Below, one piece after another: positions 1 to 64,000 of a DNA stretch of 64,000 nt. The notes beneath the pieces are model-generated. The model did not search any database and had not been told where the DNA came from. It was given only the letters and a program-made list of their open reading frames with translations. The DNA is taken from assembly GCA_951812335.1 (NCBI GenBank), contig OX638293.1, positions 124,001-188,000 on the forward strand, given 5' to 3'. Made by a program: the position numbers and the translations under genes. Positions within the stretch are counted from its first letter, which is position 1. Every line of letters begins with the position of its first letter. Source of the DNA: Rhodothermales bacterium (GTDB lineage Bacteria; Bacteroidota; Rhodothermia; Rhodothermales; VXPQ01).

Positions 1-899
1 GCATTGGCGACATCGCTTGCCTCGGCTCTCATCGGGCGAGGATTATCGATCATGCTCTCGAGCATCTGCGTAGCGGTGATCACCGGCTTGCCAGCCGCAA
101 TACACTTGTGGATGATCATTTTCTGCGTGGATGGCACCTGTGAGATAGGCATTTCGATGCCCAGATCCCCGCGTGCCACCATGATGCCCTCGCTGGCCTC
201 CAAAACGGCATCGAAACGGCGGACCGCTTCCGGTTTCTCGATCTTGGCTAATGCCATAACCTGTTTGCCCGATGCACGTATACGCTGCAGCAAGTCGATT
301 ACGTCGGAATCGTCGCGCACGAACGACAGGGCAATCATATCGACATCCTGTGACAAGCCGAATGCAAGGTCGCGCCGATCTTTTGCAGTAAGCGCCGGCG
401 CAGACGTTTTGATGTCGGGCAGATTGACTCCCTTTCGGGAAGACAAAGGCCCGCCGACAATCACCTCGGTAACGACATCGGTGTCGACAATATCTACTAC
501 TTGCAATTCTAGCAAGCCGTCGTCGACCAGAATGCGCCCGCCTACACTGACATCCTGCGCCAGCAGGTCGTACGTGATCCGCACCCGCTCGGCCGTGCCG
601 TATTCGATGGGTTCGGTAGTCAGTGTTAACCGCTGCCCCTTGCCGATCGGAACGGCGCCGTTTCTGATCGGCCCAAGCCGGATTTTGGGCCCCTGCAGAT
701 CCTGGAGAATCGGCACCACCTTCCCCTGTTCGTCGGCTGCCTCGCGCACGTACCGAATAAGCCGGGCATGATCATCGTGATTGCCGTGAGAAAAGTTGAG
801 CCGGGCAATATCCATACCCGCCCGAATCAACTCCCGGATCGTGCCGGCATCCGACGAAGACGGTCCCAGGGTACAAACAATTTTGGTGCGTCGCCTCAT
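1..899 (-). CDS. pyk: Pyruvate kinase, N-terminal part (cut by window edge)
   Basis: Glycolytic enzyme converting phosphoenolpyruvate and ADP to pyruvate and ATP in the cytoplasm. Reading the minus strand from the ATG at 899 gives about 299 codons that remain open at the left edge. The start is [16 protein letters not shown]; the N-terminal barrel motif RLNFSHG lies near residues 33-39 and [10 protein letters not shown] near 67-76. The inserted B domain follows, then the active-site lysine segment [10 protein letters not shown] and the signature block around [11 protein letters not shown] and [10 protein letters not shown]. The C-terminal allosteric domain is outside the window. The start codon lies only 6 bp from a copy of the inverted-end repeat (906-1024), so that repeat forms the immediate 5-prime leader. 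Identification is secure; the exact length is unknown. Confidence 0.95.
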
Positions 900-905
900 A
901 GTCAC

Positions 906-1024
906 AGGATACTCTGGTCGAGTCCGCGAAGTTCAGAGTATCCTTAATTTCAACGATGGAATCATGATGTCATCTACGCGCGAAAGTAAAGTGCCGGGCG
1001 AAGCGGTTTTGATCAGAGTATCCT
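906..1024 (+). repeat. Inverted-end repeat, deleted derivative (119 bp)
   Basis: Begins AGGATACTCTGGTCGAGTCC and ends TTTTGATCAGAGTATCCT. The first 39 bases (906-944) already form a mini-element bounded by both inverted ends. The rest (945-1024) matches the right third of the full-length copies at 7209-7462 and 51622-51875. The central hairpin region is missing. It fills almost all of the space between the pyruvate kinase start (899) and the hisI stop (1033). Confidence 0.85.
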
Positions 1025-1032
1025 GAATATTT

Positions 1033-1422
1033 CTACCCGTACACTTCATCCGGGTCAAACACGCGTTCGCTGTCCGTAACAAGGCGTGCATGTTCGTATC
1101 GACGATGAAAACACGACTTGTGCCCGGTGTGACAGGCAGCTCCTCCATGCTGCTTCACCTTAAAAAGAAGCACATCGCCGTCGCAATCGATCCGGATTTC
1201 CATGACCTCCTGAATATGACCGCTGCTTTGCCCCTTCACCCAGGTTTCCTGACGAGAACGACTCCAATACGTCATAACGTTCTCTTCGAGTGTGCGTTGC
1301 AGGGTATCCCGGTTCATCCAGGCAAGCATCAATACCTCGCCCGTTTCGTGATCTTGCGCCAGTGCCGCAACCAATCCATCGGGGCCGAATTTTATTTGTT
1401 CGAGCAATTCATTCCTGTCCAT
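1033..1422 (-). CDS. hisI: Phosphoribosyl-AMP cyclohydrolase
   Basis: Third step of histidine biosynthesis: opens the purine ring of phosphoribosyl-AMP. The protein is 129 aa from the ATG at 1422, the normal size for the stand-alone HisI domain with no HisE fusion. Visible family motifs are [13 protein letters not shown] (residues 52-64), the metal-binding DCDGD (79-83) and the zinc-type cysteines in [10 protein letters not shown] (C97 and C104, with C80 upstream). The frame stays open upstream of this ATG, but the extra sequence has no HisI similarity and overlaps yidD on the other strand. No other his genes are in the window. It ends 8 bp from an inverted-end repeat. Confidence 0.95.
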
Positions 1423-1582
1423 GATTCCACATTCGGTTTTGCTGCCGCACGAGAGCTTCTTCCAAGGCCCCCGCACACAAGCGGATTGCATAGTATGCAG
1501 GAACCGGAGCTGTCTTCGCCGAATTACACGGAATCCCTGACGAACGGTTCTCTGCCCGTTTCCCGGTCCCGACTTTGCGTTC

Positions 1583-1858
1583 ATGCACCGCACGATCACA
1601 CACGTAGTAGGTATCCCGCGCATCCTGCTCAAGGGGCTCGTGCGATGCTACCAGTACGTCCTGTCTCCGCATATGCCGTCCAGCTGCCGCTACACGCCCT
1701 CGTGTTCGGAATACGCCGTGGAAGCCCTCGAGAAATACGGCGCATTGAAAGGGACGGTGCTGGCTATTCACCGCCTCCTGCGATGCGCTCCCTGGGGCCA
1801 GGGAGGATACGACCCGCCGTGCTGGTATAACGAAAAAGAAGTGGCGAAGCATCCGTGA
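1583..1858 (+). CDS. yidD: Membrane protein insertion efficiency factor YidD
   Basis: Small 91-aa protein of the YidD family, which assists YidC-dependent membrane protein insertion at the inner face of the membrane. Family features are visible in order: an N-terminal amphipathic stretch ([17 protein letters not shown]), the cysteine motif [11 protein letters not shown], and GGYDPP near the C-terminus. It is not in the usual rpmH-rnpA-yidD-yidC cluster. Instead its TGA overlaps the GTG start of the following moaB-like gene by 4 bases (GTGA), suggesting translational coupling. Short and highly conserved; the call is firm. Confidence 0.93.
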
Positions 1859-2364
1859 GCTACGACGAACACAAGCAAGCCGCACAAAACACCCCCGTGC
1901 GCGCTGGCGTGATCACTGTCAGCGATACGCGGACGGAAGCGACGGATACCAGCGGTGGATACATAGTGGAAACCCTGACGGAAGCCGGCGTCGAGATCAT
2001 AGAAGCCCGTATCGTACCCGACACCCCGAAACGCATCGAATTGGCGCTGGATGAACTGGTCACGCGTTGCGAAGTAATCGTGACCACCGGCGGCACCGGC
2101 ATTAGCCGGCGGGATACAACCATTGAGGTTGTGACTCGGAAATTCGAGCGAACGCTGCCGGGATTCGGCGAAATTTTCCGGATGCTTTCCTATGAGCAAA
2201 TCGGAGCAGGCGCCATGCTCTCTCGCGCTGTCGCAGGAATGTGGAGTAATGTGCTTATCTTTTCCCTTCCGGGTTCGTTGCATGCCGTGCGGCTGGCGAT
2301 CGAACAATTGATCCTGCCTGAAATCCATCATCTCGTTTGGGAAACGATCCGGCAACAAGCATAG
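1855..2364 (+). CDS. moaB: MoaB/MogA-family molybdopterin protein
   Basis: Predicted cytoplasmic molybdopterin-binding protein of the MoaB/MogA family (adenylylation of molybdopterin in MogA; MoaB function varies by organism). It is 169 aa from a GTG start that overlaps the yidD stop. Motifs: GVITVSDTR near the N-terminus (18-26), the MPT-binding loop TTGGTGIS (77-84) and SLPGS (137-141). No moeA, moaA or molybdate transporter gene lies nearby, so MoaB versus MogA cannot be decided from context. The TAG stop overlaps the first bases of an inverted-end repeat half-site (2363-2380). Confidence 0.9.
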
Positions 2365-2380
2365 GATACTCTGATCGAAA
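2363..2380 (-). repeat. Solo end of the inverted-end repeat
   Basis: AGGATACTCTGATCGAAA matches the terminal inverted repeat found at the ends of the full copies. Only this end is present, overlapping the moaB stop codon and lying 17 bp before the cysS start. Confidence 0.7.
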
Positions 2381-2397
2381 CTGCATATCACGCCCCG

Positions 2398-3927
2398 ATG
2401 CCGGAAAGAATCTTCCGCATGTACAACTCGCTGACGCGAAGCACGGAGACCATCGAACCGGCCCAACCAGGCCATCTACGATTCTACGCATGCGGCCCGA
2501 CGGTCTATTCCTATGCGCATATCGGGAACTTTCGCTCGTTTCTGACCGCCGATCTCGTGCTGCGAACCGCACAAGCCATCGGATGGAAAACGACCTATGT
2601 TACAAACATAACGGATGTAGGACACCTGACCGAAGACGATATCGCGGATGCGGAAGGGGAAGACCGTATGACGAAAGCGCTGCGATCGAAAGAAGGCGAA
2701 CGCTTTGCGAACATCTGGGATCTGGCGCGCTATTATACGAACACCCTACTGTCCGACTGGCGGGCGCTCAATCTTCGCGAACCCGATGTGCGCCCGCGGG
2801 CCACTGATCACGTAGCGCAGCAGATCCGCGATGTGGTCCGGTTATTTGAAAAGGGGCATGCCTACGAAACGGCCCAGGGCGTCTATTTCTCGGTGAACTC
2901 CTTCCCGGAGTACGGCAAGTTGTCCGGCAATGTATTGTCGAACCCATTGGACGAGGGTGTCCGCGATGTGGTGCAGGACCCGGAAAAAAGAGATGCGCGC
3001 GATTTTGCTTTGTGGAAAAAGGACCCCGACCATCTTATGGTATGGTACAGCCCATGGGGATGGGGATTTCCGGGATGGCATATCGAATGCTCAACCATGG
3101 CGCAAGCCTACCTCGGAGCGTCTTTCGATCTTCACACGGGAGGCGAGGACAACAAATTTCCCCATCACGAATGCGAAATTGCGCAGGCCGAGTGCCTCAC
3201 CGGTAAGCCGTTTGCCCGATACTGGCTACACACGCGCTTCTTGCAGGTGGAAGGCGAAAAGATGGCTAAAAGCGCAGGAAATTTTTTTACCGTCCGCGGC
3301 CTCGTCGGCCCCGAATCGGAGGAAGGGCACGGCATACACCCTCTTGCCCTCCGCCTGGCGCTGATCTCGGGACAATACCGGAAACCCCTCAATTTCACCT
3401 TCGACCAACTCCGGGCGTGCGCAAAACATATCCAGCGATTCGAAGAGGCCATGGACCTTGCAGAGCACGGAATCGCTCGCGGCGCATCCGGCAAGAACCA
3501 TCTGGCGGAACCGCTTGAGGAATTGTACGAACATGCACTCGACGCCATGCTGGACGATCTTAATACGCCGGAAGCCATCGCCGCCTCGATCGAGGGAGCA
3601 AAATTGATTCTCAGATCCGGACAGGAGCTCGGTGGCGGCCCGGCGCAATCCGCAAAAACCTGGCTGGATAAAATCAATGTCCTGCTGGGCATTGTGCGTC
3701 GGGAAACGCTTCATGAACCCCCGCAAAGCCCCGAATCCGACGCCACAGAGGACCTGTTTTCCCGACAGGTGGAAAAGTTGCTGCGTCAACGCGCCGAGGC
3801 CCGTGCGCAGCGCGATTTCCAACGGGCCGATGCCCTCCGGGACCAACTCGACGAGATGAATGTCGAAATTATGGATACCCCCGAAGGTACGCGGTGGCGC
3901 CGCAAAATAACCGATTATGTTTCATAG
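2398..3927 (+). CDS. cysS: Cysteinyl-tRNA synthetase
   Basis: Class I aminoacyl-tRNA synthetase charging tRNA-Cys. The 509-aa length is typical. The zinc-binding cysteine C32 lies in [19 protein letters not shown] at 41-44 is the HIGH signature, and EKMAKS with K288-M-A-K-S is the KMSKS loop. WHIECSTMA and [11 protein letters not shown] are further conserved zinc and active-site segments. The C-terminal helical domain is complete. It starts at ATG 2398, 34 bp after the moaB stop, and is followed 9 bp later by hemB on the same strand. Confidence 0.97.
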
Positions 3928-3936
3928 CGCATCTCC

Positions 3937-4944
3937 ATGCGCCGCTTTACACCCTTTTCGATGCATATCCGCCCGCGAAGATTGAGAGCGAATTCCGGCA
4001 TACGCCGACTGGCTAGGGAAACGCACCTTGCGACAGATCACCTCATTGCGCCATTGTTCGTGATCGAAGGCGAGGGGATCCGCGAGGAAATCTCTTCCAT
4101 GCCCGGTCAATACCGGTTGAGCCTCGATGAAATGGCAAAGGAAGTGCGTGAACTGGCCGAACTCGGGATTCCGGGTATTGCGCTGTTTCCGAAGATCGAG
4201 AATGTCCTGAAAGATGCGCAAGGAAGCGCATCGCTGGATCCGGAGGGCCTTATCCCGCGAGCCGTTCGAACAGCCAAAGAGGCGGCGGGGACTATGTTGG
4301 TCATTACGGATGTGGCCCTGGACCCGTATTCTTCGGACGGCCACGACGGAATAGTGCGAAAAGGACGCGTACAAAACGATGAAACGCTGGAACTGCTGGC
4401 CGATATGGCCGTCGTGCAGGCCGGTGCAGGCGCAGATATCGTCGCCCCGTCGGATATGATGGACGGGCGCGTGAAAACGATACGCAACGCGCTGGACGCC
4501 ACCGGACATACGGAGGTCGCCATTCTTTCCTACACGGCCAAATATGCATCCGCCTTCTACGGCCCCTTCCGGGATGCCCTCGATTCTGCGCCAAGGACAG
4601 GCGGAGACATTCCCGTGGACAAAAAAACGTACCAGATGGACCCCGCCAATGGCGAGGAAGCGCTTCGCGAACTCGAATTGGACCTTGCAGAGGGAGCCGA
4701 TATGGCGATGGTTAAGCCTGCTCTCCCTTACCTGGACGTGATTTACCGGCTGCGACAATATTCGACCGTTCCCGTAGCCGCATACCATGTGAGCGGGGAA
4801 TACGCCATGCTGGTTACAGCGGCAAAAAACGGATGGATCGACCGGCAGGGGGCGATGATGGAATCCCTGACGGCTATCCGGCGGGCCGGAGCCGACATTA
4901 TCCTGACGTATTTCGCAAAAGAAGCCGCAAAACACCTGCGCTGA
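3937..4944 (+). CDS. hemB: Porphobilinogen synthase (delta-aminolevulinate dehydratase)
   Basis: Condenses two 5-aminolevulinate molecules to porphobilinogen in haem biosynthesis. 335 aa from ATG 3937; an internal ATG at 3961 (MHIRPRRLR) would give the more usual N-terminus and cannot be excluded. The Schiff-base lysines are visible as K202 (SYTAKYAS) and K260 (MVKPALPYLD). The metal site near residue 125 reads DVALDPYSSDGHDG: aspartates replace the cysteines of zinc-type enzymes, so this belongs to the magnesium/potassium-type HemB group. It lies between cysS and a HhH-GPD protein, with spacings of 9 and 4 bp. Confidence 0.96.
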   Translation: MRRFTPFSMHIRPRRLRANSGIRRLARETHLATDHLIAPLFVIEGEGIREEISSMPGQYRLSLDEMAKEVRELAELGIPGIALFPKIENVLKDAQGSASLDPEGLIPRAVRTAKEAAGTMLVITDVALDPYSSDGHDGIVRKGRVQNDETLELLADMAVVQAGAGADIVAPSDMMDGRVKTIRNALDATGHTEVAILSYTAKYASAFYGPFRDALDSAPRTGGDIPVDKKTYQMDPANGEEALRELELDLAEGADMAMVKPALPYLDVIYRLRQYSTVPVAAYHVSGEYAMLVTAAKNGWIDRQGAMMESLTAIRRAGADIILTYFAKEAAKHLR

Positions 4945-4948
4945 ATCC

Positions 4949-5476
4949 ATGACGCAAACCAACGAAACCCTTCGCATCGTCCACCTTGACTACAGCCATC
5001 TCGGAGGAGGGCTAAGCCGCATGATGGATCGCTTCAGAGATGAAGGTACGCTGACCGGCGAACCCGATGCGGACGCTTTCCTGCGCAATAACCCGGCCGG
5101 TGCGCTGCTCGGCCTTCTTTACGATCAGCGGGTTCGGGCGGAATATGCGTTCACAGGGCCGATTCGCCTGCACGACCGTCTTGGCCATTTGGATCTTTCG
5201 CTTATTGCAGACATGGATTCCGGGAAACTGCAATCCCTGTTCGCAGAAACCCCCGCTGTACATCGCTTTACCAACAAGATGGCCGAATACACGCAACAGG
5301 TTGCCCGCTTTGTGACGGATACCTACGACGGGGATGCCTCGCGTATCTGGAGTGACGGAGCTCCATTCGCCGTGATCGAGAGGCGGGTACGCGCGCTACC
5401 GGGATTCGGAGCCCTCAAAGCCGCCAAGATGAAGTACGTATTGCACTACTTCGGCTACCGCGATTTTTCGGAGTAA
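4949..5476 (+). CDS. HhH-GPD base-excision-repair-like protein
   Basis: 175-aa protein resembling the small uncharacterised HhH-GPD family known mainly from actinobacteria (TIGR03252-like). The stretch FLRNNPAGALLGLLYDQRV and the following AFTGPIRLHDRLG correspond to the family N-terminus. The C-terminal RRVRALPGFGALKAAKMK is a helix-hairpin-helix (LPGFG), and LHYFGY follows. The catalytic lysine/aspartate pair of typical DNA glycosylases is not obvious, and there is no FeS cysteine cluster. It starts 4 bp after hemB, so it is probably in the same transcript. A DNA-binding or repair role is inferred from the fold only. Confidence 0.75.
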   Translation: MTQTNETLRIVHLDYSHLGGGLSRMMDRFRDEGTLTGEPDADAFLRNNPAGALLGLLYDQRVRAEYAFTGPIRLHDRLGHLDLSLIADMDSGKLQSLFAETPAVHRFTNKMAEYTQQVARFVTDTYDGDASRIWSDGAPFAVIERRVRALPGFGALKAAKMKYVLHYFGYRDFSE

Positions 5477-5527
5477 CTATTGCGGGCGCCCGGAGTCCCG
5501 GTGCAGGACGACATGGCGCCGGCGACA

Positions 5528-7039
5528 TCACCGTTTCCAGAACGCTGGCGCCAGTACGATGAGCACAGTGAACAACTCGAGCCGGCCGGCCATCATTAGA
5601 AAGGAGAGCACCCACTTCCCAAGTACAGGGATATCCGCATAGTTGCCGGTAGGGCCGAGCGAGCCGAAGGCCGGGCCGATATTGCCGATACTGGCAATGG
5701 CGGCGCTAAATGCACTGAGAAGATCAAGTCCGAGAATAAACATGATCATCGTGCCCAACCCGATACCGCCCACATAGAGCACAATGAACGAAAGTACGTT
5801 ATTCAAAATATCTTTGGGAACGACATCGCCGCCCAACCGCACATGAATGACCGCCGCAGGATGCAATAGCTGTCTGATCTCACGGAAGGAATTTTTGAAC
5901 ATCAGCATGTGCCGGATAATCTTGACCCCGCCGGATGTCGAGCCAGCCATTCCACCGCAAAAAAACAATAGAAATATGATACCTGCGCCGAGCGGAGGCC
6001 ATATCTGATAATCGGCAATGCCGTACCCGGTTGTCGTCATGATGGCAACCGCCTGAAAGGCTGCATGGCGTAACGCATCCCATAACGTGTCGTATCCATG
6101 AAAGGCGCCTGCCTGGCGCCCTGCCCACGGCATGATGTTCACCGTAGTGTCCCAGGTGCCGATGGCGACAAGCAGAATCGCAGTAACGGCAATGGTAGCA
6201 TACACGCGAAACTCGGCATCCCTGAAAAGCAGACTGGCGCGCCCCTTCAGCATGTGGTAATGCAAAACGAAATTAATGCCCCCGATAAACATGAATACGG
6301 TGACGACCCACTCCACGTAGGAAGAACCATAGTCTGCGATAGACCCGTCTTGCGTGGAAAACCCGCCGGTGGCCATTGTGGTGAAAGCATGATTGACGCT
6401 GTCGAAAAGCGACATGGCCGGCAGCAAAAGCAAAACCTGAGCCACTGTAAAACCGACATAAATAAACCATAAGCGCCGGGCTGTTTCACGCACGCGGGGC
6501 GTGATTTTGTCAGCGGCCGGCCCTGGAACTTCCGCTTTGAAAAGCTGCATACCCCCAATCCCCAAAATGGGCAGAATCGCAAGGGTGAGTACGATAATTC
6601 CCATCCCTCCCAACCACTGGGTAAGGCTGCGCCAGAACAAAAAGGCATAAGGAATCTCCGATATGGCCGGATTTCCACTTCCCCCCAGGATCGTAGCGCC
6701 GGTCGTAGTGAACCCGCTCGTCGTTTCAAAAAAGGCGTCGGTATAGGAATCCAGTACACCGCCCAGAACGAATGGGACCGAGCCAACCAGCGATAGCACA
6801 AACCAGGAAAGGGCCACCACAGCGAATCCTTCCCGTATGCCGAGATTCCCGGAGAAATCCTTCAGGCTGCGCCACATCGCAAATCCGGCCAGGCAGGAAA
6901 GCGCCGCCGTAACGCCGAACGTCCACCATGCCGCCTCGGCATGGTATACCCCGACAGCCATGGGCAATAGCAGGGCCGCCCCCAGAAACATGAGCAGCGC
7001 GCCAAGGGTGGCGCATACGGCCTTTATATTAAAATGCAT
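5528..7039 (-). CDS. trkH: Trk-type potassium uptake protein, membrane subunit
   Basis: 503-aa integral membrane protein of the TrkH/KtrB superfamily, the ion-conducting subunit of a potassium uptake system. Four degenerate selectivity-filter segments can be picked out: TTSGFTTTGATIL, TTMATGGFSTQDGS, MTTTGYGIADY and ASIGNIGPAFGSLGP. Between them lie about ten long hydrophobic helices, including SLTQWLGGMGIIVLTLAILP. Length and layout fit TrkH. It is downstream of trkA on the same strand, separated by about 390 bp containing an inverted-end repeat. TrkA is the expected cytoplasmic NAD/ATP-binding gating partner. Confidence 0.95.
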   Translation of the reverse strand: MHFNIKAVCATLGALLMFLGAALLLPMAVGVYHAEAAWWTFGVTAALSCLAGFAMWRSLKDFSGNLGIREGFAVVALSWFVLSLVGSVPFVLGGVLDSYTDAFFETTSGFTTTGATILGGSGNPAISEIPYAFLFWRSLTQWLGGMGIIVLTLAILPILGIGGMQLFKAEVPGPAADKITPRVRETARRLWFIYVGFTVAQVLLLLPAMSLFDSVNHAFTTMATGGFSTQDGSIADYGSSYVEWVVTVFMFIGGINFVLHYHMLKGRASLLFRDAEFRVYATIAVTAILLVAIGTWDTTVNIMPWAGRQAGAFHGYDTLWDALRHAAFQAVAIMTTTGYGIADYQIWPPLGAGIIFLLFFCGGMAGSTSGGVKIIRHMLMFKNSFREIRQLLHPAAVIHVRLGGDVVPKDILNNVLSFIVLYVGGIGLGTMIMFILGLDLLSAFSAAIASIGNIGPAFGSLGPTGNYADIPVLGKWVLSFLMMAGRLELFTVLIVLAPAFWKR

Positions 7040-7425
7040 GGCGCCCTTCCGGAACAGCGATAAAATGGATGTTTATGGGGTTTCGCACATGCTTTTGCGC
7101 TGGATAAAGCCGTGGCGAGCCACGTAAAAATAACTTAGGACCATCAAGAAAACACGGGGACATTCCTGCGCTCTGAAACACCGGAGCCGACACGAAATCA
7201 CTATTTGGGGATACTCTGATCAAAACCACTTCGCCCGGCACTTCACGTTCGTGCGTAAAGGATATCATAATGGCATCGTCGGAATTAGCGGGAAACGCTG
7301 CGGATCAGGAGCAGTGCGGGCGTGAAGCGCCCTTCGGGAGGCTGCGAGAAGTACGCTGGCTGCGTCATTCCTCATTATGCAGGGCCTGCCACACTGCTTC
7401 GTCATTCCTTGCCGACGCACCCCTC
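7040..7425. other. trkA-trkH intergenic region
   Basis: 386 bp without a convincing gene. About 7209-7425 is the larger part of a full-length inverted-end repeat. The remaining 7040-7208 would hold the trkH leader. It contains a short perfect inverted repeat, CGTGGCGAGCCACG at 7111-7124, about 72 bp upstream of the trkH start; no T-run follows it on either strand. Open frames here are low-quality translations of the repeat. Confidence 0.6.
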
Positions 7426-7462
7426 TCAGCCTCTGAGCCTTGCGGACTTAATCAGAGTATCC
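7209..7462 (-). mobile_element. Full-length inverted-end repeat (254 bp), MITE/REP-like
   Basis: In reverse orientation relative to the copy at 51622. It is bounded by GGATACTCTGATCAAAA on the left and TTAATCAGAGTATCC on the right. The interior aligns along its whole length to the copies at 35247-35503 and 51622-51875, with roughly four of five bases identical by eye. The hairpin-2 arms are 7238-7247 and 7321-7330 (CGTGAAGCGC); hairpin 1 lies between about 7340 and 7430. There is no reading frame for a transposase. The terminal 37 bp overlap the 3-prime end of trkA. Flanks read TTTGG before and TTTGC after, a possible short target duplication. Confidence 0.85.
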
Positions 7463-8811
7463 TTTGCGGAAAATTTCCGCTCGATATCGTCAATGCGAGA
7501 AGGCATGACGAACACGATAGCCCGATCCCCGGCGGCTATATGCGTATCTCCAGTGGCAATGCATGCTTCGCTGTTATGCAACACGGCGCCGATGAGCGCC
7601 CCAGGTAACAGTTGCAACTCCCTGAGAGGCTTTCCGGATATCCACGACCGGGGTTTGGCCTCGATTTCGATGATCTGGGCATCCAAACCATAAATGGTAG
7701 CCACGCTCCGTACATGCGTTCCGCGCAGATACCGGTGAATCTCCCGGGATACGGCCAATTTTTTACTGACGGCCGCATCCAGGCCGATACTCTGACTGAT
7801 CGGGATATACGTATTCTTGGAAAGCAACGCCACCGTCTTCCTGACGCCAAGATGTTTGGCCATAAGGCAGGTGACCAGATTCGATTCTTCGTCGTCCGTC
7901 ACCGCCACAAAGGCATCCATCTCGCCCAGCCCTTCCTGAACCAGTAAATCGATATCGGTGGCGGCGCCGTGGATGACGAGCACATGCTGCAGCATCTCCG
8001 CCAGTTTCGCTGCCCGTTCTCTGTTTGGCTCAATAAGTTTCACGGCCTTGTTCTTTTCGCATCCGAATTGGGAAGCGACACTCACACCCACTGCGGTCCC
8101 GCCAAGAATCATGATGTGATTTGCCCGGGTTTCCGCTTTGCCCATCATAGCAGATATATATCCCATGTATTTCGGCAAGGCAAGCACGAAAACCTGGTCG
8201 CCTTGCCGGAGCGTATCGCTACCGCCGGGAATAATCGTTCGGGCACCCCGGCTAATACCCATCACGCGAAACCGCACATGGCTATGCGCCGCCGCCACTT
8301 CCTGGAGTGTTTTACCCGCGACGGGAGCATCGGGATCGATCCGGAGGCCCATCAACTGCAACCGGCCATCGGCGAAATCGAGAATGTCGGTGGCGCTGGC
8401 GCGGCGCACCAGCCACACAACCTCGTTGGCGGCGCTTTCTTCCGGATGAATGACAAGATCAATCCCAAAATCGCTCGTCTTGAGCACAGATTGGGCGCGA
8501 GTAATTTCATCGGACCGAACGCGGGCAATGGTCGTCGATACACCGAGTCGGTCCGCCAGCATACAGGCAATGATATTCACTTCGTCCACAGGCGTTACCG
8601 CTATCAGCATATTCGCCCTGGCTATACCCGCCTCTTCAAGTACGTCCGAGGACGTACCATTGCCGACAATGGCCATCGCATCGAGTTTTTCATGGACCTG
8701 CCGGATGGCGTCGGCATCCTGGTCGATAACCACGACGTCATGCTCCTCGCACGACAGCATACGAGCCACATCGTACCCCACTTCACCTGCTCCTACGACA
8801 ATAATGCGCAA
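7426..8811 (-). CDS. trkA: Trk system potassium uptake protein TrkA
   Basis: Cytoplasmic regulatory subunit of Trk potassium uptake, 461 aa. It consists of two tandem RCK halves, each with a nucleotide-binding RCK_N and an RCK_C domain: GAGEVGYDVARM at residues 7-18 opens the first, and ILGGTAVGVSVA near 235 opens the second. The best start is TTG at 8811 (MRIIVVGAGEVG); no ATG exists upstream in frame before a stop at 8986-8988. The last residues (KDTLIKSARLRG) and the TGA are encoded inside an inverted-end repeat, so the native C-terminus was probably altered by the insertion. Its partner trkH lies downstream. Confidence 0.95.
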   Translation of the reverse strand: MRIIVVGAGEVGYDVARMLSCEEHDVVVIDQDADAIRQVHEKLDAMAIVGNGTSSDVLEEAGIARANMLIAVTPVDEVNIIACMLADRLGVSTTIARVRSDEITRAQSVLKTSDFGIDLVIHPEESAANEVVWLVRRASATDILDFADGRLQLMGLRIDPDAPVAGKTLQEVAAAHSHVRFRVMGISRGARTIIPGGSDTLRQGDQVFVLALPKYMGYISAMMGKAETRANHIMILGGTAVGVSVASQFGCEKNKAVKLIEPNRERAAKLAEMLQHVLVIHGAATDIDLLVQEGLGEMDAFVAVTDDEESNLVTCLMAKHLGVRKTVALLSKNTYIPISQSIGLDAAVSKKLAVSREIHRYLRGTHVRSVATIYGLDAQIIEIEAKPRSWISGKPLRELQLLPGALIGAVLHNSEACIATGDTHIAAGDRAIVFVMPSRIDDIERKFSAKDTLIKSARLRG

Positions 8812-9142
8812 TTCAAACAGGCCAGGTCTAAAATATCCACGCCTGCCGGCAGAGCATCCGCCCGTAACATGTACCGAGCAGGAAATGCCCCCGGCGCGTT
8901 CCCGAGTCGCTTCGTCCAGTGTATCGACGAAACATGGCAGGCGTTCGAAAAGATCGTCGGTGAAAACCGTAAAGATCGGATCGGCTTACGTGCGAAAGTC
9001 AATCCGCATACGGATACTTGTCGGAAGCGTCGCCGTACATATTCCGGAGATGTTTCCCCGGCGAGGCATACCACCGCGGACATGGGGGCAGCGCGACAAC
9101 GGGTCTTGCCGGCCCTTCGAACGCAAGATGTGCAGGAAAGGT
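8812..9142. other. Gap between sensor kinase and trkA
   Basis: 331 bp with no accepted gene. On the minus strand the kinase frame continues for 47 sense codons after its TGA, to a second stop at 8999-9001. That segment ends NMYGDASDKYPYAD, which looks protein-like but has only one ATG, 13 codons from its end. The trkA frame is also open for 58 codons upstream of its TTG start (8812-8985), again without ATG, GTG or TTG. Either could be a decayed gene or a leader; nothing is recognised. Confidence 0.4.
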
Positions 9143-12100
9143 TCAGGAAGCAGTGGGGTTGTCGTCCATCAAGGGAAGCCGTACCCAAAAAATGGTCCCC
9201 TTGTCGGCTTCTGTAGTGAATCCGATGGTTCCCCGTATCTCCTCAATGCTCTTTTTCACGATAGCCAGTCCAAGCCCGGTACCGCTCGTTTTCGTCGAGA
9301 AGTGCGGTTCGAAAATTTTCCGACCCACCTCTTCTTCAATGCCCGATCCGTTATCGACCACATAGCTGCATCCCCATGCCTGTCCATCCGCCTCTTCCCG
9401 TTCGGTGCGCACCTCGACCTTGCCCGTTTCCGGTTCCGAAATCGCCTGGAGGGCATTCTTGATCAGGTTGATGTAAGTACGGCGCAATTCCGCCCGGTCG
9501 GCCTCGACAAAAAGCGGCGCCTCGGACAAAGAGGATCGAATACCGATCTCACTTTCTTCCTGCATCAGTGAGATCGCTTCCCGAATCGCATCATTCAGAT
9601 CCATACGCTGCATCTCGCGGGAAGGCATCCGGGCGAACGCATGAAACTCGCTTGCAATACGCGCCAACGAATCGATCTGCTCGATCAGCGTAGCCGTAAT
9701 ACGGTCGAAAACCTGACCGAATCTGTTCCGGGCGCCCGGCTCGTCGATCCGATCCGCGAAGGCCTGACGCAGGTGCTGCACGGACAGTTTCATGGGGGTA
9801 AGCGGATTCCTGATCTCGTGAGCCACCCGCCGCGCCATCTCCCGCCATGCAAGCTGCCGTTCTTGCCGGGCCAGCTTGATATGACTCTCGGCAAGCTGTT
9901 GCTGCATTTCATTGAACGTTTCGACAAGTTCCCCGATCTCATCGCGCGAATCGACAGGGAGCGTGTTGCCGAAACGCCCCAAAGAAACCGCCTTCAGGCC
10001 GGATCGGAGCCGGGCGATGGGTTTCGATATGGCGTTCGCAAGCAACAAGCCCGTCAACACGACAAGCAGCACGAGAAGCAACAACGAACCGAAGAGGTAA
10101 GCAACGGTATCCGCACGTTCCTCCTCGATGATTTCCTGCTCGGGAAGAATGGGTGTGGAAACGACATAACGCGGGCGTCCCTCCTCTCCGGCAAGCGCCT
10201 TGAATCCCGCCATATACGTAAAACTTCCTACGCGCTCGTCGGTGAACGTAACCCGATCCGCATCGGTATACAGCGCCTTGTACGCCTCGATCGGCAACCG
10301 CCGATCTACGAGCCGGTCGCGAATCAATTGCGGGCGACTGAGGCGAGAGATCGTATACCCTTCATATACATTCAAGTCAATGCCCACACGGGCTGCCAGC
10401 GAATCGATATGCATGCGGTCAAGCACGCTGGACGGAGGCTCACCGCTACGCGCCTCTGCCGCCAGCACCTGTTCGACGCGGTCAAGGTGCCGATGGAGCC
10501 ACATCCGTACGGATTGCCTGCTTTCGACCGTGACCGCTTGCTCCCCCACCACGCCGACAAGACCTACCAGGATAATGCCAATTCCGATAAGCGCGTTCAG
10601 CACCTTGTCCCGGAAACGAATATGGAGAGCCGGCAATAAGCCCTGCCGGCGACGAACCCAGACGCCAGCCATATAACACAACAAACCGATCGCAAGACCG
10701 CCCATTGTCAGGCGCAACAGGTAGTACAAATGATCGAAGAGCGTAACGCGAGGGGCGCGCACCGCAAACACCTGCATCGCATCCGGTAATGAATCCATTG
10801 CCGGCGCAGGTTCTCCGCGTATATAGTAGCTCTGCCAGGCGCCGCCTTCCAATCGCTCGTTCCGCCAAATAACCGGTTGGCGTAACAGCGCCTGCGCCAC
10901 GTCTTCCGGAAGCCGGTACCGTCCGAAATCGCGCCCGGTACTCCGAACCAGAAAACCGTCTCGAAACTCCGCGGCGGAAAACGTATCGAACAGGGCATCG
11001 TTCGACCCCGAAGGCAATAACACACCAGATATGGGCGTACCGCCTTCCGCAAAAGAGGCGCGCGGCCCCCCGCCTTGGGCAAATGTCTCGGCAGCCGCAA
11101 TCATACGTACATGCCGACTGGCGTCCATCCCCTGATAAAACATGGGGTATAGCAGAAAGGTCACAAGAAAAACCAGCGGGAAAACATTCCGAAGCGTGAT
11201 CAGGTTCGTCAGCCGAACCGGCCGTAGTATGGTAAGGCGCACCAGTCCGAAAACAGCTACAAGCATATAACCCAATACGGCAAGAGGAAGCACTGTCCCG
11301 ATCGGAGTCAGCATATACACTGTGGCGACAGGTGCTGCAACGGAGAATCCCGTAACGATCCCGAATATCCATGGAGCCCTCTTGGGCGGCAACCGGTGAA
11401 GCGCTTCCGTAACCGCCATCCATGTCACACCCGCGGCAAGCAGGATCGCGCCGATCTGCATAAGAACGAGACTGCAAAAAACGACAAGCAGGTGCAGATC
11501 GGGAATAAGCGCCCCCTTGGCAAAAAAGTCGAATGTGCTGTACAACGCCACATGCCGTGCTACAAGCGTCGGTAAAAACAGCAAACCCGCAAGGATACCT
11601 GTGCATGCTGCCGCCACACCGGCAAAAACCGCCCACGAAGTGCGACGTGGGCGAAACGGCCGGTCTCGCGCGCTCTGGAGTGCACCGGCCCATTCCAGGA
11701 AAGCCCCGGAAAAGGCAACCAAAAACAGAACGGTGATCGACAATTCGCCGGTGGACCCGAGCACCCCCCCGAATAATCCCGACGAAAGATGTGCGGGGTC
11801 AAAAAGCGGAGCAAGAGGCGTCTTGCCTTGTTGCCACCGGGACGGAACGTTCATCTCCAACAGGATGAAGCGAATCGACCACAAGTATACAGTAAAAATC
11901 GCGAAACCCCCGAAAGCAGCCCACCGCCGATTACGGCTCGGTTTCGCCTGCAAACGCCGAAGCTCCCGGCGATACAGGCGCCATATCCCTCCCAGCGTCC
12001 AGAAGAGAAACAATGCGGTCCAGAGCGCCATGAGATGATTGGGCAGCACAGCAGTTAGGGCCGTCATTTGCCTGACGGAAGGAGCGCCTACCGTCACAAG

Positions 12101-12814
12101 ACCCAGCACCGTGCCGTCCGTCCCCTGCAGCAAACGCGAGGAAACTGCAGTCTCTCCGGAAGACACATCGAATATCAGCTCGACAGGCAGTTTCGCCAGC
12201 CTCCGCCATTTAGGAACAAGGCTCACGTCCTTGATATATTCGTTGTGGACCGGGGGGGCATACTCCACAAGGCGCATTGCCCTGACGACACCCAGGACAC
12301 GGGTGTCGCGCTGTACCGGACGCCACGCAACCATCGCTTGGCGAAATGCCCCGTCCTGTGCAATGCCCGTGTGCAACCCGGCAGGAAATCCCGCCGAAGC
12401 CGGAGCTGCATCCATGGGCATACTGAATCCATTCCAGGCCACCAGTTCCATTTCCGGGGTATACAGCTCAACCGATGTTCCGTAGGGTACCGCCATTGCA
12501 GAAAAGTAGCGCACGAGCGCTGCAGAATCGGGCCGAGCAAGAGTTCCTTGCGTATCGAGAGCCGCCATGACTGCCGGGGCAGAGGCAATGCGTCCGGTGC
12601 GCTCGAAGAGATCGCCCTGAATAACCCCGAAGTCACGCTCAATGCGGTCAAGCGCTGCCGACACGATCTTTTCGCGGTGCATCCGGGGAGCCTGCTCGAT
12701 CTCGGCAATGCGCACTTCGCGAACCATCCACGTGAGTGGTATCAGCAAGAGAAGTCCCCCTCCCGCCGCCATGAAACGCATGAGGTGACCTCGAACCGGA
12801 AAGAGTTTTGTCAT
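9143..12814 (-). CDS. Very large NtrY-like sensor histidine kinase
   Basis: 1223-aa membrane sensor kinase. The N-terminal two thirds carry about twelve hydrophobic helices. One sensor region (about 30-230) follows the first helix, a second (about 575-690) follows a polytopic block, and a third (about 745-900) precedes the last helix. Then come a HAMP linker (ANAISKPIARLRSGLKAV), the dimerisation/phospho-acceptor box with H999 in RRVAHEIRNPLTPMKLS, the N box (NLIKNALQAI), and the G boxes DNGSGIEE and GTGLGLAIVKKSIEE. This H-box spelling is typical of NtrY-type kinases. No response regulator is adjacent, so its partner is elsewhere. The ligand is unknown. Confidence 0.88.
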   Translation of the reverse strand: MTKLFPVRGHLMRFMAAGGGLLLLIPLTWMVREVRIAEIEQAPRMHREKIVSAALDRIERDFGVIQGDLFERTGRIASAPAVMAALDTQGTLARPDSAALVRYFSAMAVPYGTSVELYTPEMELVAWNGFSMPMDAAPASAGFPAGLHTGIAQDGAFRQAMVAWRPVQRDTRVLGVVRAMRLVEYAPPVHNEYIKDVSLVPKWRRLAKLPVELIFDVSSGETAVSSRLLQGTDGTVLGLVTVGAPSVRQMTALTAVLPNHLMALWTALFLFWTLGGIWRLYRRELRRLQAKPSRNRRWAAFGGFAIFTVYLWSIRFILLEMNVPSRWQQGKTPLAPLFDPAHLSSGLFGGVLGSTGELSITVLFLVAFSGAFLEWAGALQSARDRPFRPRRTSWAVFAGVAAACTGILAGLLFLPTLVARHVALYSTFDFFAKGALIPDLHLLVVFCSLVLMQIGAILLAAGVTWMAVTEALHRLPPKRAPWIFGIVTGFSVAAPVATVYMLTPIGTVLPLAVLGYMLVAVFGLVRLTILRPVRLTNLITLRNVFPLVFLVTFLLYPMFYQGMDASRHVRMIAAAETFAQGGGPRASFAEGGTPISGVLLPSGSNDALFDTFSAAEFRDGFLVRSTGRDFGRYRLPEDVAQALLRQPVIWRNERLEGGAWQSYYIRGEPAPAMDSLPDAMQVFAVRAPRVTLFDHLYYLLRLTMGGLAIGLLCYMAGVWVRRRQGLLPALHIRFRDKVLNALIGIGIILVGLVGVVGEQAVTVESRQSVRMWLHRHLDRVEQVLAAEARSGEPPSSVLDRMHIDSLAARVGIDLNVYEGYTISRLSRPQLIRDRLVDRRLPIEAYKALYTDADRVTFTDERVGSFTYMAGFKALAGEEGRPRYVVSTPILPEQEIIEEERADTVAYLFGSLLLLVLLVVLTGLLLANAISKPIARLRSGLKAVSLGRFGNTLPVDSRDEIGELVETFNEMQQQLAESHIKLARQERQLAWREMARRVAHEIRNPLTPMKLSVQHLRQAFADRIDEPGARNRFGQVFDRITATLIEQIDSLARIASEFHAFARMPSREMQRMDLNDAIREAISLMQEESEIGIRSSLSEAPLFVEADRAELRRTYINLIKNALQAISEPETGKVEVRTEREEADGQAWGCSYVVDNGSGIEEEVGRKIFEPHFSTKTSGTGLGLAIVKKSIEEIRGTIGFTTEADKGTIFWVRLPLMDDNPTAS

Positions 12815-12877
12815 GATGGGTTAGTCATGGTCGAGGTAAAGCACAAAATGAGAACCTGAATAGTATGATATACCATA

Positions 12878-13130
12878 GTGCCGGACGTGATCCGCCAATC
12901 GGGGATACCACATAGTCGGGCGGCCTGCAAAATCGACGAAAACCCCGTTTGTGGAGTGCTTGCCAAATCAAAGGGCGACCGCTTTGGGCTGGTTTCAGTC
13001 GGCGAGGTATACGAATATCCGCTCGTACACCCGCAATCGGAGACCTTGCCGGGGCAACGTGGATCCCACCGGCTATCGCGGCGTCTACGACGAATTCGAA
13101 CGCTTTGCGGAAGCCGTGACCATGGCTTGC
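12878..13130 (+). pseudogene. Unidentified frameshifted coding remnant
   Basis: One frame reads [20 protein letters not shown] then [20 protein letters not shown]. About one codon later a frame shifted by one base reads [20 protein letters not shown] followed by VTMA. Both pieces look like real protein, and they lie in the order expected of a single gene broken by an indel. The second piece runs straight into the repeat end at about 13127, where the sequence becomes repeat-derived (CRRTPLSL, stop). The family was not recognised. Alternatively these are chance open frames. Confidence 0.4.
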
Positions 13131-13231
13131 CGGCGCACCCCGCTCAGCCTCTGAACTTCGCGGACGTAATCAGAGTATCCTTGCGGGAAACACTCCGGAT
13201 CAGGGCGTCGCAGACGTAATCAGAGTATCCT
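13127..13231 (-). repeat. Two tandem ends of the inverted-end repeat
   Basis: CAGAGTATCCTT occurs twice, ending near 13180 and 13230. Each is preceded by the expected inner sequence in reverse orientation (CGGACGTAAT, CAGACGTAAT). The first unit also contains CGCACCCCGCTCAGCC, matching the interior next to the end. This looks like two truncated insertions in tandem, ending about 20 bp before the cysD start. Confidence 0.7.
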
Positions 13232-13251
13232 TAACTAAAACGCCGAATACC

Positions 13252-14148
13252 TTGCGAAATATTCATCTCGAACGGCTGGAATCCGAAGCCATATACATCA
13301 TGCGGGAAACGGCCGCGCAATTCGAGCAGCCATGCTTGATGTTCTCGGGTGGAAAGGATTCTCTGGTCATGGTGCACCTCGCCCGGAAGGCGTTCTGGCC
13401 GGCGCCTATCCCGTTTCCCCTGTTACATGTAGACACCGGACACAATTTCCCCGAAACGCTTGAACTGCGAGACAGGCTGGTAAAAAAGATCGGGGCGAAA
13501 TTGATTGTCCGAACCGTACAGGAATCGATAGATCGAGGGCGTGTAAAAGAAGAAGAGGGCCCGAATGCAAGCCGCAATATGCTGCAAATAACTACGCTCC
13601 TCGACGCTCTTAAAGAACTCAAGGCGGACAGCGCTCTCGGCGGTGCACGTCGGGACGAGGAAAAGGCCCGCGCCAAGGAGCGTTTCTTCTCGCACCGGGA
13701 TCGTTTCGGGCAATGGGACCCTAGGAATCAACGCCCGGAACTGTGGCATATTTTCAATGGACGCAGACACCCGGGGGAGCATTTCAGAATTTTTCCACTA
13801 AGCAACTGGACGGAATTGGACGTATGGGAGTACATCCTCATGCAAAGCATCGAGATTCCGTCCATGTACTTCTCTCATGAACGCGAAATTGTAGAACGGG
13901 ATGGCGTGCTGCTCGCAAAATGTGACTATATCTCTTTGCTCGATGGCGAAACCTGGAAGCGGGAAACGATCCGTTTCCGGACCGTGGGCGATATGACATG
14001 CACCGGCGCAATCCGGTCCACCGCTGCAACGCTGGAAGAAATCATCGAGGAGGTCGCCTCGGCCCGCGTCACGGAACGCGGAGCGCGCGCCGACGACATG
14101 CGCTCGGAGGCTGCAATGGAAGACCGCAAGAGACAAGGCTACTTCTAA
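13252..14148 (+). CDS. cysD: Sulfate adenylyltransferase subunit 2 (small subunit)
   Basis: Catalytic ATP-sulfurylase subunit: makes adenosine 5-phosphosulfate from sulfate and ATP together with CysN. 298 aa. The PP-loop motif SGGKDS is at 32-37, followed by LLHVDTGHNFPE, the FRIFPLSNWTELDVWEYI block and the C-terminal GRKRQGYF-like tail (EDRKRQGYF). The start is probably TTG at 13252 (LRNIHLERLESEAI), matching the usual CysD N-terminus; no ATG fits better. A repeat end lies 20 bp upstream, so the promoter must be in or beyond the repeat. cysNC follows after 69 bp. Confidence 0.95.
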   Translation: MRNIHLERLESEAIYIMRETAAQFEQPCLMFSGGKDSLVMVHLARKAFWPAPIPFPLLHVDTGHNFPETLELRDRLVKKIGAKLIVRTVQESIDRGRVKEEEGPNASRNMLQITTLLDALKELKADSALGGARRDEEKARAKERFFSHRDRFGQWDPRNQRPELWHIFNGRRHPGEHFRIFPLSNWTELDVWEYILMQSIEIPSMYFSHEREIVERDGVLLAKCDYISLLDGETWKRETIRFRTVGDMTCTGAIRSTAATLEEIIEEVASARVTERGARADDMRSEAAMEDRKRQGYF

Positions 14149-14217
14149 CAATCCTGGCCGGATCGAAACCTGCTCGCACCAATTCGAAACCGGCTCTTTC
14201 GACAACCGCTCCCTTCA

Positions 14218-16101
14218 ATGGATTTATTAAGATTCACCACAGCAGGCAGTGTAGACGACGGCAAATCGACGCTGATCGGCCGCCTTCTCTACGATTCGAG
14301 AGCCATTCACCAGGATCAGTACGAAGCCATTGAGCGCGCCAGTGCAGTACAAGGCAACGGCGCGATCAATCTGGCCTTGCTCACAGACGGACTGCGTGCA
14401 GAGCGCGAGCAAGGGATTACGATCGACGTCGCATACCGGTATTTTTCCACCCCGCAGCGAAAGTTCATCATTGCCGATACACCGGGGCATATCCAGTATA
14501 CGCGCAATATGGTAACCGGGGCGTCGACCGCCGAACTGGCTATTATCCTGATCGATGCACGCAATGGCGTATTGCAACAATCGCGCCGGCACGGATTCAT
14601 TGCCTCGTTGCTCCAGATTCCCCACATTCTGGTGGCGATCAATAAAATGGATCTCGTGGGCTACTCCGAAGAAGCATATCGCGAAATCGTCGCCGATTAT
14701 CGGGAATTCGTTCAAAGAGTAGATATCGACGATGTCGTTTTCATCCCCATTTCCGCACTGGAAGGGGACAATGTCGTCGAACAAAGCGATCGAATGGACT
14801 GGTACAGGGGACCGACCATTCTGCACCACCTCGAAACAGTAAAGGTGGGCGAAGGACGTAACGTGGTCGATTTCCGATTCCCGGTGCAATACGTACTACG
14901 CCCGAACCAGAATTTTCGCGGGTATGCGGGTCGCGTCGTATCGGGGTCCATTGCGCCGGGCGAGGATATCGTCGTGCTTCCGTCCGGTCAGGAAAGCCGT
15001 GTGCATTCCATCGTTAGCATGGAGAACGATATCCAGCGAGCCCGTGCGGGCGATTCGGTCGTGATTACTGTCGAAGACGACATAGATATCGGGCGCGGAG
15101 AAATGATCGTCCGGCGCCGCAATCAACCTCAGATCACTCGTAGTATCGATGCCGACATATGCTGGATGAGCGAGCAGCCGATGAAAACGAATCGGCGATG
15201 GATTCTCCAGCATACTACCCGAAATGTTCAGGCGGTCGTCGGCAATGTAATCTATCGCATGAATATCGATACGCTACATCGCGAAACAGCGGATACCTTC
15301 GGTTTGAACGACATCGGACGAATCGAATTTGAACTGGCCGACCCGCTTTTCGTCGATGCATACCGGGTCAACCGGGAAACCGGGAGTTTCATCCTGATCG
15401 ATCCGGATACCAACAACACAGTGGCTGCCGGCATGATCCGCGGCGCAGCGCAGCACGTTCCGCCAGTCGGACGCGTTACAGTAATGGAACGCCCTGTCTC
15501 CCCGGGAGTCGTGTGGGATGATTTGTACATTCCGCGCGAGGAACGCGAACGGCGGCAGGGCCACCAGGCCGCAGTGATCTGGATGACGGGACTTTCCGGA
15601 TCGGGCAAATCGACCATCGCGCGCGCTCTGGAAAAACGTCTCTTCGAGCAAGGTGTCCGCACCATGTCGATCGACGGTGATCATGTACGTCACGGTTTGT
15701 GCGGCGATCTGAGTTTTTCCGAGGCGGATCGCACCGAAAACATTCGTCGCGTCAGCGAAACGGCCCGGTTGTTCTTCGAACAGGGCAGCATTACCATTTG
15801 CGCGCTCGTATCGCCCTACCGGCAGGATCGCGCATACCCCAGACACATCATTCCGGAAGGGAATTTCCTTGAGGTGCATGTGGATTGCGACCTCGATATA
15901 TGCAAGGATCGCGATCCAAAAGGATTGTACAGGAAAGCGCTCGACGACGAGATTCTTGATTTCACGGGCATTTCGGCGCCGTACGAACCCCCGGAAAATC
16001 CGGAACTTCTGCTGCAGACCCATGCCTTGTCCGTAGAGGAATGCGTGGATCGGATTGTTGCCATGCTCGTAACGCAAGGCATCATACAGGACATCCCTTA
16101 G
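14218..16101 (+). CDS. cysNC: Bifunctional CysN sulfate adenylyltransferase subunit 1 / CysC adenylylsulfate kinase
   Basis: 627-aa fusion that activates sulfate in two steps. The N-terminal CysN GTPase drives APS synthesis with CysD: P-loop GSVDDGKST at 10-18, switch II DTPGHIQYTRNMVTG, NKMD, then beta-barrel domains. From about residue 450 a CysC kinase domain (P-loop GLSGSGKST near 458-466, IDGDHVRHGL, DPKGLYRKA) phosphorylates APS to PAPS. The fusion implies coupled PAPS formation. It starts at ATG 14218. A permease follows at 16170, completing a sulfate uptake and activation operon. No PAPS reductase or sulfotransferase is in the window. Confidence 0.96.
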   Translation: MDLLRFTTAGSVDDGKSTLIGRLLYDSRAIHQDQYEAIERASAVQGNGAINLALLTDGLRAEREQGITIDVAYRYFSTPQRKFIIADTPGHIQYTRNMVTGASTAELAIILIDARNGVLQQSRRHGFIASLLQIPHILVAINKMDLVGYSEEAYREIVADYREFVQRVDIDDVVFIPISALEGDNVVEQSDRMDWYRGPTILHHLETVKVGEGRNVVDFRFPVQYVLRPNQNFRGYAGRVVSGSIAPGEDIVVLPSGQESRVHSIVSMENDIQRARAGDSVVITVEDDIDIGRGEMIVRRRNQPQITRSIDADICWMSEQPMKTNRRWILQHTTRNVQAVVGNVIYRMNIDTLHRETADTFGLNDIGRIEFELADPLFVDAYRVNRETGSFILIDPDTNNTVAAGMIRGAAQHVPPVGRVTVMERPVSPGVVWDDLYIPREERERRQGHQAAVIWMTGLSGSGKSTIARALEKRLFEQGVRTMSIDGDHVRHGLCGDLSFSEADRTENIRRVSETARLFFEQGSITICALVSPYRQDRAYPRHIIPEGNFLEVHVDCDLDICKDRDPKGLYRKALDDEILDFTGISAPYEPPENPELLLQTHALSVEECVDRIVAMLVTQGIIQDIP

Positions 16102-16169
16102 CAAATTGCCGATATGCATGCCGCACGCCGCCGGATGCCTTGCTGCCTGCGCAAACCATCCAGATCCTG

Positions 16170-17936
16170 ATGCCCTGGCAAGCCTGGTTTACCCTCGCAA
16201 CCATTCTGGTCATGATCGTTGCCCTTGTGCGCGAATGGGCACGGGTGGACGTAACCATTCTGTTGGCGCTGGGCACACTTCTCGTGGCCGGAGTGGTAAG
16301 CCCTATTGAAGCTTTTTCGGGGGTCGCATGGGAAGCGGTCATTACGATCGCTTCACTGTACGTGGTGGCCGCCGGTATTCATCAAACAGGGATTCTCACC
16401 TGGATAGATCGCTGGCTGGCGCCTGCCGGCGGTACCGTGACCTCGCTCCTTTTCCGCGTCATGGCGCCTACCGCAGTGTTGTCCGCCTTGCTGAATAACA
16501 CGCCGGTGGTCGCCATGCTCATACCGCGGATGCAAGCGGTGTCCCGAAAAACCGGTATATCGGTATCGAAGCTATTGATGCCTCTCTCTTTTGCTGCGAT
16601 CGCAGGAGGCATGATCACGCTTATCGGCACCTCGACAAACATCATTGCTTCGGGGCTTATTCGCGACGCCGGTCTGCAGGAATTCGGGCTGTTCGAGTTT
16701 GCCTGGATAGGCCTGCCTGTGGCCGCCTTGACCGTTTTGTACTTGTCTCTTGTCGGACACCGGCTAATGCCAGACACTGCGCCCGGCGACCGGGACAAGG
16801 CCGATACGCTGGATTACCGATTCCACCTGTGCGTCCCTGCCGGATCTCGCCTCGCGGGCATCTCGATCCAGAAAGCGAATCTCCGGTCGCTGGGCGACGC
16901 CTATCTCGTATATATCCGGCGCGACCGGGATACGATCGGGCCTGTCGCTCCGGAAGAGATAATCCGGGAAACGGACATTCTCACGTTTATCGGGCGTACG
17001 GACGCCAGGGAGCGCCTTCTTCAAGAGACCGATTTTTTTGCACATCCCACCGAGAACGGGCAGCATAACGAGGAAACGGAACCTCCACTTTTTCAAGCAG
17101 TGATTTCAACAAACTCGACCCTGGCCGGCAAAACGCTGAAGGACGTTAACTTCCGGGAAAAATACGAAGGGGTCGTACTGGCGATCCATCGCCGGGACGA
17201 ATCGATCCGTGGAGCGCTCGGCAATGTCCCACTCAAGCCGGGCGACCTTCTTATCATCGACGCCCAAAAAGGATTTGACCGTCACTGGCGCCAGGGCCAG
17301 GAAGGTTTTTACCTGGTCACGCAAGATATTCGGGAACATCAGCAGATAGACCGGAGAACAGGGGCGGTTCTGGCCATGCTGGCAATACTGATCGCCTTGC
17401 ACATCGCCGGCGTTCTACCCCTCGCCGCAGCAGCTTTCGCAGGTGCACTGGGTATGATTCTCATCGGTTTTTTGCGCGGCGCCGAGCTACGCCAGTCGGT
17501 CGATATGGGCGTTATCCTGACGATTGCAGGAGCTTTCGGTATTGGACACGCTGTCCAGGCAAGTGGTCTGGCAACAGGACTGGGGCATACCATCGCAACG
17601 ATATTGCCAGGCCAGCATCCTCTGATCGCGTTGCTCTTCCTGTACCTTGGCACAATGATCGTCACAGAAACCATCACCAATAGCGCCGCGGTCGTCATCA
17701 TGATTCCTGTTGCCCTGGCGACAGCCACCGATATAGGCATGGAACCGCGCGCCGTAGCGCTGGCGGTGACGATAGCGGCCTCGGCGAGCTTCCTTTCCCC
17801 GCTCGGCTATCAAACGAATTTGATGGTAATGGGCGCCGGCGGATACCGTTTCAGGGATTATTTTCGAGCTGGCCTGCCCGTAAGTATCGCTGTCATGGCA
17901 ATCACATTAACCGCTGTGTACCTGAAGTGGCTCTGA
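16170..17936 (+). CDS. SLC13/DASS-type permease with TrkA-C domains, probable sulfate transporter
   Basis: 588-aa membrane protein from ATG 16170 (MPWQAWFTLATILVMI). Two halves of about five to six helices flank a cytoplasmic middle of about residues 205-390 with two RCK_C/TrkA-C-like units, beginning near CVPAGSRLAGISIQKANL and at FQAVISTNSTLAGKTLKDVN. The helix-breaking motifs SALLNNTPVVAMLIP, LIGTSTNIIASGL, ETITNSAAVVIMIP and LSPLGYQTNLMVMGAGGY are those of the SLC13 (sodium/anion symporter) family. Such RCK-containing members include algal and bacterial sulfate transporters, and the position 68 bp after cysNC supports sulfate. The substrate is inferred from context. Confidence 0.88.
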   Translation: MPWQAWFTLATILVMIVALVREWARVDVTILLALGTLLVAGVVSPIEAFSGVAWEAVITIASLYVVAAGIHQTGILTWIDRWLAPAGGTVTSLLFRVMAPTAVLSALLNNTPVVAMLIPRMQAVSRKTGISVSKLLMPLSFAAIAGGMITLIGTSTNIIASGLIRDAGLQEFGLFEFAWIGLPVAALTVLYLSLVGHRLMPDTAPGDRDKADTLDYRFHLCVPAGSRLAGISIQKANLRSLGDAYLVYIRRDRDTIGPVAPEEIIRETDILTFIGRTDARERLLQETDFFAHPTENGQHNEETEPPLFQAVISTNSTLAGKTLKDVNFREKYEGVVLAIHRRDESIRGALGNVPLKPGDLLIIDAQKGFDRHWRQGQEGFYLVTQDIREHQQIDRRTGAVLAMLAILIALHIAGVLPLAAAAFAGALGMILIGFLRGAELRQSVDMGVILTIAGAFGIGHAVQASGLATGLGHTIATILPGQHPLIALLFLYLGTMIVTETITNSAAVVIMIPVALATATDIGMEPRAVALAVTIAASASFLSPLGYQTNLMVMGAGGYRFRDYFRAGLPVSIAVMAITLTAVYLKWL

Positions 17937-17964
17937 TAGCCACATCCCGCACGCCAGGGACCGG

Positions 17965-18921
17965 CTATGCGACCCGGTACGGAATATTCCTGGCGCCGCT
18001 GAACACAGCCTGAACGGCTTCGGCACACATTTGCGCCATTCTAGAGCGCGTCGCATTCGTTGCACTCCCAAGATGCGGCGCCAGCACTACATTGTCGAGA
18101 TCGAGCAAACCCGGATGCACCGAGGGTTCATGCTCGAAAACATCCAGGCCTGCCGCCCGAATCGTGCGGTTGCGAAGCGCATCGACAAGCGCCCCTTCAT
18201 CCACGACAGCGCCACGAGCCGTATTCACCAGGATGGACGACGGCTTCATACGCGCAAGCGCCTCGCGCCCGATGAGCCGCCGACTGGACGCATTCAGGCT
18301 GCAATGCAAAGAAACGACATCGCTGGTTTCCAGAAGCGTATCCATGGAAACAAGTTGGGCGCCCAGTTGTCGCTCCACAGACAGATTGGCGGGAGAGCGA
18401 TTGTGGTAGCATACACGCATCCCGAAACCGATGGCGCGGCGCGCCACTGCAGCCCCGATTCTACCCAAACCCACGATACCTATTATACTACCACTCAGAT
18501 CGGCTCCCAGCATGAGATCCGCTTCCCATCTTGAAAACGCCCCGGCTCGTACATACCGGTCCGCCGGCACAACATTCCGGGCCGCCGCCAGAAGCAACGC
18601 AAACGCCATATCCGCTGTGGCTTCCGTGAGTACACCCGGCGTATTCGTTACAACAACCCCTCTGGCGCGCGCCGCTGCCAGATCAATGTTGTCGTACCCT
18701 ACCGCATACTGCGCCACCACCTTAATACGGGGGCAAGCACACAACACCCGGTCGGTCACCGGATCCGACAATAACGTGATCAGTGCATCGGCCCCACGGG
18801 CAATATCGATCAATTGTTCCTCATCCGGGCCGCCGGCCGAAAATTGATGCTGGACAAGCTCGTGTCCATTAAGCAGGTGCAGTCCCCCGAAGGGCAACGG
18901 TCGCGTTACAACGATGCGCAT
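17965..18921 (-). CDS. D-isomer-specific 2-hydroxyacid dehydrogenase (glyoxylate/hydroxypyruvate reductase type)
   Basis: 318-aa NAD(P)-dependent dehydrogenase. The nucleotide-binding motif is GIVGLGRIGAAVARR near 147-161. The catalytic set is NTARGAVVDE (Arg), DVFEHEP (Glu) and LAPHLGSAT (His). The N-terminal substrate domain contains VAQYAVGYDNID. It fits the GyaR-type group that reduces glyoxylate or hydroxypyruvate; phosphoglycerate dehydrogenase SerA is less likely because there is no ACT domain. Convergent with the permease (28 bp apart) and divergent from the glycosyltransferase gene. Confidence 0.9.
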   Translation of the reverse strand: MRIVVTRPLPFGGLHLLNGHELVQHQFSAGGPDEEQLIDIARGADALITLLSDPVTDRVLCACPRIKVVAQYAVGYDNIDLAAARARGVVVTNTPGVLTEATADMAFALLLAAARNVVPADRYVRAGAFSRWEADLMLGADLSGSIIGIVGLGRIGAAVARRAIGFGMRVCYHNRSPANLSVERQLGAQLVSMDTLLETSDVVSLHCSLNASSRRLIGREALARMKPSSILVNTARGAVVDEGALVDALRNRTIRAAGLDVFEHEPSVHPGLLDLDNVVLAPHLGSATNATRSRMAQMCAEAVQAVFSGARNIPYRVA

Positions 18922-19167
18922 GATTGGCGGAAGAAATCAGGAAACATAGCCCACAAGAAAAACAAAATCGAGCAGAAAGTACATGCAAGAGCACGTTACG
19001 AAGAATGTTTTTGCAATAGCCGTGGAACCACAACCTTCCATGGGAAACCGCCGACGGAAAAACATCGACATGCCAGGGAGATATCCGGAAACCGGTAAGG
19101 GTGGGCGATGGTTATCGAAAGGTTAGAGCCATTTCCCCGCGTCATTCCGATCGCTGCCGTCATCGAA

Positions 19168-20361
19168 ATGAAAATTCTGTTTATTGTGCAAGGGGAAGGG
19201 CGAGGGCATCTTACACAGGCGCTCGCCCTGCAAACCATGCTGTGTAAAGCAGGTCACGAATTAGTCGGTGTGCTCGCCGGGAACGTTCGTAACCGAGATA
19301 TTCCCGACGTATTTGCCCAACGAATCAATGCCCCGATCCGTCGTTTCGGATCGCCGGGTTTCAGCATCGGGAAAGAACAGCGTGCTATTAATTCACTCGA
19401 CACGCTTATCGAAAACATCAGGCGCATACCCATCTTCAAGCGTAGCCTGCAAGTTCTCGACCAAACGATTAAAACAACGCGTCCGGATCTTGTGCTTACT
19501 TTCTACGAACCGATGGCTGGCGTATACCAGGCGCTTTATCGCTCGAACGTACCGTTTGTAGCTATCGGGCATCAGTACATGTTCGATCATCCGATATACG
19601 ACTTTGCTCCAGGCAAGCCGGTCGATCGTTCGGCCATGAAGCTGTTCACCCGCCTTACCGGTTTCCGGACCACATGGAAGCTCGCGCTCTCCCTGTATCC
19701 GGCAGAAGATCTTCCGGACGCTCGCCTTTCGGTGATTCCTCCGCTTCTGCGCGAGGAAGCACTGGCCCTGTCGAACACCAATGTCCGGGAGGATTTTTTT
19801 CTGATCTATCTCCTCAATCGAGGTTATGCGAAACAGGTGATCGAATGGCACAAGAAACACCCGGCGCAACGCCTCGAATGCTTTTGGGACAACCCGGAAG
19901 TCGACGACATCGTGCAGTACAGCAATACGCTTCGCTTCAACCGATTGCACGATACCAGATTTCTCGAGCTCATGGCCCGTTGCAACGGGCTGGTATGTAC
20001 GGCCGGATTCGAATCGGTTTCCGAAGCGCTCTTCCTCGGGAAACCTGTGATGGCCGTACCGGTCGAGGGGCACTATGAGCAACTGTGCAATGCTTTCGAA
20101 ATAGAAAAAATGGGTTGCGGAATCCGCAGCGGCAAATTCGACATGAACTTACTGACGAATTTCATTGCGCAGTACGATGCGAAGCGGGACGACTTTCGAA
20201 GTTGGGTCCTGCAAGCGGAAGATCGCGCCATGTCTGTCCTGGAGACCGTGGCCGCGAACCATCCCCCCGCGACCGGCAGCGCTTTCGGCGGACATGGACT
20301 TGCGCAGAAGCCCACCTCTCCGGCCCCGTCCGCCACACGCATAGCGCGCACGCAAGCATAA
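19168..20361 (+). CDS. MJ1255-like glycosyltransferase
   Basis: 397 aa from ATG 19168 (MKILFIVQGEGRGHLTQALA); an in-frame ATG at 19108 would add 20 unconserved residues. The N-terminal GEGRGH loop and the C-terminal CTAGFESVSEALFLGKPVM block, followed by PVEGHYEQLCNA, are typical of GT-B enzymes related to MurG/GT28 and the MJ1255 family. Acceptor and donor sugars cannot be told from sequence. The last 30 residues are low-complexity and Ala/Pro-rich. It stands at the left edge of the sugar-nucleotide region, and a surface-glycan role is inferred from that. Confidence 0.75.
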   Translation: MKILFIVQGEGRGHLTQALALQTMLCKAGHELVGVLAGNVRNRDIPDVFAQRINAPIRRFGSPGFSIGKEQRAINSLDTLIENIRRIPIFKRSLQVLDQTIKTTRPDLVLTFYEPMAGVYQALYRSNVPFVAIGHQYMFDHPIYDFAPGKPVDRSAMKLFTRLTGFRTTWKLALSLYPAEDLPDARLSVIPPLLREEALALSNTNVREDFFLIYLLNRGYAKQVIEWHKKHPAQRLECFWDNPEVDDIVQYSNTLRFNRLHDTRFLELMARCNGLVCTAGFESVSEALFLGKPVMAVPVEGHYEQLCNAFEIEKMGCGIRSGKFDMNLLTNFIAQYDAKRDDFRSWVLQAEDRAMSVLETVAANHPPATGSAFGGHGLAQKPTSPAPSATRIARTQA

Positions 20362-20422
20362 CGCGGTCGGCATACAGCCACTCGACGGAAATCGAACCTG
20401 TGCCTATACCTTCAAACACCGC

Positions 20423-21442
20423 TTAGTGCGCACCCGGAGGAATAGAGATAATCTCCGCATGATCGCCGATGTTCAGTATCCGGGCGTCCGGATGCACATG
20501 GGCATATCTGCCGACAAGAGAATCCGTCAACACCGCACCGCGCATCACGGCATGAGAAAACACAATGGACCGCTCAATGATACAGCGGCGCACATCGGCG
20601 CCCGCCTCAATTGAAACGTAAGGACCTACGACAGAATCCACGACGCGAGCACCCGGCCCGATATACACAGGAGGAATGACGATACTGTTTTCCACATCCC
20701 CCTCTGACGCGCCGGCGTCTTCCTTTTCAAGAAGACGCCGAGTCGTATCCATTAGTGCAGAGATGGTGCCGCAATCGAGCCATTCCGTTACGGAAGCGGT
20801 CGTAAAGGCATCGCCGCGCCTTATCATGCGATCAAAGGCATCGGTTAGTTGAAACTCCCCACCTTTGCCACGCAGGTTGTCGGCAATAATCCCCTCGATC
20901 GCCCCCCGGAGCTCCATGAGTTCACGTACATAATAGATGCCGACAAGCGCCTCGGTAGATATGGGTTCGGATGGTTTTTCAACCAGTTTCACAACCTGAT
21001 CGCCCTCCCGTACAGCCACTCCGAATCGGCTGGGGTCCTCAACATGTTTCACCATAGCGACCACATCGGCATCCTTGAAATCAAGGCCCGCATCCATGTC
21101 GAAAACCGTGTCCGCAAAGACCACGACGCCAGGACCTTGCAGATACTCCCGGGCGGCATCGACCGCATGAGCCGTGCCTTCCGCGGTCTCCTGCACAGCA
21201 AATCGGGGGCGCATATCGTGCCGGGCGCATATTTCCCGCAGCATTTCATACACATTTTTTCCGAAATCCGGACCGAGGACAAAAACTCCTTCATTCAGAC
21301 GTACGGGCAATACGCGATTGAACGTATCCACTATTCGCTCCACCATACTACGCCCCCTGACAGGAATCAGGGGCTTGGGCGTAACATGCGAATGGGGCCG
21401 AACGCGCGTACCGCGGCCGGCCATGGGGACAATGAGCTTCAT
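20423..21442 (-). CDS. Sugar-1-phosphate nucleotidyltransferase with left-handed beta-helix tail
   Basis: 339-aa NDP-sugar pyrophosphorylase. The Rossmann-like catalytic domain starts MKLIVPMAGRGTRVRPHSHV, with the nucleotide-binding G-x-G-T-R-x-R loop at 9-15 and sugar-binding LVEKPSEP near 160. The C-terminal 90 residues are hexapeptide-like repeats (VIPPVYIGPGARVVDSVVG). This domain order matches archaeal/bacterial glucose-1-phosphate thymidylyl- or uridylyltransferases and GlmU-like proteins; the exact sugar and nucleotide remain open. Convergent with the glycosyltransferase and probably serving the same surface-glycan supply. Confidence 0.85.
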   Translation of the reverse strand: MKLIVPMAGRGTRVRPHSHVTPKPLIPVRGRSMVERIVDTFNRVLPVRLNEGVFVLGPDFGKNVYEMLREICARHDMRPRFAVQETAEGTAHAVDAAREYLQGPGVVVFADTVFDMDAGLDFKDADVVAMVKHVEDPSRFGVAVREGDQVVKLVEKPSEPISTEALVGIYYVRELMELRGAIEGIIADNLRGKGGEFQLTDAFDRMIRRGDAFTTASVTEWLDCGTISALMDTTRRLLEKEDAGASEGDVENSIVIPPVYIGPGARVVDSVVGPYVSIEAGADVRRCIIERSIVFSHAVMRGAVLTDSLVGRYAHVHPDARILNIGDHAEIISIPPGAH

Positions 21443-21560
21443 AAAGCAGATCTTCTATCGGGCATCCGGGAAACCGTGTCGCCGGACAAACACTTTGTGA
21501 ACATGAAATGAATAGAAAGACGCCGCAGGGAGTGCATGACGGGTGCGGCAGCATATCCAT

Positions 21561-21612
21561 GGAAAGATACGAATATCTTCCCTGCCCGACGATGCGGAAG
21601 AAAATCGTCGGG
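21561..21612. promoter_or_regulatory. Pair of adjacent hairpins in a divergent intergenic region
   Basis: Two inverted repeats lie back to back between the nucleotidyltransferase and TPR genes. The first is GGAAAGATA-cgaa-TATCTTCC (21561-21581). The second is CCCGACGAT (21585-21593) paired with ATCGTCGGG (21604-21612), a perfect 9-bp stem with a 10-base loop. Neither is followed by a T-run, so a terminator is unlikely; an operator or structured leader is possible. About 130 bp upstream of the TPR gene. Confidence 0.4.
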
Positions 21613-21739
21613 ATCACTATCTTGTAGTAGTAAGCACGAGGAATCGTTTTCTCAGTCGCAAGGGGAACCCCATCCCTCTGTGCATGTATTCTCTTGCCGA
21701 TTCCGCCCTGTCCGAATTCCATAGTCGTACAAACACGCA

Positions 21740-22582
21740 ATGACGATGAGTACCTTCAAGTCCTTTGCAGTGCTTGCACTGCTTTTCTGCCTCCTTACGG
21801 GAATCCAGGCCTCTCCGGTTCAAGCCCAGGCATACAAGGAAGCGTTCAACGCCGCCATAGAAGCCGCCAAGGCCAAGGATTACCCCACAGCCCGAGATGA
21901 GTTCGCACGCGCCTCTGAATTGGCGAGGCAGGAAAACGATGCGGAAATCGCTGAGAAATCAGCCAGCAATGCAGCGAAAATCGACTATAATATAGGCAAG
22001 GGACTCGTCGAGCAGGAAAATTTCGCAGGCGCCCTTGAGCGATTCAACAACGGTATCGAGTTGTATCCGAGTTACGTCAAGAATTACGAAGGCAAGGCGC
22101 TTTCCCTGAAAAAACTGGAACGGGTCGAAGAAGCCATCCAGGCTTACGAGGACTTGATCGCTTTTGGAAAAGAGCACAACGATACCCAAGCGTTGCGCAA
22201 GGGGGAGTCCGGCATTCGGGACCACTTTAATTTTCTGGCTTCTTCCGCATTGGGCCGTCGATCCGAGCCGTCGGCCTCCGATGCCCGCGAAGCCATCGCT
22301 AATCTGGAAGAACTCCAGAAGCGTGTCGATGCGGATGCGGATACGTACTTCTATCTTGCCGTCGCCCACAATGCGCTGGGCAACTACGATCAAGCCGTAT
22401 CTCTTACCGACCAGGCACTCGGCATTCACCGTGGCAGCCGAACGGATGCAGCAAAAATTCACTTCGCGAGGGGTGAAGCGCTCATGTATGCCGGGAATAT
22501 CACGGCCGCCAAGGAATCGTTCGAAAATGCCCGGTACGGTAATTACAAGAGCCCGGCCGAACATTATATCGAAACCCTTTGA
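21740..22582 (+). CDS. Secreted TPR-repeat protein
   Basis: 280 aa with a clear signal peptide (MTMSTFKSFAVLALLFCLLT... cleaved near VQAQA, about residue 30). The mature part is helical, with about four to five tetratricopeptide-like units: AAIEAAKAKDYPTARDEFAR, GALERFNNGIELYPSYVKNY, AIQAYEDLIAFGKEHNDTQA and a C-terminal YFYLAVAHNALGNYDQAVSL. No enzymatic motif. A periplasmic scaffold role is the usual inference. It starts at ATG 21740 or 21746, and a rho-independent terminator (22653-22688) follows 70 bp after the stop. Confidence 0.8.
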   Translation: MTMSTFKSFAVLALLFCLLTGIQASPVQAQAYKEAFNAAIEAAKAKDYPTARDEFARASELARQENDAEIAEKSASNAAKIDYNIGKGLVEQENFAGALERFNNGIELYPSYVKNYEGKALSLKKLERVEEAIQAYEDLIAFGKEHNDTQALRKGESGIRDHFNFLASSALGRRSEPSASDAREAIANLEELQKRVDADADTYFYLAVAHNALGNYDQAVSLTDQALGIHRGSRTDAAKIHFARGEALMYAGNITAAKESFENARYGNYKSPAEHYIETL

Positions 22583-22652
22583 CGACGCATCGTACTTCCC
22601 TGGGTGCTGTATGAACATCGTGCGTACGACATCCTTGCGCCGACAAGAAGAA

Positions 22653-22688
22653 AGCTCTGTACCCGGTTGAGTACAGGGCTTTTTTTTT
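22653..22688 (+). terminator. Rho-independent terminator after the TPR gene
   Basis: Stem AGCTCTGTAC (22653-22662) pairs with GTACAGGGCT (22671-22680) around an 8-base loop and is followed directly by eight T residues. It closes the TPR transcript and separates it from the downstream acetyltransferase gene. Confidence 0.9.
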
Positions 22689-22720
22689 GGAATAAAAAGA
22701 TGCTCTCGTCATCATATACG

Positions 22721-22727
22721 AAAGGAG
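22721..22727 (+). promoter_or_regulatory. Strong ribosome binding site deciding the acetyltransferase start
   Basis: AAAGGAG ends 5 bases before the ATG at 22733. It is one of the few clear Shine-Dalgarno sequences in this window and selects 22733 over in-frame upstream codons at 22604 and 22700. Confidence 0.75.
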
Positions 22728-22732
22728 ATGTC

Positions 22733-23578
22733 ATGACCCAGCGATCAAGGAAGTCCACCGGAGTAAAGGGGCAATTTACTTTCAGCGCCGATTCGATCTC
22801 TGCCGGAAAAGAAGTATCTGTCGGACACCACGTTATCGTTGAAGATGGGGTTCGCATCGGCTCATACACTCGTATAGGGCACCACACCTCCATCGCCCGT
22901 AATGCGCAAATCGGCGAAGGGTGTGAAATCGGCGGACATGTCGTCATCCACGAAGCGGTGCAGATAGGCAACGATGTCCGGATCGATGACGGCGCCGTCA
23001 TCGGCAAACAACCTATGGTGGCGCAAAACAGCGCAGTAACCCGGAAACGGAAGCAGCCACCTTGCCGAATCGGATCGGGATGCCTGCTCGGAACAGGAGT
23101 AATCATATATGCGGGATGCGTTCTGGGAGAACATGTGCTGGTAGCGGATCTGGCTACAATCCGCGAGGAAGTACGTGTCGGGAGCCATACTATCGTTGGG
23201 CGCGGCGTCGCTATCGAAAACGAATGCGCCATTGGGCAGTTTTGCAAAATCGAAACGAATGCATACCTCGCCGCATACTCGGTGCTGGAAGATCGTGTAT
23301 TCGTAGCCCCGGGCGTGCTCACAAGCAATGACAATTTCCTGGGCCGCACGCAAGTCCGGCATTTCAAGGGAGCGGTCGTGCGCCGGGGCGCCCGCCTCGG
23401 CGCCGGATCGGTAATCTTGCCCGGGATGGAAATCGAAGCCGATGCGGTCATAGCCGCCGGGGCGCTTCTTACCAAAGATGCCGCGGCGCGTACGATCTAC
23501 GCAGGTGTTCCCGCACGTACGCATCGCGCCGTTCCTGAAGAGCAATTGCTCGAAAATCAGGGATGGGAAGACGTATAA
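22733..23578 (+). CDS. Left-handed beta-helix N-acyltransferase, WbpD/WlbB-like
   Basis: 281-aa hexapeptide-repeat (LbH) transferase. Repeats of the I-G-x-x type run through most of the protein (VGHHVIVEDGVRIGSYTRIG, IGEGCEIGGHVVIHEAVQIG). The C-terminal VRRGARLGAGSVILPGMEIE and IYAGVPAR are typical of CoA-dependent sugar N-acetyltransferases. Together with the adjacent aminotransferase it matches the WbpD-WbpE pair of UDP-2,3-diacetamido-uronic acid synthesis, where it would acetylate the 3-amino group of UDP-GlcNAc(3NH2)A. The repeat domain is longer than WbpD (about 190 aa), so a different sugar, or LpxA-like chemistry, is possible. Confidence 0.75.
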   Translation: MTQRSRKSTGVKGQFTFSADSISAGKEVSVGHHVIVEDGVRIGSYTRIGHHTSIARNAQIGEGCEIGGHVVIHEAVQIGNDVRIDDGAVIGKQPMVAQNSAVTRKRKQPPCRIGSGCLLGTGVIIYAGCVLGEHVLVADLATIREEVRVGSHTIVGRGVAIENECAIGQFCKIETNAYLAAYSVLEDRVFVAPGVLTSNDNFLGRTQVRHFKGAVVRRGARLGAGSVILPGMEIEADAVIAAGALLTKDAAARTIYAGVPARTHRAVPEEQLLENQGWEDV

Positions 23579-23643
23579 CCCGCACGTTTGATTTCGACAT
23601 ACCGCACCATGAACCACCCAAAGCATAGCTCGCCGGATTCGAA

Positions 23644-24780
23644 ATGAACGTCAAGATGGCGGATCTGCGCGGTCAATACGAAACGATCGCACCCGAAATC
23701 GACAAGGCCATCCGGTCGGTTCTGGAGCACACGGCTTTCATACGGGGCCGGGAAGTGGAGGAACTGGAATCCGAACTGGCCGACTACCTCGACGTATCGC
23801 ATGTCCTCGGCGTCGCAAACGGAACCGACGCCCTGCAAATCGCCATGATGTCCCTCGGCGTCCGACCCGGGGATGAAATCATCACCTCTGCATTCACGTT
23901 CATTGCGACGGCCGAGGCAGCAGCCTTGCTCGGCGCAACACCCGTCTTCGCCGACATCAACCCCCGAACCTTCAACATCGACCCCGAATGCATCGAGGCG
24001 TCGATCACGCCGCGTACGAAAGCCATCGTTCCGATACACCTGTTCGGTCAGCCGGCGGATATGGCGCCCATCATGGAAATCGCCCGCAGGCATGGACTGG
24101 GCGTCATCGAGGACAATGCACAGGCCATCGGTGCGAAATACCGGGGCAAAAAAACCGGATGCATCGGCAACATCGGGTGCCTTTCCTTCTTCCCCACCAA
24201 AAATCTGGGGTGCTACGGAGACGGAGGAGCGATATTGACCAACGACGCAGTCCTGTACAAAAAGGCCCGCATGACATCGAACCATGGCGCCGAACGAAAA
24301 TACTACAACGAAACCGTCGGTATGAATAGCCGGCTCGACACAATCCAGGCCGCCATTCTGAAGGTCAAACTCCGACATCTCGACACAGACCATGCCCGCC
24401 GTCGACAGGCTGCACAGGTCTACGACACCCTGTTCGACGGCCATCCATTTATTACGACACCGCATCATACCCCCGATCGGACGCATGTATATCACCAATA
24501 CACGCTCCGTATCTCCGAGGAAGCGCCCGGAAAAAGAGACGGCCTTGCCGCACATCTGACAGAGCACGGCATTCCACACGCGATATACTACCCCGTACCT
24601 CTCCATAACCTTCCCGTTTTTGCAAGCGGCGGTTGCCGAAAAGGCCCGCTCGACGAAACAGAAAAAGCTTCCCGCGAAGTGCTCTCCCTCCCCATGCATC
24701 CCCTGCTCACGGAACGCGAACAGCAATACATTGCAGATAACATCATGCAATACTTCGACCGTGTCGTATCGACCGGCTGA
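23644..24780 (+). CDS. DegT/DnrJ/EryC1 sugar aminotransferase, WbpE-like
   Basis: 378-aa PLP-dependent aminotransferase acting on keto-sugar nucleotides. Visible motifs are ANGTDALQIAMMSLGVRPGD (cofactor phosphate region), EDNAQAIGAKYRG, and SFFPTKNLGCYGDGGAI with the PLP-binding lysine in PTKNLG. NETVGMNSRLDTIQAAIL completes the fold. N-terminal MADLRGQYETIAPEIDKAI is characteristic of the WbpE/WlbC subgroup that makes UDP-GlcNAc(3NH2)A using glutamate. It starts at ATG 23644, 65 bp after the acetyltransferase, and the two probably share a transcript. Convergent with the next gene. Confidence 0.88.
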   Translation: MNVKMADLRGQYETIAPEIDKAIRSVLEHTAFIRGREVEELESELADYLDVSHVLGVANGTDALQIAMMSLGVRPGDEIITSAFTFIATAEAAALLGATPVFADINPRTFNIDPECIEASITPRTKAIVPIHLFGQPADMAPIMEIARRHGLGVIEDNAQAIGAKYRGKKTGCIGNIGCLSFFPTKNLGCYGDGGAILTNDAVLYKKARMTSNHGAERKYYNETVGMNSRLDTIQAAILKVKLRHLDTDHARRRQAAQVYDTLFDGHPFITTPHHTPDRTHVYHQYTLRISEEAPGKRDGLAAHLTEHGIPHAIYYPVPLHNLPVFASGGCRKGPLDETEKASREVLSLPMHPLLTEREQQYIADNIMQYFDRVVSTG

Positions 24781-24829
24781 AACCGAGCAGAAAAACTGCG
24801 GACACAATCACAGCAAATTCGTCGCTTGC

Positions 24830-27013
24830 TTATCGAAGCGCCATGATGCTCCAGGTCCGGATTTTTTCTTCGGACTTCAGGCGGACAATGTAGAGACCGG
24901 GCGCAATCCCTTGCCCGGAAATATCGCACCCGTCCCATTCGAACTCGGAATGTTCGGTACGCGTACGGAAGACACGCCTGCCGAGCATATCGAATATCTC
25001 TGCTTCTGTGCCAGGCGATAACGAGGGAATACGCAGGATGTCTCTGCAGACATGGAATGGATTCGGATACGGCGGCTTTGCATCCGTATCCGGATTGGAA
25101 TCGGCAGGGGGAAGTAATTTGGGGGGGCGTTCCCGGACCACGATCCGGTTGCGGGCCTTGTCGATCACGGTAGCGTAACGCGGCGAATCCACCGGACCCG
25201 ACAGGACGATATCCATAACCCCGGCCTCCAGCGCCTCCCCGTCCGAAACATATCCCACGATACGGACCTCGCCCCTCATCTCGTCATAACCGCTTCCCAA
25301 AGCGACCCGGCTCTCCGTAGAAGCATACACCGAGGCGCCCGGCGCCGGAGAAGGCGCAATAAACTGAAAACCCCGCATGGAGGTATCGTATCGCAGCCTT
25401 AGCACGTACTTGCCTCCCCCCTCATCGATACGTTCCACATGCGCCATGGCGTCCCCTGTTTTACCTGCCGGTACGGTGTCCATCGGAAAAAATACCCCAT
25501 CGGGCCACTGACCCCGTATAACCGCTTGCGAAAGCACGGTCAAATCACGTACGTCGAGCGCATCGTCTCCTGCGGGAAACGGAAAGAGGTCCACGGCAGC
25601 CACTTGCAGAGGCGTGGCCGTCAGCCGCGCCAATACGAAGTCGATGGCATGCACAATGTCCATGACATCGACGGAGCCGTCACCCTCGGCGTCGCCGCGA
25701 CCGCCGCGGCCCTTTCCGGTTATCGATACGATGGACGGGGAATTATCCCCGTTATGTTCGAAGAAAATCATGGCCTGCTGATGGCCAAAAGCCGTACTCG
25801 ATGGAGAAAACGTCACATACATATCCATGCTGTCCCCCGGCGCTACCATACCGGAACGCGGGTGCACGGTAAAAAGCGGATTATCGCTCGTTATGTTTGT
25901 CACCTGCAGATCTGCTTGATCGGCAGTGTTTTTCACCCGAACGAGCACGCTGTCGGACCCCCCCACATCGACATCGCCCACATCGAAAGCTGTGGAAGAA
26001 ACACTAAAAACGGGCACGGGAGGACGCACGGTGAGCGCATATTTTGCGGCTCCGATCGCAATACCCGCATCGGCGCCATCCGATACCGCTTGCGCTCCCA
26101 CCGCATTCGACAAAACAAGCGTATCGTTTTGAGAAACGGCTACCGCATCGGCACGGAGTTGCAGTGTAAGAAGAGGATCGTATCGTCCCGATGGCAAAGC
26201 AGAAGTCCCTTGCCCCAGCAACACGACCCTGAGGTTGCTTCCCGATACAGCGTATCGCAAGGTCCAGGACACGTTATCGGACACCGCATCGCCCCGCACG
26301 ATATCCCCGAGACTCAACTGGCCAAGCAGCCAGCGCACATCGAACTGGATACCCGTTACGCCAGGAAGCGCTGTCAGATCAAGCGAGAGCGGTACATCTA
26401 TGGCGTGATCTCCGGATCCGGATACAAGACTCCCGCTACTTTCGCTGAATTGCAAGGCGCCGCTGACGGCGTCGGCCGTGGCGTATGCTATCACGCGTAT
26501 ATCGTCGATACGGATATTGCCGGAACTACTCGCCCCGATCCCTTCGAAACGAAGCGCCACACTGGATTGATCGAGAAGAGAAGACGGCAACGGTACAGAA
26601 ACATCGCGGTAACTCGATGTTGCCGCCGGTACAGCCGCCCCCGCCCCCAACACGACGATCGGAAACGTGACCCCGCCATCGATGGAGGCCGTTATACGCA
26701 GATTGGCGCGATCGTAGGAACCGGTCCGGCGAATCGAATACGTTAGCGTAGCAAGTCCGGCTCCGACCAGGCCGAAGCCGGGCGTGACAGCGGACGTAGC
26801 GCTCGAACCGCTATGCTCCAGATTATTCCCCCCCGAACCGGAAGAAGGGGTCGTAGTACCGGTCTTCCAGCCAGCTCCCAGTATCCACCCGGGCGGACCG
26901 TCTGGCGGTATCGCCCCGGTAAAATCCTCTTCAAAAGCGGTCGTCTGTGCATATCCGGCGGCCACGGGCAACAGCAGCCAGAGAAAAGAAAAGAAAACGA
27001 TGGAAACAGGCAT
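24830..27013 (-). CDS. T9SS-sorted surface protein with cohesin-like, Ig-like and dockerin-like parts
   Basis: 727-aa exported protein. The signal peptide is MPVSIVFFSFLWLLLPVAAG, cleaved near YAQ (about 23). Apparent order: a jelly-roll-like region (about 25-180, with SSVALRFEGIGASSSGNIRI), a cohesin-like segment (about 185-320), and an ASH/HYDIN-type Ig domain (about 330-435, FDVGDVDVGGSDSVLVRVKN). A dockerin-like DAEGDGSVDVMDIVHAIDFV stretch (about 440-510) follows. The C-terminal sorting domain carries PPYPNPFHVCRDILRI and GQGIAPGLYIVRLKS. The last is the type A signal recognised by the type IX system. No catalytic motif was found; adhesion or a structural role is likely. Confidence 0.8.
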   Translation of the reverse strand: MPVSIVFFSFLWLLLPVAAGYAQTTAFEEDFTGAIPPDGPPGWILGAGWKTGTTTPSSGSGGNNLEHSGSSATSAVTPGFGLVGAGLATLTYSIRRTGSYDRANLRITASIDGGVTFPIVVLGAGAAVPAATSSYRDVSVPLPSSLLDQSSVALRFEGIGASSSGNIRIDDIRVIAYATADAVSGALQFSESSGSLVSGSGDHAIDVPLSLDLTALPGVTGIQFDVRWLLGQLSLGDIVRGDAVSDNVSWTLRYAVSGSNLRVVLLGQGTSALPSGRYDPLLTLQLRADAVAVSQNDTLVLSNAVGAQAVSDGADAGIAIGAAKYALTVRPPVPVFSVSSTAFDVGDVDVGGSDSVLVRVKNTADQADLQVTNITSDNPLFTVHPRSGMVAPGDSMDMYVTFSPSSTAFGHQQAMIFFEHNGDNSPSIVSITGKGRGGRGDAEGDGSVDVMDIVHAIDFVLARLTATPLQVAAVDLFPFPAGDDALDVRDLTVLSQAVIRGQWPDGVFFPMDTVPAGKTGDAMAHVERIDEGGGKYVLRLRYDTSMRGFQFIAPSPAPGASVYASTESRVALGSGYDEMRGEVRIVGYVSDGEALEAGVMDIVLSGPVDSPRYATVIDKARNRIVVRERPPKLLPPADSNPDTDAKPPYPNPFHVCRDILRIPSLSPGTEAEIFDMLGRRVFRTRTEHSEFEWDGCDISGQGIAPGLYIVRLKSEEKIRTWSIMALR

Positions 27014-27197
27014 GATGGACGATGCGCGACATCTCCGATGTGCGCCGTGTCAAATGAGGCATAAAAAGCAGCCCATGGCCCCCGACCATACGACCGCCGC
27101 ATTCCGCCCATAGACACCCAACCTGCACAAATGTAACCCCTGTCCCGAAATTTATTCCGAACGTTTTTTGCGGTCCTGGAAGTACCCGGAGGCGCCG

Positions 27198-28616
27198 CTA
27201 CAAATCCCCTCCCCCCAATAGCATGATTTTCTCCCGGTCGCAGACAATGTTCTTCAGAGCGTTCCGCGTATCCACAATGCACCGGGTATGTTCGGCAATA
27301 TCCGCATAAGGAAATGCACTGTGATCCGTGACGATGACAGCGACATCGAACGAACGGAGCGCCTCCTCGGTAAGCGCAACGGACGCCAGCCGAAACCCTG
27401 CGCCGGGTACATCGAGTTCCGGAACATGCGGATCGCTATAGGCAAGGTGCGTCACGCCGCGCCGGGACAATAATTCCATAATACGGAGCGCCGGCGAGTG
27501 CCTGGTGTCCGAAACATCTCGTTTGAACGCCACGCCAAGCACAAGCACTCTGGCATCGGACAACCGTACAGGCTGTCTTGCGATAGCTCGCATTACGGCT
27601 TCCACCACATAATGCGGCATCGTCTCGTTGATCCTTGCCGAAAGCGTGATAAAGGCTGTCTCGAAGTCATGGCGTCTCGCCAGCCAGGACAGGTAATACG
27701 GATCCACAGGAATGCAATGGCCACCCAGACCGGGACCGGGAAAAAAGGGCATGAATCCGAAGGGCTTGGTTGCCGCCGCTTCCACCACCTCCCAGACCGA
27801 AATATCGCCCATCCGATCGCACAATTGCGCCAGCTCGTTCAAGAGCGCAATATTGACGGAACGAAAGATGTTTTCCAGCAATTTCTCCATTTCGGCCACT
27901 CTCGGCGAAGAAACCGGGTGCACCTGTTCGCACACCTGCTTCATAGCCAGCACGGCCAGTTGCGTACAGGTCCGGGTAACGCCCCCCACTACTACCGGGG
28001 TGTTCGCGGTAGCGAACTGGCTGTTTCCAGGATCTATTCGTTCGGGAGAAAACGCGAGAAAATAATCGCGACCCGCAACAAAACCATCCGCCACACCCGC
28101 CCCCTTACCCTGTTGCTCCAGCAAGGGCTGTACCAATTCCTCCGTGGTTCCGGGATACGTGGTGCTTTTCAATACGATCAACTGCCCCTTGCGAAGGTGT
28201 TCCGCCAATGCGCACGCCGCCGACTCGATATATGTCATTTCGGGGTTCTTTGCCGTAGTGACCGGCGTAGGCACACAGATAAACACGATATCCGCTTCAC
28301 CGGCTCTCGAAAAATCGGTGCACACCTCTACCATTCCTTCCCGAACAACCCTGCTCAATACTTCCCCGGACGTTCCTTCAATCGAAGGATCTCCAGCGGC
28401 AACCCGGCGCACGCGCTCAGGATCCAGGTCGATACCGATCGTCCGGAATCCGCGCCCGGCAAATTCGACAGCGAGCGGAAGTCCTACATAGCCCAGGCCG
28501 GCGATGCCGATAATCGCCTGTTTCGATGAGATTCTCTCCGCCAGTTCACGTGCAACACCTGTAAAAAACGTCGCTTCGGAATGGGGCGCTTCCGCATTCG
28601 ATGCCTGATTATCCAT
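27198..28616 (-). CDS. UDP-N-acetylglucosamine 6-dehydrogenase, WbpA/WecC-like
   Basis: 472-aa UDP-sugar dehydrogenase, oxidising C6 of a UDP-HexNAc to the uronic acid with two NAD. The Rossmann motif is GIAGLGYVGLPLAVEFAGRG near 38-57. Then come IVLKSTTYPGTTEELV, the central KLLENIFRSVNIALLNELA and the catalytic cysteine in GPGLGGHCIPVDPYYLSW. FKRDVSDTRHSPAL lies in the C-terminal domain. The GHCIPVDP spelling places it with UDP-GlcNAc/ManNAc dehydrogenases rather than UDP-glucose enzymes. With the WbpB-, WbpD- and WbpE-like genes it forms the diacetamido-uronic acid route. Confidence 0.9.
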   Translation of the reverse strand: MDNQASNAEAPHSEATFFTGVARELAERISSKQAIIGIAGLGYVGLPLAVEFAGRGFRTIGIDLDPERVRRVAAGDPSIEGTSGEVLSRVVREGMVEVCTDFSRAGEADIVFICVPTPVTTAKNPEMTYIESAACALAEHLRKGQLIVLKSTTYPGTTEELVQPLLEQQGKGAGVADGFVAGRDYFLAFSPERIDPGNSQFATANTPVVVGGVTRTCTQLAVLAMKQVCEQVHPVSSPRVAEMEKLLENIFRSVNIALLNELAQLCDRMGDISVWEVVEAAATKPFGFMPFFPGPGLGGHCIPVDPYYLSWLARRHDFETAFITLSARINETMPHYVVEAVMRAIARQPVRLSDARVLVLGVAFKRDVSDTRHSPALRIMELLSRRGVTHLAYSDPHVPELDVPGAGFRLASVALTEEALRSFDVAVIVTDHSAFPYADIAEHTRCIVDTRNALKNIVCDREKIMLLGGGDL

Positions 28617-28686
28617 ACCGTGTTACAATAACGTGAAACGAACGAGAAATACCTGTAGCCGGCATAAGCAATGTCCTCTCGAGGCG

Positions 28687-29661
28687 CTAATCCATCCGAA
28701 TAGTCCGGATCCAGTCGCGATGTTCGATATACCATGCGGCCAAACGACTTGCCCCCTCCGCAAAGTCAATCTGCGGAGTCCATCCGAGCAGGGCGCTTGC
28801 TTTCGAGATGTTCGCCCAGGTGGCGGGCACATCGGCTTTGTGCCGGTCTGCGAAAACAAGATTGGCCTCCTTGCCCAGAAGCTCTTCAAACGTACGAATA
28901 ACATCCAGTAATGCGGTCGGCCGGTCGGAGCCGAGGTTGAACACGTCGTATCCCACTGGTGCAAGGGCCAGTATCGTGCCGCGGGCCACATCGTCGATGT
29001 ACGTAAAATCTCGCGACTGCCTGCCGTCTCCGTAGACGGTCAGAGGCTGTTCCTCCGCAATCCAGCGAACAAAACGAAAAGGCGCCATATCCGGCCGGCC
29101 GGCCGGGCCGTACACCGTAAAATATCGCAAGACAGCGATATCCATGTCGTGCAGACAATGATAGGTATGGCATAGCGCCTCCGCTGCCTTTTTCGAAGCG
29201 GCATAAGGAGACAAAGGTCGATCCGTTAGCTGGTTTTCGCGGCAAGGCGCCTTCGTTGCGGCGCCGTACACGGCGGATGTCGAGGCCTGCACAAATTTCC
29301 CGACGCCGAACGTCCTGCAACATTCCAGCAGCGTCAACGCCCCCTCGGTATTGGTCTTTATATACAGATGGGGATCCGCAACGGACGGCCGAACGCCTGC
29401 CCGTGCAGCCAGATTGATCGCTGCATCGAAAGATACTCCCTCGAACACCTTCTCCCGAAGCGCATCCCGATCGCATATGTCCAGTTCGCGAAAAACGAAT
29501 CCCGGACAACGCAGGCGCTGTAGCCGCCATTGTTTCAAACGCACGTCGTACGCATCGTTGAGGTTATCGAGCCCTGTAACCGTATGCCCATCGTCAAGCA
29601 AAAACTCGACCACCTTCGATGCAATGAACCCGGCAGCACCTGTTACGAGATAATGGCCCAT
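28687..29661 (-). CDS. NAD-dependent sugar-nucleotide epimerase, UDP-glucuronate 4-epimerase-like
   Basis: 324-aa short-chain (extended) epimerase. The NAD-binding motif is VTGAAGFIASKVVE at 6-19, the catalytic Ser is in ASTSAVYG and the Tyr-Lys pair is in YAASK. FTVYGPAGRPDMAPFRFVRW and the following DGRQSRDFTYIDDVARG are typical of UDP-GlcA 4-epimerases. The window also encodes a UDP-glucose dehydrogenase that would supply UDP-GlcA. The ATG at 29661 is 5 bp from the edge of an inverted-end repeat, which therefore forms the whole leader of this gene. Confidence 0.85.
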   Translation of the reverse strand: MGHYLVTGAAGFIASKVVEFLLDDGHTVTGLDNLNDAYDVRLKQWRLQRLRCPGFVFRELDICDRDALREKVFEGVSFDAAINLAARAGVRPSVADPHLYIKTNTEGALTLLECCRTFGVGKFVQASTSAVYGAATKAPCRENQLTDRPLSPYAASKKAAEALCHTYHCLHDMDIAVLRYFTVYGPAGRPDMAPFRFVRWIAEEQPLTVYGDGRQSRDFTYIDDVARGTILALAPVGYDVFNLGSDRPTALLDVIRTFEELLGKEANLVFADRHKADVPATWANISKASALLGWTPQIDFAEGASRLAAWYIEHRDWIRTIRMD

Positions 29662-29666
29662 GCTTA

Positions 29667-29749
29667 AGGATACTCTGATGAAGTCCGCGAAGTTCAGAGG
29701 CTGCGAGGGGTTCGCTGACCGAAGCGGTTTTGATCAGACAGAGTACCCT
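29667..29749 (+). repeat. Inverted-end repeat, internally deleted (83 bp)
   Basis: Left end AGGATACTCTGATGAAGTCC followed by GCGAAGTTCAGAGGCTGCG. It then jumps to the right-end sequence GAAGCGGTTTTGATCAGA and a damaged terminus (CAGAGTACCCT). The hairpin region is lost. It lies between the epimerase start and the gmd 3-prime end. Confidence 0.75.
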
Positions 29750-29808
29750 TTAATGCAAACCGGTGAGATCGGGACGTGTGTGCAGCCACTCGATAGACGA
29801 TGTACCTG

Positions 29809-30885
29809 TTATCCGTTTTGTCCTACGGCACTCAACTGGTCCGTACCCAATAACGCAAGGTCGTGTTCTACCATCTCCTCGATCATTTCCTGTACCGAGT
29901 AGCGAGGAAACCATCCCAGTTTCTCGCGTGCCCTGGAGGCGTCCCCCTGCAGAAGATTGACTTCGGCGGGACGAAAAAAATGCGGATCGACTTCCACGAT
30001 TAAAGCACCGGTCTTTCTGTCGTATCCTTTTTCTTCCACCCCCTCCCCTTCCCAACGAAGATCGATACCCGTGTAGCCAAAGGCCATTTCACACACCTGA
30101 CGCACCGTGTGGATCTTGCCCGTGGCTACGACGAAATCTTCCGGTCCGTCCTGCTGAAGAATACGCCATATTGCATCCACATAGTCTTTCGCATGCCCCC
30201 AATCCCGACGAGCCTCCATATTGCCGAGATACAGCCGGTCGTCGAGGCCGAGCGCAATGCGCGCCGCCGCTCGTGTAACCTTGCGGGTCACGAACATTGC
30301 GCCGCGCCGGGGGCTCTCATGGTTAAACAGGATGCCGTTGCACGCATACATGCCATACGCCTCCCTGTAATTCACGGTAATCCAATAAGCATATAACTTG
30401 GACACCCCATAGGGACTACGAGGATGAAACGGCGTGTTCTCGTTCTGGGGAATTTCAGCTACCTGGCCGAAAAGTTCAGAGGTGGACGCCTGGTAGAACC
30501 GGACATGGTCGCCCATCCCAAGCAGACGGATCGCTTCGAGCAAACGCAACGTCCCCAGCGCATTCACGTCCGTGGTGTATTCCGGGGTTTCAAAGCTCAC
30601 CTGTACATGACTTTGAGCAGCAAGATTATAGACCTCGTCCGGCTGTACCGAACGAACGATATAAGAAAGCCGCGTCGAATCCGCCATATCCCCATGGTGC
30701 AAAATCAACCCCTTGGGCCGCGCGGACGTATCCCTGATCAAGTGATCGATTCGCTGCGTATTGGGACGACTGAGGCGTCGCCGCAGACCATGCACTTCGT
30801 ACCCCTTCTCAAGAAGCAATTCGGCAAGGTACGCACCGTCCTGGCCGGTAATACCCGTGATAAGGGCTTTTTTCGCTATAGACAT
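29809..30885 (-). CDS. gmd: GDP-mannose 4,6-dehydratase
   Basis: 358-aa NADP-dependent dehydratase converting GDP-mannose to GDP-4-keto-6-deoxymannose. N-terminal [20 protein letters not shown] is the family signature. The catalytic residues sit in QASTSELFG (Thr/Ser, Glu) and [12 protein letters not shown] (Tyr, Lys). [18 protein letters not shown] and [18 protein letters not shown] are also diagnostic. It works with manC (35618) upstream and the GDP-fucose synthase (34190) downstream in the GDP-L-fucose pathway. It starts at ATG 30885, 48 bp from the UDP-glucose dehydrogenase gene on the same strand. Confidence 0.96.
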
Positions 30886-30933
30886 ACGTTGTTTTTCAGT
30901 TACCGAAAAGGAAAAGCCGGTGGTGACCCTTCG

Positions 30934-32325
30934 TTATGAATCACTTCGGACGGCTGCATCGCGGACCGGAACGTGCGGCCTGCCAACGCTAAAATAATCG
31001 AATCCGATTTCCGCCATGCGTTTCGGGTCGTAGACATTGCGGCCATCGAAAATGATCGGTTGTTTCATGCATTTCTTCATTCTTTCGAAATCGGGGCGCC
31101 TGAACTCGTGCCATTCGGTGCACACGACAAGTGCATCGGCGCCCAGAAGCACCTCGTACATATCCCGCGAGTATTGCACGGCGTCGCCCAGACTTTGGCG
31201 CGCCGCATCTATAGCTTCCGGATCGAATGCCCGAACATGCGCGCCGTCGGCAAGCAGTTTGCGGATCACTACATGCGATGGCGCCTCGCGCACATCGTCG
31301 GTATTCGGCTTGAACGAAAGCCCCCAGATCGCGATCGTTCGGCCGGCAAGCGCTTCTCCGGACGAAAGTTCATCCTCACCCTTTGCAAAATACGTGCGCA
31401 CGAGCTCTGCGGGGATACCGCGCTGGCGCTCATTCACCTGGGTCACTGCACGCAAGATGCGAAAATCATACGAATGTTCTTCCGCTGTATGACGTAACGC
31501 GTGAATGTCCTTGGGAAAACAACTTCCTCCAAACCCGATTCCAGCATACAAAAAGTGCTTCCCGATACGGTTGTCCGCCCCGATGCCCGCACGAATACGA
31601 TCGACGTTGGCCCCGACCCGCTCGCACAGATTCGCAATTTCATTCATAAACGTGATCTTGGTCGCAAGAAAAGCATTTGCTGCATATTTCGTCAGTTCCG
31701 CCGAACGTTCGTCCATCACCATAATGGGATTGCCCTGGCGTACGAAGGGTTCGTAGATCAGGACCAACGTTTCGGCCGCTTTCCTGGACGATGTGCCGAT
31801 CACCACACGATCGGGCTTCATAAAATCCTCAACCGCCGCGCCTTCGCGCAAAAACTCCGGGTTCGATACCACATCGAAATCCTCGCCGGGAACCAACCCT
31901 CCGGCCATAAGGGTCTCTCGCGTACGATCCGCCGTACCGACCGGCACCGTGCTCTTGTTCACAATGATCTTGTACGTGCGAGACGAAGTCTTGCGAAGCA
32001 ATAAGGCGATATCGGCCGCTACGCCGAGAACATAGGAAAGGTCGGCAGAGCCGTCTTCATTCGGAGGTGTCGGAAGAGCCAGAAAAATCACGTCGCATCC
32101 GGAAACCGCCTCTTCAAGGTCCAGCGTGAAACGAAGGCGCCCCTCGCGGATGTTCCGTGCGAAAAAGATTTCCAGACCGGGTTCGAAAATCGTAATGCGC
32201 CCTGCACGGAGTTGCGCCATCTTCTGCGCATCGACATCGACACAAACGACGTCGTTGCCCATCTCCGCAAAACACGTACCTGTTACCAGGCCCACATACC
32301 CCGTACCGATTACTCCAAGTTTCAC
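30934..32325 (-). CDS. ugd: UDP-glucose 6-dehydrogenase
   Basis: 463-aa dehydrogenase making UDP-glucuronate. The NAD motif is MKLGVIGTGYVGLVTGTCFA, followed by VNKSTVPVGTADRTRE, SNPEFLREGAAVEDFMKPDR, AELTKYAANAFLATKITFMN and the catalytic cysteine in GIGFGGSCFPKDI (UDP-glucose-type spelling). WGLSFKPNTDDVREAPS starts the C-terminal domain. It supplies the epimerase at 28687 and differs clearly in motif from the UDP-HexNAc dehydrogenase at 27198. It lies 5 bp downstream of the WbpB-like oxidoreductase, so the two are probably co-transcribed. Confidence 0.95.
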   Translation of the reverse strand: MKLGVIGTGYVGLVTGTCFAEMGNDVVCVDVDAQKMAQLRAGRITIFEPGLEIFFARNIREGRLRFTLDLEEAVSGCDVIFLALPTPPNEDGSADLSYVLGVAADIALLLRKTSSRTYKIIVNKSTVPVGTADRTRETLMAGGLVPGEDFDVVSNPEFLREGAAVEDFMKPDRVVIGTSSRKAAETLVLIYEPFVRQGNPIMVMDERSAELTKYAANAFLATKITFMNEIANLCERVGANVDRIRAGIGADNRIGKHFLYAGIGFGGSCFPKDIHALRHTAEEHSYDFRILRAVTQVNERQRGIPAELVRTYFAKGEDELSSGEALAGRTIAIWGLSFKPNTDDVREAPSHVVIRKLLADGAHVRAFDPEAIDAARQSLGDAVQYSRDMYEVLLGADALVVCTEWHEFRRPDFERMKKCMKQPIIFDGRNVYDPKRMAEIGFDYFSVGRPHVPVRDAAVRSDS

Positions 32326-32330
32326 TACGT

Positions 32331-33314
32331 TTACCGCGTATAGCGTACTCGTTCTCGTGATTCCGACGATTTGAAACCGGCCGACATCGGATGCGCCTCA
32401 CCTGAAAACAGCTTCACGGGCTTGACCAACCGGATGGTGTCCGCCAACTCGATCGCAGGTCGAATGTCTGCAATCCGAAAACCGCGCCCCGCAAGAGTCT
32501 CTTCGTACACACGCGTATGCAGGTCATCGAATCTGTTGGAAAACTCAACCTGTCCGCCATCGACCTCGATGGATCGGTACGTTCGCTGCCGGTCCCTGAC
32601 CTCATCCGGTATATCGCGCTCGTCTATCGACAGAAACCATTGCACATCCGCGTTCTTCAGCGTCAGGAGGCCACCGGCACGCTGCGGTTCCATAATGTGA
32701 ATGCGGTGCCCTTCGACACCGCCGAACAACCACATCAGCAAATCGAAAAAATGAATTCCGATGTTCATCGCGATACCTCCGGACTTCTCGTCATCGCCTT
32801 TCCATGAATACCGATACCAGATGCCGCGTGAAGTGACATAGGTAAGACGTACGCTGTGCCGGCGATCGGTTTGCTTTTGTAGCCGTGCACGCAAGGCCAG
32901 AATATCCGGATGCAGACGCAATTGCAGTACGGTATAGATCGTTCCGGGATGTTCTTCTTCGAATTTCTGCAAATAATCCAGGTTGGACCGCTTCAGAACA
33001 ATCGGCTTTTCGCAGAGTGCGCTGGCGCCCAGGCGCAGGGCAAGACGAATATGCGCATCGTGCAAATGGTTCGGCGAACAGATGGAGAGGTAATGCAGTT
33101 GCCGAGACGCCTTTTCTCGTCGAAGTTTTTCGAGGTGACGATCGAATCGTTCTATCTCGGTAAAAAAAGCGGCGGCCGGAAAATACCGATCAAGGATACC
33201 CGCCGAATCGTGCGGATCGATGGCGGCCAGTAAATGGTTGCCCGTGTCCTTTATGGCTTTCAAATGCCGAGGGGCGATATAACCGGCTACGCCGGTGATA
33301 GCAAAGTTGTGCAT
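32331..33314 (-). CDS. Gfo/Idh/MocA-family oxidoreductase, WbpB/WlbA-like
   Basis: 327 aa from ATG 33314 (MHNFAITGVAGYIAPRHLKA); an upstream in-frame codon at 33386 would overlap the GH16 gene and is not favoured. The N-terminal Rossmann domain is followed by SICSPNHLHDAHIRLALRLG and CEKPIVL, the signature lysine of the family. The GVAGYIAPRH spelling and the SGGIAMNIGIHFFDLLMWLF block fit the WlbA/WbpB group, which oxidises C3 of UDP-GlcNAcA before amination. This supplies the substrate for the WbpE-like aminotransferase. Spaced 5 bp from ugd. Confidence 0.85.
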   Translation of the reverse strand: MHNFAITGVAGYIAPRHLKAIKDTGNHLLAAIDPHDSAGILDRYFPAAAFFTEIERFDRHLEKLRREKASRQLHYLSICSPNHLHDAHIRLALRLGASALCEKPIVLKRSNLDYLQKFEEEHPGTIYTVLQLRLHPDILALRARLQKQTDRRHSVRLTYVTSRGIWYRYSWKGDDEKSGGIAMNIGIHFFDLLMWLFGGVEGHRIHIMEPQRAGGLLTLKNADVQWFLSIDERDIPDEVRDRQRTYRSIEVDGGQVEFSNRFDDLHTRVYEETLAGRGFRIADIRPAIELADTIRLVKPVKLFSGEAHPMSAGFKSSESRERVRYTR

Positions 33315-33351
33315 AAAAACGTAGAGAGGACGAAAAACCGGAACGTGTGCA

Positions 33352-34203
33352 TCAGGATTGGCATCCGTACACGCGTACGTAGTCAACCTGCAGACGCTGG
33401 GGCCAAATGTCGGGATCTACCCCCTGTTGCCCGCCCCAGGCCCCGCCCACGGCAATGTTTAAAATCAAATGGAACGGGTGATCGAACGGCCAGTGCCGAT
33501 CGTCGGCCTGCGAATTGGCCAACCGCTCGTTCGTAAACGTAAAATAGTGCGTTTCATTGACATAGCCGCGTATCTCCGACGGGGTCCATTCCACCGCATA
33601 GATATTGAATTCCGAACGAGCCGTCGGCGCCACGATGGACGCGCCCCGCTGCGTACCCTTCGTATGATTGTAGGCATCGGTATGCACCGTGGAATGCACC
33701 CGGTCCGGATCAAACCCCACATGCTCCATAATGTCAATCTCCCCGGCCCGGGGCCATCCTCCATATTGTTCCAGATCCGGCAACATCCATATGGCGGGCC
33801 ATGTTCCTCTGCCGGACGGCAGGATGGCGCGGGCCTCGAACCGGCCGTAGGTCCATTCCGCTCTCGAAAGCAAACGGGTAGACGTGTAATCGCTGCCCTC
33901 CCAGGATTCCTTGCGCGCCTCGACGATAAGGACTCCGTTCTCGACCCGGGCATTCTCCGAGCGCGCCGAGGTATAATACTGCAACTCCTGATTGCCCCAT
34001 CCGTGGCCTCCTGTGTCATAGCGCCACTTCGAAGCGTTCGGGAGACCATCCTCATCGAATTCGTCGCCCCATACCAGATCGCCTATTTCGCAAACGCGTA
34101 GCTCGGAAAGAGACTCGGGCTCTTCCTGCGACATGGCGCATGCACTACACATACACACGAGAGCCGGCAAAAATAAACAGGGTATACGATTAGTACGAAT
34201 CAC
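33352..34203 (-). CDS. Glycoside hydrolase family 16 beta-glucanase, lipoprotein
   Basis: 283-aa secreted GH16 enzyme, endo-acting on beta-1,3- or mixed beta-1,3/1,4-glucans (laminarinase-like). The signal segment runs IRTNRIPCLFLPALVCMCSA, with candidate lipobox cysteines. Catalytic residues are visible as E155, D157 and E160 in GEIDIMEHVG. WGDEFDEDGLPNASKW and LQYYTSARSENARVENGVL are typical family elements, and HPFHLILNIAVGGAWGG closes the fold. Its start overlaps the GDP-fucose synthase 3-prime end by 14 bp, so it is embedded in the sugar operon. It might trim a self-made glycan or degrade algal glucan; the sequence does not decide. Confidence 0.9.
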   Translation of the reverse strand: MIRTNRIPCLFLPALVCMCSACAMSQEEPESLSELRVCEIGDLVWGDEFDEDGLPNASKWRYDTGGHGWGNQELQYYTSARSENARVENGVLIVEARKESWEGSDYTSTRLLSRAEWTYGRFEARAILPSGRGTWPAIWMLPDLEQYGGWPRAGEIDIMEHVGFDPDRVHSTVHTDAYNHTKGTQRGASIVAPTARSEFNIYAVEWTPSEIRGYVNETHYFTFTNERLANSQADDRHWPFDHPFHLILNIAVGGAWGGQQGVDPDIWPQRLQVDYVRVYGCQS

Positions 34204-35179
34204 GCCCCGCTTCTTTCAATTCATTGGCCAGATACCAGGCATAGGTTTTCGAAAACCCATCCCTTAAAGGAGTCCGGGCGTTCCAGCCAAGCGTCGTCAT
34301 CCGGGAAACATCCATGAGTTTTCGAGGGGTACCGTCCGGCCGGGTCGTGTCGTAGCGTATAGCGCTTTCGCTGCCCACAACGTCCCGGACGATTTCGGCC
34401 AATTCCGTGATGGAGCTATCCTTCCCGACGCCTACGTTAAGCATGCCGTCGCTTGCCGTTCCGTACAACCGGTCTGCAGACAGGCCGAGTACGAAGACGA
34501 TCGCATCCGCCAGATCGTCCACATACATGAATTCGCGGCGCGGCGTCCCGGTCCCCCACAGCGTCACTGGCGCATCCGGCGAGCCAACACGCTTCGCCTC
34601 GTGGAATCTTCGCAACAAGGCTGCCGGCACATGCGATGTCTCCGGATCGAAATTATCATTCGGACCGTATAAGTTCGTTGGCATTAACGTAACAAAATCG
34701 TCCCCGTATTGCTTCCGATACGCCTCGCATGTTCTGGCGCCGGCGATCTTCGCCACGGCGTACCATTGGTTCGTGGGTTCAAGAGATCCCGTCAGTATAC
34801 ACTCCTCGGGCATGGGTTGCGGCGCATGCTTCGGGTAGATACACGAACTTCCAAGAAAAACAAGCCGCCGCACGCCGTATTTGTGTGCAGAACGAATGAC
34901 ATTCGACTGAATGGCGATGTTGTCGGAGATAAAATCCGCCGGATATCGATCGTTTGCCAGAATGCCGCCGACAACCGCAGCGGCAAGCACCACAAAACCC
35001 GGGCGCTCCCGCTCGAAAAATACATCGACAGCCCCCTGGTCGAGCAAATCAAGTTCGGCGCGCGTACGCAACAGCAACCGGTGACGGCCCTCGGTCCGGA
35101 GACGACGTACAACCGCCGAACCGACCAGGCCGCGGTGGCCCGCCACAAAAACAGGAACTCCAGCGTCGTTCAAAGACAC
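34190..35179 (-). CDS. fcl: GDP-L-fucose synthase
   Basis: 329-aa bifunctional 3,5-epimerase/4-reductase that turns GDP-4-keto-6-deoxymannose into GDP-L-fucose. The NADP motif VAGHRGLVGSAVVRRL is at 12-27. The catalytic serine is in GSSCIYPKHAPQPM, and the Tyr-Lys pair is in NQWYAVAKIAG. LMPTNLYGPNDNFD and WGTGTPRREFMYVDDLADA are further Fcl signatures. It follows gmd in the pathway but is separated from it by ugd, the WbpB-like gene and GH16. The start at 35179 is 67 bp from a full-length inverted-end repeat. Confidence 0.96.
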   Translation of the reverse strand: MSLNDAGVPVFVAGHRGLVGSAVVRRLRTEGRHRLLLRTRAELDLLDQGAVDVFFERERPGFVVLAAAVVGGILANDRYPADFISDNIAIQSNVIRSAHKYGVRRLVFLGSSCIYPKHAPQPMPEECILTGSLEPTNQWYAVAKIAGARTCEAYRKQYGDDFVTLMPTNLYGPNDNFDPETSHVPAALLRRFHEAKRVGSPDAPVTLWGTGTPRREFMYVDDLADAIVFVLGLSADRLYGTASDGMLNVGVGKDSSITELAEIVRDVVGSESAIRYDTTRPDGTPRKLMDVSRMTTLGWNARTPLRDGFSKTYAWYLANELKEAGRDSY

Positions 35180-35617
35180 GATCCAGACGATTGATTACTA
35201 TGCATAACCCATTGGACATCCCGGATTCCGGAACCTCATCCGGTGCAGGATACTCTGATTAAGTCCGCAAAGTTCAGGGGCTGAAAGGGGTGCGCTGGCA
35301 AGGAATGACGAAGCAATGCGGCAGGCCCCCACATAATGAGGAATGACGCAGCTAGCGTGCCCCTCTCAGCCTACCGAAGGGCGCTTCACGCCTGCGATGC
35401 TCCGAATCCGTAGTGTTTCTCGCTACTTTCAACGATGCAATTACAATATCTTTTACGCACGAACGCGGAGCGCTGATCAAAGTGGACTTAATCAGAGTGT
35501 CCTGCAGGTATTATGCGCAGAAGCCCGACTTGCTCCCGAAACCCCGTATAATAATGCGGCACACCCGCTAACGCGGTTACTCGCCCCCTCCCTTTCATCG
35601 TTCACTTTCACACGGAT
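35180..35617. other. Divergent fcl-manC intergenic region
   Basis: 438 bp without a gene. 35247-35503 is a full-length inverted-end repeat. 35504-35617 would contain the manC promoter and leader; no clear -33/-7 pair could be assigned by eye. Open frames across this stretch are translations of the repeat. Confidence 0.6.
35247..35503 (+). mobile_element. Full-length inverted-end repeat (257 bp)
   Basis: Left end AGGATACTCTGATTAAGTCC; right end GGACTTAATCAGAGTGTCCT. In this copy the inverted ends therefore match over about 20 bp with one change. The interior matches the copies at 7209 and 51622. Hairpin 1 (AGGGGTGCGCTGGC pairing with GCTAGCGTGCCCCT, partly by G-T pairs) spans about 35282-35365. 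The hairpin-2 arms are 35381-35390 and 35464-35473, with one wobble and one mismatch. Flanked by TGC/GC sequence on both sides. No coding capacity. Confidence 0.85.
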
Positions 35618-36694
35618 ATGGCATATGCCGTAATCATGGCAGGCGGAATCGGCAGTCGATTCTGGCCGCAAAGCCGCGAAAACAATCCCAAGCAATTTCT
35701 GGCGATTCACGGCGAAGACACGCTGATCCGCAATACCATGTCCCGCTTGCGAGGCATCGTCCCGGACGAAAACGTTTTTGTCGTCACGCACCGTCGGTAC
35801 GTCGATCGGACGCAGGAACAGCTTCCCGCCGTTCCCGCGGAAAACATCCTTGCCGAACCTGTCGGACGCAACACAGGACCTTGCATTGCGCTTGCCGCCA
35901 TAAAATTGCTTGCGCGGGATCCCGACGCCATCATGATCGCCTTACCGGCCGACCATGTCATCCGCAACACGAAGCGGTTTCACGAGGCGCTCCGCACCGC
36001 TATCGACAAGGCACAGGAAAAAGACACCCTCCTTACGATCGGTATAGAACCCACCCATCCGGAGACAGGATACGGATACGTGCAATACGACGGCCAGGTA
36101 GATCGTGACCGAAAAAAGCCGGAAGCGCTGCCTGTCCGAGCCTTTGCCGAGAAACCCGACATCGAAACCGCGGAACGGTTTCTGGATTCCGGAGATTTTC
36201 TCTGGAATAGCGGGATTTTCGTCTGGCGAGCCGATGCTATCCTGAACGCTATACAACACCATCTTCCGAAGGTCTTTCGGGCTTTCGATCCTGTACGGGC
36301 TGCTCTCGGGACAGCACAGGAAGCCAGGTCTATCTCGGAAGCCTATGCCAAAAGCCCCACTATCTCGATCGACTACGGGGTCATGGAGCGTGCGGACAAG
36401 GTGTTTGTGGTGCCCGCCTCATTCGGCTGGAGCGACGTCGGCGATTGGGCAGCGGTGCATGCGCTTCGCAAAAAAGACAGACACGGCAATACCGTCAAGG
36501 GAAACGTGATTCTGAACGATTCGAGTAGATGCCTGATCGACGCGAACCAGCGACTCGTCGTGCTGATAGGCATGCACGACACGATTGTGGTCGATACGGA
36601 AGACGCCCTGCTGATCTGCAACCGGGAAAGCGCCCAACAGGTTAAAAATATTGTGGATTACCTGCATGCCCACCGGCTTGAGGATTATTTTTGA
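35618..36694 (+). CDS. manC: Mannose-1-phosphate guanylyltransferase
   Basis: 358-aa enzyme forming GDP-mannose from mannose-1-P and GTP. The single-domain form lacks the C-terminal isomerase part of bifunctional ManC/AlgA. The nucleotide-binding loop GGIGSRFWPQSR is at 9-20. FAEKPDIETAERFLDSGDFL, then WNSGIFVWRA, SIDYGVMERAD and ASFGWSDVGDWAAVHAL are family signatures. It feeds gmd and fcl. It is read divergently from fcl across the full-length repeat. The start ATG 35618 has no obvious Shine-Dalgarno sequence. Confidence 0.96.
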   Translation: MAYAVIMAGGIGSRFWPQSRENNPKQFLAIHGEDTLIRNTMSRLRGIVPDENVFVVTHRRYVDRTQEQLPAVPAENILAEPVGRNTGPCIALAAIKLLARDPDAIMIALPADHVIRNTKRFHEALRTAIDKAQEKDTLLTIGIEPTHPETGYGYVQYDGQVDRDRKKPEALPVRAFAEKPDIETAERFLDSGDFLWNSGIFVWRADAILNAIQHHLPKVFRAFDPVRAALGTAQEARSISEAYAKSPTISIDYGVMERADKVFVVPASFGWSDVGDWAAVHALRKKDRHGNTVKGNVILNDSSRCLIDANQRLVVLIGMHDTIVVDTEDALLICNRESAQQVKNIVDYLHAHRLEDYF

Positions 36695-36805
36695 GCCCAG
36701 GCATCGAAAAAACCTGTCTTTTTACTACTCTTGGCCTTTTTTTCATCTTTCTCCGAATCCCGGACTATAACACACACGTATCTTTTTTGGTTGAATCGGT
36801 TTTTT

Positions 36806-36822
36806 GTCGACACAAGGTCGAC
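36806..36822. promoter_or_regulatory. GTCGAC-N5-GTCGAC palindrome at the efflux operon start
   Basis: GTCGAC at 36806-36811 and 36817-36822, separated by ACAAG, form a 17-bp dyad ending 1 base before the ATG at 36824. Position and symmetry would suit a repressor operator (for example of the TetR type often controlling efflux pumps), but no regulator gene is nearby and the role is a guess. Confidence 0.3.
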
Positions 36823-36823
36823 T

Positions 36824-38452
36824 ATGAGGCGCCCCCGCAACGCCATGCCCAATATTCGTCTCTCCATCCTGATCGCAAACGTACTGTTCGCCGGCAGCCT
36901 GACGCTCGCCTCAACGACCCTCGCACAGAATACCCCGGAAATTACGCAAGAACCGCTCACATTGACGGTGGACGAAGCGCTCCAGATCGCTCTCGTTCAT
37001 AACTATGCGATGCGGCTCGAACGCCTGAATGTCGAGCGGGCTTCCGCGCAGGTTCGCGAAGCATGGGGCGAAGCGTGGCCTCTTATCGACGTAACGTCCA
37101 GTTATACGCGTAACCTGAAAAGCGCCAATCCGTTTGCAGGTTCGGAAGCGGGAGGATTGTTCGGTTCGCTCGGTTTCATCGACTGGCTGTCCTTCAACGA
37201 ACGGGCGCGTACAGATACCGATACGGAAACCGCGCCCATCGATTTCGATGAATATATAGACCGGCAGGAAAGCGGGTTGGACGCTATCGGAGCCAGCTTT
37301 GGAGGAGACGCCAACCCCTTTTCGGTGCCCAACGAATTTCTGAATAGTATCTCCCTGAGCCAAACGATTTTTTCTGCCGAGACCTTTGTCGGAATCCGGG
37401 GGGCAAGGTATTACAAAGAGTTGACCGGTGAAATCCTGAACCGGCAGCGGCAAGTCGTCCTCCACGAGGTGCGCCAGGCGTTCTATCAGGCCCTGTTATC
37501 CCTGAAACAGGTAGAAGTCGTTCGTATGAGCGTTGAGCGCACGCAGATCACGCTCGACGAAACGATCCGGCGAGTATCCCAGGGCCTGGCGCCGAAATTC
37601 CAGCGCCTGACGGCAGAAGTCGAGCTTGCCAATCTTGAGACGCAACAGGTCGAGGCTGCCGGGCTCGCAGCGCAAGCGCTCGACAACCTCAAGATGCAGA
37701 TCGGAATTCCGGTCGACCAGCCCATACGGCTGCGAGGCGACCTGGAAGCCGAAGAGCGAGGCCGCTTCCTGACCGTGTCGGGGGAGAACGCCGTCGACAT
37801 GGCGCTGGCGCATCGTCCGGACCTTGAACAAGCGCGAATTGCGATCGAGTTGCAGCGAGTAGACCGCCGTTTGGCCATGACGCAGTATATGCCGAAACTC
37901 AGCGCCGTCGCCAATATCAGTTACATAGGCCGGGTGCCGGACGATCGCGCACGCATCGTTACGGAGGATAGAGATGACTTCATATACCGCCGCGAATCTA
38001 TCGATTTTTTCTCGCAGAGTTTTTGGAATCCTGCCATCAGCGCCGGCGTCCGGCTCACCTGGAACATCTTCAACGGGTTTCGCACAGGGGCCCGGGTGCA
38101 ACAACGAAGCATTGCACTGCATCAGGCCGAACTGCAATATGACCGGACCCTGCAACAGATACGCATGGAAGTACAGGGCGCCTTACGAGATCTCGAAGCC
38201 GCGCAGCAACGGATTCTGGCGCAGGAACAGAACGTCCGGCGAGCGGAACTGAATTACGAGTACGCGCGTGCGCGGCTCGCGGAAGGCATCGCCTCGCCGG
38301 TCGAGGAACGCAACGCTTCCGAGCAGTTGGATCAGAGTCGCCTCAATCGACTTCGCGCCCTGTACGACTATCTCTTGGCCCAGAGCGCTCTGGAAACGTC
38401 CATGGGCATGACGCAGTGGAGTGCCGGGGAACCCCGCCTTACGAGCAAATAA
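36824..38452 (+). CDS. TolC-family outer-membrane efflux channel
   Basis: 542 aa from ATG 36824. The signal peptide core follows MPNIRL and is cleaved near TTLAQ; ATG 36845 is an alternative start. The mature protein is helical with the duplicated OEP layout: TLTVDEALQIALVHNYAMRL opens the first repeat, and ISAGVRLTWNIFNGFRTGAR opens the second. Long coiled-coil helices (QQIRMEVQGALRDLEAAQQR) form the periplasmic tunnel. It is the first gene of a three-gene RND operon, with the adaptor 21 bp and the pump about 1.3 kb downstream. Export substrate unknown. Confidence 0.92.
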   Translation: MRRPRNAMPNIRLSILIANVLFAGSLTLASTTLAQNTPEITQEPLTLTVDEALQIALVHNYAMRLERLNVERASAQVREAWGEAWPLIDVTSSYTRNLKSANPFAGSEAGGLFGSLGFIDWLSFNERARTDTDTETAPIDFDEYIDRQESGLDAIGASFGGDANPFSVPNEFLNSISLSQTIFSAETFVGIRGARYYKELTGEILNRQRQVVLHEVRQAFYQALLSLKQVEVVRMSVERTQITLDETIRRVSQGLAPKFQRLTAEVELANLETQQVEAAGLAAQALDNLKMQIGIPVDQPIRLRGDLEAEERGRFLTVSGENAVDMALAHRPDLEQARIAIELQRVDRRLAMTQYMPKLSAVANISYIGRVPDDRARIVTEDRDDFIYRRESIDFFSQSFWNPAISAGVRLTWNIFNGFRTGARVQQRSIALHQAELQYDRTLQQIRMEVQGALRDLEAAQQRILAQEQNVRRAELNYEYARARLAEGIASPVEERNASEQLDQSRLNRLRALYDYLLAQSALETSMGMTQWSAGEPRLTSK

Positions 38453-38473
38453 TCTCTTCCTTTATTGGATCTC

Positions 38474-39685
38474 ATGACTCCGTCCGACTATCGATTCCGG
38501 ATACCCAGGCGCAGTGGTCTTATGCGGAATATTCTTACCGCGGGGCCGTTTTCTGTCTGCGCCGCGATGCTCCTTACCGGCTGCGGAACAGAACCCCCGA
38601 ACGCTGCACGCAGTGCACCTGCTGTTGTCGAAGAAGAAGGGCGTGCAATCCGCGTGGAAACCCTTGTGGTCGAGCCCACCGTATTTCGGGACATCATTCA
38701 ACTCACCGGATCGGTCGAAGCATTCGATGACGCACGGTTATCGGCGCAAACAAGCGGCACGGTAATCACGGTCGAACCCCTCGGAACATTCGTCCGCAAC
38801 GAGGGCGTCGTCGCCCAAATCAATCCCTCGGCGCCGGAATCGGCCGTTTCGCAAGCCAGCGCTATTGTCGAAGCCGCGGAGGCGCAATTCGGGCTCGCCC
38901 GGGAAAACCTGACGCGCAACGAGCCGCTTTTCGCGGACTCGGTCATCAGCGCTATCGAGTGGGAAAGCGTACAGGCGCAGTACAATCGATTCAAGGCAAA
39001 CCTTGCGCAGGCCGAAGCCGCTCTGGAACAAGCCCGTACCACGCTGGCGCAAACCCGAGTCGTGGCGCCGTTCGACGGTACCGTCGAAGAGCACTTTGTC
39101 GAACCTGGCGAACAGGTCACACCCGGTATGGCGGTGGCCCGCCTCATCAACACCCGCCGCGTCAAAGTCGTTTCGGGCGTGCCCGAGCGGTATGCCGCGG
39201 ACATCCTGCCGGGCGCCCCCGTTCAAGTCAGCTTCGAGGCGTACCGGGGCAACCGCATCGATGGCCTGGTGTCGTTCGTTGGACGCGCCGTCGATCCGCA
39301 AAGCCGCACCTTCCCGATCGAGATCGTTATCGACAATCCGGACGGGACCGTCAAGCCGGAAATGGTAGCGCGCGTCGAGGTCACGCGGGAGACGATCGAG
39401 GATGCGCTGGTTGTGCCGCGCGCCGCGGTCATCCGCACCGAGAACGGCCATATTGCCTACCTGATCGAAGACCGGGACGGAATACCGACCGCGGTACAGC
39501 GCGATTTCGTGCCGGGACCCGATTTCGGGGCGCATGTCGTGGCAACGAACCTCCGGTCCGGAGACGAGGTAATCGTTCTCGGACAATCGAGAGTCACCGA
39601 TGGAGACAGGGTCGAGATAGCAACCCGGCATTCCACATCCCAAAACGTGTCTATAGAGCAGCCGGAAGTACCGATGGACCGGTAA
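38474..39685 (+). CDS. RND efflux membrane-fusion protein (HlyD/AcrA type), lipoprotein
   Basis: 403 aa from ATG 38474. The N-terminal hydrophobic segment ends in the lipobox LLTGC, so it is probably lipid-anchored in the periplasm. Then come the lipoyl half-motif (QTSGTVITVEPLGTFVRNEG), an alpha-hairpin (about 110-165, ANLAQAEAALEQARTTLAQT), and the returning lipoyl half (VVAPFDGTVEEHFVEPGEQV). The beta-barrel and membrane-proximal domain (VVPRAAVIRTENGHIAYLIE) complete it. It bridges the TolC-like channel and the RND pump encoded on either side. Confidence 0.93.
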   Translation: MTPSDYRFRIPRRSGLMRNILTAGPFSVCAAMLLTGCGTEPPNAARSAPAVVEEEGRAIRVETLVVEPTVFRDIIQLTGSVEAFDDARLSAQTSGTVITVEPLGTFVRNEGVVAQINPSAPESAVSQASAIVEAAEAQFGLARENLTRNEPLFADSVISAIEWESVQAQYNRFKANLAQAEAALEQARTTLAQTRVVAPFDGTVEEHFVEPGEQVTPGMAVARLINTRRVKVVSGVPERYAADILPGAPVQVSFEAYRGNRIDGLVSFVGRAVDPQSRTFPIEIVIDNPDGTVKPEMVARVEVTRETIEDALVVPRAAVIRTENGHIAYLIEDRDGIPTAVQRDFVPGPDFGAHVVATNLRSGDEVIVLGQSRVTDGDRVEIATRHSTSQNVSIEQPEVPMDR

Positions 39686-39746
39686 ACGATATGCTGCGCG
39701 CATTTCCCGCCCGCCGGTCCGATTGCCAAATGCTACCTATCGAGTT

Positions 39747-42700
39747 ATGAAAATCACCGACATCTCGATCAAGTATCGTACGAGCATTGTCGTCCTGACA
39801 GCAATCATCGCCATCGGCGGGCTGTACAGCTACGTAACCATTCCGAAGGAAGCCCAGCCATCTATCGAGATTCCCCAGATTGTCGTCACATTGCTGTATC
39901 CCGGGGCAAGCCCGGACGATGTGGAATCCCTGATCACGCAGCCCGTCGAAAGCGAGGTACAGGCAATCAACGGCATCAAGGAAATTCGTTCCACATCTAC
40001 CCAGGGCGTATCCACCATCGTCGTTGAATTCAACCCGGACGTTTCCATAGACGACGCCTATCAGAAGGTGCGCGACAAAGTGGACGTAGCCCGGCCGAAT
40101 CTGCCCAGCGAAATCGAGGAACCTATCGTCAGCGAGATCGACTTCGAGGACTTTCCGATCATGACGATCAATCTGGCGGCAAATTACTCGCTGTCGCAAC
40201 TCAAGGAAGTAGCGGAAAATCTCGAAGAGGAGATTGAAACCGTTCAGGGAGTTCTTGAAGTGGATGTAGTGGGTGCTCTCGAGCGAGAGGTACAAATAGA
40301 TGTGGACCTGAATGCGCTCCAGGGATACAACCTCGCATTCATGGATATTGTGGACGCCATTCGCGAGGAAAACACCAACATGCCGGGCGGGTCGGTGGAT
40401 GTCGACCGTCTGAACTATCTGGTTCGCGTCGACGGCACGTTCGACGACCCCGATGAGATCGAAAACATTGTCATCGAGGCGCCCGGAGGACAGCCCATCT
40501 ACGTGCGCGACGTCGCCGATGTCGATTTCGGTTTCAAGGACCGCGCGTCGTACGCGCGCCTGCAGCTCTTCCGCACGGAAACGGACGATGGCGATCTCGT
40601 GCGAACGGACGATCAGGACATTCTGCAGGTGATCAGCCTCAACGTCAAAAAACGGTCCGGGGAAAACATCATCCGCACGGCGCAAGCCGTTCGGGCGACG
40701 GTGGACGAATTCGCCTTCCCGCAGGGCACGCGCATCCTCCTCACCGGCGACCAAAGCGAGGATGTCCAGAACATGATCGACGATCTGGAAAACAACATCA
40801 TCAGCGGCCTCATCTTCGTGGTGGCCGTGCTGCTGTTCTTCCTTGGTTTGCGCACCGCCACCCTGGTCGGCGTCGCCATACCCCTTTCCATGTTCCTTTC
40901 GTTCGTCATCTTCCAGGCATTCGGCTACACGCTGAACTTCATTATCCTGTTCAGCCTGATTATCGCCCTGGGGATGCTCGTGGACAACGCCGTGGTTATC
41001 GTGGAGAACATCTACCGATACAGGGAAATGGGGTATTCGCGGTACGACGCGGCGCGGCGCGGCGCCGCCGAAGTCGGCGGACCGGTCGTCGCTTCCACAG
41101 CCACCACGGTCGCCGCCTTCGTACCCATGCTGTTCTGGCCGGGCGTCATCGGCGAATTCATGCGTAACATGCCGCTTACGCTCATTGTCACGCTGTCGGC
41201 CTCGCTCTTCGTGGCGCTTATCATCAACCCGGTCATCACGGGTATTTTCGTGCGGCTCGAATCGGAAGAGCGCAAAAAGGTCCGGGGAAGCACCCGGCTC
41301 GGAAGTCTGCTGATCCTGCTCTTGATCGCGGTGCTGATCGGCCTTGCCAATTACAAGACGCTGGTCGTATTCGCCATCGCCATCCCGGTGCTGATATGGA
41401 TCCACGCAAAATTTTTCAAGCCGATCGGCGATTATTTCGTGGAAAAACTCCTGCCGCGCATCGTAACGACCTATCGATCGCTGCTTGCCTGGATGCTTTA
41501 CCGGGATTACAACGTACGCCGGCCCTGGGTGCGTAATACCGGAGCGCTTGCTTCCCTGACCGCCGGATTCGTTCTCCTGATCGGAAGCGGCTTGCTTGCG
41601 GGCGTGGGGCAGCCCGTGGCAGGGGGTATATCCGGATCCGCCCTGCTCCTTATGATACCGGGAATTATCCTCCTTTTGGTTGGCGTGCTCGGCGTTATGC
41701 TGCATTGCCTCGAAAGCATATTTCTCGGCGGTTGGAAGAGCGTACGCGCAGGTCTCGTTTTCGGCGGCGTCATGCTGGCGATCCTGTCCCTGATCTGGCT
41801 GGGTCCGCAGGAAATCCCCTTCTTCGTCATCGTCAATCTTATGGCGTTGCCTGGCGTCATTTGCGGCGCAGGCCTGCTGGGCGTCATCTTCAATCGCCGC
41901 AAGCGCAAAACGCTGCTGCTCACCGACAACCGGGCGCGTCTGCTGACCGGCGCCATGGGCGCCTTCATAAGCATCCTTATGGTGTTCCAGCTCGCGCCCA
42001 CCGGAGTCGAATTCTTCCCGGAGAACGACCCCCGTCAGGTATGGGTCACCCTGGAGGGGGCGCTCGGCACCAATGTGGACGCCAGTAACGATATAGCGAC
42101 CACTGCGCACGATCGTATCCTGAACCTGCTCGACAATACGCCCGAATCGGAAGCCAATCTCAAAAGCGTTCTCGTCAACGTCGGGGTAGGCGGCGACGCC
42201 CTGTTCGGAGGCGGAGCGCTAAGTGCAGAAGCTTCCCGGGTCACGCTGAATCTGGCGGACTATGCGGATCGCGAGGAAGCGAGCACCGAGACGCTTTCGA
42301 AGATCCGCGACCGGTTGCAAGGCATTCCCGGAACCGACATTACCGTCGAGCAAAGCCAGTTGGGACCCCCGACCGGCCTGCCTGTCAATATTGAAATTTC
42401 CGGGGAAGATTTCGCGACGATCCGCCAAATCACCCACGAAGTGCGCCAGATGCTGGTGGAGGGAGCGGAAAGCGGCGATATCCAGGGACTCGTGGACGTG
42501 ACCGACGACCTGAATGAGGGGCGCCCTGAAATGCAGGTCCATATCGACCGGGAGCGGGCTGCCCGTTTCGGATTGAACACCAGCAACATCGCCACCACGA
42601 TCCGGGCAGCGATCAATGGCGTCGAAGCAGGTAAATTCCGTACGGGCGAGGACGAATACGACATCACGGTACGGCTTCGGGAAGCCGACCGGTCCGGCCT

Positions 42701-43580
42701 CGAAAGCATCAAGAACCTTACGGTCCTGCACGAAGGCAACCAGATCCCTGTCACCGCCGTGGCGGATTTCGACGTGGGCAGCGGCCTCGGGTCCGTCACG
42801 CGCCTCGACCAGCAGCGCGTATCTACGGTAACGGGGAGCGCTGCGGCGGGCATACCCGGCCCGCAAGTGCTTGCAAGCGCGCAGCAGTACCTGGCCGAGT
42901 ACGAAGCGAACCTGCCGGTCGGATACGCGATGACCTATACCGGCGAAAGCGAAGAGCAGGAAGAATCGTTCGCTTTCCTGACCACGGTGCTGCTGATTGC
43001 CGTATCGCTCATTTTCATGATCATGGTGGCGCAGTTCAACAGAGTGACGATACCCTTCATCATCATGCTGGCCGTAGGGTTCTCCCTGATCGGGGTGCTG
43101 CTGGGCCTCATCCTTACGCGCACGCCGTTCGGGCTGTTCACGTTCATCGGCATTATTTCGCTGGCGGGCATTGTCGTGAACAACAATATCGTTCTGATCG
43201 ATTACATCATGCAGCTGCGAAATCGTGGGATGGACAAACACGCCGCCATTATCGAAGGCGGCGCCACCCGCCTGCGACCGGTTCTCCTGACCGCATTGAC
43301 GACGATACTGGGCCTTATTCCGCTCACGTTCGGGATCAACATCGATTTCGTGGGGCTGCTGACGGAATGGCGGCCCAATTTCCAGTTCGGCTCCGAGAAT
43401 ACGCAGTTCTGGGGCCCGATGGGCATCGCGATCATCAGCGGACTGGTCTTCGCTACGTTCCTGACCCTGGTCATCGTACCCGTGATGTATTCGACGTTCG
43501 ATTCGCTCGCAATCAGGCTGAGGAGCATCTTCGGACGCAAAAAAGAAGCCGGTAGCGAAGAGGTCGAGGCAGCTACGTAG
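39747..43580 (+). CDS. HAE1-type RND efflux pump with extra membrane segment
   Basis: 1277-aa inner-membrane proton-driven pump, from ATG 39747 (MKITDISIKYRTSIVVLTAI). Usual elements: TM1, porter domains (about 40-330), and the TM2-6 block from about 340 including LGMLVDNAVVIVENIYRYRE (TM4 with the proton-relay aspartate region). The second half has C-terminal porter domains and TM8-12 (GIISLAGIVVNNNIVLIDYI). Typical HAE1 pumps are about 1040 aa. Here about 200 additional residues with roughly seven hydrophobic helices lie between TM6 and TM7 (about residues 515-740). Third gene of the efflux operon; substrate unknown. Confidence 0.92.
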   Translation: MKITDISIKYRTSIVVLTAIIAIGGLYSYVTIPKEAQPSIEIPQIVVTLLYPGASPDDVESLITQPVESEVQAINGIKEIRSTSTQGVSTIVVEFNPDVSIDDAYQKVRDKVDVARPNLPSEIEEPIVSEIDFEDFPIMTINLAANYSLSQLKEVAENLEEEIETVQGVLEVDVVGALEREVQIDVDLNALQGYNLAFMDIVDAIREENTNMPGGSVDVDRLNYLVRVDGTFDDPDEIENIVIEAPGGQPIYVRDVADVDFGFKDRASYARLQLFRTETDDGDLVRTDDQDILQVISLNVKKRSGENIIRTAQAVRATVDEFAFPQGTRILLTGDQSEDVQNMIDDLENNIISGLIFVVAVLLFFLGLRTATLVGVAIPLSMFLSFVIFQAFGYTLNFIILFSLIIALGMLVDNAVVIVENIYRYREMGYSRYDAARRGAAEVGGPVVASTATTVAAFVPMLFWPGVIGEFMRNMPLTLIVTLSASLFVALIINPVITGIFVRLESEERKKVRGSTRLGSLLILLLIAVLIGLANYKTLVVFAIAIPVLIWIHAKFFKPIGDYFVEKLLPRIVTTYRSLLAWMLYRDYNVRRPWVRNTGALASLTAGFVLLIGSGLLAGVGQPVAGGISGSALLLMIPGIILLLVGVLGVMLHCLESIFLGGWKSVRAGLVFGGVMLAILSLIWLGPQEIPFFVIVNLMALPGVICGAGLLGVIFNRRKRKTLLLTDNRARLLTGAMGAFISILMVFQLAPTGVEFFPENDPRQVWVTLEGALGTNVDASNDIATTAHDRILNLLDNTPESEANLKSVLVNVGVGGDALFGGGALSAEASRVTLNLADYADREEASTETLSKIRDRLQGIPGTDITVEQSQLGPPTGLPVNIEISGEDFATIRQITHEVRQMLVEGAESGDIQGLVDVTDDLNEGRPEMQVHIDRERAARFGLNTSNIATTIRAAINGVEAGKFRTGEDEYDITVRLREADRSGLESIKNLTVLHEGNQIPVTAVADFDVGSGLGSVTRLDQQRVSTVTGSAAAGIPGPQVLASAQQYLAEYEANLPVGYAMTYTGESEEQEESFAFLTTVLLIAVSLIFMIMVAQFNRVTIPFIIMLAVGFSLIGVLLGLILTRTPFGLFTFIGIISLAGIVVNNNIVLIDYIMQLRNRGMDKHAAIIEGGATRLRPVLLTALTTILGLIPLTFGINIDFVGLLTEWRPNFQFGSENTQFWGPMGIAIISGLVFATFLTLVIVPVMYSTFDSLAIRLRSIFGRKKEAGSEEVEAAT

Positions 43581-43650
43581 ACAGGTAGCGCCGCAGCCGC
43601 AGTTACAGAAAAGTATGGGGCCGGCATGCCGGAAGCGCCGGTAGCGACGT

Positions 43651-45153
43651 ATGAAACGGTTAAGCGACTTCGCCGACGCGCATCTTCGCATATTCGATCG
43701 GCCCGCCCCGCCCGCACCGGATGAAATAACAAGCGTACACCTCATCGGGATTTGCGGGACCGGCATGGGATCCCTTGCCGGACTCCTCCAGGACGCAGGG
43801 TACGCCGTGCAGGGATCCGACGAGCGCTATTACCCGCCCATGAGCACGCGGATTGCCGAGGCGGGCATTACCATGCTCGAAGGGTACGATGCAAAGCATC
43901 TGGATCCGCCGCCGGACCTGGTTATCGCAGGCAACGCCTGCACGCCGACCCATCCGGAAGCATCGTACGCCAGAGAGCAGGGCCTCGCCCAGTTGTCCCT
44001 GCCCGAAGGCATTGCGCACTTCTTCCTGAACGACCGCAAGCCGCTGGTTATCGCCGGCACGCACGGCAAAACGACCAGCACCGGCATGCTTGTCCACATC
44101 CTGCAGAGCGCCGGGATGGACCCGGGGTTTCTCGTAGGCGGATTGCCCGCAAACGGCGGGGCCTCGTGCGGCGTCGGCGCCGGTCGGCATTTTGTCGTCG
44201 AGGGCGACGAATACGACAGCGCCTATTTCGACAAGCGTCCGAAGATGATGCACTACCGGCCCGCCAGCGCCGCCGTCACGTCGCTGGAGTTCGATCATGC
44301 GGACATCTACGACACCTGGGAAGAGTATCGCGAGGCATTTCGGGCATTCGCCGGTCTTGTCGACCCGGACGGACTTCTTGTATTGAACGGAAACGATCCC
44401 GAAGTACGGGCGCTTGCAGACCATACCCGGGCCCGCGTAGCCTGTATCGGCTTTGCAAACGAGGAAATCGCCGCCTCGGATGTTCGCCCCGCCCCCGGCG
44501 GCCAGCGTTTTACGCTGCGGGCGCATGGCCGGGAACAGACGGAGGTTTTTCTGCCCATGAGCGGGCGGCATAACCTGCTAAATGCGCTGGGCGTCTGTGC
44601 GATCGCACTGGACGAGGGCGTTACGCCCGCACAGATCGCGGAGGGATTCGCCTCCTTTTCGGGAATGAAGCGCCGGCAGGAAGTGCTCGGCGAGGCAAAC
44701 GGCGTCCTTGTAGTGGACGACTTTGCCCACCATCCCACGGCAGTAAGCGAAACGGTCCGCGCAATCGCCGAACGATGGCCCGAGCGACGCATCGTGGCCG
44801 TTTTCGAGCCGCGTTCCAACTCAAGCCGGCGGAAGGTCTTCGAAGAACCGTACGGACACGCCTTCGACCGGGCGGACGCCGCGTTCATCAGCGCGCCCCC
44901 TGTACGCCACAACGACAGGGAAGGCGATCTGCTGGATGCGGAACGCGTCGGCGATATGCTCGAAGCCCGCGGCGTCTCTGCAACCATCCGGCCCGATGCG
45001 GAGCGCCTCCTGCCCCCGCTTCTGGACACGCTGCGCCCCGGGGATGTGGCGCTGATCATGAGCAACGGCAGCTTCGACGGACTCCTTACCCGCCTGATCG
45101 CAGCGCTCAGAAAGCGCGAACCGGCAGCAGCGAAGCCGGATGATGCAGCGTAA
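43651..45153 (+). CDS. mpl: UDP-N-acetylmuramate:L-Ala-gamma-D-Glu-mDAP ligase
   Basis: 500-aa Mur-ligase-family enzyme that recycles murein tripeptide onto UDP-MurNAc. The N-terminal SVHLIGICGTGMGSLAGLLQ, the ATP P-loop AGTHGKTTSTGMLVH and VEGDEYDSAYFDKRPKMMHY are diagnostic for Mpl rather than MurC. HNLLNALGVCAIAL follows, and DDFAHHPTAVSETVRAI with EPRSNSSRRKVF closes the C-terminal domain. Implies meso-DAP peptidoglycan and recycling. It starts at ATG 43651, 70 bp after the RND pump. The stop at 45153 is 3 bp from an inverted-end repeat derivative. Confidence 0.95.
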   Translation: MKRLSDFADAHLRIFDRPAPPAPDEITSVHLIGICGTGMGSLAGLLQDAGYAVQGSDERYYPPMSTRIAEAGITMLEGYDAKHLDPPPDLVIAGNACTPTHPEASYAREQGLAQLSLPEGIAHFFLNDRKPLVIAGTHGKTTSTGMLVHILQSAGMDPGFLVGGLPANGGASCGVGAGRHFVVEGDEYDSAYFDKRPKMMHYRPASAAVTSLEFDHADIYDTWEEYREAFRAFAGLVDPDGLLVLNGNDPEVRALADHTRARVACIGFANEEIAASDVRPAPGGQRFTLRAHGREQTEVFLPMSGRHNLLNALGVCAIALDEGVTPAQIAEGFASFSGMKRRQEVLGEANGVLVVDDFAHHPTAVSETVRAIAERWPERRIVAVFEPRSNSSRRKVFEEPYGHAFDRADAAFISAPPVRHNDREGDLLDAERVGDMLEARGVSATIRPDAERLLPPLLDTLRPGDVALIMSNGSFDGLLTRLIAALRKREPAAAKPDDAA

Positions 45154-45156
45154 TAA

Positions 45157-45254
45157 AGGATACTCTGATCAAAAATAGTGCGTATTCGGAGCGTCGCGGG
45201 CGCGAAGCGCCCTTCGGAAGGCTGCGAGAAGTGCGGACGTAATCAGCGTATCCT
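45157..45254 (-). repeat. Inverted-end repeat, deleted derivative (98 bp)
   Basis: Starts AGGATACTCTGATCAAAAA and ends GACGTAATCAGCGTATCCT, in reverse orientation. It retains the piece GCGAAGCGCCCTTCGGAAGG of the interior but lacks hairpin 1. Directly follows the mpl stop codon. Confidence 0.8.
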
Positions 45255-45340
45255 ATGCCTTTTGAGTAAAAAATATACCGAAATGGTATAGAAATGGTAT
45301 AGAAATAGTATAAAAAATACTCAAAAAGAGTAAAAAGGGG
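45255..45340. repeat. AT-rich block with 11-bp tandem repeats and nested dyads
   Basis: Unit GGTATAGAAAT at 45285-45295 and 45296-45306, with a third variant (AGTATAAAAAAT) at 45307-45318. TTTTGAGTA just upstream is complementary to TACTCAAAA just downstream, TATACC-gaaat-GGTATA forms a small hairpin, and ACTC-aaaaa-GAGT another. Base composition is far below that of the surroundings. It could be a promoter/UP region for the dipeptidase, a terminator for mpl or an insertion scar. Confidence 0.6.
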
Positions 45341-45375
45341 GCATTAGGGCCCGGCTGACTCCGCCAACGCGCTGG

Positions 45376-45418
45376 CGTCGCGGGCGTGAAGCGCCCTTTG
45401 GGAAACTGCGAGAAGTGC
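45376..45418 (-). repeat. Isolated interior fragment of the inverted-end repeat
   Basis: CGCGGGCGTGAAGCGCCCTT and the following GGGAAACTGCGAGAAGT match the interior of the full copies (compare 7313-7352) without either terminus. Confidence 0.6.
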
Positions 45419-45485
45419 AAGAACCGGGCGTATATCGTATTCTGTACGCATTCCCGCAAACGACCCAGGCTATCCGAAGACCTTC

Positions 45486-46730
45486 ATGCGCAGTTTCCCT
45501 GTCCTGTTCTGTATCCTGCTTGCCGCCATGACCATACTGTCCGCGCGCAACCCCGAAGCTCCCTCAGCCCCTGCCGACCCCGATGACGACGCCCTCCGCG
45601 CCCGCGCCGACTCGCTGGCGCATGCCTTGCTCATCGTGGACGGCCATATCGACGTGCCGTACCGGCTCGACGGTTTCCATGAAAATATTTCCGAGGAAAC
45701 CTTCGGCGGGGACTTCGACTATCCGAAAGCAGTGGCGGGCGGCCTCGACGCCCCGTTCATGTCGATCTACATCCCGGCGGTCTATCAGGAAACCGGCGGG
45801 GCCGCGGAAAAGGCGGATTCTCTGATCGACATGGTGGAGGGATTCGTCGAGCAGTGGCCGGACAAGTTCGCCCATGCGCGATCCGTGGCCGATGTCCGGG
45901 CCAACTTCGAGGCAGGACGTATCTCCCTGCCGATGGGTATGGAGAACGGCGCACCCATCGGCGACGACCTTGCGCGCCTGCAATATTTCCATGAGCGAGG
46001 CATTCGATACATCACCCTGACGCATTCTCGCGTCAATCAACTCAGCGATTCGTCCTACGATTCGACCCGGGTGTATCACGGCCTGAGCGATCTGGGCAAG
46101 GAGGCGGTTCGCGAAATGAACCGTCTTGGAATCATTGTCGATGTCTCTCATATCTCCGACGAAGCTTTCCGCGATGTGATGGAAATCACCGAAGCGCCCG
46201 CCCTGGCAAGCCACTCTTCCGCCCGACATTTTACGCCGGGCTGGGAGCGCAACATGAACGACGCCATGATCCGGCGCCTCGCCGAAAACGGCGGGGTCGT
46301 CATGATTGTCTTCGGATCGACGTTCCTGCGCACGGAATACGATGCGGAAGGGGACTCTGTCCGGGCAGCCATTGAACAAGAGTTAGCAGCCGCCGGCTAT
46401 GAGCAGGGGACGGAAGCGTACGTACGCCGGTTCGAGGAGCAGCGCAAGGCGCACCCGGTCGGCTCGGTCGAGGACATTGTGGCGCAGATCAACCATGTCG
46501 TTGCGCTCACGAGCATCGACCATGTAGGACTGGGATCGGATTTCGACGGCGTTTTTGCGCTGCCGGACGGCATGCAGGACGCCTCCATGTATCCGAACCT
46601 GATCTACCTCCTGCTCAAGGAAGGGTACAGCGACGAGGATATCCGGAAGATTCTGGGCGAAAACGCCCTGCGCGTGTGGTCCGATGTGGAAGAGGTCGCT
46701 CGGGCGATGCAGGACGCCGAGAAGGGATAA
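45486..46730 (+). CDS. Membrane dipeptidase (peptidase family M19), secreted
   Basis: 414-aa renal-dipeptidase-type zinc hydrolase. The signal peptide is MRSFPVLFCILLAAMTILSA, with processing near residue 20. Zinc-binding elements: IVDGHIDVPYRL (His, Asp), GMENGAPIGDDLARL (bridging Glu), VDVSHISDEAFRDVMEI (His) and APALASHSSARHF (His). DHVGLGSDFDG is the conserved C-terminal aspartate loop. It cleaves dipeptides, including D-Ala-containing and L,D types, in the periplasm. Near mpl it could feed murein peptide recycling, an inference from position only. Confidence 0.92.
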   Translation: MRSFPVLFCILLAAMTILSARNPEAPSAPADPDDDALRARADSLAHALLIVDGHIDVPYRLDGFHENISEETFGGDFDYPKAVAGGLDAPFMSIYIPAVYQETGGAAEKADSLIDMVEGFVEQWPDKFAHARSVADVRANFEAGRISLPMGMENGAPIGDDLARLQYFHERGIRYITLTHSRVNQLSDSSYDSTRVYHGLSDLGKEAVREMNRLGIIVDVSHISDEAFRDVMEITEAPALASHSSARHFTPGWERNMNDAMIRRLAENGGVVMIVFGSTFLRTEYDAEGDSVRAAIEQELAAAGYEQGTEAYVRRFEEQRKAHPVGSVEDIVAQINHVVALTSIDHVGLGSDFDGVFALPDGMQDASMYPNLIYLLLKEGYSDEDIRKILGENALRVWSDVEEVARAMQDAEKG

Positions 46731-46902
46731 GGGACAGGTAAGGAGCACATCGCAATGTTCGGCCACTCGGCTACGCATAACGGATGAAACCGTACCCGAC
46801 CAGGTAGGCTTTTACGGCAGGACACATAGCATCGTTATTCATAAAAAGATGCCCCCAGCTACGCAATATGCCATGTGTTACATCGGCAATGGCAAAACAA
46901 AA

Positions 46903-48345
46903 TTACCGTTCTGCGGACCGTGACCAGCCCTGCATCCGATCTTTCAGATAGTCCGCCGCATTGTTTTTCGGAATGCGCTCCTGAATCATGGAATCCCGAT
47001 CCCGGACGGTAACGGCGCCTGTTTCCATCGTTTCGCCATCGACCGTGATGCAGAACGGCGTACCGGCTTCGTCCATCCGCCGGTACCGTTTCCCGATGGA
47101 TCCGCTATCGTCATAGAATGCATTGAAATGCCCGCGCAGATCGGCGGCGAGGGCCTGGGCCGTTTCCGGCATCCCGTCCCGTTTGACCAGCGGGAAAACA
47201 GCGGCCTTGACAGGAGCCACTTCGGGATGAAACTTCATGACGATGCGTTCTTCGCCTTCGACGCGCTCCTCTTCGTACGCCTCGCACAACAACATGAGAA
47301 TGGTGCGGTCCAGACCGGCCGAGGTTTCGACGACATACGGAATGTATTTCTCCTTCCGATACGGATCGAAATACTCCATCTTCTTGCCGGAGAATTCCTG
47401 GTGGCGTTTCAGGTCGAAGTCGGTGCGCGAGTGAATGCCTTCGATTTCCTGCCATCCCATAGGGAAGGCGTACTGCACATCGAAGGCTGCATCGGCATAG
47501 TGCGCCAACTTCTCGTGTTCGTGCCAGCGCAAATGCTCCGGGCGGATACCGTTGTCTATGTGCCACTGCATTCGTTTGGCCCGCCACGCCTCGAAATGCT
47601 CCATTTGGGTGCCGGGACAGACGAAATACTGCATCTCCATCTGCTCGAATTCGCGCATCCGGAAAATGAACCGTCGGGCGACGATCTCGTTGCGAAAGGC
47701 CTTTCCGATTTGCGCAATGCCGAACGGCAGCTGCTGCCGGGCCGTTTCTTGCGCAAGACGAAAGTTCACGAAGATACCCTGGGCCGTTTCGGGGCGAAGG
47801 TAGATTTTGGTCTCGTCGTCGACGACCGCGCCGGCATGCGTTTCGAACATCAGGTTGAATTGCCGCACCTCGGTCCAATCGAAAGCCCCGGAGTCGGGCC
47901 CCCGGATCTCCTCGTCGAGGATGATCCGATGGAGTTCCTTCGGCATATCGTCGCTATGCAGCGCCGCAACAAAGCGGGTCCGTAACGCACGGGCCTGTTC
48001 CTCCTTGCCGGAAGCCTCCATTTTCTCGATGCGCCGCTCGATCAGGTCGTCGGCCCGGTACCGGCGCTTCGACGCCTTGTCGTCGATCATCGGATCGTGG
48101 AAAGCGTCTACATGCCCGGACGCTTTCCAGACGGTCGGATGCATAAGAATAGCCGCGTCGAGCCCTTCGATGTTTTCGTGCCGATACACCATCTCCCGCC
48201 ACCACCGCTCCTTGACGTTGCGCTTCAACTCGACGCCCAAGGGGCCGTAATCGTACGTGGCGCCGAGGCCGCCGTAAATATCCGAGGACGGGAAGATGAA
48301 TCCGCGTCGCTTGGAAAGGGAAACGATCTTTTCCAGAAGGTCCAT
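46903..48345 (-). CDS. glyS: Glycyl-tRNA synthetase (dimeric type)
   Basis: 480-aa class II synthetase charging tRNA-Gly, the single-chain alpha2 type rather than the alpha/beta GlyQ-GlyS type. It starts at ATG 48345 (MDLLEKIVSLSKRRGFIFPS); longer in-frame upstream sequence is not conserved. Motif 1 region GATYDYGPLGVELKRNVKER, motif 2 FRNEIVARRFIFRMREFEQM and motif 3 TSAGLDRTILMLLCEAYEEE are all present. IRGPDSGAFDWTEVRQFNLM is typical of this subfamily. The C-terminal anticodon-binding domain is intact. radC lies 127 bp upstream on the same strand. Confidence 0.96.
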   Translation of the reverse strand: MDLLEKIVSLSKRRGFIFPSSDIYGGLGATYDYGPLGVELKRNVKERWWREMVYRHENIEGLDAAILMHPTVWKASGHVDAFHDPMIDDKASKRRYRADDLIERRIEKMEASGKEEQARALRTRFVAALHSDDMPKELHRIILDEEIRGPDSGAFDWTEVRQFNLMFETHAGAVVDDETKIYLRPETAQGIFVNFRLAQETARQQLPFGIAQIGKAFRNEIVARRFIFRMREFEQMEMQYFVCPGTQMEHFEAWRAKRMQWHIDNGIRPEHLRWHEHEKLAHYADAAFDVQYAFPMGWQEIEGIHSRTDFDLKRHQEFSGKKMEYFDPYRKEKYIPYVVETSAGLDRTILMLLCEAYEEERVEGEERIVMKFHPEVAPVKAAVFPLVKRDGMPETAQALAADLRGHFNAFYDDSGSIGKRYRRMDEAGTPFCITVDGETMETGAVTVRDRDSMIQERIPKNNAADYLKDRMQGWSRSAER

Positions 48346-48472
48346 GGGAGGGCGAACGAATGCGGGAGAAACGCCCGGACAACGCCGGAGTGCGGGCCTC
48401 ATACCGGGGAAGGCGCCGGTATGATTCCGTAAGCGGTCTAAAACCGCAGGAGGGTTTGCCGGACGGCAATGT

Positions 48473-49222
48473 CTACAGCAATTGACGTTCCGCCATGGAC
48501 GTGTATCCGTTTCCCGCAACGATAAGATGGTCGTGAATGGGAATACCCATCATCTCGCCGGCGGCCACCAGTTGCCGGGTAACCCTGATATCTTCCTGGC
48601 TGGGTTCCGGATTACCTGACGGATGGTTGTGTACGCAGATCACCGAAGCGGCATTCTCGAGGACAGCTTGCTGGAAAACGGCCCTCGGTTCGACAATGCT
48701 GGCCGCAAGCCCACCCTCGCTCACCCGAACGTCTCCTATAATGACGTTCGCCGTATTGAGCAAGACAAGGTCGAACACCTCCGTGCGCATATCCCGCAAT
48801 CTCGGGATGTAGACAGCTGCCACATCGTCGGGCGAACACACCTGAATTTCTTTGCGATCGGTTTGCTGTGCTTCGACGCGCCGGCCAATCTCGAACGCGG
48901 CCGCGAGTTGAGCCGCCTTGGCCGGACCGATGCCTGCTACGCGCATCGTCTCCCGTACATCGCGGCGGGAAAGGTCACGCAGCGCGCCAAACGTATGCAG
49001 CAGCGTACGCCCAAGCTGAATGGCCGACACGGAGCCGGAACGAGTGTGCGTACCGGATCGAAATAGCACCCCGATCAACTCGGCATCCGACAATGCATCG
49101 GCACACCCGCTCAAAACGCGCTCACTCGGGCGTTCCGCTTCCGCCCAATCGCGAATGGGAACCCGGTATCGAATTTCCGGATCCGAAACGGGATCGATCC
49201 GTGCAAGGGGATTCAGCGCCAT
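48473..49222 (-). CDS. radC: RadC-family JAB/MPN protein
   Basis: 249-aa protein with an N-terminal UPF0758 helix-hairpin-helix region (VAGIGPAKAAQLAAAFEIGR) and a C-terminal JAMM metalloprotease-like domain. The metal site is complete: VICVHNHPSGNPEPSQEDIR gives the H-x-H and downstream Ser/Asp, and the upstream glutamate lies near VSEGGLAASIVEP. The old repair assignment is unsupported in general; the biochemical role of RadC is unknown. Length is normal. On the same strand as glyS and the short rho. Confidence 0.93.
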   Translation of the reverse strand: MALNPLARIDPVSDPEIRYRVPIRDWAEAERPSERVLSGCADALSDAELIGVLFRSGTHTRSGSVSAIQLGRTLLHTFGALRDLSRRDVRETMRVAGIGPAKAAQLAAAFEIGRRVEAQQTDRKEIQVCSPDDVAAVYIPRLRDMRTEVFDLVLLNTANVIIGDVRVSEGGLAASIVEPRAVFQQAVLENAASVICVHNHPSGNPEPSQEDIRVTRQLVAAGEMMGIPIHDHLIVAGNGYTSMAERQLL

Positions 49223-49315
49223 ACAAAGAAGCCGATCGGGAAGGGTTCCATAGATATTCTATAGACCCCGAAAGGCGGCAAATATAACCCCGGTGCGCTA
49301 TTTCGTACGTAGGGC

Positions 49316-50437
49316 TTATCCGTACCCCTCGCTCGGAACCAGTTCGTTGAGCAGGTGCGCGTTGGTTGGGGACTGTTGCAGATGACGAAGCAGTGCTTGC
49401 ATCGCGTCGATAGGGGGCCGCGAATTGAGCGCCCGAAACAGCCGATGATGCTGATCTATTGCATCCCCAATGAGTCGTTCTTCGTTGCGCGTACCGCTTT
49501 TTCGCAGGTTGATGGCCGGAAAAATGCGTTTGTCGGCCATCTCCCGATCCAGCACGATCTCCGAATTACCCGTTCCCTTGAATTCTTCGAAAATGACGTC
49601 GTCCATACGGCTGCCGGTCTCGATAAGCGCCGTAGCAACGATAGTGAGTGACCCACCTCCTTCGATGTTGCGCGCAGAGCCAAATATCCGCCGGGGGATC
49701 TGCAGTGCCTTCGCGTCCAGTCCGCCGGAAAGCGTGCGCCCGCTTCCGGACTGGTACAAGTTGAACGTTCGGCCCAATCTCGTCAACGAATCGAGCAGCA
49801 GCACCACATCCTTTCCCATTTCCACGAGGCGCCGCGCATATTCGAGCGCCAGGGTGGAGACACGCACATGGTTGTCTTCCTCCCTGTCGTTCGAGGAAGC
49901 GAACACCTGTGCCGCCGTTGCCCGCTTGAAGTCGGTCACTTCCTCGGGGCGCTCGTCGACAAGCAGCGCCACCAACGCCACATCCGGATGATTCTGCGTA
50001 ATAGCGGTGGCCATCCTCTTCAGCAGGATCGTCTTTCCCGTTCGGGGCGGCGCCACGATCAAGGCGCGTTGTCCCTTTCCAATGGGGGACACGAGATCCA
50101 CGACGCGCATGGAAATGTCCCCAGGGGCCGTGACCAATTCCAGTTTCTCGTCGGGGTAAATGGTTTGCCCGGCGTCGAAATCGGAAACCTCCGCCCAGGC
50201 TTCGGGCGGCATGCCCATCACGCTGTCGATTCGGGCTACCTGCAAAGCGCCCTTGCGCCCTGGCCGCAGGGTACCTGTCATGAGGCACCCGTCCCGAAGG
50301 TGAAATTTTCGCACCAGGGGCGGCGACGTAAAGGGGTCGCTGTTTCCTTTCGGCAAATCCGGGCGAAAGGTCCGGATAAAACCGAATTTTTTATCCCCGA
50401 TCATCTCGAGGAGACCTTCAAAGCGTTTTTCCGACAT
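49316..50437 (-). CDS. rho: Short Rho transcription termination factor
   Basis: 373-aa ATP-dependent RNA helicase of the Rho family. The cold-shock-like RNA-binding domain starts at the very N-terminus (GLLEMIGDKKFGFIRTFRPD, 8-27), so the N-terminal helical Rho_N domain is absent. Motor motifs: P-loop APPRTGKT (129-136, Arg-Thr in place of the usual Lys-Ala), LLVDERPEEVTDFKR, and Walker B VVLLLDSLTRLGRTFN. GGSLTIVATALIETGSRMDD, and EEFKGTGNSEIVLDREMADK with the R-loop, follow. It is shorter than the 410-700 aa usual in Bacteroidota, so it may be a second Rho paralogue. Confidence 0.88.
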   Translation of the reverse strand: MSEKRFEGLLEMIGDKKFGFIRTFRPDLPKGNSDPFTSPPLVRKFHLRDGCLMTGTLRPGRKGALQVARIDSVMGMPPEAWAEVSDFDAGQTIYPDEKLELVTAPGDISMRVVDLVSPIGKGQRALIVAPPRTGKTILLKRMATAITQNHPDVALVALLVDERPEEVTDFKRATAAQVFASSNDREEDNHVRVSTLALEYARRLVEMGKDVVLLLDSLTRLGRTFNLYQSGSGRTLSGGLDAKALQIPRRIFGSARNIEGGGSLTIVATALIETGSRMDDVIFEEFKGTGNSEIVLDREMADKRIFPAINLRKSGTRNEERLIGDAIDQHHRLFRALNSRPPIDAMQALLRHLQQSPTNAHLLNELVPSEGYG

Positions 50438-50702
50438 AAAATTCAGTCAGTTGGCAAGAGAAGCGTACCAAACGCATTGCATGCGACCGCCCTTCCCGGC
50501 AACAATAATTCGATGAAGGGAGGGAACGCGCGCGACGCGCTTCGTACATTTAATACCGCATACGCCATGCGGCGGGAAACCGATAGATGAAAGGCTCGGC
50601 GAATAATTCGACGAACGATCGCAACCTGGTTTCCAGGGCGTGCGGCCCGAAAAACGGAAAACCCGGAGAAAGATGGGATGTACATAACTCTAACATTATA
50701 GC

Positions 50703-51542
50703 ATGACCATGAGTTCCGAATCGTCATCGCAAGCGCAAAACGGCGCCGCGGCCCCCGGATCGTACGGAGCGGAAATGCTGCGCCGCACGATAACGGGAAA
50801 CGCATCGACCCCTCCCGTTCTCCTTCTCCACGGATGGGGAAGCAGCGCCGCTAATATGGCCCCGATAGCCCAGGCGCTTGCCTCGGATTACCGGGTCATG
50901 AGCATTGATCTCCCCGGGCACGGCCATTCGCCGGCGCCCACCGAGGTCATAGGGGTACCGGAGCATGCCGCACTTGTCAAGGAGATCATTGACACGCACA
51001 TCGGGAAACCGGTTACGATCGTAGGGCACTCCAACGGAGGTCGCATTGCGCTCTATATGGCTTCGCACCCGCTCTATAAACCACTCATCCGTCATCTGGT
51101 GCTCGTCAGTCCCTCGGGAGTCACGCCAAACCGATCCGTCGGGTACTATGCCCGGCGGACCATAGCAAATATGCTCAAGGCCCCCTTCCGACTCGCACCC
51201 GAGCCGCTTCGCGCCTACGGACTCGACTGGCTAAGGCATTCGCTCGCGTGGCGTGCGCTTGGGTCGTCGGATTACCGCGCCGTCGAAGGCGTCATGCGCA
51301 GCGTCTTTGTTCGCATGGTGACCTATCGTCTCGATGAGCGTGTGCAGGAAATCGATGTTCCCGTACTGCTCTTTCGAGGCGATCGGGATACGGCCATATC
51401 GCAACGGCAGATGGAATATCTTGTGCACACCATCCCCGATGCGGGCCTTGTGGTGCTCGAAAATGCGGGACACTACGGCTACATGGACGATTTCGCCACG
51501 TTCATTGCCGCCACCCGGCACTTTCTGAAAACAACCTGCTGA
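50703..51542 (+). CDS. Alpha/beta hydrolase
   Basis: 279-aa cytoplasmic alpha/beta-fold hydrolase. The oxyanion motif HGWGSS is at 43-48 and the nucleophile elbow GHSNGG at 108-113 (S110). The acid is in RGDRDTAIS and the histidine in NAGHYGYMDD, so the triad looks complete. There is no signal peptide. The gene is read toward a membrane-anchored MurF-like ligase 340 bp downstream, with a repeat in between. Substrate unknown: ester or amide in cell-wall precursor metabolism is a context-based guess. Confidence 0.82.
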   Translation: MTMSSESSSQAQNGAAAPGSYGAEMLRRTITGNASTPPVLLLHGWGSSAANMAPIAQALASDYRVMSIDLPGHGHSPAPTEVIGVPEHAALVKEIIDTHIGKPVTIVGHSNGGRIALYMASHPLYKPLIRHLVLVSPSGVTPNRSVGYYARRTIANMLKAPFRLAPEPLRAYGLDWLRHSLAWRALGSSDYRAVEGVMRSVFVRMVTYRLDERVQEIDVPVLLFRGDRDTAISQRQMEYLVHTIPDAGLVVLENAGHYGYMDDFATFIAATRHFLKTTC

Positions 51543-51882
51543 AAAACAACTCGTTTACAAACAGCCTGCCGAAAACCGACTTGCTGCAAAACACCTGACG
51601 CCGCACCGGGTTCCCTCTTATGGATACTCTGATTAAGTCCACAAAGCTCAGAGGCTTGCGAGGGGCGGGCTGGCAAGGAATGACGAAGCAGTGTGGCAGG
51701 CCCCACACAATGAGGAATGATGCAGCCAGCTTGCCCCTCGCAGTCTCCCGAAGGGCGCGTCACGTCCGCGATGCCGGAAACCTCAGTGTTTCCCGTTGAT
51801 TTCAACGATGGAATCCTAACATCCTTTGCGTACGAACGTGACGCGCTGAGCGAAGCGGTTTTGATCAGAGTATCCATAATTT
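51543..51882. other. Intergenic region filled by a full repeat
   Basis: 340 bp between the hydrolase and MurF-like genes. 51622-51875 is a full-length inverted-end repeat. 51543-51621 contains a run related to the hydrolase 3-prime end (repeated CAAC/GAAAA-rich sequence) and nothing recognisable. Only 7 bp separate the repeat from the MurF-like ATG. Confidence 0.65.
51622..51875 (+). mobile_element. Full-length inverted-end repeat (254 bp), best-structured copy
   Basis: Ends GGATACTCTGATTAAGTCC and TTTTGATCAGAGTATCC; with the flanks the dyad extends to TTAT...ATAA. Hairpin 1: GCGAGGGGC-GG-GCTGGC (51658-51674) pairs with GCCAGC-TT-GCCCCTCGC (51725-51741), with an inner GTGTGG/CCACAC stem (51691-51708). 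Hairpin 2: GCGCGTCACGT (51755-51765) pairs perfectly with ACGTGACGCGC (51836-51846). The copy at 7209 replaces a G:C pair here by T:A on both arms, preserving pairing. No coding capacity; resembles a MITE or large REP element. Confidence 0.9.
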
Positions 51883-53505
51883 ATGTTCATCATCCCGTTT
51901 CTTGCTATTGTCACGACCCTGTTTGCGGGATGGCGCGCAGCGCGGCGGCTGCGCTATTTTCTGCATGCCTTCCAGCTGCACGGTTACAAGTCCGACGAAT
52001 TCCGTGGCTGGGTCGCCCATCGTTTCCGCACGCTCGTATTCCGTCTCTCACACAAGCTTGCGCTCGCGGAGTTGGTTCTCGCAGCTGTCGCCGCCGCTTT
52101 TCTTGACCCGTTTCCCGTCGCCGCTGTCGCACTACCCCTCTGGGCCATTACCTTCGCTTCCTCGCGCCGCTATCGGAGCGACCGCGAGAAAAAACCTCTG
52201 AAGTACACCAACCGGATGCAACGCCTGCTGGCGACCGCTGCCCTGCTGGCGATCCTCCCCATTGCAGGAGGATTGTGCATCTGGCTCCGGGGCGATCTCG
52301 CCGCCCTGATCTGGTATCTGGGGGGCTTATTTCTGGCGGATTTCCTGGCGCCTGCCTGGGTGCTTGTTGCCGCCGCCCTGACGGATCCTGTGGAACGACG
52401 TATTCGGGAGGAGTTCAAGCGGAAGGCCCGCCGCCGACTCGGCCGCCGGTCCGATCTGAAGATCGTTGCCGTGACCGGATCCTACGGGAAAACGAGCACC
52501 AAAACCATCATCGGAGATATTCTTGGGCTACGTTACCAGACCCTGATTACCCCCGGTTCCTACAACACGCCCATGGGGCTTTGCCTCGTCGTCAATAACA
52601 TGCTGCGGGCGGAGCACCAGGTCCTCGTGCTTGAAATGGGTATCCGGCGCCCTGGCGATATGGACGAACTGTGTACTATGGTCCGGCCCGATATCGGCGT
52701 AGTGACGTCGATCGGAATCGCGCATCTGGAAAGCATGGGGACCATCGACCGTATTGCGGACGAGAAAGCCCGTATGATCGCCAGTATGGATGCGGGGGGC
52801 GTAGCTGTTCTCAACATGGACGACGACCGGGTGGTGGCCATGCGAGAGCATACCCGCGGCCGGATATGGCGCATTTCCGCGCAGGGCCGCCCAGACGCCG
52901 ACCTTGCGGCCTTCGACATCCGGTACGACCACCGAGGAACGTCCTTTCTTGTGCGCGACAAGCACGGAACGGAGCAGCGTTTCCGGACCCGGCTTCTCGG
53001 AGCGCACAACGTAACCAACATCCTCCTGGCGCTGGCGGTCGGATGCGAGATGGGGTTGCGCTTGCGCCAGATGACGCACGCCGTGGAGCGAATCGAGCCT
53101 GTTCCGCACCGGCTCCAATTGCGCCGGGAGGGCCCGGTAACCGTCATCGACGACGCCTTCAACGCCAATCCGGTCGGAGCGAGGAACGCCGTGGAGATAC
53201 TCGGAACGTTCCGCTCGGGACGGCGCATCGTCGTGACTCCCGGTATGATTGAACTCGGCGAGCGGCAACACGAAGAAAACCGCTTGCTGGGCGAGCATAT
53301 CGCCGACCATGCGGACCTTGCGCTTCTCGTGGGCCGCAAGCAAACCGCTCCCATCAGGGAGGGACTCCAGGCCAAAAATTTCCCGGCAGAAAATCTGCAC
53401 GTTTTCGATGCTTTGCGGGATGCGCAGGCCTTCCTCTCATCGTTCCTCCGCGAAGGAGATGTCGTGCTCTACGAGAACGATCTGCCGGATCAGTACGACG
53501 AATAG
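51883..53505 (+). CDS. Membrane-anchored MurF-like Mur ligase
   Basis: 540 aa. The first 170 residues hold about four to five hydrophobic helices (MFIIPFLAIVTTLFAG, ALAELVLAAVAAAFLDPFPV and others), not found in standard MurF. From about residue 190 a Mur-ligase centre and C-terminus follow: P-loop VAVTGSYGKTSTK (197-207, G199-K203-T204), VLVLEMGIRRPGDMDELC, GVVTSIGIAHLESMGT, LLGAHNVTNILLALAVG, and VIDDAFNANPVGARNAVEIL (C-terminal DD-x-x-N-A-N motif). This most resembles the D-Ala-D-Ala-adding MurF. The N-terminal UDP-binding domain of MurF is replaced by the membrane part. Leader is the repeat ending 7 bp upstream; no Shine-Dalgarno sequence. Confidence 0.88.
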   Translation: MFIIPFLAIVTTLFAGWRAARRLRYFLHAFQLHGYKSDEFRGWVAHRFRTLVFRLSHKLALAELVLAAVAAAFLDPFPVAAVALPLWAITFASSRRYRSDREKKPLKYTNRMQRLLATAALLAILPIAGGLCIWLRGDLAALIWYLGGLFLADFLAPAWVLVAAALTDPVERRIREEFKRKARRRLGRRSDLKIVAVTGSYGKTSTKTIIGDILGLRYQTLITPGSYNTPMGLCLVVNNMLRAEHQVLVLEMGIRRPGDMDELCTMVRPDIGVVTSIGIAHLESMGTIDRIADEKARMIASMDAGGVAVLNMDDDRVVAMREHTRGRIWRISAQGRPDADLAAFDIRYDHRGTSFLVRDKHGTEQRFRTRLLGAHNVTNILLALAVGCEMGLRLRQMTHAVERIEPVPHRLQLRREGPVTVIDDAFNANPVGARNAVEILGTFRSGRRIVVTPGMIELGERQHEENRLLGEHIADHADLALLVGRKQTAPIREGLQAKNFPAENLHVFDALRDAQAFLSSFLREGDVVLYENDLPDQYDE

Positions 53506-53519
53506 CCGCCGGTATTGCT

Positions 53520-54131
53520 ATGGTTGCGCCGCCCAAGCTCCCTTCATATTGCCTCGAGCATACCCTTCGGCAACAAGGCTACGAACACATTGCCGGCGTA
53601 GACGAAGCGGGACGAGGATGTCTGGCGGGCCCTGTCGTTGCCGCTGCCGTGATTCTTCCTCCCGACACACGCCTTCCGGGCCTGACCGACAGCAAACTTC
53701 TCTCGCGCACCCTGCGCGAAAAGCTTGCCAGGGCTATCCGGGAAAATGCGTCGAGCATCGGCGTCGGCCTGTGTTCGCCCCGGGAAATCGACCGTCTGAA
53801 TATTCTGTGGGCGGCCATGGAGGCCATGCGCCGCGCGATCTTGAATCTTGCTCCCGAACCGGACTATCTGCTGATCGACGGGAACCGGTGTTTCCCCGAT
53901 GCAAAATGGTCCTTCGAAACGATCGTACAGGGCGACCGCCGATGCCGTTCGATTGCGGCGGCGTCCGTTATCGCCAAGGTTGAGCGCGATCGCCTGATGC
54001 ACAGGTTACATGATGACTATCCTGCCTATGCGTGGAAGACGAATGCGGGATATCCTACCAGGAAGCACTATGCGGCGCTTGCCCGGCACGGCCCGACCCC
54101 GCACCACCGCCGTTCGTTCCGGCTGGCATGA
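53520..54131 (+). CDS. rnhB: Ribonuclease HII
   Basis: 203-aa endoribonuclease cleaving RNA in RNA-DNA hybrids, including single ribonucleotides. The active-site motif AGVDEAGRGCLAGP (25-38) supplies D28 and E29; further acidic residues lie in YLLIDGNRCF and near AKVERDRLM. TDSKLLSRTLREKLARAI and SIAAASVIAKVERDRLM are family signatures. ATG at 53520, 14 bp after the MurF-like stop. A TTG-type start is not needed. Intact and of normal length. Confidence 0.95.
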   Translation: MVAPPKLPSYCLEHTLRQQGYEHIAGVDEAGRGCLAGPVVAAAVILPPDTRLPGLTDSKLLSRTLREKLARAIRENASSIGVGLCSPREIDRLNILWAAMEAMRRAILNLAPEPDYLLIDGNRCFPDAKWSFETIVQGDRRCRSIAAASVIAKVERDRLMHRLHDDYPAYAWKTNAGYPTRKHYAALARHGPTPHHRRSFRLA

Positions 54132-54197
54132 AAGCATGCTTATGCGGTATGCCGGAGAAGGAATGGCGTTTCCGAAACGGGACGATCGAGCCTGCTC

Positions 54198-54746
54198 TTA
54201 CGTTCCGCTTTTGTTTTCCAGCGCCTCCATAGCCATTGAGACGGCGCTCTCCAAAGACCGCTTCCCGACATCCAGCACGATGTCGGCCTGTTCGTAGAAC
54301 GATTCCCGTTGCGCCAGCAATGCCGCGATACGTTTACGCAAGGAGGCTCCGGACAGAGGACGGCCTTCCTCATGCAGCATGGGACGAGAGGCGGCCCGTT
54401 TTTCAAGTCGATCCGCCAGATGCCGGGGAGTCATGCGGAGATAGATCAGGCGCCCCTGCGCTTTGGTGAAATGCAGATTGTCCTCCCGGGTGACCGCACC
54501 GCCTCCAAGAGCAATAACCATCCGATCGGCGTGCGATACCGCGCGTAAACGCTCGGTTTCGAGACGTCGGAACGCTTCTTCTCCCCGGTTGGCGAAGATT
54601 GCCTGCACCGTGCCGCCCACGGCGCGCTCGATGTCCCGATCCAGATCGACGAAGTCATATCCAAGCCGGTCCGCAAGGCGGGGTCCGAGGGTGCTCTTGC
54701 CGCTCCCCATAAAACCCGTCAGGTAGATGCGCGTAGGAACGGTCAT
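54198..54746 (-). CDS. aroK: Shikimate kinase
   Basis: 182-aa kinase phosphorylating shikimate in aromatic amino acid synthesis. The P-loop GFMGSGKST is at 10-18, the shikimate-binding DLDRDIE follows near 36-42 and FRRLETE near 60. GGGAV near 78 and RPMLHE (ATP lid, Arg) complete it. It starts at ATG 54746; the open frame runs on upstream but that portion overlaps truA on the other strand. No other aro genes are nearby. Divergent from truA across about 195 bp that contains nothing recognisable. Confidence 0.94.
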   Translation of the reverse strand: MTVPTRIYLTGFMGSGKSTLGPRLADRLGYDFVDLDRDIERAVGGTVQAIFANRGEEAFRRLETERLRAVSHADRMVIALGGGAVTREDNLHFTKAQGRLIYLRMTPRHLADRLEKRAASRPMLHEEGRPLSGASLRKRIAALLAQRESFYEQADIVLDVGKRSLESAVSMAMEALENKSGT

Positions 54747-54941
54747 TGGAGAAATTCCGGGACTATATCCCGCTGTGTGCAGATTGTCGGTGGGGAAACG
54801 CTCCCCGGCGCAATTACATGGAGTACCTACCGGTAGCGGCAGCGAGACCGAACGACCCCTGAGGCAAATACCCGGCCTACTTGCCGGACGACCCATTCGC
54901 CGCGTGCAAAATACGATATCCGTCGATGCGACGCGCACACT

Positions 54942-55691
54942 ATGCCTGTATACCGCATGACGATAGAATACGACGGCGCGCCTTTTTCCGGATGGCAAAT
55001 CCAGCCGGGCAGGCCGACGGTGCAAGCCGCGCTCGAAGAGGCGCTTGCAAAAGCCTTGCGCACCCCGACAGGCATTGTCGGGGCAGGACGCACCGACGCC
55101 GGCGTACACGCCCGGGGGCAGGTCGCACACTTTCTTGCCGATGCTCTCCCAAGGAATTCCACGATACATATTCGCCGCCTTCTTGCTTCCCTGAACGGTC
55201 TTCTCCCCGACGCTATAGCTGTCCGCACACTCGCCGTTGCTCCCGATGGCTTTCATGCCCGCTACGATGCCCGCCTCCGGCGCTACCGCTACTACATCGC
55301 AACCGGGTTTCGTGCCCTCGATCGACATATGCGCGTACATATCCGACCGGAGCCGGATCTCGCGCTCATGCAGGCCGCTGCCGATACGATCCTCGGCGAA
55401 CACGATTTCGATACGTTCTGCCGTACGCAATCGGAGACGAAGAACCGTGTTTGCACCCTGTACGAGGCGCGCTGGACGGACGAATCGGGCGACGGCGACG
55501 CGTATTTAGAAATAACGGGAAACAGGTTTCTGCACGGCATGGTGCGCGCTATTGCGGGAACCCTGCTGGAGATAGGGCACGGCAAACGTCCTGTGGACGA
55601 TATGGCCCGCCTCCTGGCCAGGAAAGATCGCCGCGCCGCCGGGCCCTCGGCGCCTGCCCATGGGCTTGTGCTCGAAGAAGTGGTGTATTAA
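54942..55691 (+). CDS. truA: tRNA pseudouridine synthase A
   Basis: 249-aa enzyme forming pseudouridine at tRNA positions 38-40. The catalytic aspartate D52 is in GAGRTDAGVHARGQ (47-60). N-terminal MPVYRMTIEYDGAPFSGWQI, FHARYDARLRRYRYYI and ITGNRFLHGMVRAIAGTLLE near the end are diagnostic. ATG 54942. Its TAA (55689-55691) shares its last base with the start of a repeat half-site (55691-55708). Confidence 0.95.
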   Translation: MPVYRMTIEYDGAPFSGWQIQPGRPTVQAALEEALAKALRTPTGIVGAGRTDAGVHARGQVAHFLADALPRNSTIHIRRLLASLNGLLPDAIAVRTLAVAPDGFHARYDARLRRYRYYIATGFRALDRHMRVHIRPEPDLALMQAAADTILGEHDFDTFCRTQSETKNRVCTLYEARWTDESGDGDAYLEITGNRFLHGMVRAIAGTLLEIGHGKRPVDDMARLLARKDRRAAGPSAPAHGLVLEEVVY

Positions 55692-55708
55692 GGATACTCT
55701 GATTAAGA
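55691..55708 (+). repeat. Solo end of the inverted-end repeat
   Basis: AGGATACTCTGATTAAG matches the left terminus of the full copies exactly. Only this end is present. It overlaps the last base of the truA stop codon. Confidence 0.75.
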
Positions 55709-55738
55709 GGATGCGCAGGGCGAAGACGAGCACAGGAA

Positions 55739-55951
55739 ATGCCGGTAGTGTATATTACCGACGATATGGACATCCAGAAACTGCTAAGGTGGATTGCGGT
55801 CGTCATCGTACTGATCGTGGCAGGTGGCGTGCTCAGCGTCATTCTCAAGGTAGGCGCCGCTATTGGCCGGATTGCGCTGCCGGTGTTGCTTGTCCTTCTC
55901 GTTATCGCCATCGTTCTCCGGTTCATCGACGCCTTTCGACACCGGCGTTGA
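55739..55951 (+). CDS. Small two-helix membrane protein
   Basis: 70-aa hydrophobic protein. A short polar N-terminus is followed by two predicted membrane helices (LLRWIAVVIVLIVAGGVLSV and IALPVLLVLLVIAIVLRFID) and a basic tail RHRR. The start is ATG 55739, or ATG 55766 (MDIQKLLRW), which omits nine residues. It lies between truA and tadA on the same strand, with 28 bp to the tadA start. Family not recognised and function unknown, but codon composition and the hydrophobic pattern make it a likely real gene. Confidence 0.65.
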   Translation: MPVVYITDDMDIQKLLRWIAVVIVLIVAGGVLSVILKVGAAIGRIALPVLLVLLVIAIVLRFIDAFRHRR

Positions 55952-55965
55952 GCTTGCCGGTTCTA

Positions 55966-55992
55966 ATGAGCCTGTCCGTATGAGCCTGTCCG
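55966..55992 (+). repeat. 14-bp tandem duplication over the tadA start codon
   Basis: ATGAGCCTGTCCGT at 55966-55979 is followed directly by ATGAGCCTGTCCG at 55980-55992. The first copy leads to a stop after five codons (ATG AGC CTG TCC GTA TGA), while the second is the tadA start. The first ATG could therefore act as a minimal upstream reading frame overlapping the true start. Confidence 0.6.
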
Positions 55993-56456
55993 ACTTCCTG
56001 GAACCGGATAGAAAGTGGATGCAACTCGCTCTCAAGGAAGCTGAGGCGGCCTGGGACGAGGATGAGGTGCCTGTCGGCGCAGTCGTAGTGCATGCCGGCG
56101 AGATTGTCGGGCGAGGCCGCAACATGGTCGAGCGTCTGCAGGACCCCACCGCCCACGCAGAAATGATCGCCCTTACGGCAGCGTGCGAAACCCTCGGGGC
56201 GAAAATCCTTCGTGGATGCACGCTCTACGTAACCCTTGAACCCTGCCCCATGTGCGCCGGCGCACTCGTGTGGGCGCGCATCGACCGGCTCGCGTTCGGA
56301 GCATTCGACGAAAAAGCCGGTAGCGCATCGACGCTGTACGACATCCCGAGAGATCGGCGACTCAATCACCAGGTGGAGGTCGTATCGGGCGTCGAGGGAG
56401 AACGCGCCGCCGAACTCATGCAGGCTTTCTTTCGGAAGCGCCGTATCGCCCTGTAG
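55980..56456 (+). CDS. tadA: tRNA-specific adenosine deaminase
   Basis: 158-aa zinc deaminase converting A34 to inosine in tRNA-Arg. The active site is complete: HAEM (59-62; zinc ligand H59 and catalytic E61) and PCPMCAGAL (88-96; C89 and C92). VPVGAVVVHAGEIVGRGRN and the LTAACETLGAK stretch fit TadA. Start ATG 55980; the open frame upstream overlaps the small membrane gene and is not conserved. A 14-bp duplication creates a second ATG 14 bases before it. The YpdA-like gene follows after 25 bp. Confidence 0.94.
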   Translation: MSLSDFLEPDRKWMQLALKEAEAAWDEDEVPVGAVVVHAGEIVGRGRNMVERLQDPTAHAEMIALTAACETLGAKILRGCTLYVTLEPCPMCAGALVWARIDRLAFGAFDEKAGSASTLYDIPRDRRLNHQVEVVSGVEGERAAELMQAFFRKRRIAL

Positions 56457-56481
56457 CTCTGAATCCCCTTGCGAAAGCGCC

Positions 56482-57486
56482 ATGACGGACGTAGTTATCG
56501 TCGGCGGCGGCCCCGTCGGGCTGGCCTGCGCCATCCGGGCCCAACGCGAAGGCCTCCGCGCCATGGTCGTGGAGAAGGGCGCCGTCGTACAATCTCTCGT
56601 GGGGTACCCTGTGAAGATGGAGTTCTTCTCGACGCCCGAACTCATTGAGATCGGGGGACACCCTTTCCCCGTACACGGGCACAAGCCGCTTCGGGAAGAG
56701 GCCATCGAGTACTACCGCCGCGTGGCGCAGAACGAAAACATCGACATCCGCCTGTACGAGCGTGTCCGGCGGATCGACGGGGAATGCGATGCCTTTCGGG
56801 TCGTCACGGACAAGGACGTCATAGCAGCCCGGCGCGCGGTCATTGCGACCGGCTTCTTCGACCACCCGAATCTGCTGCATGTCCCGGGAGAGGATTTACC
56901 GAAAGTAACTCATTATTACAAGGAGGCCTACCCGTATTTCAGGCAGCGCGTAGCCGTAATCGGGGCACGCAATTCGGCAGCGAAGGCCGCACTGGACTGT
57001 TGCCGGCATGGAGCGCGCGTCACTCTCCTTGTGCGGGGGCCGGAACTCTCGAACAGGATCAAATACTGGATCAAGCCCGATCTCGAAAACCGAATTAAAC
57101 AGGGCGCCATCGCAGCCCGGTTCGAAACCGTCGTTCGGGAAATCAGGGAATCTTCTCTGATCGTCGAAGGCCCCGATGGCCTGGACGAAATCGGAAACGA
57201 CTACGTCCTCGCGCTCACAGGCTACCGTCCCGATTACTCGTTTCTGGAGGCCGTCGGTATCGAGATCGCCACGGACGCATGGAATACCCCCATCTTCGAT
57301 GCGCAATCTTTCGAAACCACGCGCAAAGGTTTGTACATCGCGGGCACCGTATGCGGAGGACGTCGGACAGGCCGGTGGTTTATCGAGAATGGACGAGTCC
57401 ATGCACAGCAGATCATGCGCCATATCGCGGGCCGGGAGCTTGAACCCGTCGATTTCGAAAAGCGCCACTGGATTACGGCGGAGTAA
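56482..57486 (+). CDS. YpdA-family FAD/NAD(P) disulfide reductase
   Basis: 334 aa from ATG 56482. The FAD motif VIVGGGPVGLACAIRAQREG is at 5-24 and a second dinucleotide motif (VIGARNSAAKAALDCCRHGA) near 157-176. LTGYRPDYSFLEAVGIEI and YIAGTVCGGRRTGRWFIENG complete the fold. It matches the YpdA (putative bacillithiol disulfide reductase) family, which lacks the CxxC of thioredoxin reductase; none is present here. Bacillithiol synthesis genes are not in the window. Downstream of tadA on the same strand; convergent with the cytochrome gene (56 bp apart). Confidence 0.85.
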   Translation: MTDVVIVGGGPVGLACAIRAQREGLRAMVVEKGAVVQSLVGYPVKMEFFSTPELIEIGGHPFPVHGHKPLREEAIEYYRRVAQNENIDIRLYERVRRIDGECDAFRVVTDKDVIAARRAVIATGFFDHPNLLHVPGEDLPKVTHYYKEAYPYFRQRVAVIGARNSAAKAALDCCRHGARVTLLVRGPELSNRIKYWIKPDLENRIKQGAIAARFETVVREIRESSLIVEGPDGLDEIGNDYVLALTGYRPDYSFLEAVGIEIATDAWNTPIFDAQSFETTRKGLYIAGTVCGGRRTGRWFIENGRVHAQQIMRHIAGRELEPVDFEKRHWITAE

Positions 57487-57542
57487 GCTGCCGATCGACG
57501 GACTGCTTTCTGCACACCCGAAGCAAACGCATCCCCCTGCAA

Positions 57543-59720
57543 TCACACCGCATCCAGGATTTGCCGGGCTTGCGGGTGATTCGGCGCCAGGCGCAGCGCC
57601 CGCTCCGCATACATGCGCGCCCGGTCGTCTTCTCCTTGCAGATACCAGGCCAGCGCCAGATTGACCAACCCGTCGACATACGACGGGTCGAGTTCCACGG
57701 CTCTCGAAAACAATTGCACGGCAATATCCGGACGCCCTTCATTCAAATGCAACGCACCCAGATTGCCGAGGGCTACCGGGTTTCCCGGCTCTACGCGCAC
57801 CGCCTGCTCAAAAAAAGCGCGCGCCTCCTCAAGCCGCCCGCTTCCAGCAAGCAACAATCCCAAATTCCCCAGCGCCTGCCCGCCGTCCGGATTAAGAAGG
57901 ACGGCTTCCCGCAGAGCCCGTTCGGCGCCCATTCGATCCCCCTGCCGTAACCGGGCCGTTCCCAGATTGAAATGAGCGGCCTCCAGCCACGGATACTCGG
58001 CAATAGCCGTCCGGTACTGTGCAACCGCCGCCGCCAGGTCGCCTTGTGTCTCCAGATAACGTCCGTAATTGACGCGCACGCTCGCCAGTGCGGGCTGCGT
58101 AGCCAACGCCCGCTCGTACAAATCCCGAATCGCCGCACCTTCGCGCCCCAGCCGTTCGTACGTTTGCGCCAGGGCGTTAAGCCGCTCCGGTTTGGGTTCG
58201 AGGGCCACCGCCTGCTCCAGCGGCTCCACGGCGCGCGCCATCTCTCCAAGCTGCATGTATCCGTACCCGAGGAGATACTGCGCTTCGCCGAATGCTCCCG
58301 TCGTGGCGCTGAGCAACGTCACGCCATGCCGGAGCGCCGTCGTATCCTGCTGCTGCAATCCCCGGATGACATAAGCCATGCCGGCATAGGCGCCTGTGGA
58401 GTCGTCCACGGCATAATAGGGGCGTAGTCTAATGCGTTCGACCGGCGCTTCGCCGTTCGAAGCCACGGCAGACACACCATCCGCAGCGTCCTGCTCCTGT
58501 TCCCGCACTACGCGAATACGATGATCCGTGAGCGAGGTATGCGGTGTTCCCTCGACGGCCGCCTTCGGCATATGGCATGAAAAACAATGGGCGTCTTCCG
58601 TATGCACCGCGCGCGTGGCCTCCGCAGGTAACGCGGCCTGCAGCGCCGCCGCATCGTGACAGGTCATGCAGGTTGCGTTGAAGTAATCCGGCCCGGCCAG
58701 CCGGAATGCCTCGTGCGGATTGTGGCAGGTCACACAATCCATGGGCTTTTCCCAAATCTGCGTTTCGATAAAGCATGCACTCCGCTTCATCAAATCCGCA
58801 TGAGAAATGGCGTCGATTTCTTCCCCGGAATCCGGCGCATCGGACACATAAAACGTCATGTGTTCGGAAAGCGGACGAGAGGGACGGTAATCGTAAGCCG
58901 CGCGCCCGTCTCGCAGCATCGAGACCGTCGTGTGCAAGTGGCATTGCTGACACACGTCCAACCGGCGTTCGATAGAAAGATGCGCGGGGTTGACGATCGT
59001 CTCGTCGATATCGCCTGCCGGCGCCGGGGATGCAAGCCGGGCTTCCACATGTACGGAACCGGGACCGTGGCATCGCTCGCACCCGATTCCATTGGGCACC
59101 TCCTCGTATTTACCTTCCGCAAAGGGCGTCGAGTGCGGATAGCTGTTGTGGCAAGCCATACAGCGATCCGGAATGAGCCGGTCGAAGCGGGAATTGGACA
59201 CCTCGTATCCGGGGCTGAGGTCCCACTTCTCTTCCTGGGTATACCACGTCAGGGGCAGTTCGAAATAGCGTCCGCCCTCCTCTACCAGGTACGTACGCGC
59301 AGCCGTGCCGCTACCCACTACGTATTCCATTTCCCGGATCAGGCTATGCGTTTTGCTTCCATCCGGCCCCCTCCTGAATTCTTCAAGCCAAAAACGATCT
59401 CCCTCCCGGTATGGACGATAAAAGAACCCCCGATTCGGGTCCTGTACCGTCACGCCGGTAAAATTTTCAACCACGGCGGCGGAACGCATGGGATAGAACG
59501 AATTCGCCATCCCGTGCTCCCGGAACCCCCGGTACTGTTCCTCATGACAGTCGAAACAGGCTTCGTCTCCCGTAAATTCGGCAGACAGGTTCCGAAAACG
59601 AATTTCCCCACCCGCAGCATCTTGCGCAGCGTCCTGTACATCCGACGCACCTGAGCCGCATCCGGAGGCAATCACCCCCCATGCCAGTACGACCGGTAGA
59701 ACAATGACGGAACAGCGCAT
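57543..59720 (-). CDS. Seven-haem cytochrome c lipoprotein with C-terminal TPR repeats
   Basis: 725 aa from ATG 59720 (MRCSVIVLPVVLAWG); an ATG at 59759 would add 13 residues. Lipobox VIASGC predicts an exported lipoprotein. Seven CXXCH haem motifs are visible in order: CFDCH, CMACH, CERCH, CQQCH, CVTCH, CMTCH and CFSCH, spread over the first 400 residues. CVTCHNPHE and CMTCH resemble decahaem/nitrite-reductase-like cytochromes. From about residue 440 seven to eight TPR units follow (GGQALGNLGLLLAGSGRLEE). Related cytochrome-TPR proteins are called multihaem CxxCH/TPR proteins of unknown electron partner. No partner oxidoreductase is adjacent. Confidence 0.9.
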   Translation of the reverse strand: MRCSVIVLPVVLAWGVIASGCGSGASDVQDAAQDAAGGEIRFRNLSAEFTGDEACFDCHEEQYRGFREHGMANSFYPMRSAAVVENFTGVTVQDPNRGFFYRPYREGDRFWLEEFRRGPDGSKTHSLIREMEYVVGSGTAARTYLVEEGGRYFELPLTWYTQEEKWDLSPGYEVSNSRFDRLIPDRCMACHNSYPHSTPFAEGKYEEVPNGIGCERCHGPGSVHVEARLASPAPAGDIDETIVNPAHLSIERRLDVCQQCHLHTTVSMLRDGRAAYDYRPSRPLSEHMTFYVSDAPDSGEEIDAISHADLMKRSACFIETQIWEKPMDCVTCHNPHEAFRLAGPDYFNATCMTCHDAAALQAALPAEATRAVHTEDAHCFSCHMPKAAVEGTPHTSLTDHRIRVVREQEQDAADGVSAVASNGEAPVERIRLRPYYAVDDSTGAYAGMAYVIRGLQQQDTTALRHGVTLLSATTGAFGEAQYLLGYGYMQLGEMARAVEPLEQAVALEPKPERLNALAQTYERLGREGAAIRDLYERALATQPALASVRVNYGRYLETQGDLAAAVAQYRTAIAEYPWLEAAHFNLGTARLRQGDRMGAERALREAVLLNPDGGQALGNLGLLLAGSGRLEEARAFFEQAVRVEPGNPVALGNLGALHLNEGRPDIAVQLFSRAVELDPSYVDGLVNLALAWYLQGEDDRARMYAERALRLAPNHPQARQILDAV

Positions 59721-59757
59721 AGCCACGCACAAAACATTACCGAAAAGACCCGATGGC

Positions 59758-59793
59758 AAAAGGGGCAGACCGCACCAGCGGCCTGCCCCTTTT
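59758..59793 (-). terminator. Rho-independent (bidirectional-looking) terminator after the PorV-like gene
   Basis: AAAAGGGGCAG (59758-59768) pairs with CTGCCCCTTTT (59783-59793). Read on the minus strand it lies 24 bp after the PorV-like stop at 59817, with the stem followed by T residues. It also lies in the 5-prime region of the cytochrome gene, ending the upstream transcript before it. Confidence 0.88.
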
Positions 59794-59816
59794 CAACCAT
59801 GAAACCGGCGTTCCGT

Positions 59817-60854
59817 TCAGAGCGTGAACGACGCAGAAAAAACGTTTACGCTGTTAAACACCTTCGAAGGACGGTAGGCGTAATCAACCATCAACTGGCT
59901 TGCACCGATCGGAAGCGAAAGACCGGCTCCCACATTCCATTCCGCCCAGTGCACTAAATCCGATTCGTTGGACACATCCATCCCGGCGCGCATGAAGAGC
60001 AACCCCTGGAAGGCCAACTCCAAGCCTCCCGCATACTGGTTCACGTCGTAGGAATTCGACCGGAAGTTCGCCAGAACCGTAGCGGTCAGATCACTGCTTA
60101 CTTGGCTTTCGTACACGGCGCCAAAATTCAGCATGGAGGGCAGTTCCGAGCGCACATCCCGTACTTCGCCCGGCACCTCGTACGTCCCGGCAGGGCTCGC
60201 CGTAACGATAGGATCCTGAAGGCCCACGCCGTTGAAACTGAACTGCGGCCCGAAGTTGCGCAGGCTAACGCCGAAACGCAATCCCGACTCGCCCACGATA
60301 TAGGTCATCCCGGCATCGAGCGCCACGGTGCGGGCATTGATGTTATCAATGCGCTGGCTAAGTCCCTTGAAGGTAATCCCCGCTGCGATGCGATCGGTCA
60401 ACTGGCGCCCGTACGTGAGCCCCACGGCGATCGTAGCGGCCGACCAGGTATTGTTCGGATCGATCTCGGGATTTTCTACCGTCGTCTCGGGGATATCTCC
60501 ATAATCCCAGTTCGTGACAGTAAGCCCGATGTTGCTTGATCCGAACCGCTGCGCCACCCCGAAGTAGTTGACGCCCACATCCGCCACATAGTTCATGCGG
60601 CTGAACATGGCTGTCGTACTCGGATTGACCAGAATCGCCGCCGGGTTGGAAATAAGCGCCTCCACGCCCGAGGCCCCGTTCATACCGCCGGTCAGAGTAG
60701 AGCCCAGCGCAATCGTTCGCGGAGTAACCGGCACCGTCAACTCCGAAAGCGCGGATGTTCCGAACCGCTCGTTGCTTTGCCCCAGGGCCTCGAACGCGAC
60801 GAGTCCCGGCAAGAGGGTCAACACGACGACAAGGTGTCGATATTGCTTTTTCAT
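59817..60854 (-). CDS. PorV/PorQ-family outer-membrane protein
   Basis: 345 aa with a signal peptide (KKQYRHLVVVLTLLPGLVAF, cleaved near ALGQ) followed by alternating beta-strand sequence. VTPRTIALGSTLTGGMNGAS and ISNPAAILVNPSTTAMFSRM are typical of the PorV/PorQ/FadL-like barrel family of Bacteroidota. The C-terminus ends in aromatic/hydrophobic strand residues (NVFSASFTL). PorV shuttles T9SS cargo to the cell-surface attachment complex; several paralogues have other roles. It follows a T9SS-sorted protein on the same strand (48 bp), the usual arrangement. Followed by a terminator. Confidence 0.88.
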   Translation of the reverse strand: MKKQYRHLVVVLTLLPGLVAFEALGQSNERFGTSALSELTVPVTPRTIALGSTLTGGMNGASGVEALISNPAAILVNPSTTAMFSRMNYVADVGVNYFGVAQRFGSSNIGLTVTNWDYGDIPETTVENPEIDPNNTWSAATIAVGLTYGRQLTDRIAAGITFKGLSQRIDNINARTVALDAGMTYIVGESGLRFGVSLRNFGPQFSFNGVGLQDPIVTASPAGTYEVPGEVRDVRSELPSMLNFGAVYESQVSSDLTATVLANFRSNSYDVNQYAGGLELAFQGLLFMRAGMDVSNESDLVHWAEWNVGAGLSLPIGASQLMVDYAYRPSKVFNSVNVFSASFTL

Positions 60855-60902
60855 GGTTGTAAGCCTTTGGTCTCGAGTTCGAATGTGATCGTGCAGGTTC
60901 GA

Positions 60903-63900
60903 TTAGAAGATATTGATGTTCGTTTCCCGGTTAATGACCCCGAACTTCATGACCTTCTCCCCGACGCCTGGGACATCGATATGAATGAAGTACATGCCGC
61001 TGGCTACCGGCAAATTGCTGTCCGTCGTCAGGTTCCAATCCAAAGACGCACTCGGGCCGTCCTTGTACAGCGTACGAATCAGCGTACCGCTCACCGTGTA
61101 GATACGAATCGTGGCCGTCTGAGGCATATTCGTGAAACGAGTGCGACGATCCTCGTTGCCCGTCTCGTACGCCGAACGACCGCGGTACGGGTTCGGAACA
61201 ATGCCGATATCGTCGATCGACGCTTCCAGTACCCCCGCATCTTCTGTCGTACGGCCCATGCCCGCCGTCGCGATACGAAATACATCGCCGGCTAAGTGCG
61301 GTTTCGTTGTTAGAAAACGAATGACCGTGCCTTCCATAGAGGAGATATCCTCGAACCCCGTATAAATGACCTCCCTTTGTATAGGACGATTCCTTGTAAA
61401 AGCGATATGACCAGACACGCCCTCTATCGGCAGACACCCATCCTCGTCTGCCTGAACCGCCGGCGCTACGGCTGCCTCCCATTGAGCGTAATCGTTTGTG
61501 GCGTAGTAAGCATAGATTCGGTCCGTACCCATAAAGCCAACACCGTAAGGATCTTGGGAGATCTCTCCTACATTGAATTCGCATTCGCCCCCGTTATCGG
61601 AAAAAATGTTCGGGATCAACTGAACATCATCCGCAGGATCGTTGTCCCCTACATAGGAAGGACCGGAAGTGGGGCCTATGTCCCACACCTCGAATGGAAC
61701 CCACATTACGTTCCCCGTTGTGAATGGATGGAAAGCGTAGGACCCCCGTTCCGTAAAACGAATCTCGAAATCGTTCGGGGTAAACAGACCTATACGTTCA
61801 AAAGAACGAGGCGTCGTCGTCGTCGGACCACTCATGAAGTAATCGAACGTACTGTTGAACGACACGTAAATCCAATCGCCTCCCAACTCCGCACAGCCGT
61901 AAGCCCCGCTGTACGATCCATCGCTTTCCAACGTACACGAAGGATTACCCCCCGGCCCTGTGATCTCCATAAACGCTTCGTCGTCGGGGTTGCCAGGAAT
62001 CGTACGAAAACTGGGAGCAGGACCACTTACCGAGAACGCAAGTCCATCCGCAACAATGACATCTTGCTGCTGCGGATATGCTTCTCCCGTGTTATTGAAG
62101 TGGGCGCAACCGTCGAGAATCAAATGTCCGTCCGACTCGCGCAGGATACTGTACGACAGGACCCCGTGCCCCGCTTCCACACCGCATTCCTCACCCACAT
62201 CGAACATCCGCACTGTGTAATCGGAACCTTTCAACTGAGCAGGGTCCACCACACGCCACGTCACAATACCCTGACCGCTTTGCGTTACCACCACGGCCGA
62301 CGAATCCGCTGTGGTGGCGCCGCTGTTCAGAGACGATCCACCGTCCGTGGAAGCGATACGCGACGGACGAATCGTAATATTCGTCGGAGGACTCTCGAGA
62401 ATACGCGGCGTCGAGTTCGGGCTGTAGGAATACGCCGACACCCCGTAGTAGTAGTCCGTGTAGTTCGTCAGATTCGGCAACGAGAAATTATACTGGATCC
62501 CGCTATCCGTCCCCCGGGCCGATACTTGCTGAATAAAATCGCCCACATCGCCGTCGAACACCGGATCGGTTACCTTAGTGATTCCGTTTGCGATATCGAA
62601 TGTCATAACATGCTCGCGCTGCTCCGACGCAAACGAAGACGTAGGATACCGGTAGATGTTGAAACCCTCGAACGTGTACGTCTTGTCGTCGAAGTCCAGG
62701 TCCGCAAGGAACGGGTCGTCCGCATTGAACGCGCCAAGATAATTCTCGCTGTTGGACGGATACCCCCACACGAGGTGTGCCTTCCCGTCCAGCTCCGAAG
62801 CATACAGACAGTTGCCGGATCCCGGATGCAATTCGGGGTTGGGGGAATTGGAATTGCACAAAGGCGGCGGCGGAGGCGGCGAGGGTATATTAAAGTCCGC
62901 ATCGTAGGCTGCCTGCGCAAGCACGTCTGCACTTCGCAACGCCGATATGGAACTCAGGTTATCCGAACCCTGCGCAAACACGACCCCATACACAATATCC
63001 TGACTCTCGCCCGGTTGCAACGTGAAGGGCCCTGTGGACATCACAAGACGACGATCACCGGACTGGTTCCGGGATCCGTTGCCGTCGTTGTTTACCTCGC
63101 TCCAGAACTGACCCGTTACCGGATCCCCCGGATAGGCGAATTTGGTGATCGGCCCGTCCGTCTGGAAACCGAGCCCATTGGCCGTAAGCGGCTGCCCGCC
63201 GCGCCAGAAACCTTGCTGGACGTTATATATCTCCTGAGAAAGATGCGGGTCTTCCGTACCCGCAGGGCCGCCGTTGATGAAATACATAAACGTTGTAACG
63301 CCCAGCGTGTCGCCGTCCTGCGTAATCGGCCCCTGGAAGAAATCGTAGCCCGCCGCCGGAGCCGGGCCGTATATATTGTCGATTGGGGTATCGTTGTACA
63401 CGTAGCCCAAGCTGAGTGTCGTATCCACCCCCACGAAGTCGTCACCCGCATCCCCGAGGTCCGGATCGGAGAAAATGGACAAGAAAATGTCCGTCAGCGG
63501 CTCATCGCCCTTGTAGGTAACGTTGTATTTGAAGAACGTCGTGTTGCCGAGCGCATCCGCCCGATTGAAAGCAAAGGCTTGAACACGCATTTCGACGCCG
63601 ATCGGCGGGGCCTCCGTGTTGTTGTGCGTGTTGCCTACATCGTTCATGATCCACCAGACCGCCTGATCCCCGATCAGATCGGGACGATCGCCCCCGGCAA
63701 GATTGTAGTTACCCTCCGTACCGTCGCCGTCGATGACCGGCGCGCCCAGATCGTACGGCCAGTCCGCAAGATCGGCAGAAGCCTGCCCCGTCGCTTCGTA
63801 GTTCTGAATGTCGCTCCGGCCCACCTTGTAAATGCGGTCGTACGCCGAGCAATCGGCCGGATTCACCGGACGACCGTTCGACCCCAAAGGACCCGGCCAA

Positions 63901-64000
63901 AACTCGAAGTCGGTGTACGTGGCCCCGGCTGTGCGTAACTGATCCCCCACCAGGCCACCCATCCAGACACCCATCTGATAGATTGGCGAATGGCCGGATG
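60903..64000 (-). CDS. Large T9SS-sorted surface protein, C-terminal part (cut by window edge)
   Basis: Open frame of at least 1032 codons running off the right edge; the N-terminus and signal peptide are missing. The visible part is rich in Asp, Gly, Asn and Thr with beta-sandwich character. Residues such as DPDLGDAGDDFVGVDTTLSL and NDGNGSRNQSGDRRLVMSTG recur in large Rhodothermota surface proteins. A Pro-rich stretch (NIPSPPPPPPLCN) and a fibronectin-like segment (FSLPNLTNYTDYYYGVSAYS) follow. The C-terminus has the type A sorting domain (GIVPNPYRGRSAYE ... ASGMYFIHIDVPG). No catalytic motif was seen. Upstream of the PorV-like gene and probably co-transcribed with it. Confidence 0.88.
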   Translation of the reverse strand, partial: SGHSPIYQMGVWMGGLVGDQLRTAGATYTDFEFWPGPLGSNGRPVNPADCSAYDRIYKVGRSDIQNYEATGQASADLADWPYDLGAPVIDGDGTEGNYNLAGGDRPDLIGDQAVWWIMNDVGNTHNNTEAPPIGVEMRVQAFAFNRADALGNTTFFKYNVTYKGDEPLTDIFLSIFSDPDLGDAGDDFVGVDTTLSLGYVYNDTPIDNIYGPAPAAGYDFFQGPITQDGDTLGVTTFMYFINGGPAGTEDPHLSQEIYNVQQGFWRGGQPLTANGLGFQTDGPITKFAYPGDPVTGQFWSEVNNDGNGSRNQSGDRRLVMSTGPFTLQPGESQDIVYGVVFAQGSDNLSSISALRSADVLAQAAYDADFNIPSPPPPPPLCNSNSPNPELHPGSGNCLYASELDGKAHLVWGYPSNSENYLGAFNADDPFLADLDFDDKTYTFEGFNIYRYPTSSFASEQREHVMTFDIANGITKVTDPVFDGDVGDFIQQVSARGTDSGIQYNFSLPNLTNYTDYYYGVSAYSYSPNSTPRILESPPTNITIRPSRIASTDGGSSLNSGATTADSSAVVVTQSGQGIVTWRVVDPAQLKGSDYTVRMFDVGEECGVEAGHGVLSYSILRESDGHLILDGCAHFNNTGEAYPQQQDVIVADGLAFSVSGPAPSFRTIPGNPDDEAFMEITGPGGNPSCTLESDGSYSGAYGCAELGGDWIYVSFNSTFDYFMSGPTTTTPRSFERIGLFTPNDFEIRFTERGSYAFHPFTTGNVMWVPFEVWDIGPTSGPSYVGDNDPADDVQLIPNIFSDNGGECEFNVGEISQDPYGVGFMGTDRIYAYYATNDYAQWEAAVAPAVQADEDGCLPIEGVSGHIAFTRNRPIQREVIYTGFEDISSMEGTVIRFLTTKPHLAGDVFRIATAGMGRTTEDAGVLEASIDDIGIVPNPYRGRSAYETGNEDRRTRFTNMPQTATIRIYTVSGTLIRTLYKDGPSASLDWNLTTDSNLPVASGMYFIHIDVPGVGEKVMKFGVINRETNINIF

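Follow-up and report, generated by a model that had tools for sequence, protein, structure and literature searches.

Copies of a non-autonomous IS5-type MITE lie against stop codons in an uncultured Rhodothermales genome

RUP of Streptococcus pneumoniae, a 107-bp element of about 108 copies, carries the termini of IS630-Spn1 and inserts at TA (PMC2229807). The repeat family described here resembles RUP in being small and non-autonomous, in having termini shared with an insertion sequence and an A+T target, and in carrying stops in its frames (PMC2229807); it differs in that RUP is tied to IS630 rather than IS5, targets TA rather than a TTAA-type site, and is reported to hit IS elements, not stops. 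The Correia elements or NEMIS of Neisseria are likewise hairpin-forming, intergenic and present in hundreds of copies (PMC2229807), whereas their termini are unrelated to ours and no counterpart of their RNase III and IHF roles was seen here. QMITE of Coxiella burnetii can insert in frame at the 3′ end of a gene and add C-terminal residues, or a stop may adjoin the element (PMC5896051). Such C-terminal addition resembles one gene described below (7426-8811), although QMITE belongs to a different family and the part of that account drawn on here holds no genome-wide stop-codon statistics (PMC5896051). MITECca01 of Cardinium, a Bacteroidota endosymbiont, is also high-copy and mostly intergenic, within a host-restricted Bacteroidota genome, but has been compared with ISCca4 (IS982) and not with IS5 (PMC9769881). 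REP/REPIN sequences and their RAYT (Y1) partners offer a further parallel, being extragenic, palindromic and of high copy number. A REPIN/RAYT origin was considered for our repeat on account of its tail and hairpin ends and its 39-bp palindromes, and was rejected: no Y1_Tnp gene (Y1, PF01797) was matched in the six genomes of the genus, with positive controls, and a DDE-type target duplication and IS5 termini are found instead. The closest comparison is the IS5 group of the IS5 family, which duplicates Py-T-A-Pu, with TTAA among the recorded sites (PMC5493358). As in that group, our element shows a 4-bp TTAA-type duplication, and fragments with the same terminal repeats match IS5 transposase models; it differs in having no gene, and the termini are all that it has in common with the copies that carry a transposase.

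The window analysed here is a stretch of 64,000 nucleotides, positions 124001-188000 of a 2,686,407-base Rhodothermales genome (G000). Relatives carrying the same repeat are the Rhodothermales MAGs OX638295.1, JANQSQ01 and JAJDWX01, and the genus was sampled through the genomes of six species, four of which are draft. Element copies were counted with a profile HMM (nhmmer) and by pairing terminal inverted repeats (TIRs). Genes were called with a home-made hexamer model on overlapping stretches that jointly cover the genome, which was worked on stretch by stretch, adding no more than 12 kb from the adjoining one; the stops of these calls are reliable, their starts less so. The copies in the window are as follows.

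906..944, no strand assigned: 39-bp palindromic short copy of the 38-39-bp class (element proper 907-943), 6 bp from the pyk start (899)
942..1024, plus strand: right-end fragment (model 174-256; nhmmer match, contig 124942-125024), 8 bp from the hisI stop (1033)
2363..2385 (right limit approximate), plus strand: decayed copy in which the TIR alone is recognisable; its first G completes the TAG stop of moaB (2362-2364)
7208..7463, minus strand: full-length copy (nhmmer, contig 131209-131463), its 7208 side 168 bp from a gene
13121..13181, minus strand: left-end fragment (model 1-61; nhmmer)
13219..13231, minus strand: second terminal repeat of the 13121-13181 cluster
29667..29718, plus strand: left-end fragment covering model 1-52, with the epimerase start (29661) 5 bp away
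35247..35503, plus strand: full-length copy; the starts on either side are 67 and 114 bp away
45157..45254, minus strand: 98-bp internally deleted copy with both TIRs, 3 bp past the mpl stop (45153), its 45254 side 231 bp from a gene
45375..45418, minus strand: interior fragment (model 110-153; nhmmer)
51621..51876, plus strand: full-length copy, stopping 6 bp short of the MurF-like ATG (51883)
55691..55703, plus strand: terminal repeat right after the truA TAA (55689-55691), sharing its last A

The first-pass annotation had drawn attention to seven short distances between repeats and gene borders, and all seven agree with the gene calls made from the sequence. The list was nonetheless selective, having been taken from 12 repeat blocks whose other sides lie 22-404 bp from genes, and the block at 906-1024 is not one unit; a 39-bp palindromic copy abuts the right end of another copy. 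Gene 7426-8811 (minus strand) runs 38 bp into the element at 7208-7463 and ends at an element-encoded TGA, its last residues being read from the element, and the sister-species protein ends about 11 codons earlier. A similar element-coded gene tail was seen at G000 740657-742525, in two species.

The repeat is a 254-bp element with the ends GGATACTCTGAT...ATCAGAGTATCC and near-perfect TIRs of 12-16 bp. It has the features by which MITEs are recognized, being short, bounded by TIRs, devoid of coding capacity and dispersed in many copies, with a target-site duplication and clean empty sites. Profile matches number 288 in the 2.69-Mb genome and total about 44 kb, or about 1.6% of it. Genome-wide, 108 copies of 240-265 bp are bounded by TIRs, and across the whole genome the terminal 13-mer with its leading A occurs 411 times at no more than one mismatch (reversed control, 0). 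A search of the window with Rfam covariance models at the gathering score returned no matches. Each of the six species examined in the genus carries the element, and none of 93 other genomes of the order does; full copies have a median pairwise identity of 82%, and the family is therefore old. Departures from full length recur as distinct sub-types, comprising a 39-bp palindrome (the 38-39-bp class numbers 18 copies genome-wide), copies that lack model 145-208 internally, copies whose interior (134-227) is inverted, a full copy with a duplicated right end (177-256), and copies nested at model 202/203. The last of these, a full copy within another, was observed three times (G000 563529-564045, 565437-565953 and 1303983-1304505), and this nested insertion probably spread as a composite or was carried along when larger segments were duplicated. 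At one orthologous site, a 39-bp palindrome in one species (L190, 2732-2764) faces a 337-bp composite in G000 (1072028-1072360), a pairing which suggests that deletion between internal and terminal TCAGAG gives rise to the palindromes.

The target site becomes visible once the element end is set at GGATAC, with the leading A assigned to the duplicated target. With this end, 40 of 124 copies have the same 4 bp on both sides, against a shuffled mean of 10.1 and maximum of 18; an end that included the leading A (AGGATAC) gave a 2-bp TA duplication plus one to three extra bases in place of this clean 4-bp signal, and was discarded. TTAA is the commonest duplicated 4-mer, and TAAA, TTTA and TATA also occur, a looser set than Py-T-A-Pu. 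The exact 4-bp duplication is no longer present in two thirds of copies. Mobility is evident from comparison with relatives about 89% identical to this genome: of 56 of their element sites that could be placed here, some 20 are clean empty sites with an uninterrupted target. TTAA occurs 892 times inside genes and 596 times between them, and only two of the 288 matches lie wholly inside genes; the near-absence of intragenic copies despite so many sites suggests that gene-breaking insertions were presumably removed by selection. Three copies, including one at G000 1492419, are flanked by inverted repeats of at least eight bases (e.g. GCCGGTAA / TTACCGGC), as if inserted in the middle of a palindrome or in a terminator loop; shuffles gave 0.16 such copies on average and two at most.

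Candidate partners were sought among transposase genes. In the sister genome G004, decayed or partial IS5-group transposase genes (DDE_Tnp_1) end in the terminal repeat of the element, and these fragments match NCBIfam transpos_IS5_4 (E=5e-40) and Pfam PF01609 (E=1e-22). One G004 locus (L219) is a deletion derivative that retains both TIRs, 668 bp apart. Elsewhere in the order, other genera carry IS5-group copies whose ends are related, for example GGATGTTCTGATT and GGATAGTCTGATT, and an open relative of 328 aa (L230, from another genus) has the terminus GGATGTTCTGATT on one side only. No intact transposase with the element termini was found in the six genus genomes, four of them draft. A single-copy DDE_Tnp_1 gene (L213, G000 636280-636654) was rejected as partner, there being no element terminus nearby; genes like it occur in two other species (G001 and G002), again without element termini, and may represent a different, perhaps stranded, IS5-type gene. 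Apart from three near-identical transposase genes (G000 529150, 1507705 and 2256517), no recent multi-copy transposase was seen in this genome. This three-copy transposase, which we take to be IS1595-like, was also set aside, as it is not among the genes bounded by element termini. Since the remains that carry the same terminal repeat are of the IS5 group, mobilization in trans by an IS5-group DDE transposase is likely. The repeats are old copies and fragments of a non-autonomous IS5-type MITE, which is ordinary in kind but spares stops in a neat way.

We consider it very probable that five features jointly explain the placement of the copies: an IS5-type MITE, a TTAA-like target, a purifying filter, the sparing of stops, and the retention of decayed ends. 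An IS5-group DDE transposase, now represented by fragments only, would have moved the MITE in trans into 4-bp TTAA-like targets, which are duplicated upon insertion. Purifying selection would have removed the insertions within genes, leaving copies in short intergenic gaps. TAA and TAG stops contain the TA of the target, and an insertion there is harmless and keeps the stop codon in position, because a stop reading xTAA up to the junction is kept whole by the duplication, and one reading xxTA becomes TAG at the same codon through the first G of the element. Copies thus accumulate exactly at stop codons. As copies decayed, a terminal repeat at a stop may have been kept more often than others, probably because the repeat now is, or adjoins, the stop.

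The preservation of stops can be observed directly. Twenty-two genes of this genome end in a TAG whose G is the first base of the element, and for five of the touched genes (truA and those at 738467, 981698, 1492418 and 1693392) a relative without the element has its stop at the identical codon. For truA, an element-free sister species (L207) has the same stop codon, and the gene has one codon more in a further relative (L205). In the opposite direction, three insertions in relatives (L171, L199 and L209) sit on stops that are found at the same codon in this genome, which brings the genes in agreement to eight.

To quantify the placement of copies, we compared the positions of 455 terminal ends genome-wide with random expectation. 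Relative to stops, 22 ends lie at offset -1, 24 at 0 and 10 at +1; a genome-wide null weighted by 4-mer expects 2.0 at -1 and 6.0 at 0 (46 observed against 8), and likewise 4.4 ends at 4-10 bp past stops, where 27 are found. This null overstates the stop excess, because uncalled genes and regulatory regions count as available. A first null that ignored the base beside the flank underestimated stop contacts and was replaced. In a stricter, within-gap null, each of 129 single copies was randomized within its own gap in 1000 simulations: 34 stop contacts were observed, against 6.2 under uniform and 20.9 under target-weighted placement, and no simulation reached 34 in either. The result was the same (20-21 contacts expected) when the weights were drawn solely from ends lying 30 bp or more away from genes. 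The target model thus accounts for about 21 of the 34 contacts in the whole set. Full-length copies taken by themselves show no excess (16 contacts, 12.7 expected, P about 0.13), and the remainder lies in shortened copies, where its cause is only suggested: among stop-facing ends, 36 of 97 touch a stop in shortened or one-ended copies and 16 of 76 do so in full-length ones (Fisher P=0.03). At starts, the within-gap null expects 6.3 (uniform) or 4.0 (target-weighted) ends within 0-2 bp, where seven are observed, and within 10 bp there is no excess (17 against 21.6 and 19.2). The earlier proposal that insertion targets gene borders therefore survives for stops, and there indirectly, through a TTAA-like target that often coincides with TAA or TAG; distances to starts do not differ from random placement within gaps, which on the terms of the first-pass annotation itself refutes the start half of its proposal. 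The tight spacing is real at stops and mostly a by-product of target choice, not of regulatory function, and start-side proximity is chance.

A first alternative holds that an RNA hairpin keeps the element near gene ends, acting as a terminator, a stabilizer of mRNA 3′ ends, or an RNase III site as in Correia elements, which have a role in RNA processing. The fold of the element is very stable (z = -9.6 for the copy at 51621..51876), and an excess at stops with none at starts would be expected of such a function, as would the more frequent retention of shortened copies there. We nevertheless regard this as improbable. A palindromic fold is common in MITEs, and convergent gaps, which make up 17% of intergenic bases, hold 36 of 316 blocks and are not favored, copies instead following intergenic length. 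In the stems of 68 tandem-gap copies, mismatches comprise 150 G-U against 180 A-C, with no G-U bias on the transcribed strand, and full-length copies show no stop excess after target modeling. Promoter scans of two full copies found none, and terminator scans at most one weak match, nothing beyond chance. Many copies do lie where they would be transcribed, as the first-pass annotation had anticipated, but its suggestion of a useful leader, terminator or processing function finds no support in the convergent gaps, the G-U comparison or these scans. Individual copies may have a regulatory role, but nothing in the analysis calls for one.

It is less probable still that the transposition machinery recognizes more than the 4-bp target, namely stops as such or the 3′ ends of transcripts. 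The genome-wide excesses at stops and 4-10 bp after them point in this direction, as does the residual within-gap excess of 34 over 21; the former are inflated by their null, however, and the latter is gone in the full-length, less altered copies. That genes only seem to end at the repeat, having been truncated by insertions whose TIR supplied an in-frame stop, is scarcely credible as a general account, for although this is real in some cases (offsets -11, -15 and -37, with six, three and four ends, and gene 7426-8811 in the window), truncation in random phase predicts equal numbers at -1/0, at -11 and deeper, where 46, six and eight are observed, and the element-free orthologs of touched genes stop at the same codon.

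Our preferred reading, an IS5-type MITE placed by its target and filtered by selection, supplies a sequence-level reason for repeats that hug stop codons: a duplicated TTAA-like target and a G at the element tip together make the insertion silent. This reasoning extends to other IS5-type and TA-targeting elements, and it cautions against taking the proximity of repeats to stops for a sign of terminators or regulators. These data also document a genus-wide MITE radiation in uncultured Rhodothermales. More tentatively, the family might exemplify a 'stop-codon-sparing MITE', whose termini suit its target in such a way that insertion rebuilds TAA or TAG at the same codon and hosts keep the decayed ends as stops for ordinary genes, a possible benign niche in a compact genome.

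Follow-up and report, generated by a model that had tools for sequence, protein, structure and literature searches.

Genes and features at the locus

The window, the whole 64,000-nucleotide stretch of a Rhodothermales genome that was analyzed here, encodes a hydrolase and a ligase on the same strand between positions 50703 and 53505, where the initial annotation had placed them. The ligase is referred to below as the membrane MurF (TM-MurF). The features are as follows.

50703-51542, + strand: alpha/beta serine hydrolase, 279 amino acids (Pfam Abhydrolase_1, E 2.7e-29; AlphaFold2 pLDDT 93.2)
51030-51032, + strand: putative nucleophile Ser110 in GHSNGG (role suggested by alignment to the fold class)
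51387-51389 and 51471-51473, + strand: Asp229 and His257, which would complete a putative triad with Ser110 (same alignment)
51618-51879, strand not given: 262-bp element with terminal inverted repeats, between the two genes and outside the system
51883-53505, + strand: TM-MurF, 540 amino acids (Pfam, NCBIfam, AlphaFold2 and tree)
51883-52443, + strand: membrane domain of TM-MurF (residues 1-187), in place of the UDP-MurNAc-binding N-terminal domain (hydropathy and AlphaFold2 helices)
52189-52224, + strand: loop motif KKPLxxTxRxxR (residues 103-114), predicted to be cytosolic, with K103, T109, R111, and R114 in 79/79 sequences across phyla
52477-52497, + strand: ATP-binding P-loop GSYGKTS (residues 199-205; ligase alignment A3)
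53149-53172, + strand: MurF-type motif DDAFNANP (residues 423-430; alignment)
53236-53259, + strand: TPGMIELG (residues 452-459), with clade-specific TPG versus LGD in canonical MurF (alignment)
53473-53481, + strand: END (residues 531-533) versus KGS in canonical MurF, in the C-terminal domain that binds the incoming substrate (alignment)

No signal peptide was seen by eye in the 279 amino acid hydrolase. The predicted triad, already called complete in the initial annotation, does not vary (S110, D229, and H257 in 63/63 aligned relatives; alignment A4 holds the window protein and 62 of the 66 hydrolases found at the best 80 loci, without L108, L112, L131, and L140). In the cap, G187, S188, D190, and M198 are conserved and R199 and N207 are nearly always present. 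By fold, the hydrolase is closest to C-C hydrolases and esterases of a generic kind (best Z 28.4, rmsd 2.2, 212 residues), and none of these neighbors hints at a substrate. The 262-bp element is missing from the corresponding site in two genomes of the same genus, and there are no Rfam matches between positions 48000 and 56000.

The ligase contains the central and C-terminal Mur domains (Mur_ligase_M, residues 197-386, 8.2e-42; Mur_ligase_C, residues 409-529, 3.8e-14). The Pfam search did not find the UDP-MurNAc-binding N-terminal domain (PF01225) in the 540 amino acid protein, and its alignment to the NCBIfam murF model (TIGR01143) does not start before position 69 of the 418 in the model, with 241.9 bits against a curated cut-off of 288.6. 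TM-MurF is not classed as a canonical MurF because this defining domain was tested for and is absent. The AlphaFold2 model (79 sequences, mean pLDDT 94.0) instead places helices at residues 3-32, 55-73, 76-90, 110-136, and 139-187 (with a break at 155) ahead of the Mur domain. The N-terminal part thus comprises five predicted hydrophobic helical segments, which bears out the replacement of this domain by helices that had been noted from the sequence.

Six residues of the membrane domain (Q31, Y35, K103, T109, R111, and R114) are invariant in 79 sequences from several phyla (alignment A3, the window protein and 78 of the best 80 relative loci; L094 and L112 were left out). Judged from the order of the helices, the N-terminus may lie outside, in which case the ligase domain would be cytosolic and all six residues would be on the cytosolic side.

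By both sequence and fold, the nearest solved structures are MurF (4qf5 and 4cvm). The ligase keeps the P-loop, the DDxxNxNP motif, and K295, which we take to be the carbamoylated lysine. Given these retained motifs, the safe part of the predicted mechanism is that the enzyme uses ATP to couple a unit to a carboxyl group. Overall, TM-MurF retains 28 of 44 conserved canonical MurF columns, and several of those in the C-terminal domain are replaced throughout the clade. TPG occurs in 37/37 TM ligases and the LGD columns in 31-33 of 33 canonical MurFs, E531 and D533 occur in 37/37 TM ligases versus K and S at those sites in 33/33 canonical MurFs, and a canonical H is replaced by N.

TM-MurF in place of the canonical MurF

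The genome is a single contig of 2,686,407 bases (2.69 Mb, 96.7% complete). A search with PF08245 detected six Mur-type ligases, MurE, MurD, MurC, Mpl, FolC, and the window ligase (the other five named from gene order, length, and NCBIfam matches). The initial annotation had proposed looking for a conventional murF elsewhere in the genome; neither PF08245 nor TIGR01143 revealed a second MurF, and the dcw cluster (ftsI-murE-mraY-murD-ftsW-murG-murC-ftsQ-ftsA-ftsZ, names read from the sequences) does not include one. Among 40 genomes of the order, 25 encode TM-MurF and 13 a full-length canonical MurF scoring over the cut-off, none encodes both, and the two with neither are incomplete (G010, 77%; G034, 89%). 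In a search of 392 genomes of the phylum, TM-MurF was found in 30/45 of the order, 58/59 of the rest of the class (two of the 58 as split matches; G154 is the exception), and 0/288 others.

When 84,980 species were scanned, each represented by one genome, at least 581 relatives were obtained. The best 80 of these come from Rhodothermales, Balneolia, Bacillota, a Poribacteria MAG, gut Bacteroidales MAGs, and a MAG labeled Thiomargarita. In a tree built solely from the central and C-terminal domains (37 TM ligases, comprising 11/24 of the order and 26/80 others, with 33 canonical MurFs and one MurE), all 37 TM ligases form one clade (SH-aLRT 100). The canonical MurFs fall outside it, with the 13 from the order of the window in a clade of their own.

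Some genomes have the module in addition to a full-length MurF. Among 30 TM genomes examined (three from the class of the window), 18 have the TM type alone and nine also have a MurF over the cut-off. Another three, from gut Bacteroidales, also have a full-length MurF under the cut-off (ORF 827-860 amino acids), which brings those with an additional full-length MurF to 12/30. Of 151 Bacilli genomes, 145 have a MurF that passes the cut-off. Five of the remaining six have the TM type (G418, G451, G463, G474, and G483) and one, G514, has no membrane MurF.

A Poribacteria locus (L092) encodes, in order, a 600 amino acid protein that was taken for a PBP, MurE, the hydrolase, TM-MurF, Ddl-B (a variant D-Ala-D-Ala ligase, described below), MraY, and MurD. 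As murE and murF are described as lying in tandem in most species (PMC11915815), this is where murF would be expected in a dcw cluster. The three genes occupy the murF slot between murE and mraY, the most direct sign of a MurF role and a likeness to canonical MurF beyond the shared domains and motif.

With no other MurF in the genome, the window ligase is most likely the MurF of the organism and not part of an accessory tailoring pair. Such a pair, adding and removing a residue on lipid II beside an ordinary MurF, is how the initial annotation had pictured the locus. Lipid-linked tailoring by a Mur-type ligase does exist (MurT/GatD), and the 12/30 TM genomes with a further full-length MurF would suit it. 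We nevertheless regard it as very improbable, given the lack of another MurF here, the mutual exclusion of the two types across the order, the exchange of Ddl with the ligase, and the murF slot in Poribacteria. What stands of that annotation is a MurF-like, membrane-embedded ligase functionally tied to the hydrolase, with a lipid-linked acceptor as the reading that accounts most economically for the loss of the UDP-binding domain. Among open-access PMC papers, we found no earlier description of a membrane MurF or its operon.

The hydrolase as a partner of the ligase

The hydrolase gene lies upstream on the same strand in 24/25 ligase loci of the order, and the remaining locus stops at a contig edge. 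The two genes overlap by 4 bases in five of these loci and are 1-3 kb apart in three. The hydrolase was also detected at 66 of the best 80 relative loci. With profile A2, a strong orthologue (at least 322 bits) was found in 38/39 genomes of TM families (G437 is the exception) and in 0/21 genomes of canonical families (no more than 80 bits). It is present in 20/20 Balneolia (247-292 bits), in 0/8 other Bacteroidota (no more than 70 bits), and in 10/10 TM-only genomes of other groups (187-212 bits). With profile A4, it adjoins the ligase in 4/4 TM genomes of Bacilli (323-368 bits), and 0/24 canonical Bacilli have a strong match (no more than 125.5 bits); G514 is also without one.

Pooled, the hydrolase occurs in 72/73 TM genomes versus 0/53 canonical-only genomes. 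The pairing of the two genes is not chance, and the hydrolase is a partner of the ligase. An unrelated housekeeping neighbor is an extremely improbable account of the gene: it would fit the 1-3 kb gaps in three loci of the order and the 18/20 Balneolia in which the gene is apart from the ligase, but the orthologue accompanies TM-MurF whether linked or not and is missing from canonical-only genomes. The initial annotation had named, as the result that would tell against it, the absence of another murF together with no conserved linkage to the hydrolase. The former is what the genome presents, and the latter is contradicted by the 24/25 loci and the 72/73 genomes.

A distinct Ddl as the third partner

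Ddl and MurF together generate the D-Ala-D-Ala end, a textbook step of wall synthesis and a drug target. The genome encodes its own Ddl elsewhere (C1:1179271), here termed Ddl-B, which passes both Ddl subfamily cut-offs (324.1 bits versus 262 for NF002528). This third partner was not visible to the initial annotation. The gene order in Bacillota is hydrolase-ligase-Ddl, and in 11/12 TM-only genomes from outside the class the same cluster includes Ddl (it is apart in G422). Three genomes with both MurFs have two full-scoring Ddls, one beside each MurF. Within the order, eight genomes with a canonical MurF have a canonical Ddl (335-358 bits), which adjoins MurF in 7/8, and nine TM genomes have a different, unlinked Ddl.

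In a Ddl tree, the TM-type Ddls (18 from operons, nine from Rhodothermales, and five from Balneolia) form one clade with SH-aLRT 99 that excludes the Ddls of canonical-MurF genomes of the same order. The 18 were drawn from 51 operon Ddls of at least 340 amino acids; L277 yielded no Ddl, and loci L270 and L271 were not used. Canonical Ddls use a PGFTxxSMYP loop to bind the second D-Ala by its carboxylate. This second-substrate loop is shortened in Ddl-B, and 65/65 Ddl-B sequences lack its F, T, and P in a comparison with 16 canonical Ddls (two distant Ddls, L254 and L259, were left out). Ddl-B also has E259 (64/65) and residue L270 instead of G and Y, an added loop after DKY, and a C-terminal tail with a conserved NLL motif; most Ddl-B proteins are 384-430 amino acids long.

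A tree of MurE, MraY, and MurD from 25 genomes indicates that the MurF type changes three times in the order, twice on well-supported branches, and the hydrolase and the Ddl type switch with it at each of the three changes. These are too few independent pairs for a sign test on concerted exchange within the order. We read this as an exchange of Ddl together with the ligase, in which a three-enzyme module replaces Ddl and MurF. The initial observation is confirmed and extends further than was first described, to a co-inherited three-enzyme replacement. The replacement, the single ligase clade, the co-inheritance of the three genes, and the membrane domain with its invariant polar residues are all computational observations. 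Neither textbook enzyme seems to be present in a class-level group and in scattered Bacillota, which seem to rely on a membrane module that has the hydrolase as a constant addition. This would explain low-scoring or seemingly missing murF genes in genomes that bear the module, and the serine hydrolase may offer a new target in wall synthesis.

Proposed acceptor and donor

We consider it probable that the ligase is the MurF of this organism in membrane form, that it works with a dedicated hydrolase and Ddl-B to complete the stem peptide, and that its acceptor is likely a lipid-linked tripeptide. Three observations point to such an acceptor: the loss of the UDP-binding domain, its replacement by a membrane domain whose polar and basic residues include invariant ones, and the analogy of MurT. 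Like TM-MurF, MurT is a Mur ligase without the N-terminal domain that is paired with a second enzyme, and it acts on lipid I and lipid II; the account of it in PMC6085368 gives these as substrates and none of the UDP-linked precursors (see also PMC6113224). According to the structural description in PMC6113224, bound UDP substrates have their pyrophosphate at the boundary of the N-terminal and central domains, and an N-terminal domain would likely clash with the membrane. As described in these sources, MurT differs in its short flexible N-terminus and zinc ribbon, where the window ligase has membrane helices and is nearer to MurF, and in working with a glutaminase to amidate D-Glu. At the window locus we found neither a GatD glutaminase partner nor a MurT-type C-terminal domain; the C-terminal domain is Mur_ligase_C, and the neighbors are the hydrolase and, in many relatives, Ddl.

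We infer the lipid-linked acceptor, the identity of the dipeptide, and the reaction of the hydrolase as parts of the following scheme. MraY (perhaps also MurG) would first transfer UDP-MurNAc-tripeptide to undecaprenyl phosphate. TM-MurF would then join the Ddl-B dipeptide to the lipid-linked tripeptide at the cytosolic face of the membrane, where the invariant basic loop residues may hold the pyrophosphate in the place at which an N-terminal domain otherwise holds UDP. The hydrolase may trim, unmask, or proof-read the dipeptide or the stem end. Tentatively, with odds a little short of even, we propose a re-ordered pathway in which the stem peptide is not completed until it has been moved to the lipid carrier, where TM-MurF uses a unit from the variant Ddl that is processed by the hydrolase. 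The soluble stage would then end with UDP-MurNAc-tripeptide instead of UDP-MurNAc-pentapeptide, and MraY would take the tripeptide form as its substrate. Should the acceptor be lipid-linked, MurF and MraY do not act in one order in all bacteria.

In a comparison of 13 TM with 12 canonical genomes from the order, one of 384 MraY columns discriminates the two types (V/I), as do 0/486 columns of MurE and 0/454 of MurD. The near-constancy of MraY counts against the lipid-linked reading, to which it lends no support, without dealing it a clear blow. Together with MurE and MurD, it speaks for a membrane-tethered but otherwise ordinary MurF. Such an enzyme would still make UDP-MurNAc-pentapeptide from UDP-MurNAc-tripeptide, bind UDP with other parts of the protein, and use the membrane domain to sit beside MraY for channeling. 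The module genes adjoin mraY in one lineage (Poribacteria), and the 28/44 retained MurF columns fit as well. We think this rather unlikely, as the UDP-binding domain is entirely lost and the six invariant, predicted cytosolic residues, shared by 79 sequences from several phyla, are more than a tether needs.

Returning to the lipid-linked scheme, the donor may not be plain D-Ala-D-Ala, since the TM clade is changed at conserved columns of the MurF domain for the incoming substrate; the equivalent domain of MurE is described as contacting the appended amino acid (PMC9434261). One version, compatible with a lipid-linked acceptor, has Ddl-B join D-Ala to a second residue whose carboxyl is absent or blocked (an ester, an amide, or another residue). 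TM-MurF would add this unit and the hydrolase would unmask it, leaving a normal or a different peptide end. The loop residues missing from Ddl-B, the E and D of TM-MurF where canonical MurF has K and S, and an esterase-type third partner with conserved cap residues D190 and R199 would all fit, and we speculate that a masked or different dipeptide with an unmasking hydrolase would explain all three sets of changes. Even so, we hold it to be doubtful. Ddl-B passes the curated D-Ala-D-Ala ligase cut-offs, and the loop inserted in it may make up for the contacts that were lost. We know of no masked donor of this kind. Some genera of the TM type are susceptible to vancomycin, which would mean an ordinary D-Ala-D-Ala end.

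Like TM-MurF, the poly-gamma-glutamate synthetase PgsB/CapB is a Mur-type ligase with an N-terminal membrane part. No model for it is among the 25 of 27 NCBIfam matches listed. CapB is considered more likely to be related to FPGS than to MurCDEF (PMC11915815), whereas the nearest relatives of the window ligase are MurF.

Repeated element between the hydrolase and ligase genes

The window contains an element family (approximately 262 bp per copy) with terminal inverted repeats, TTAxGGATACTCTGATyAA. One copy separates the serine hydrolase and membrane MurF genes, and there are several partial copies or lone ends in addition to the following:

51618-51879, copy between the hydrolase and membrane MurF genes
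7205-7466, reversed, second copy
35244-35502, third copy

Full-length copies share 81-82% identity, and the end motif has 10 matches in the window (0.02 expected by chance). The copy at 51618-51879 is missing at its site in two genomes of the same genus. The intergenic element is MITE-like.

Further genes and related ligases

The window also encodes a gene nearest to Mpl, a recycling ligase that rebuilds UDP-MurNAc-tripeptide:

43651-45153, Mpl-like gene (359 bits, below the curated cut-off of 388.7)

In the proposed lipid-linked pathway, this very product of Mpl would be the final soluble precursor.

Unlike canonical Ddls, Ddl-B proteins end in a C-terminal tail that contains a conserved NLL motif (locus L264, alignment A5); this is possibly a docking tail.

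In a Poribacteria dcw cluster (L092, 2531-10567), murE and mraY flank the entire module. Gut Bacteroidales (L114, L139, L145) encode the membrane ligase alongside a long MurF (827-860 aa), so the membrane ligase may be a second, perhaps conditional, system there.

Some Bacilli encode MurF-like ligases (open frame 389-400 aa) that match the membrane-MurF profile only from residue 194 onward:

G527, contig C13, 124610-125608, short MurF-like ligase
G538, contig C22, 258875-259888, short MurF-like ligase
G460, contig C3, 57658-58680, short MurF-like ligase

These apparently have neither N-domain and would represent a further N-domain-less Mur family.
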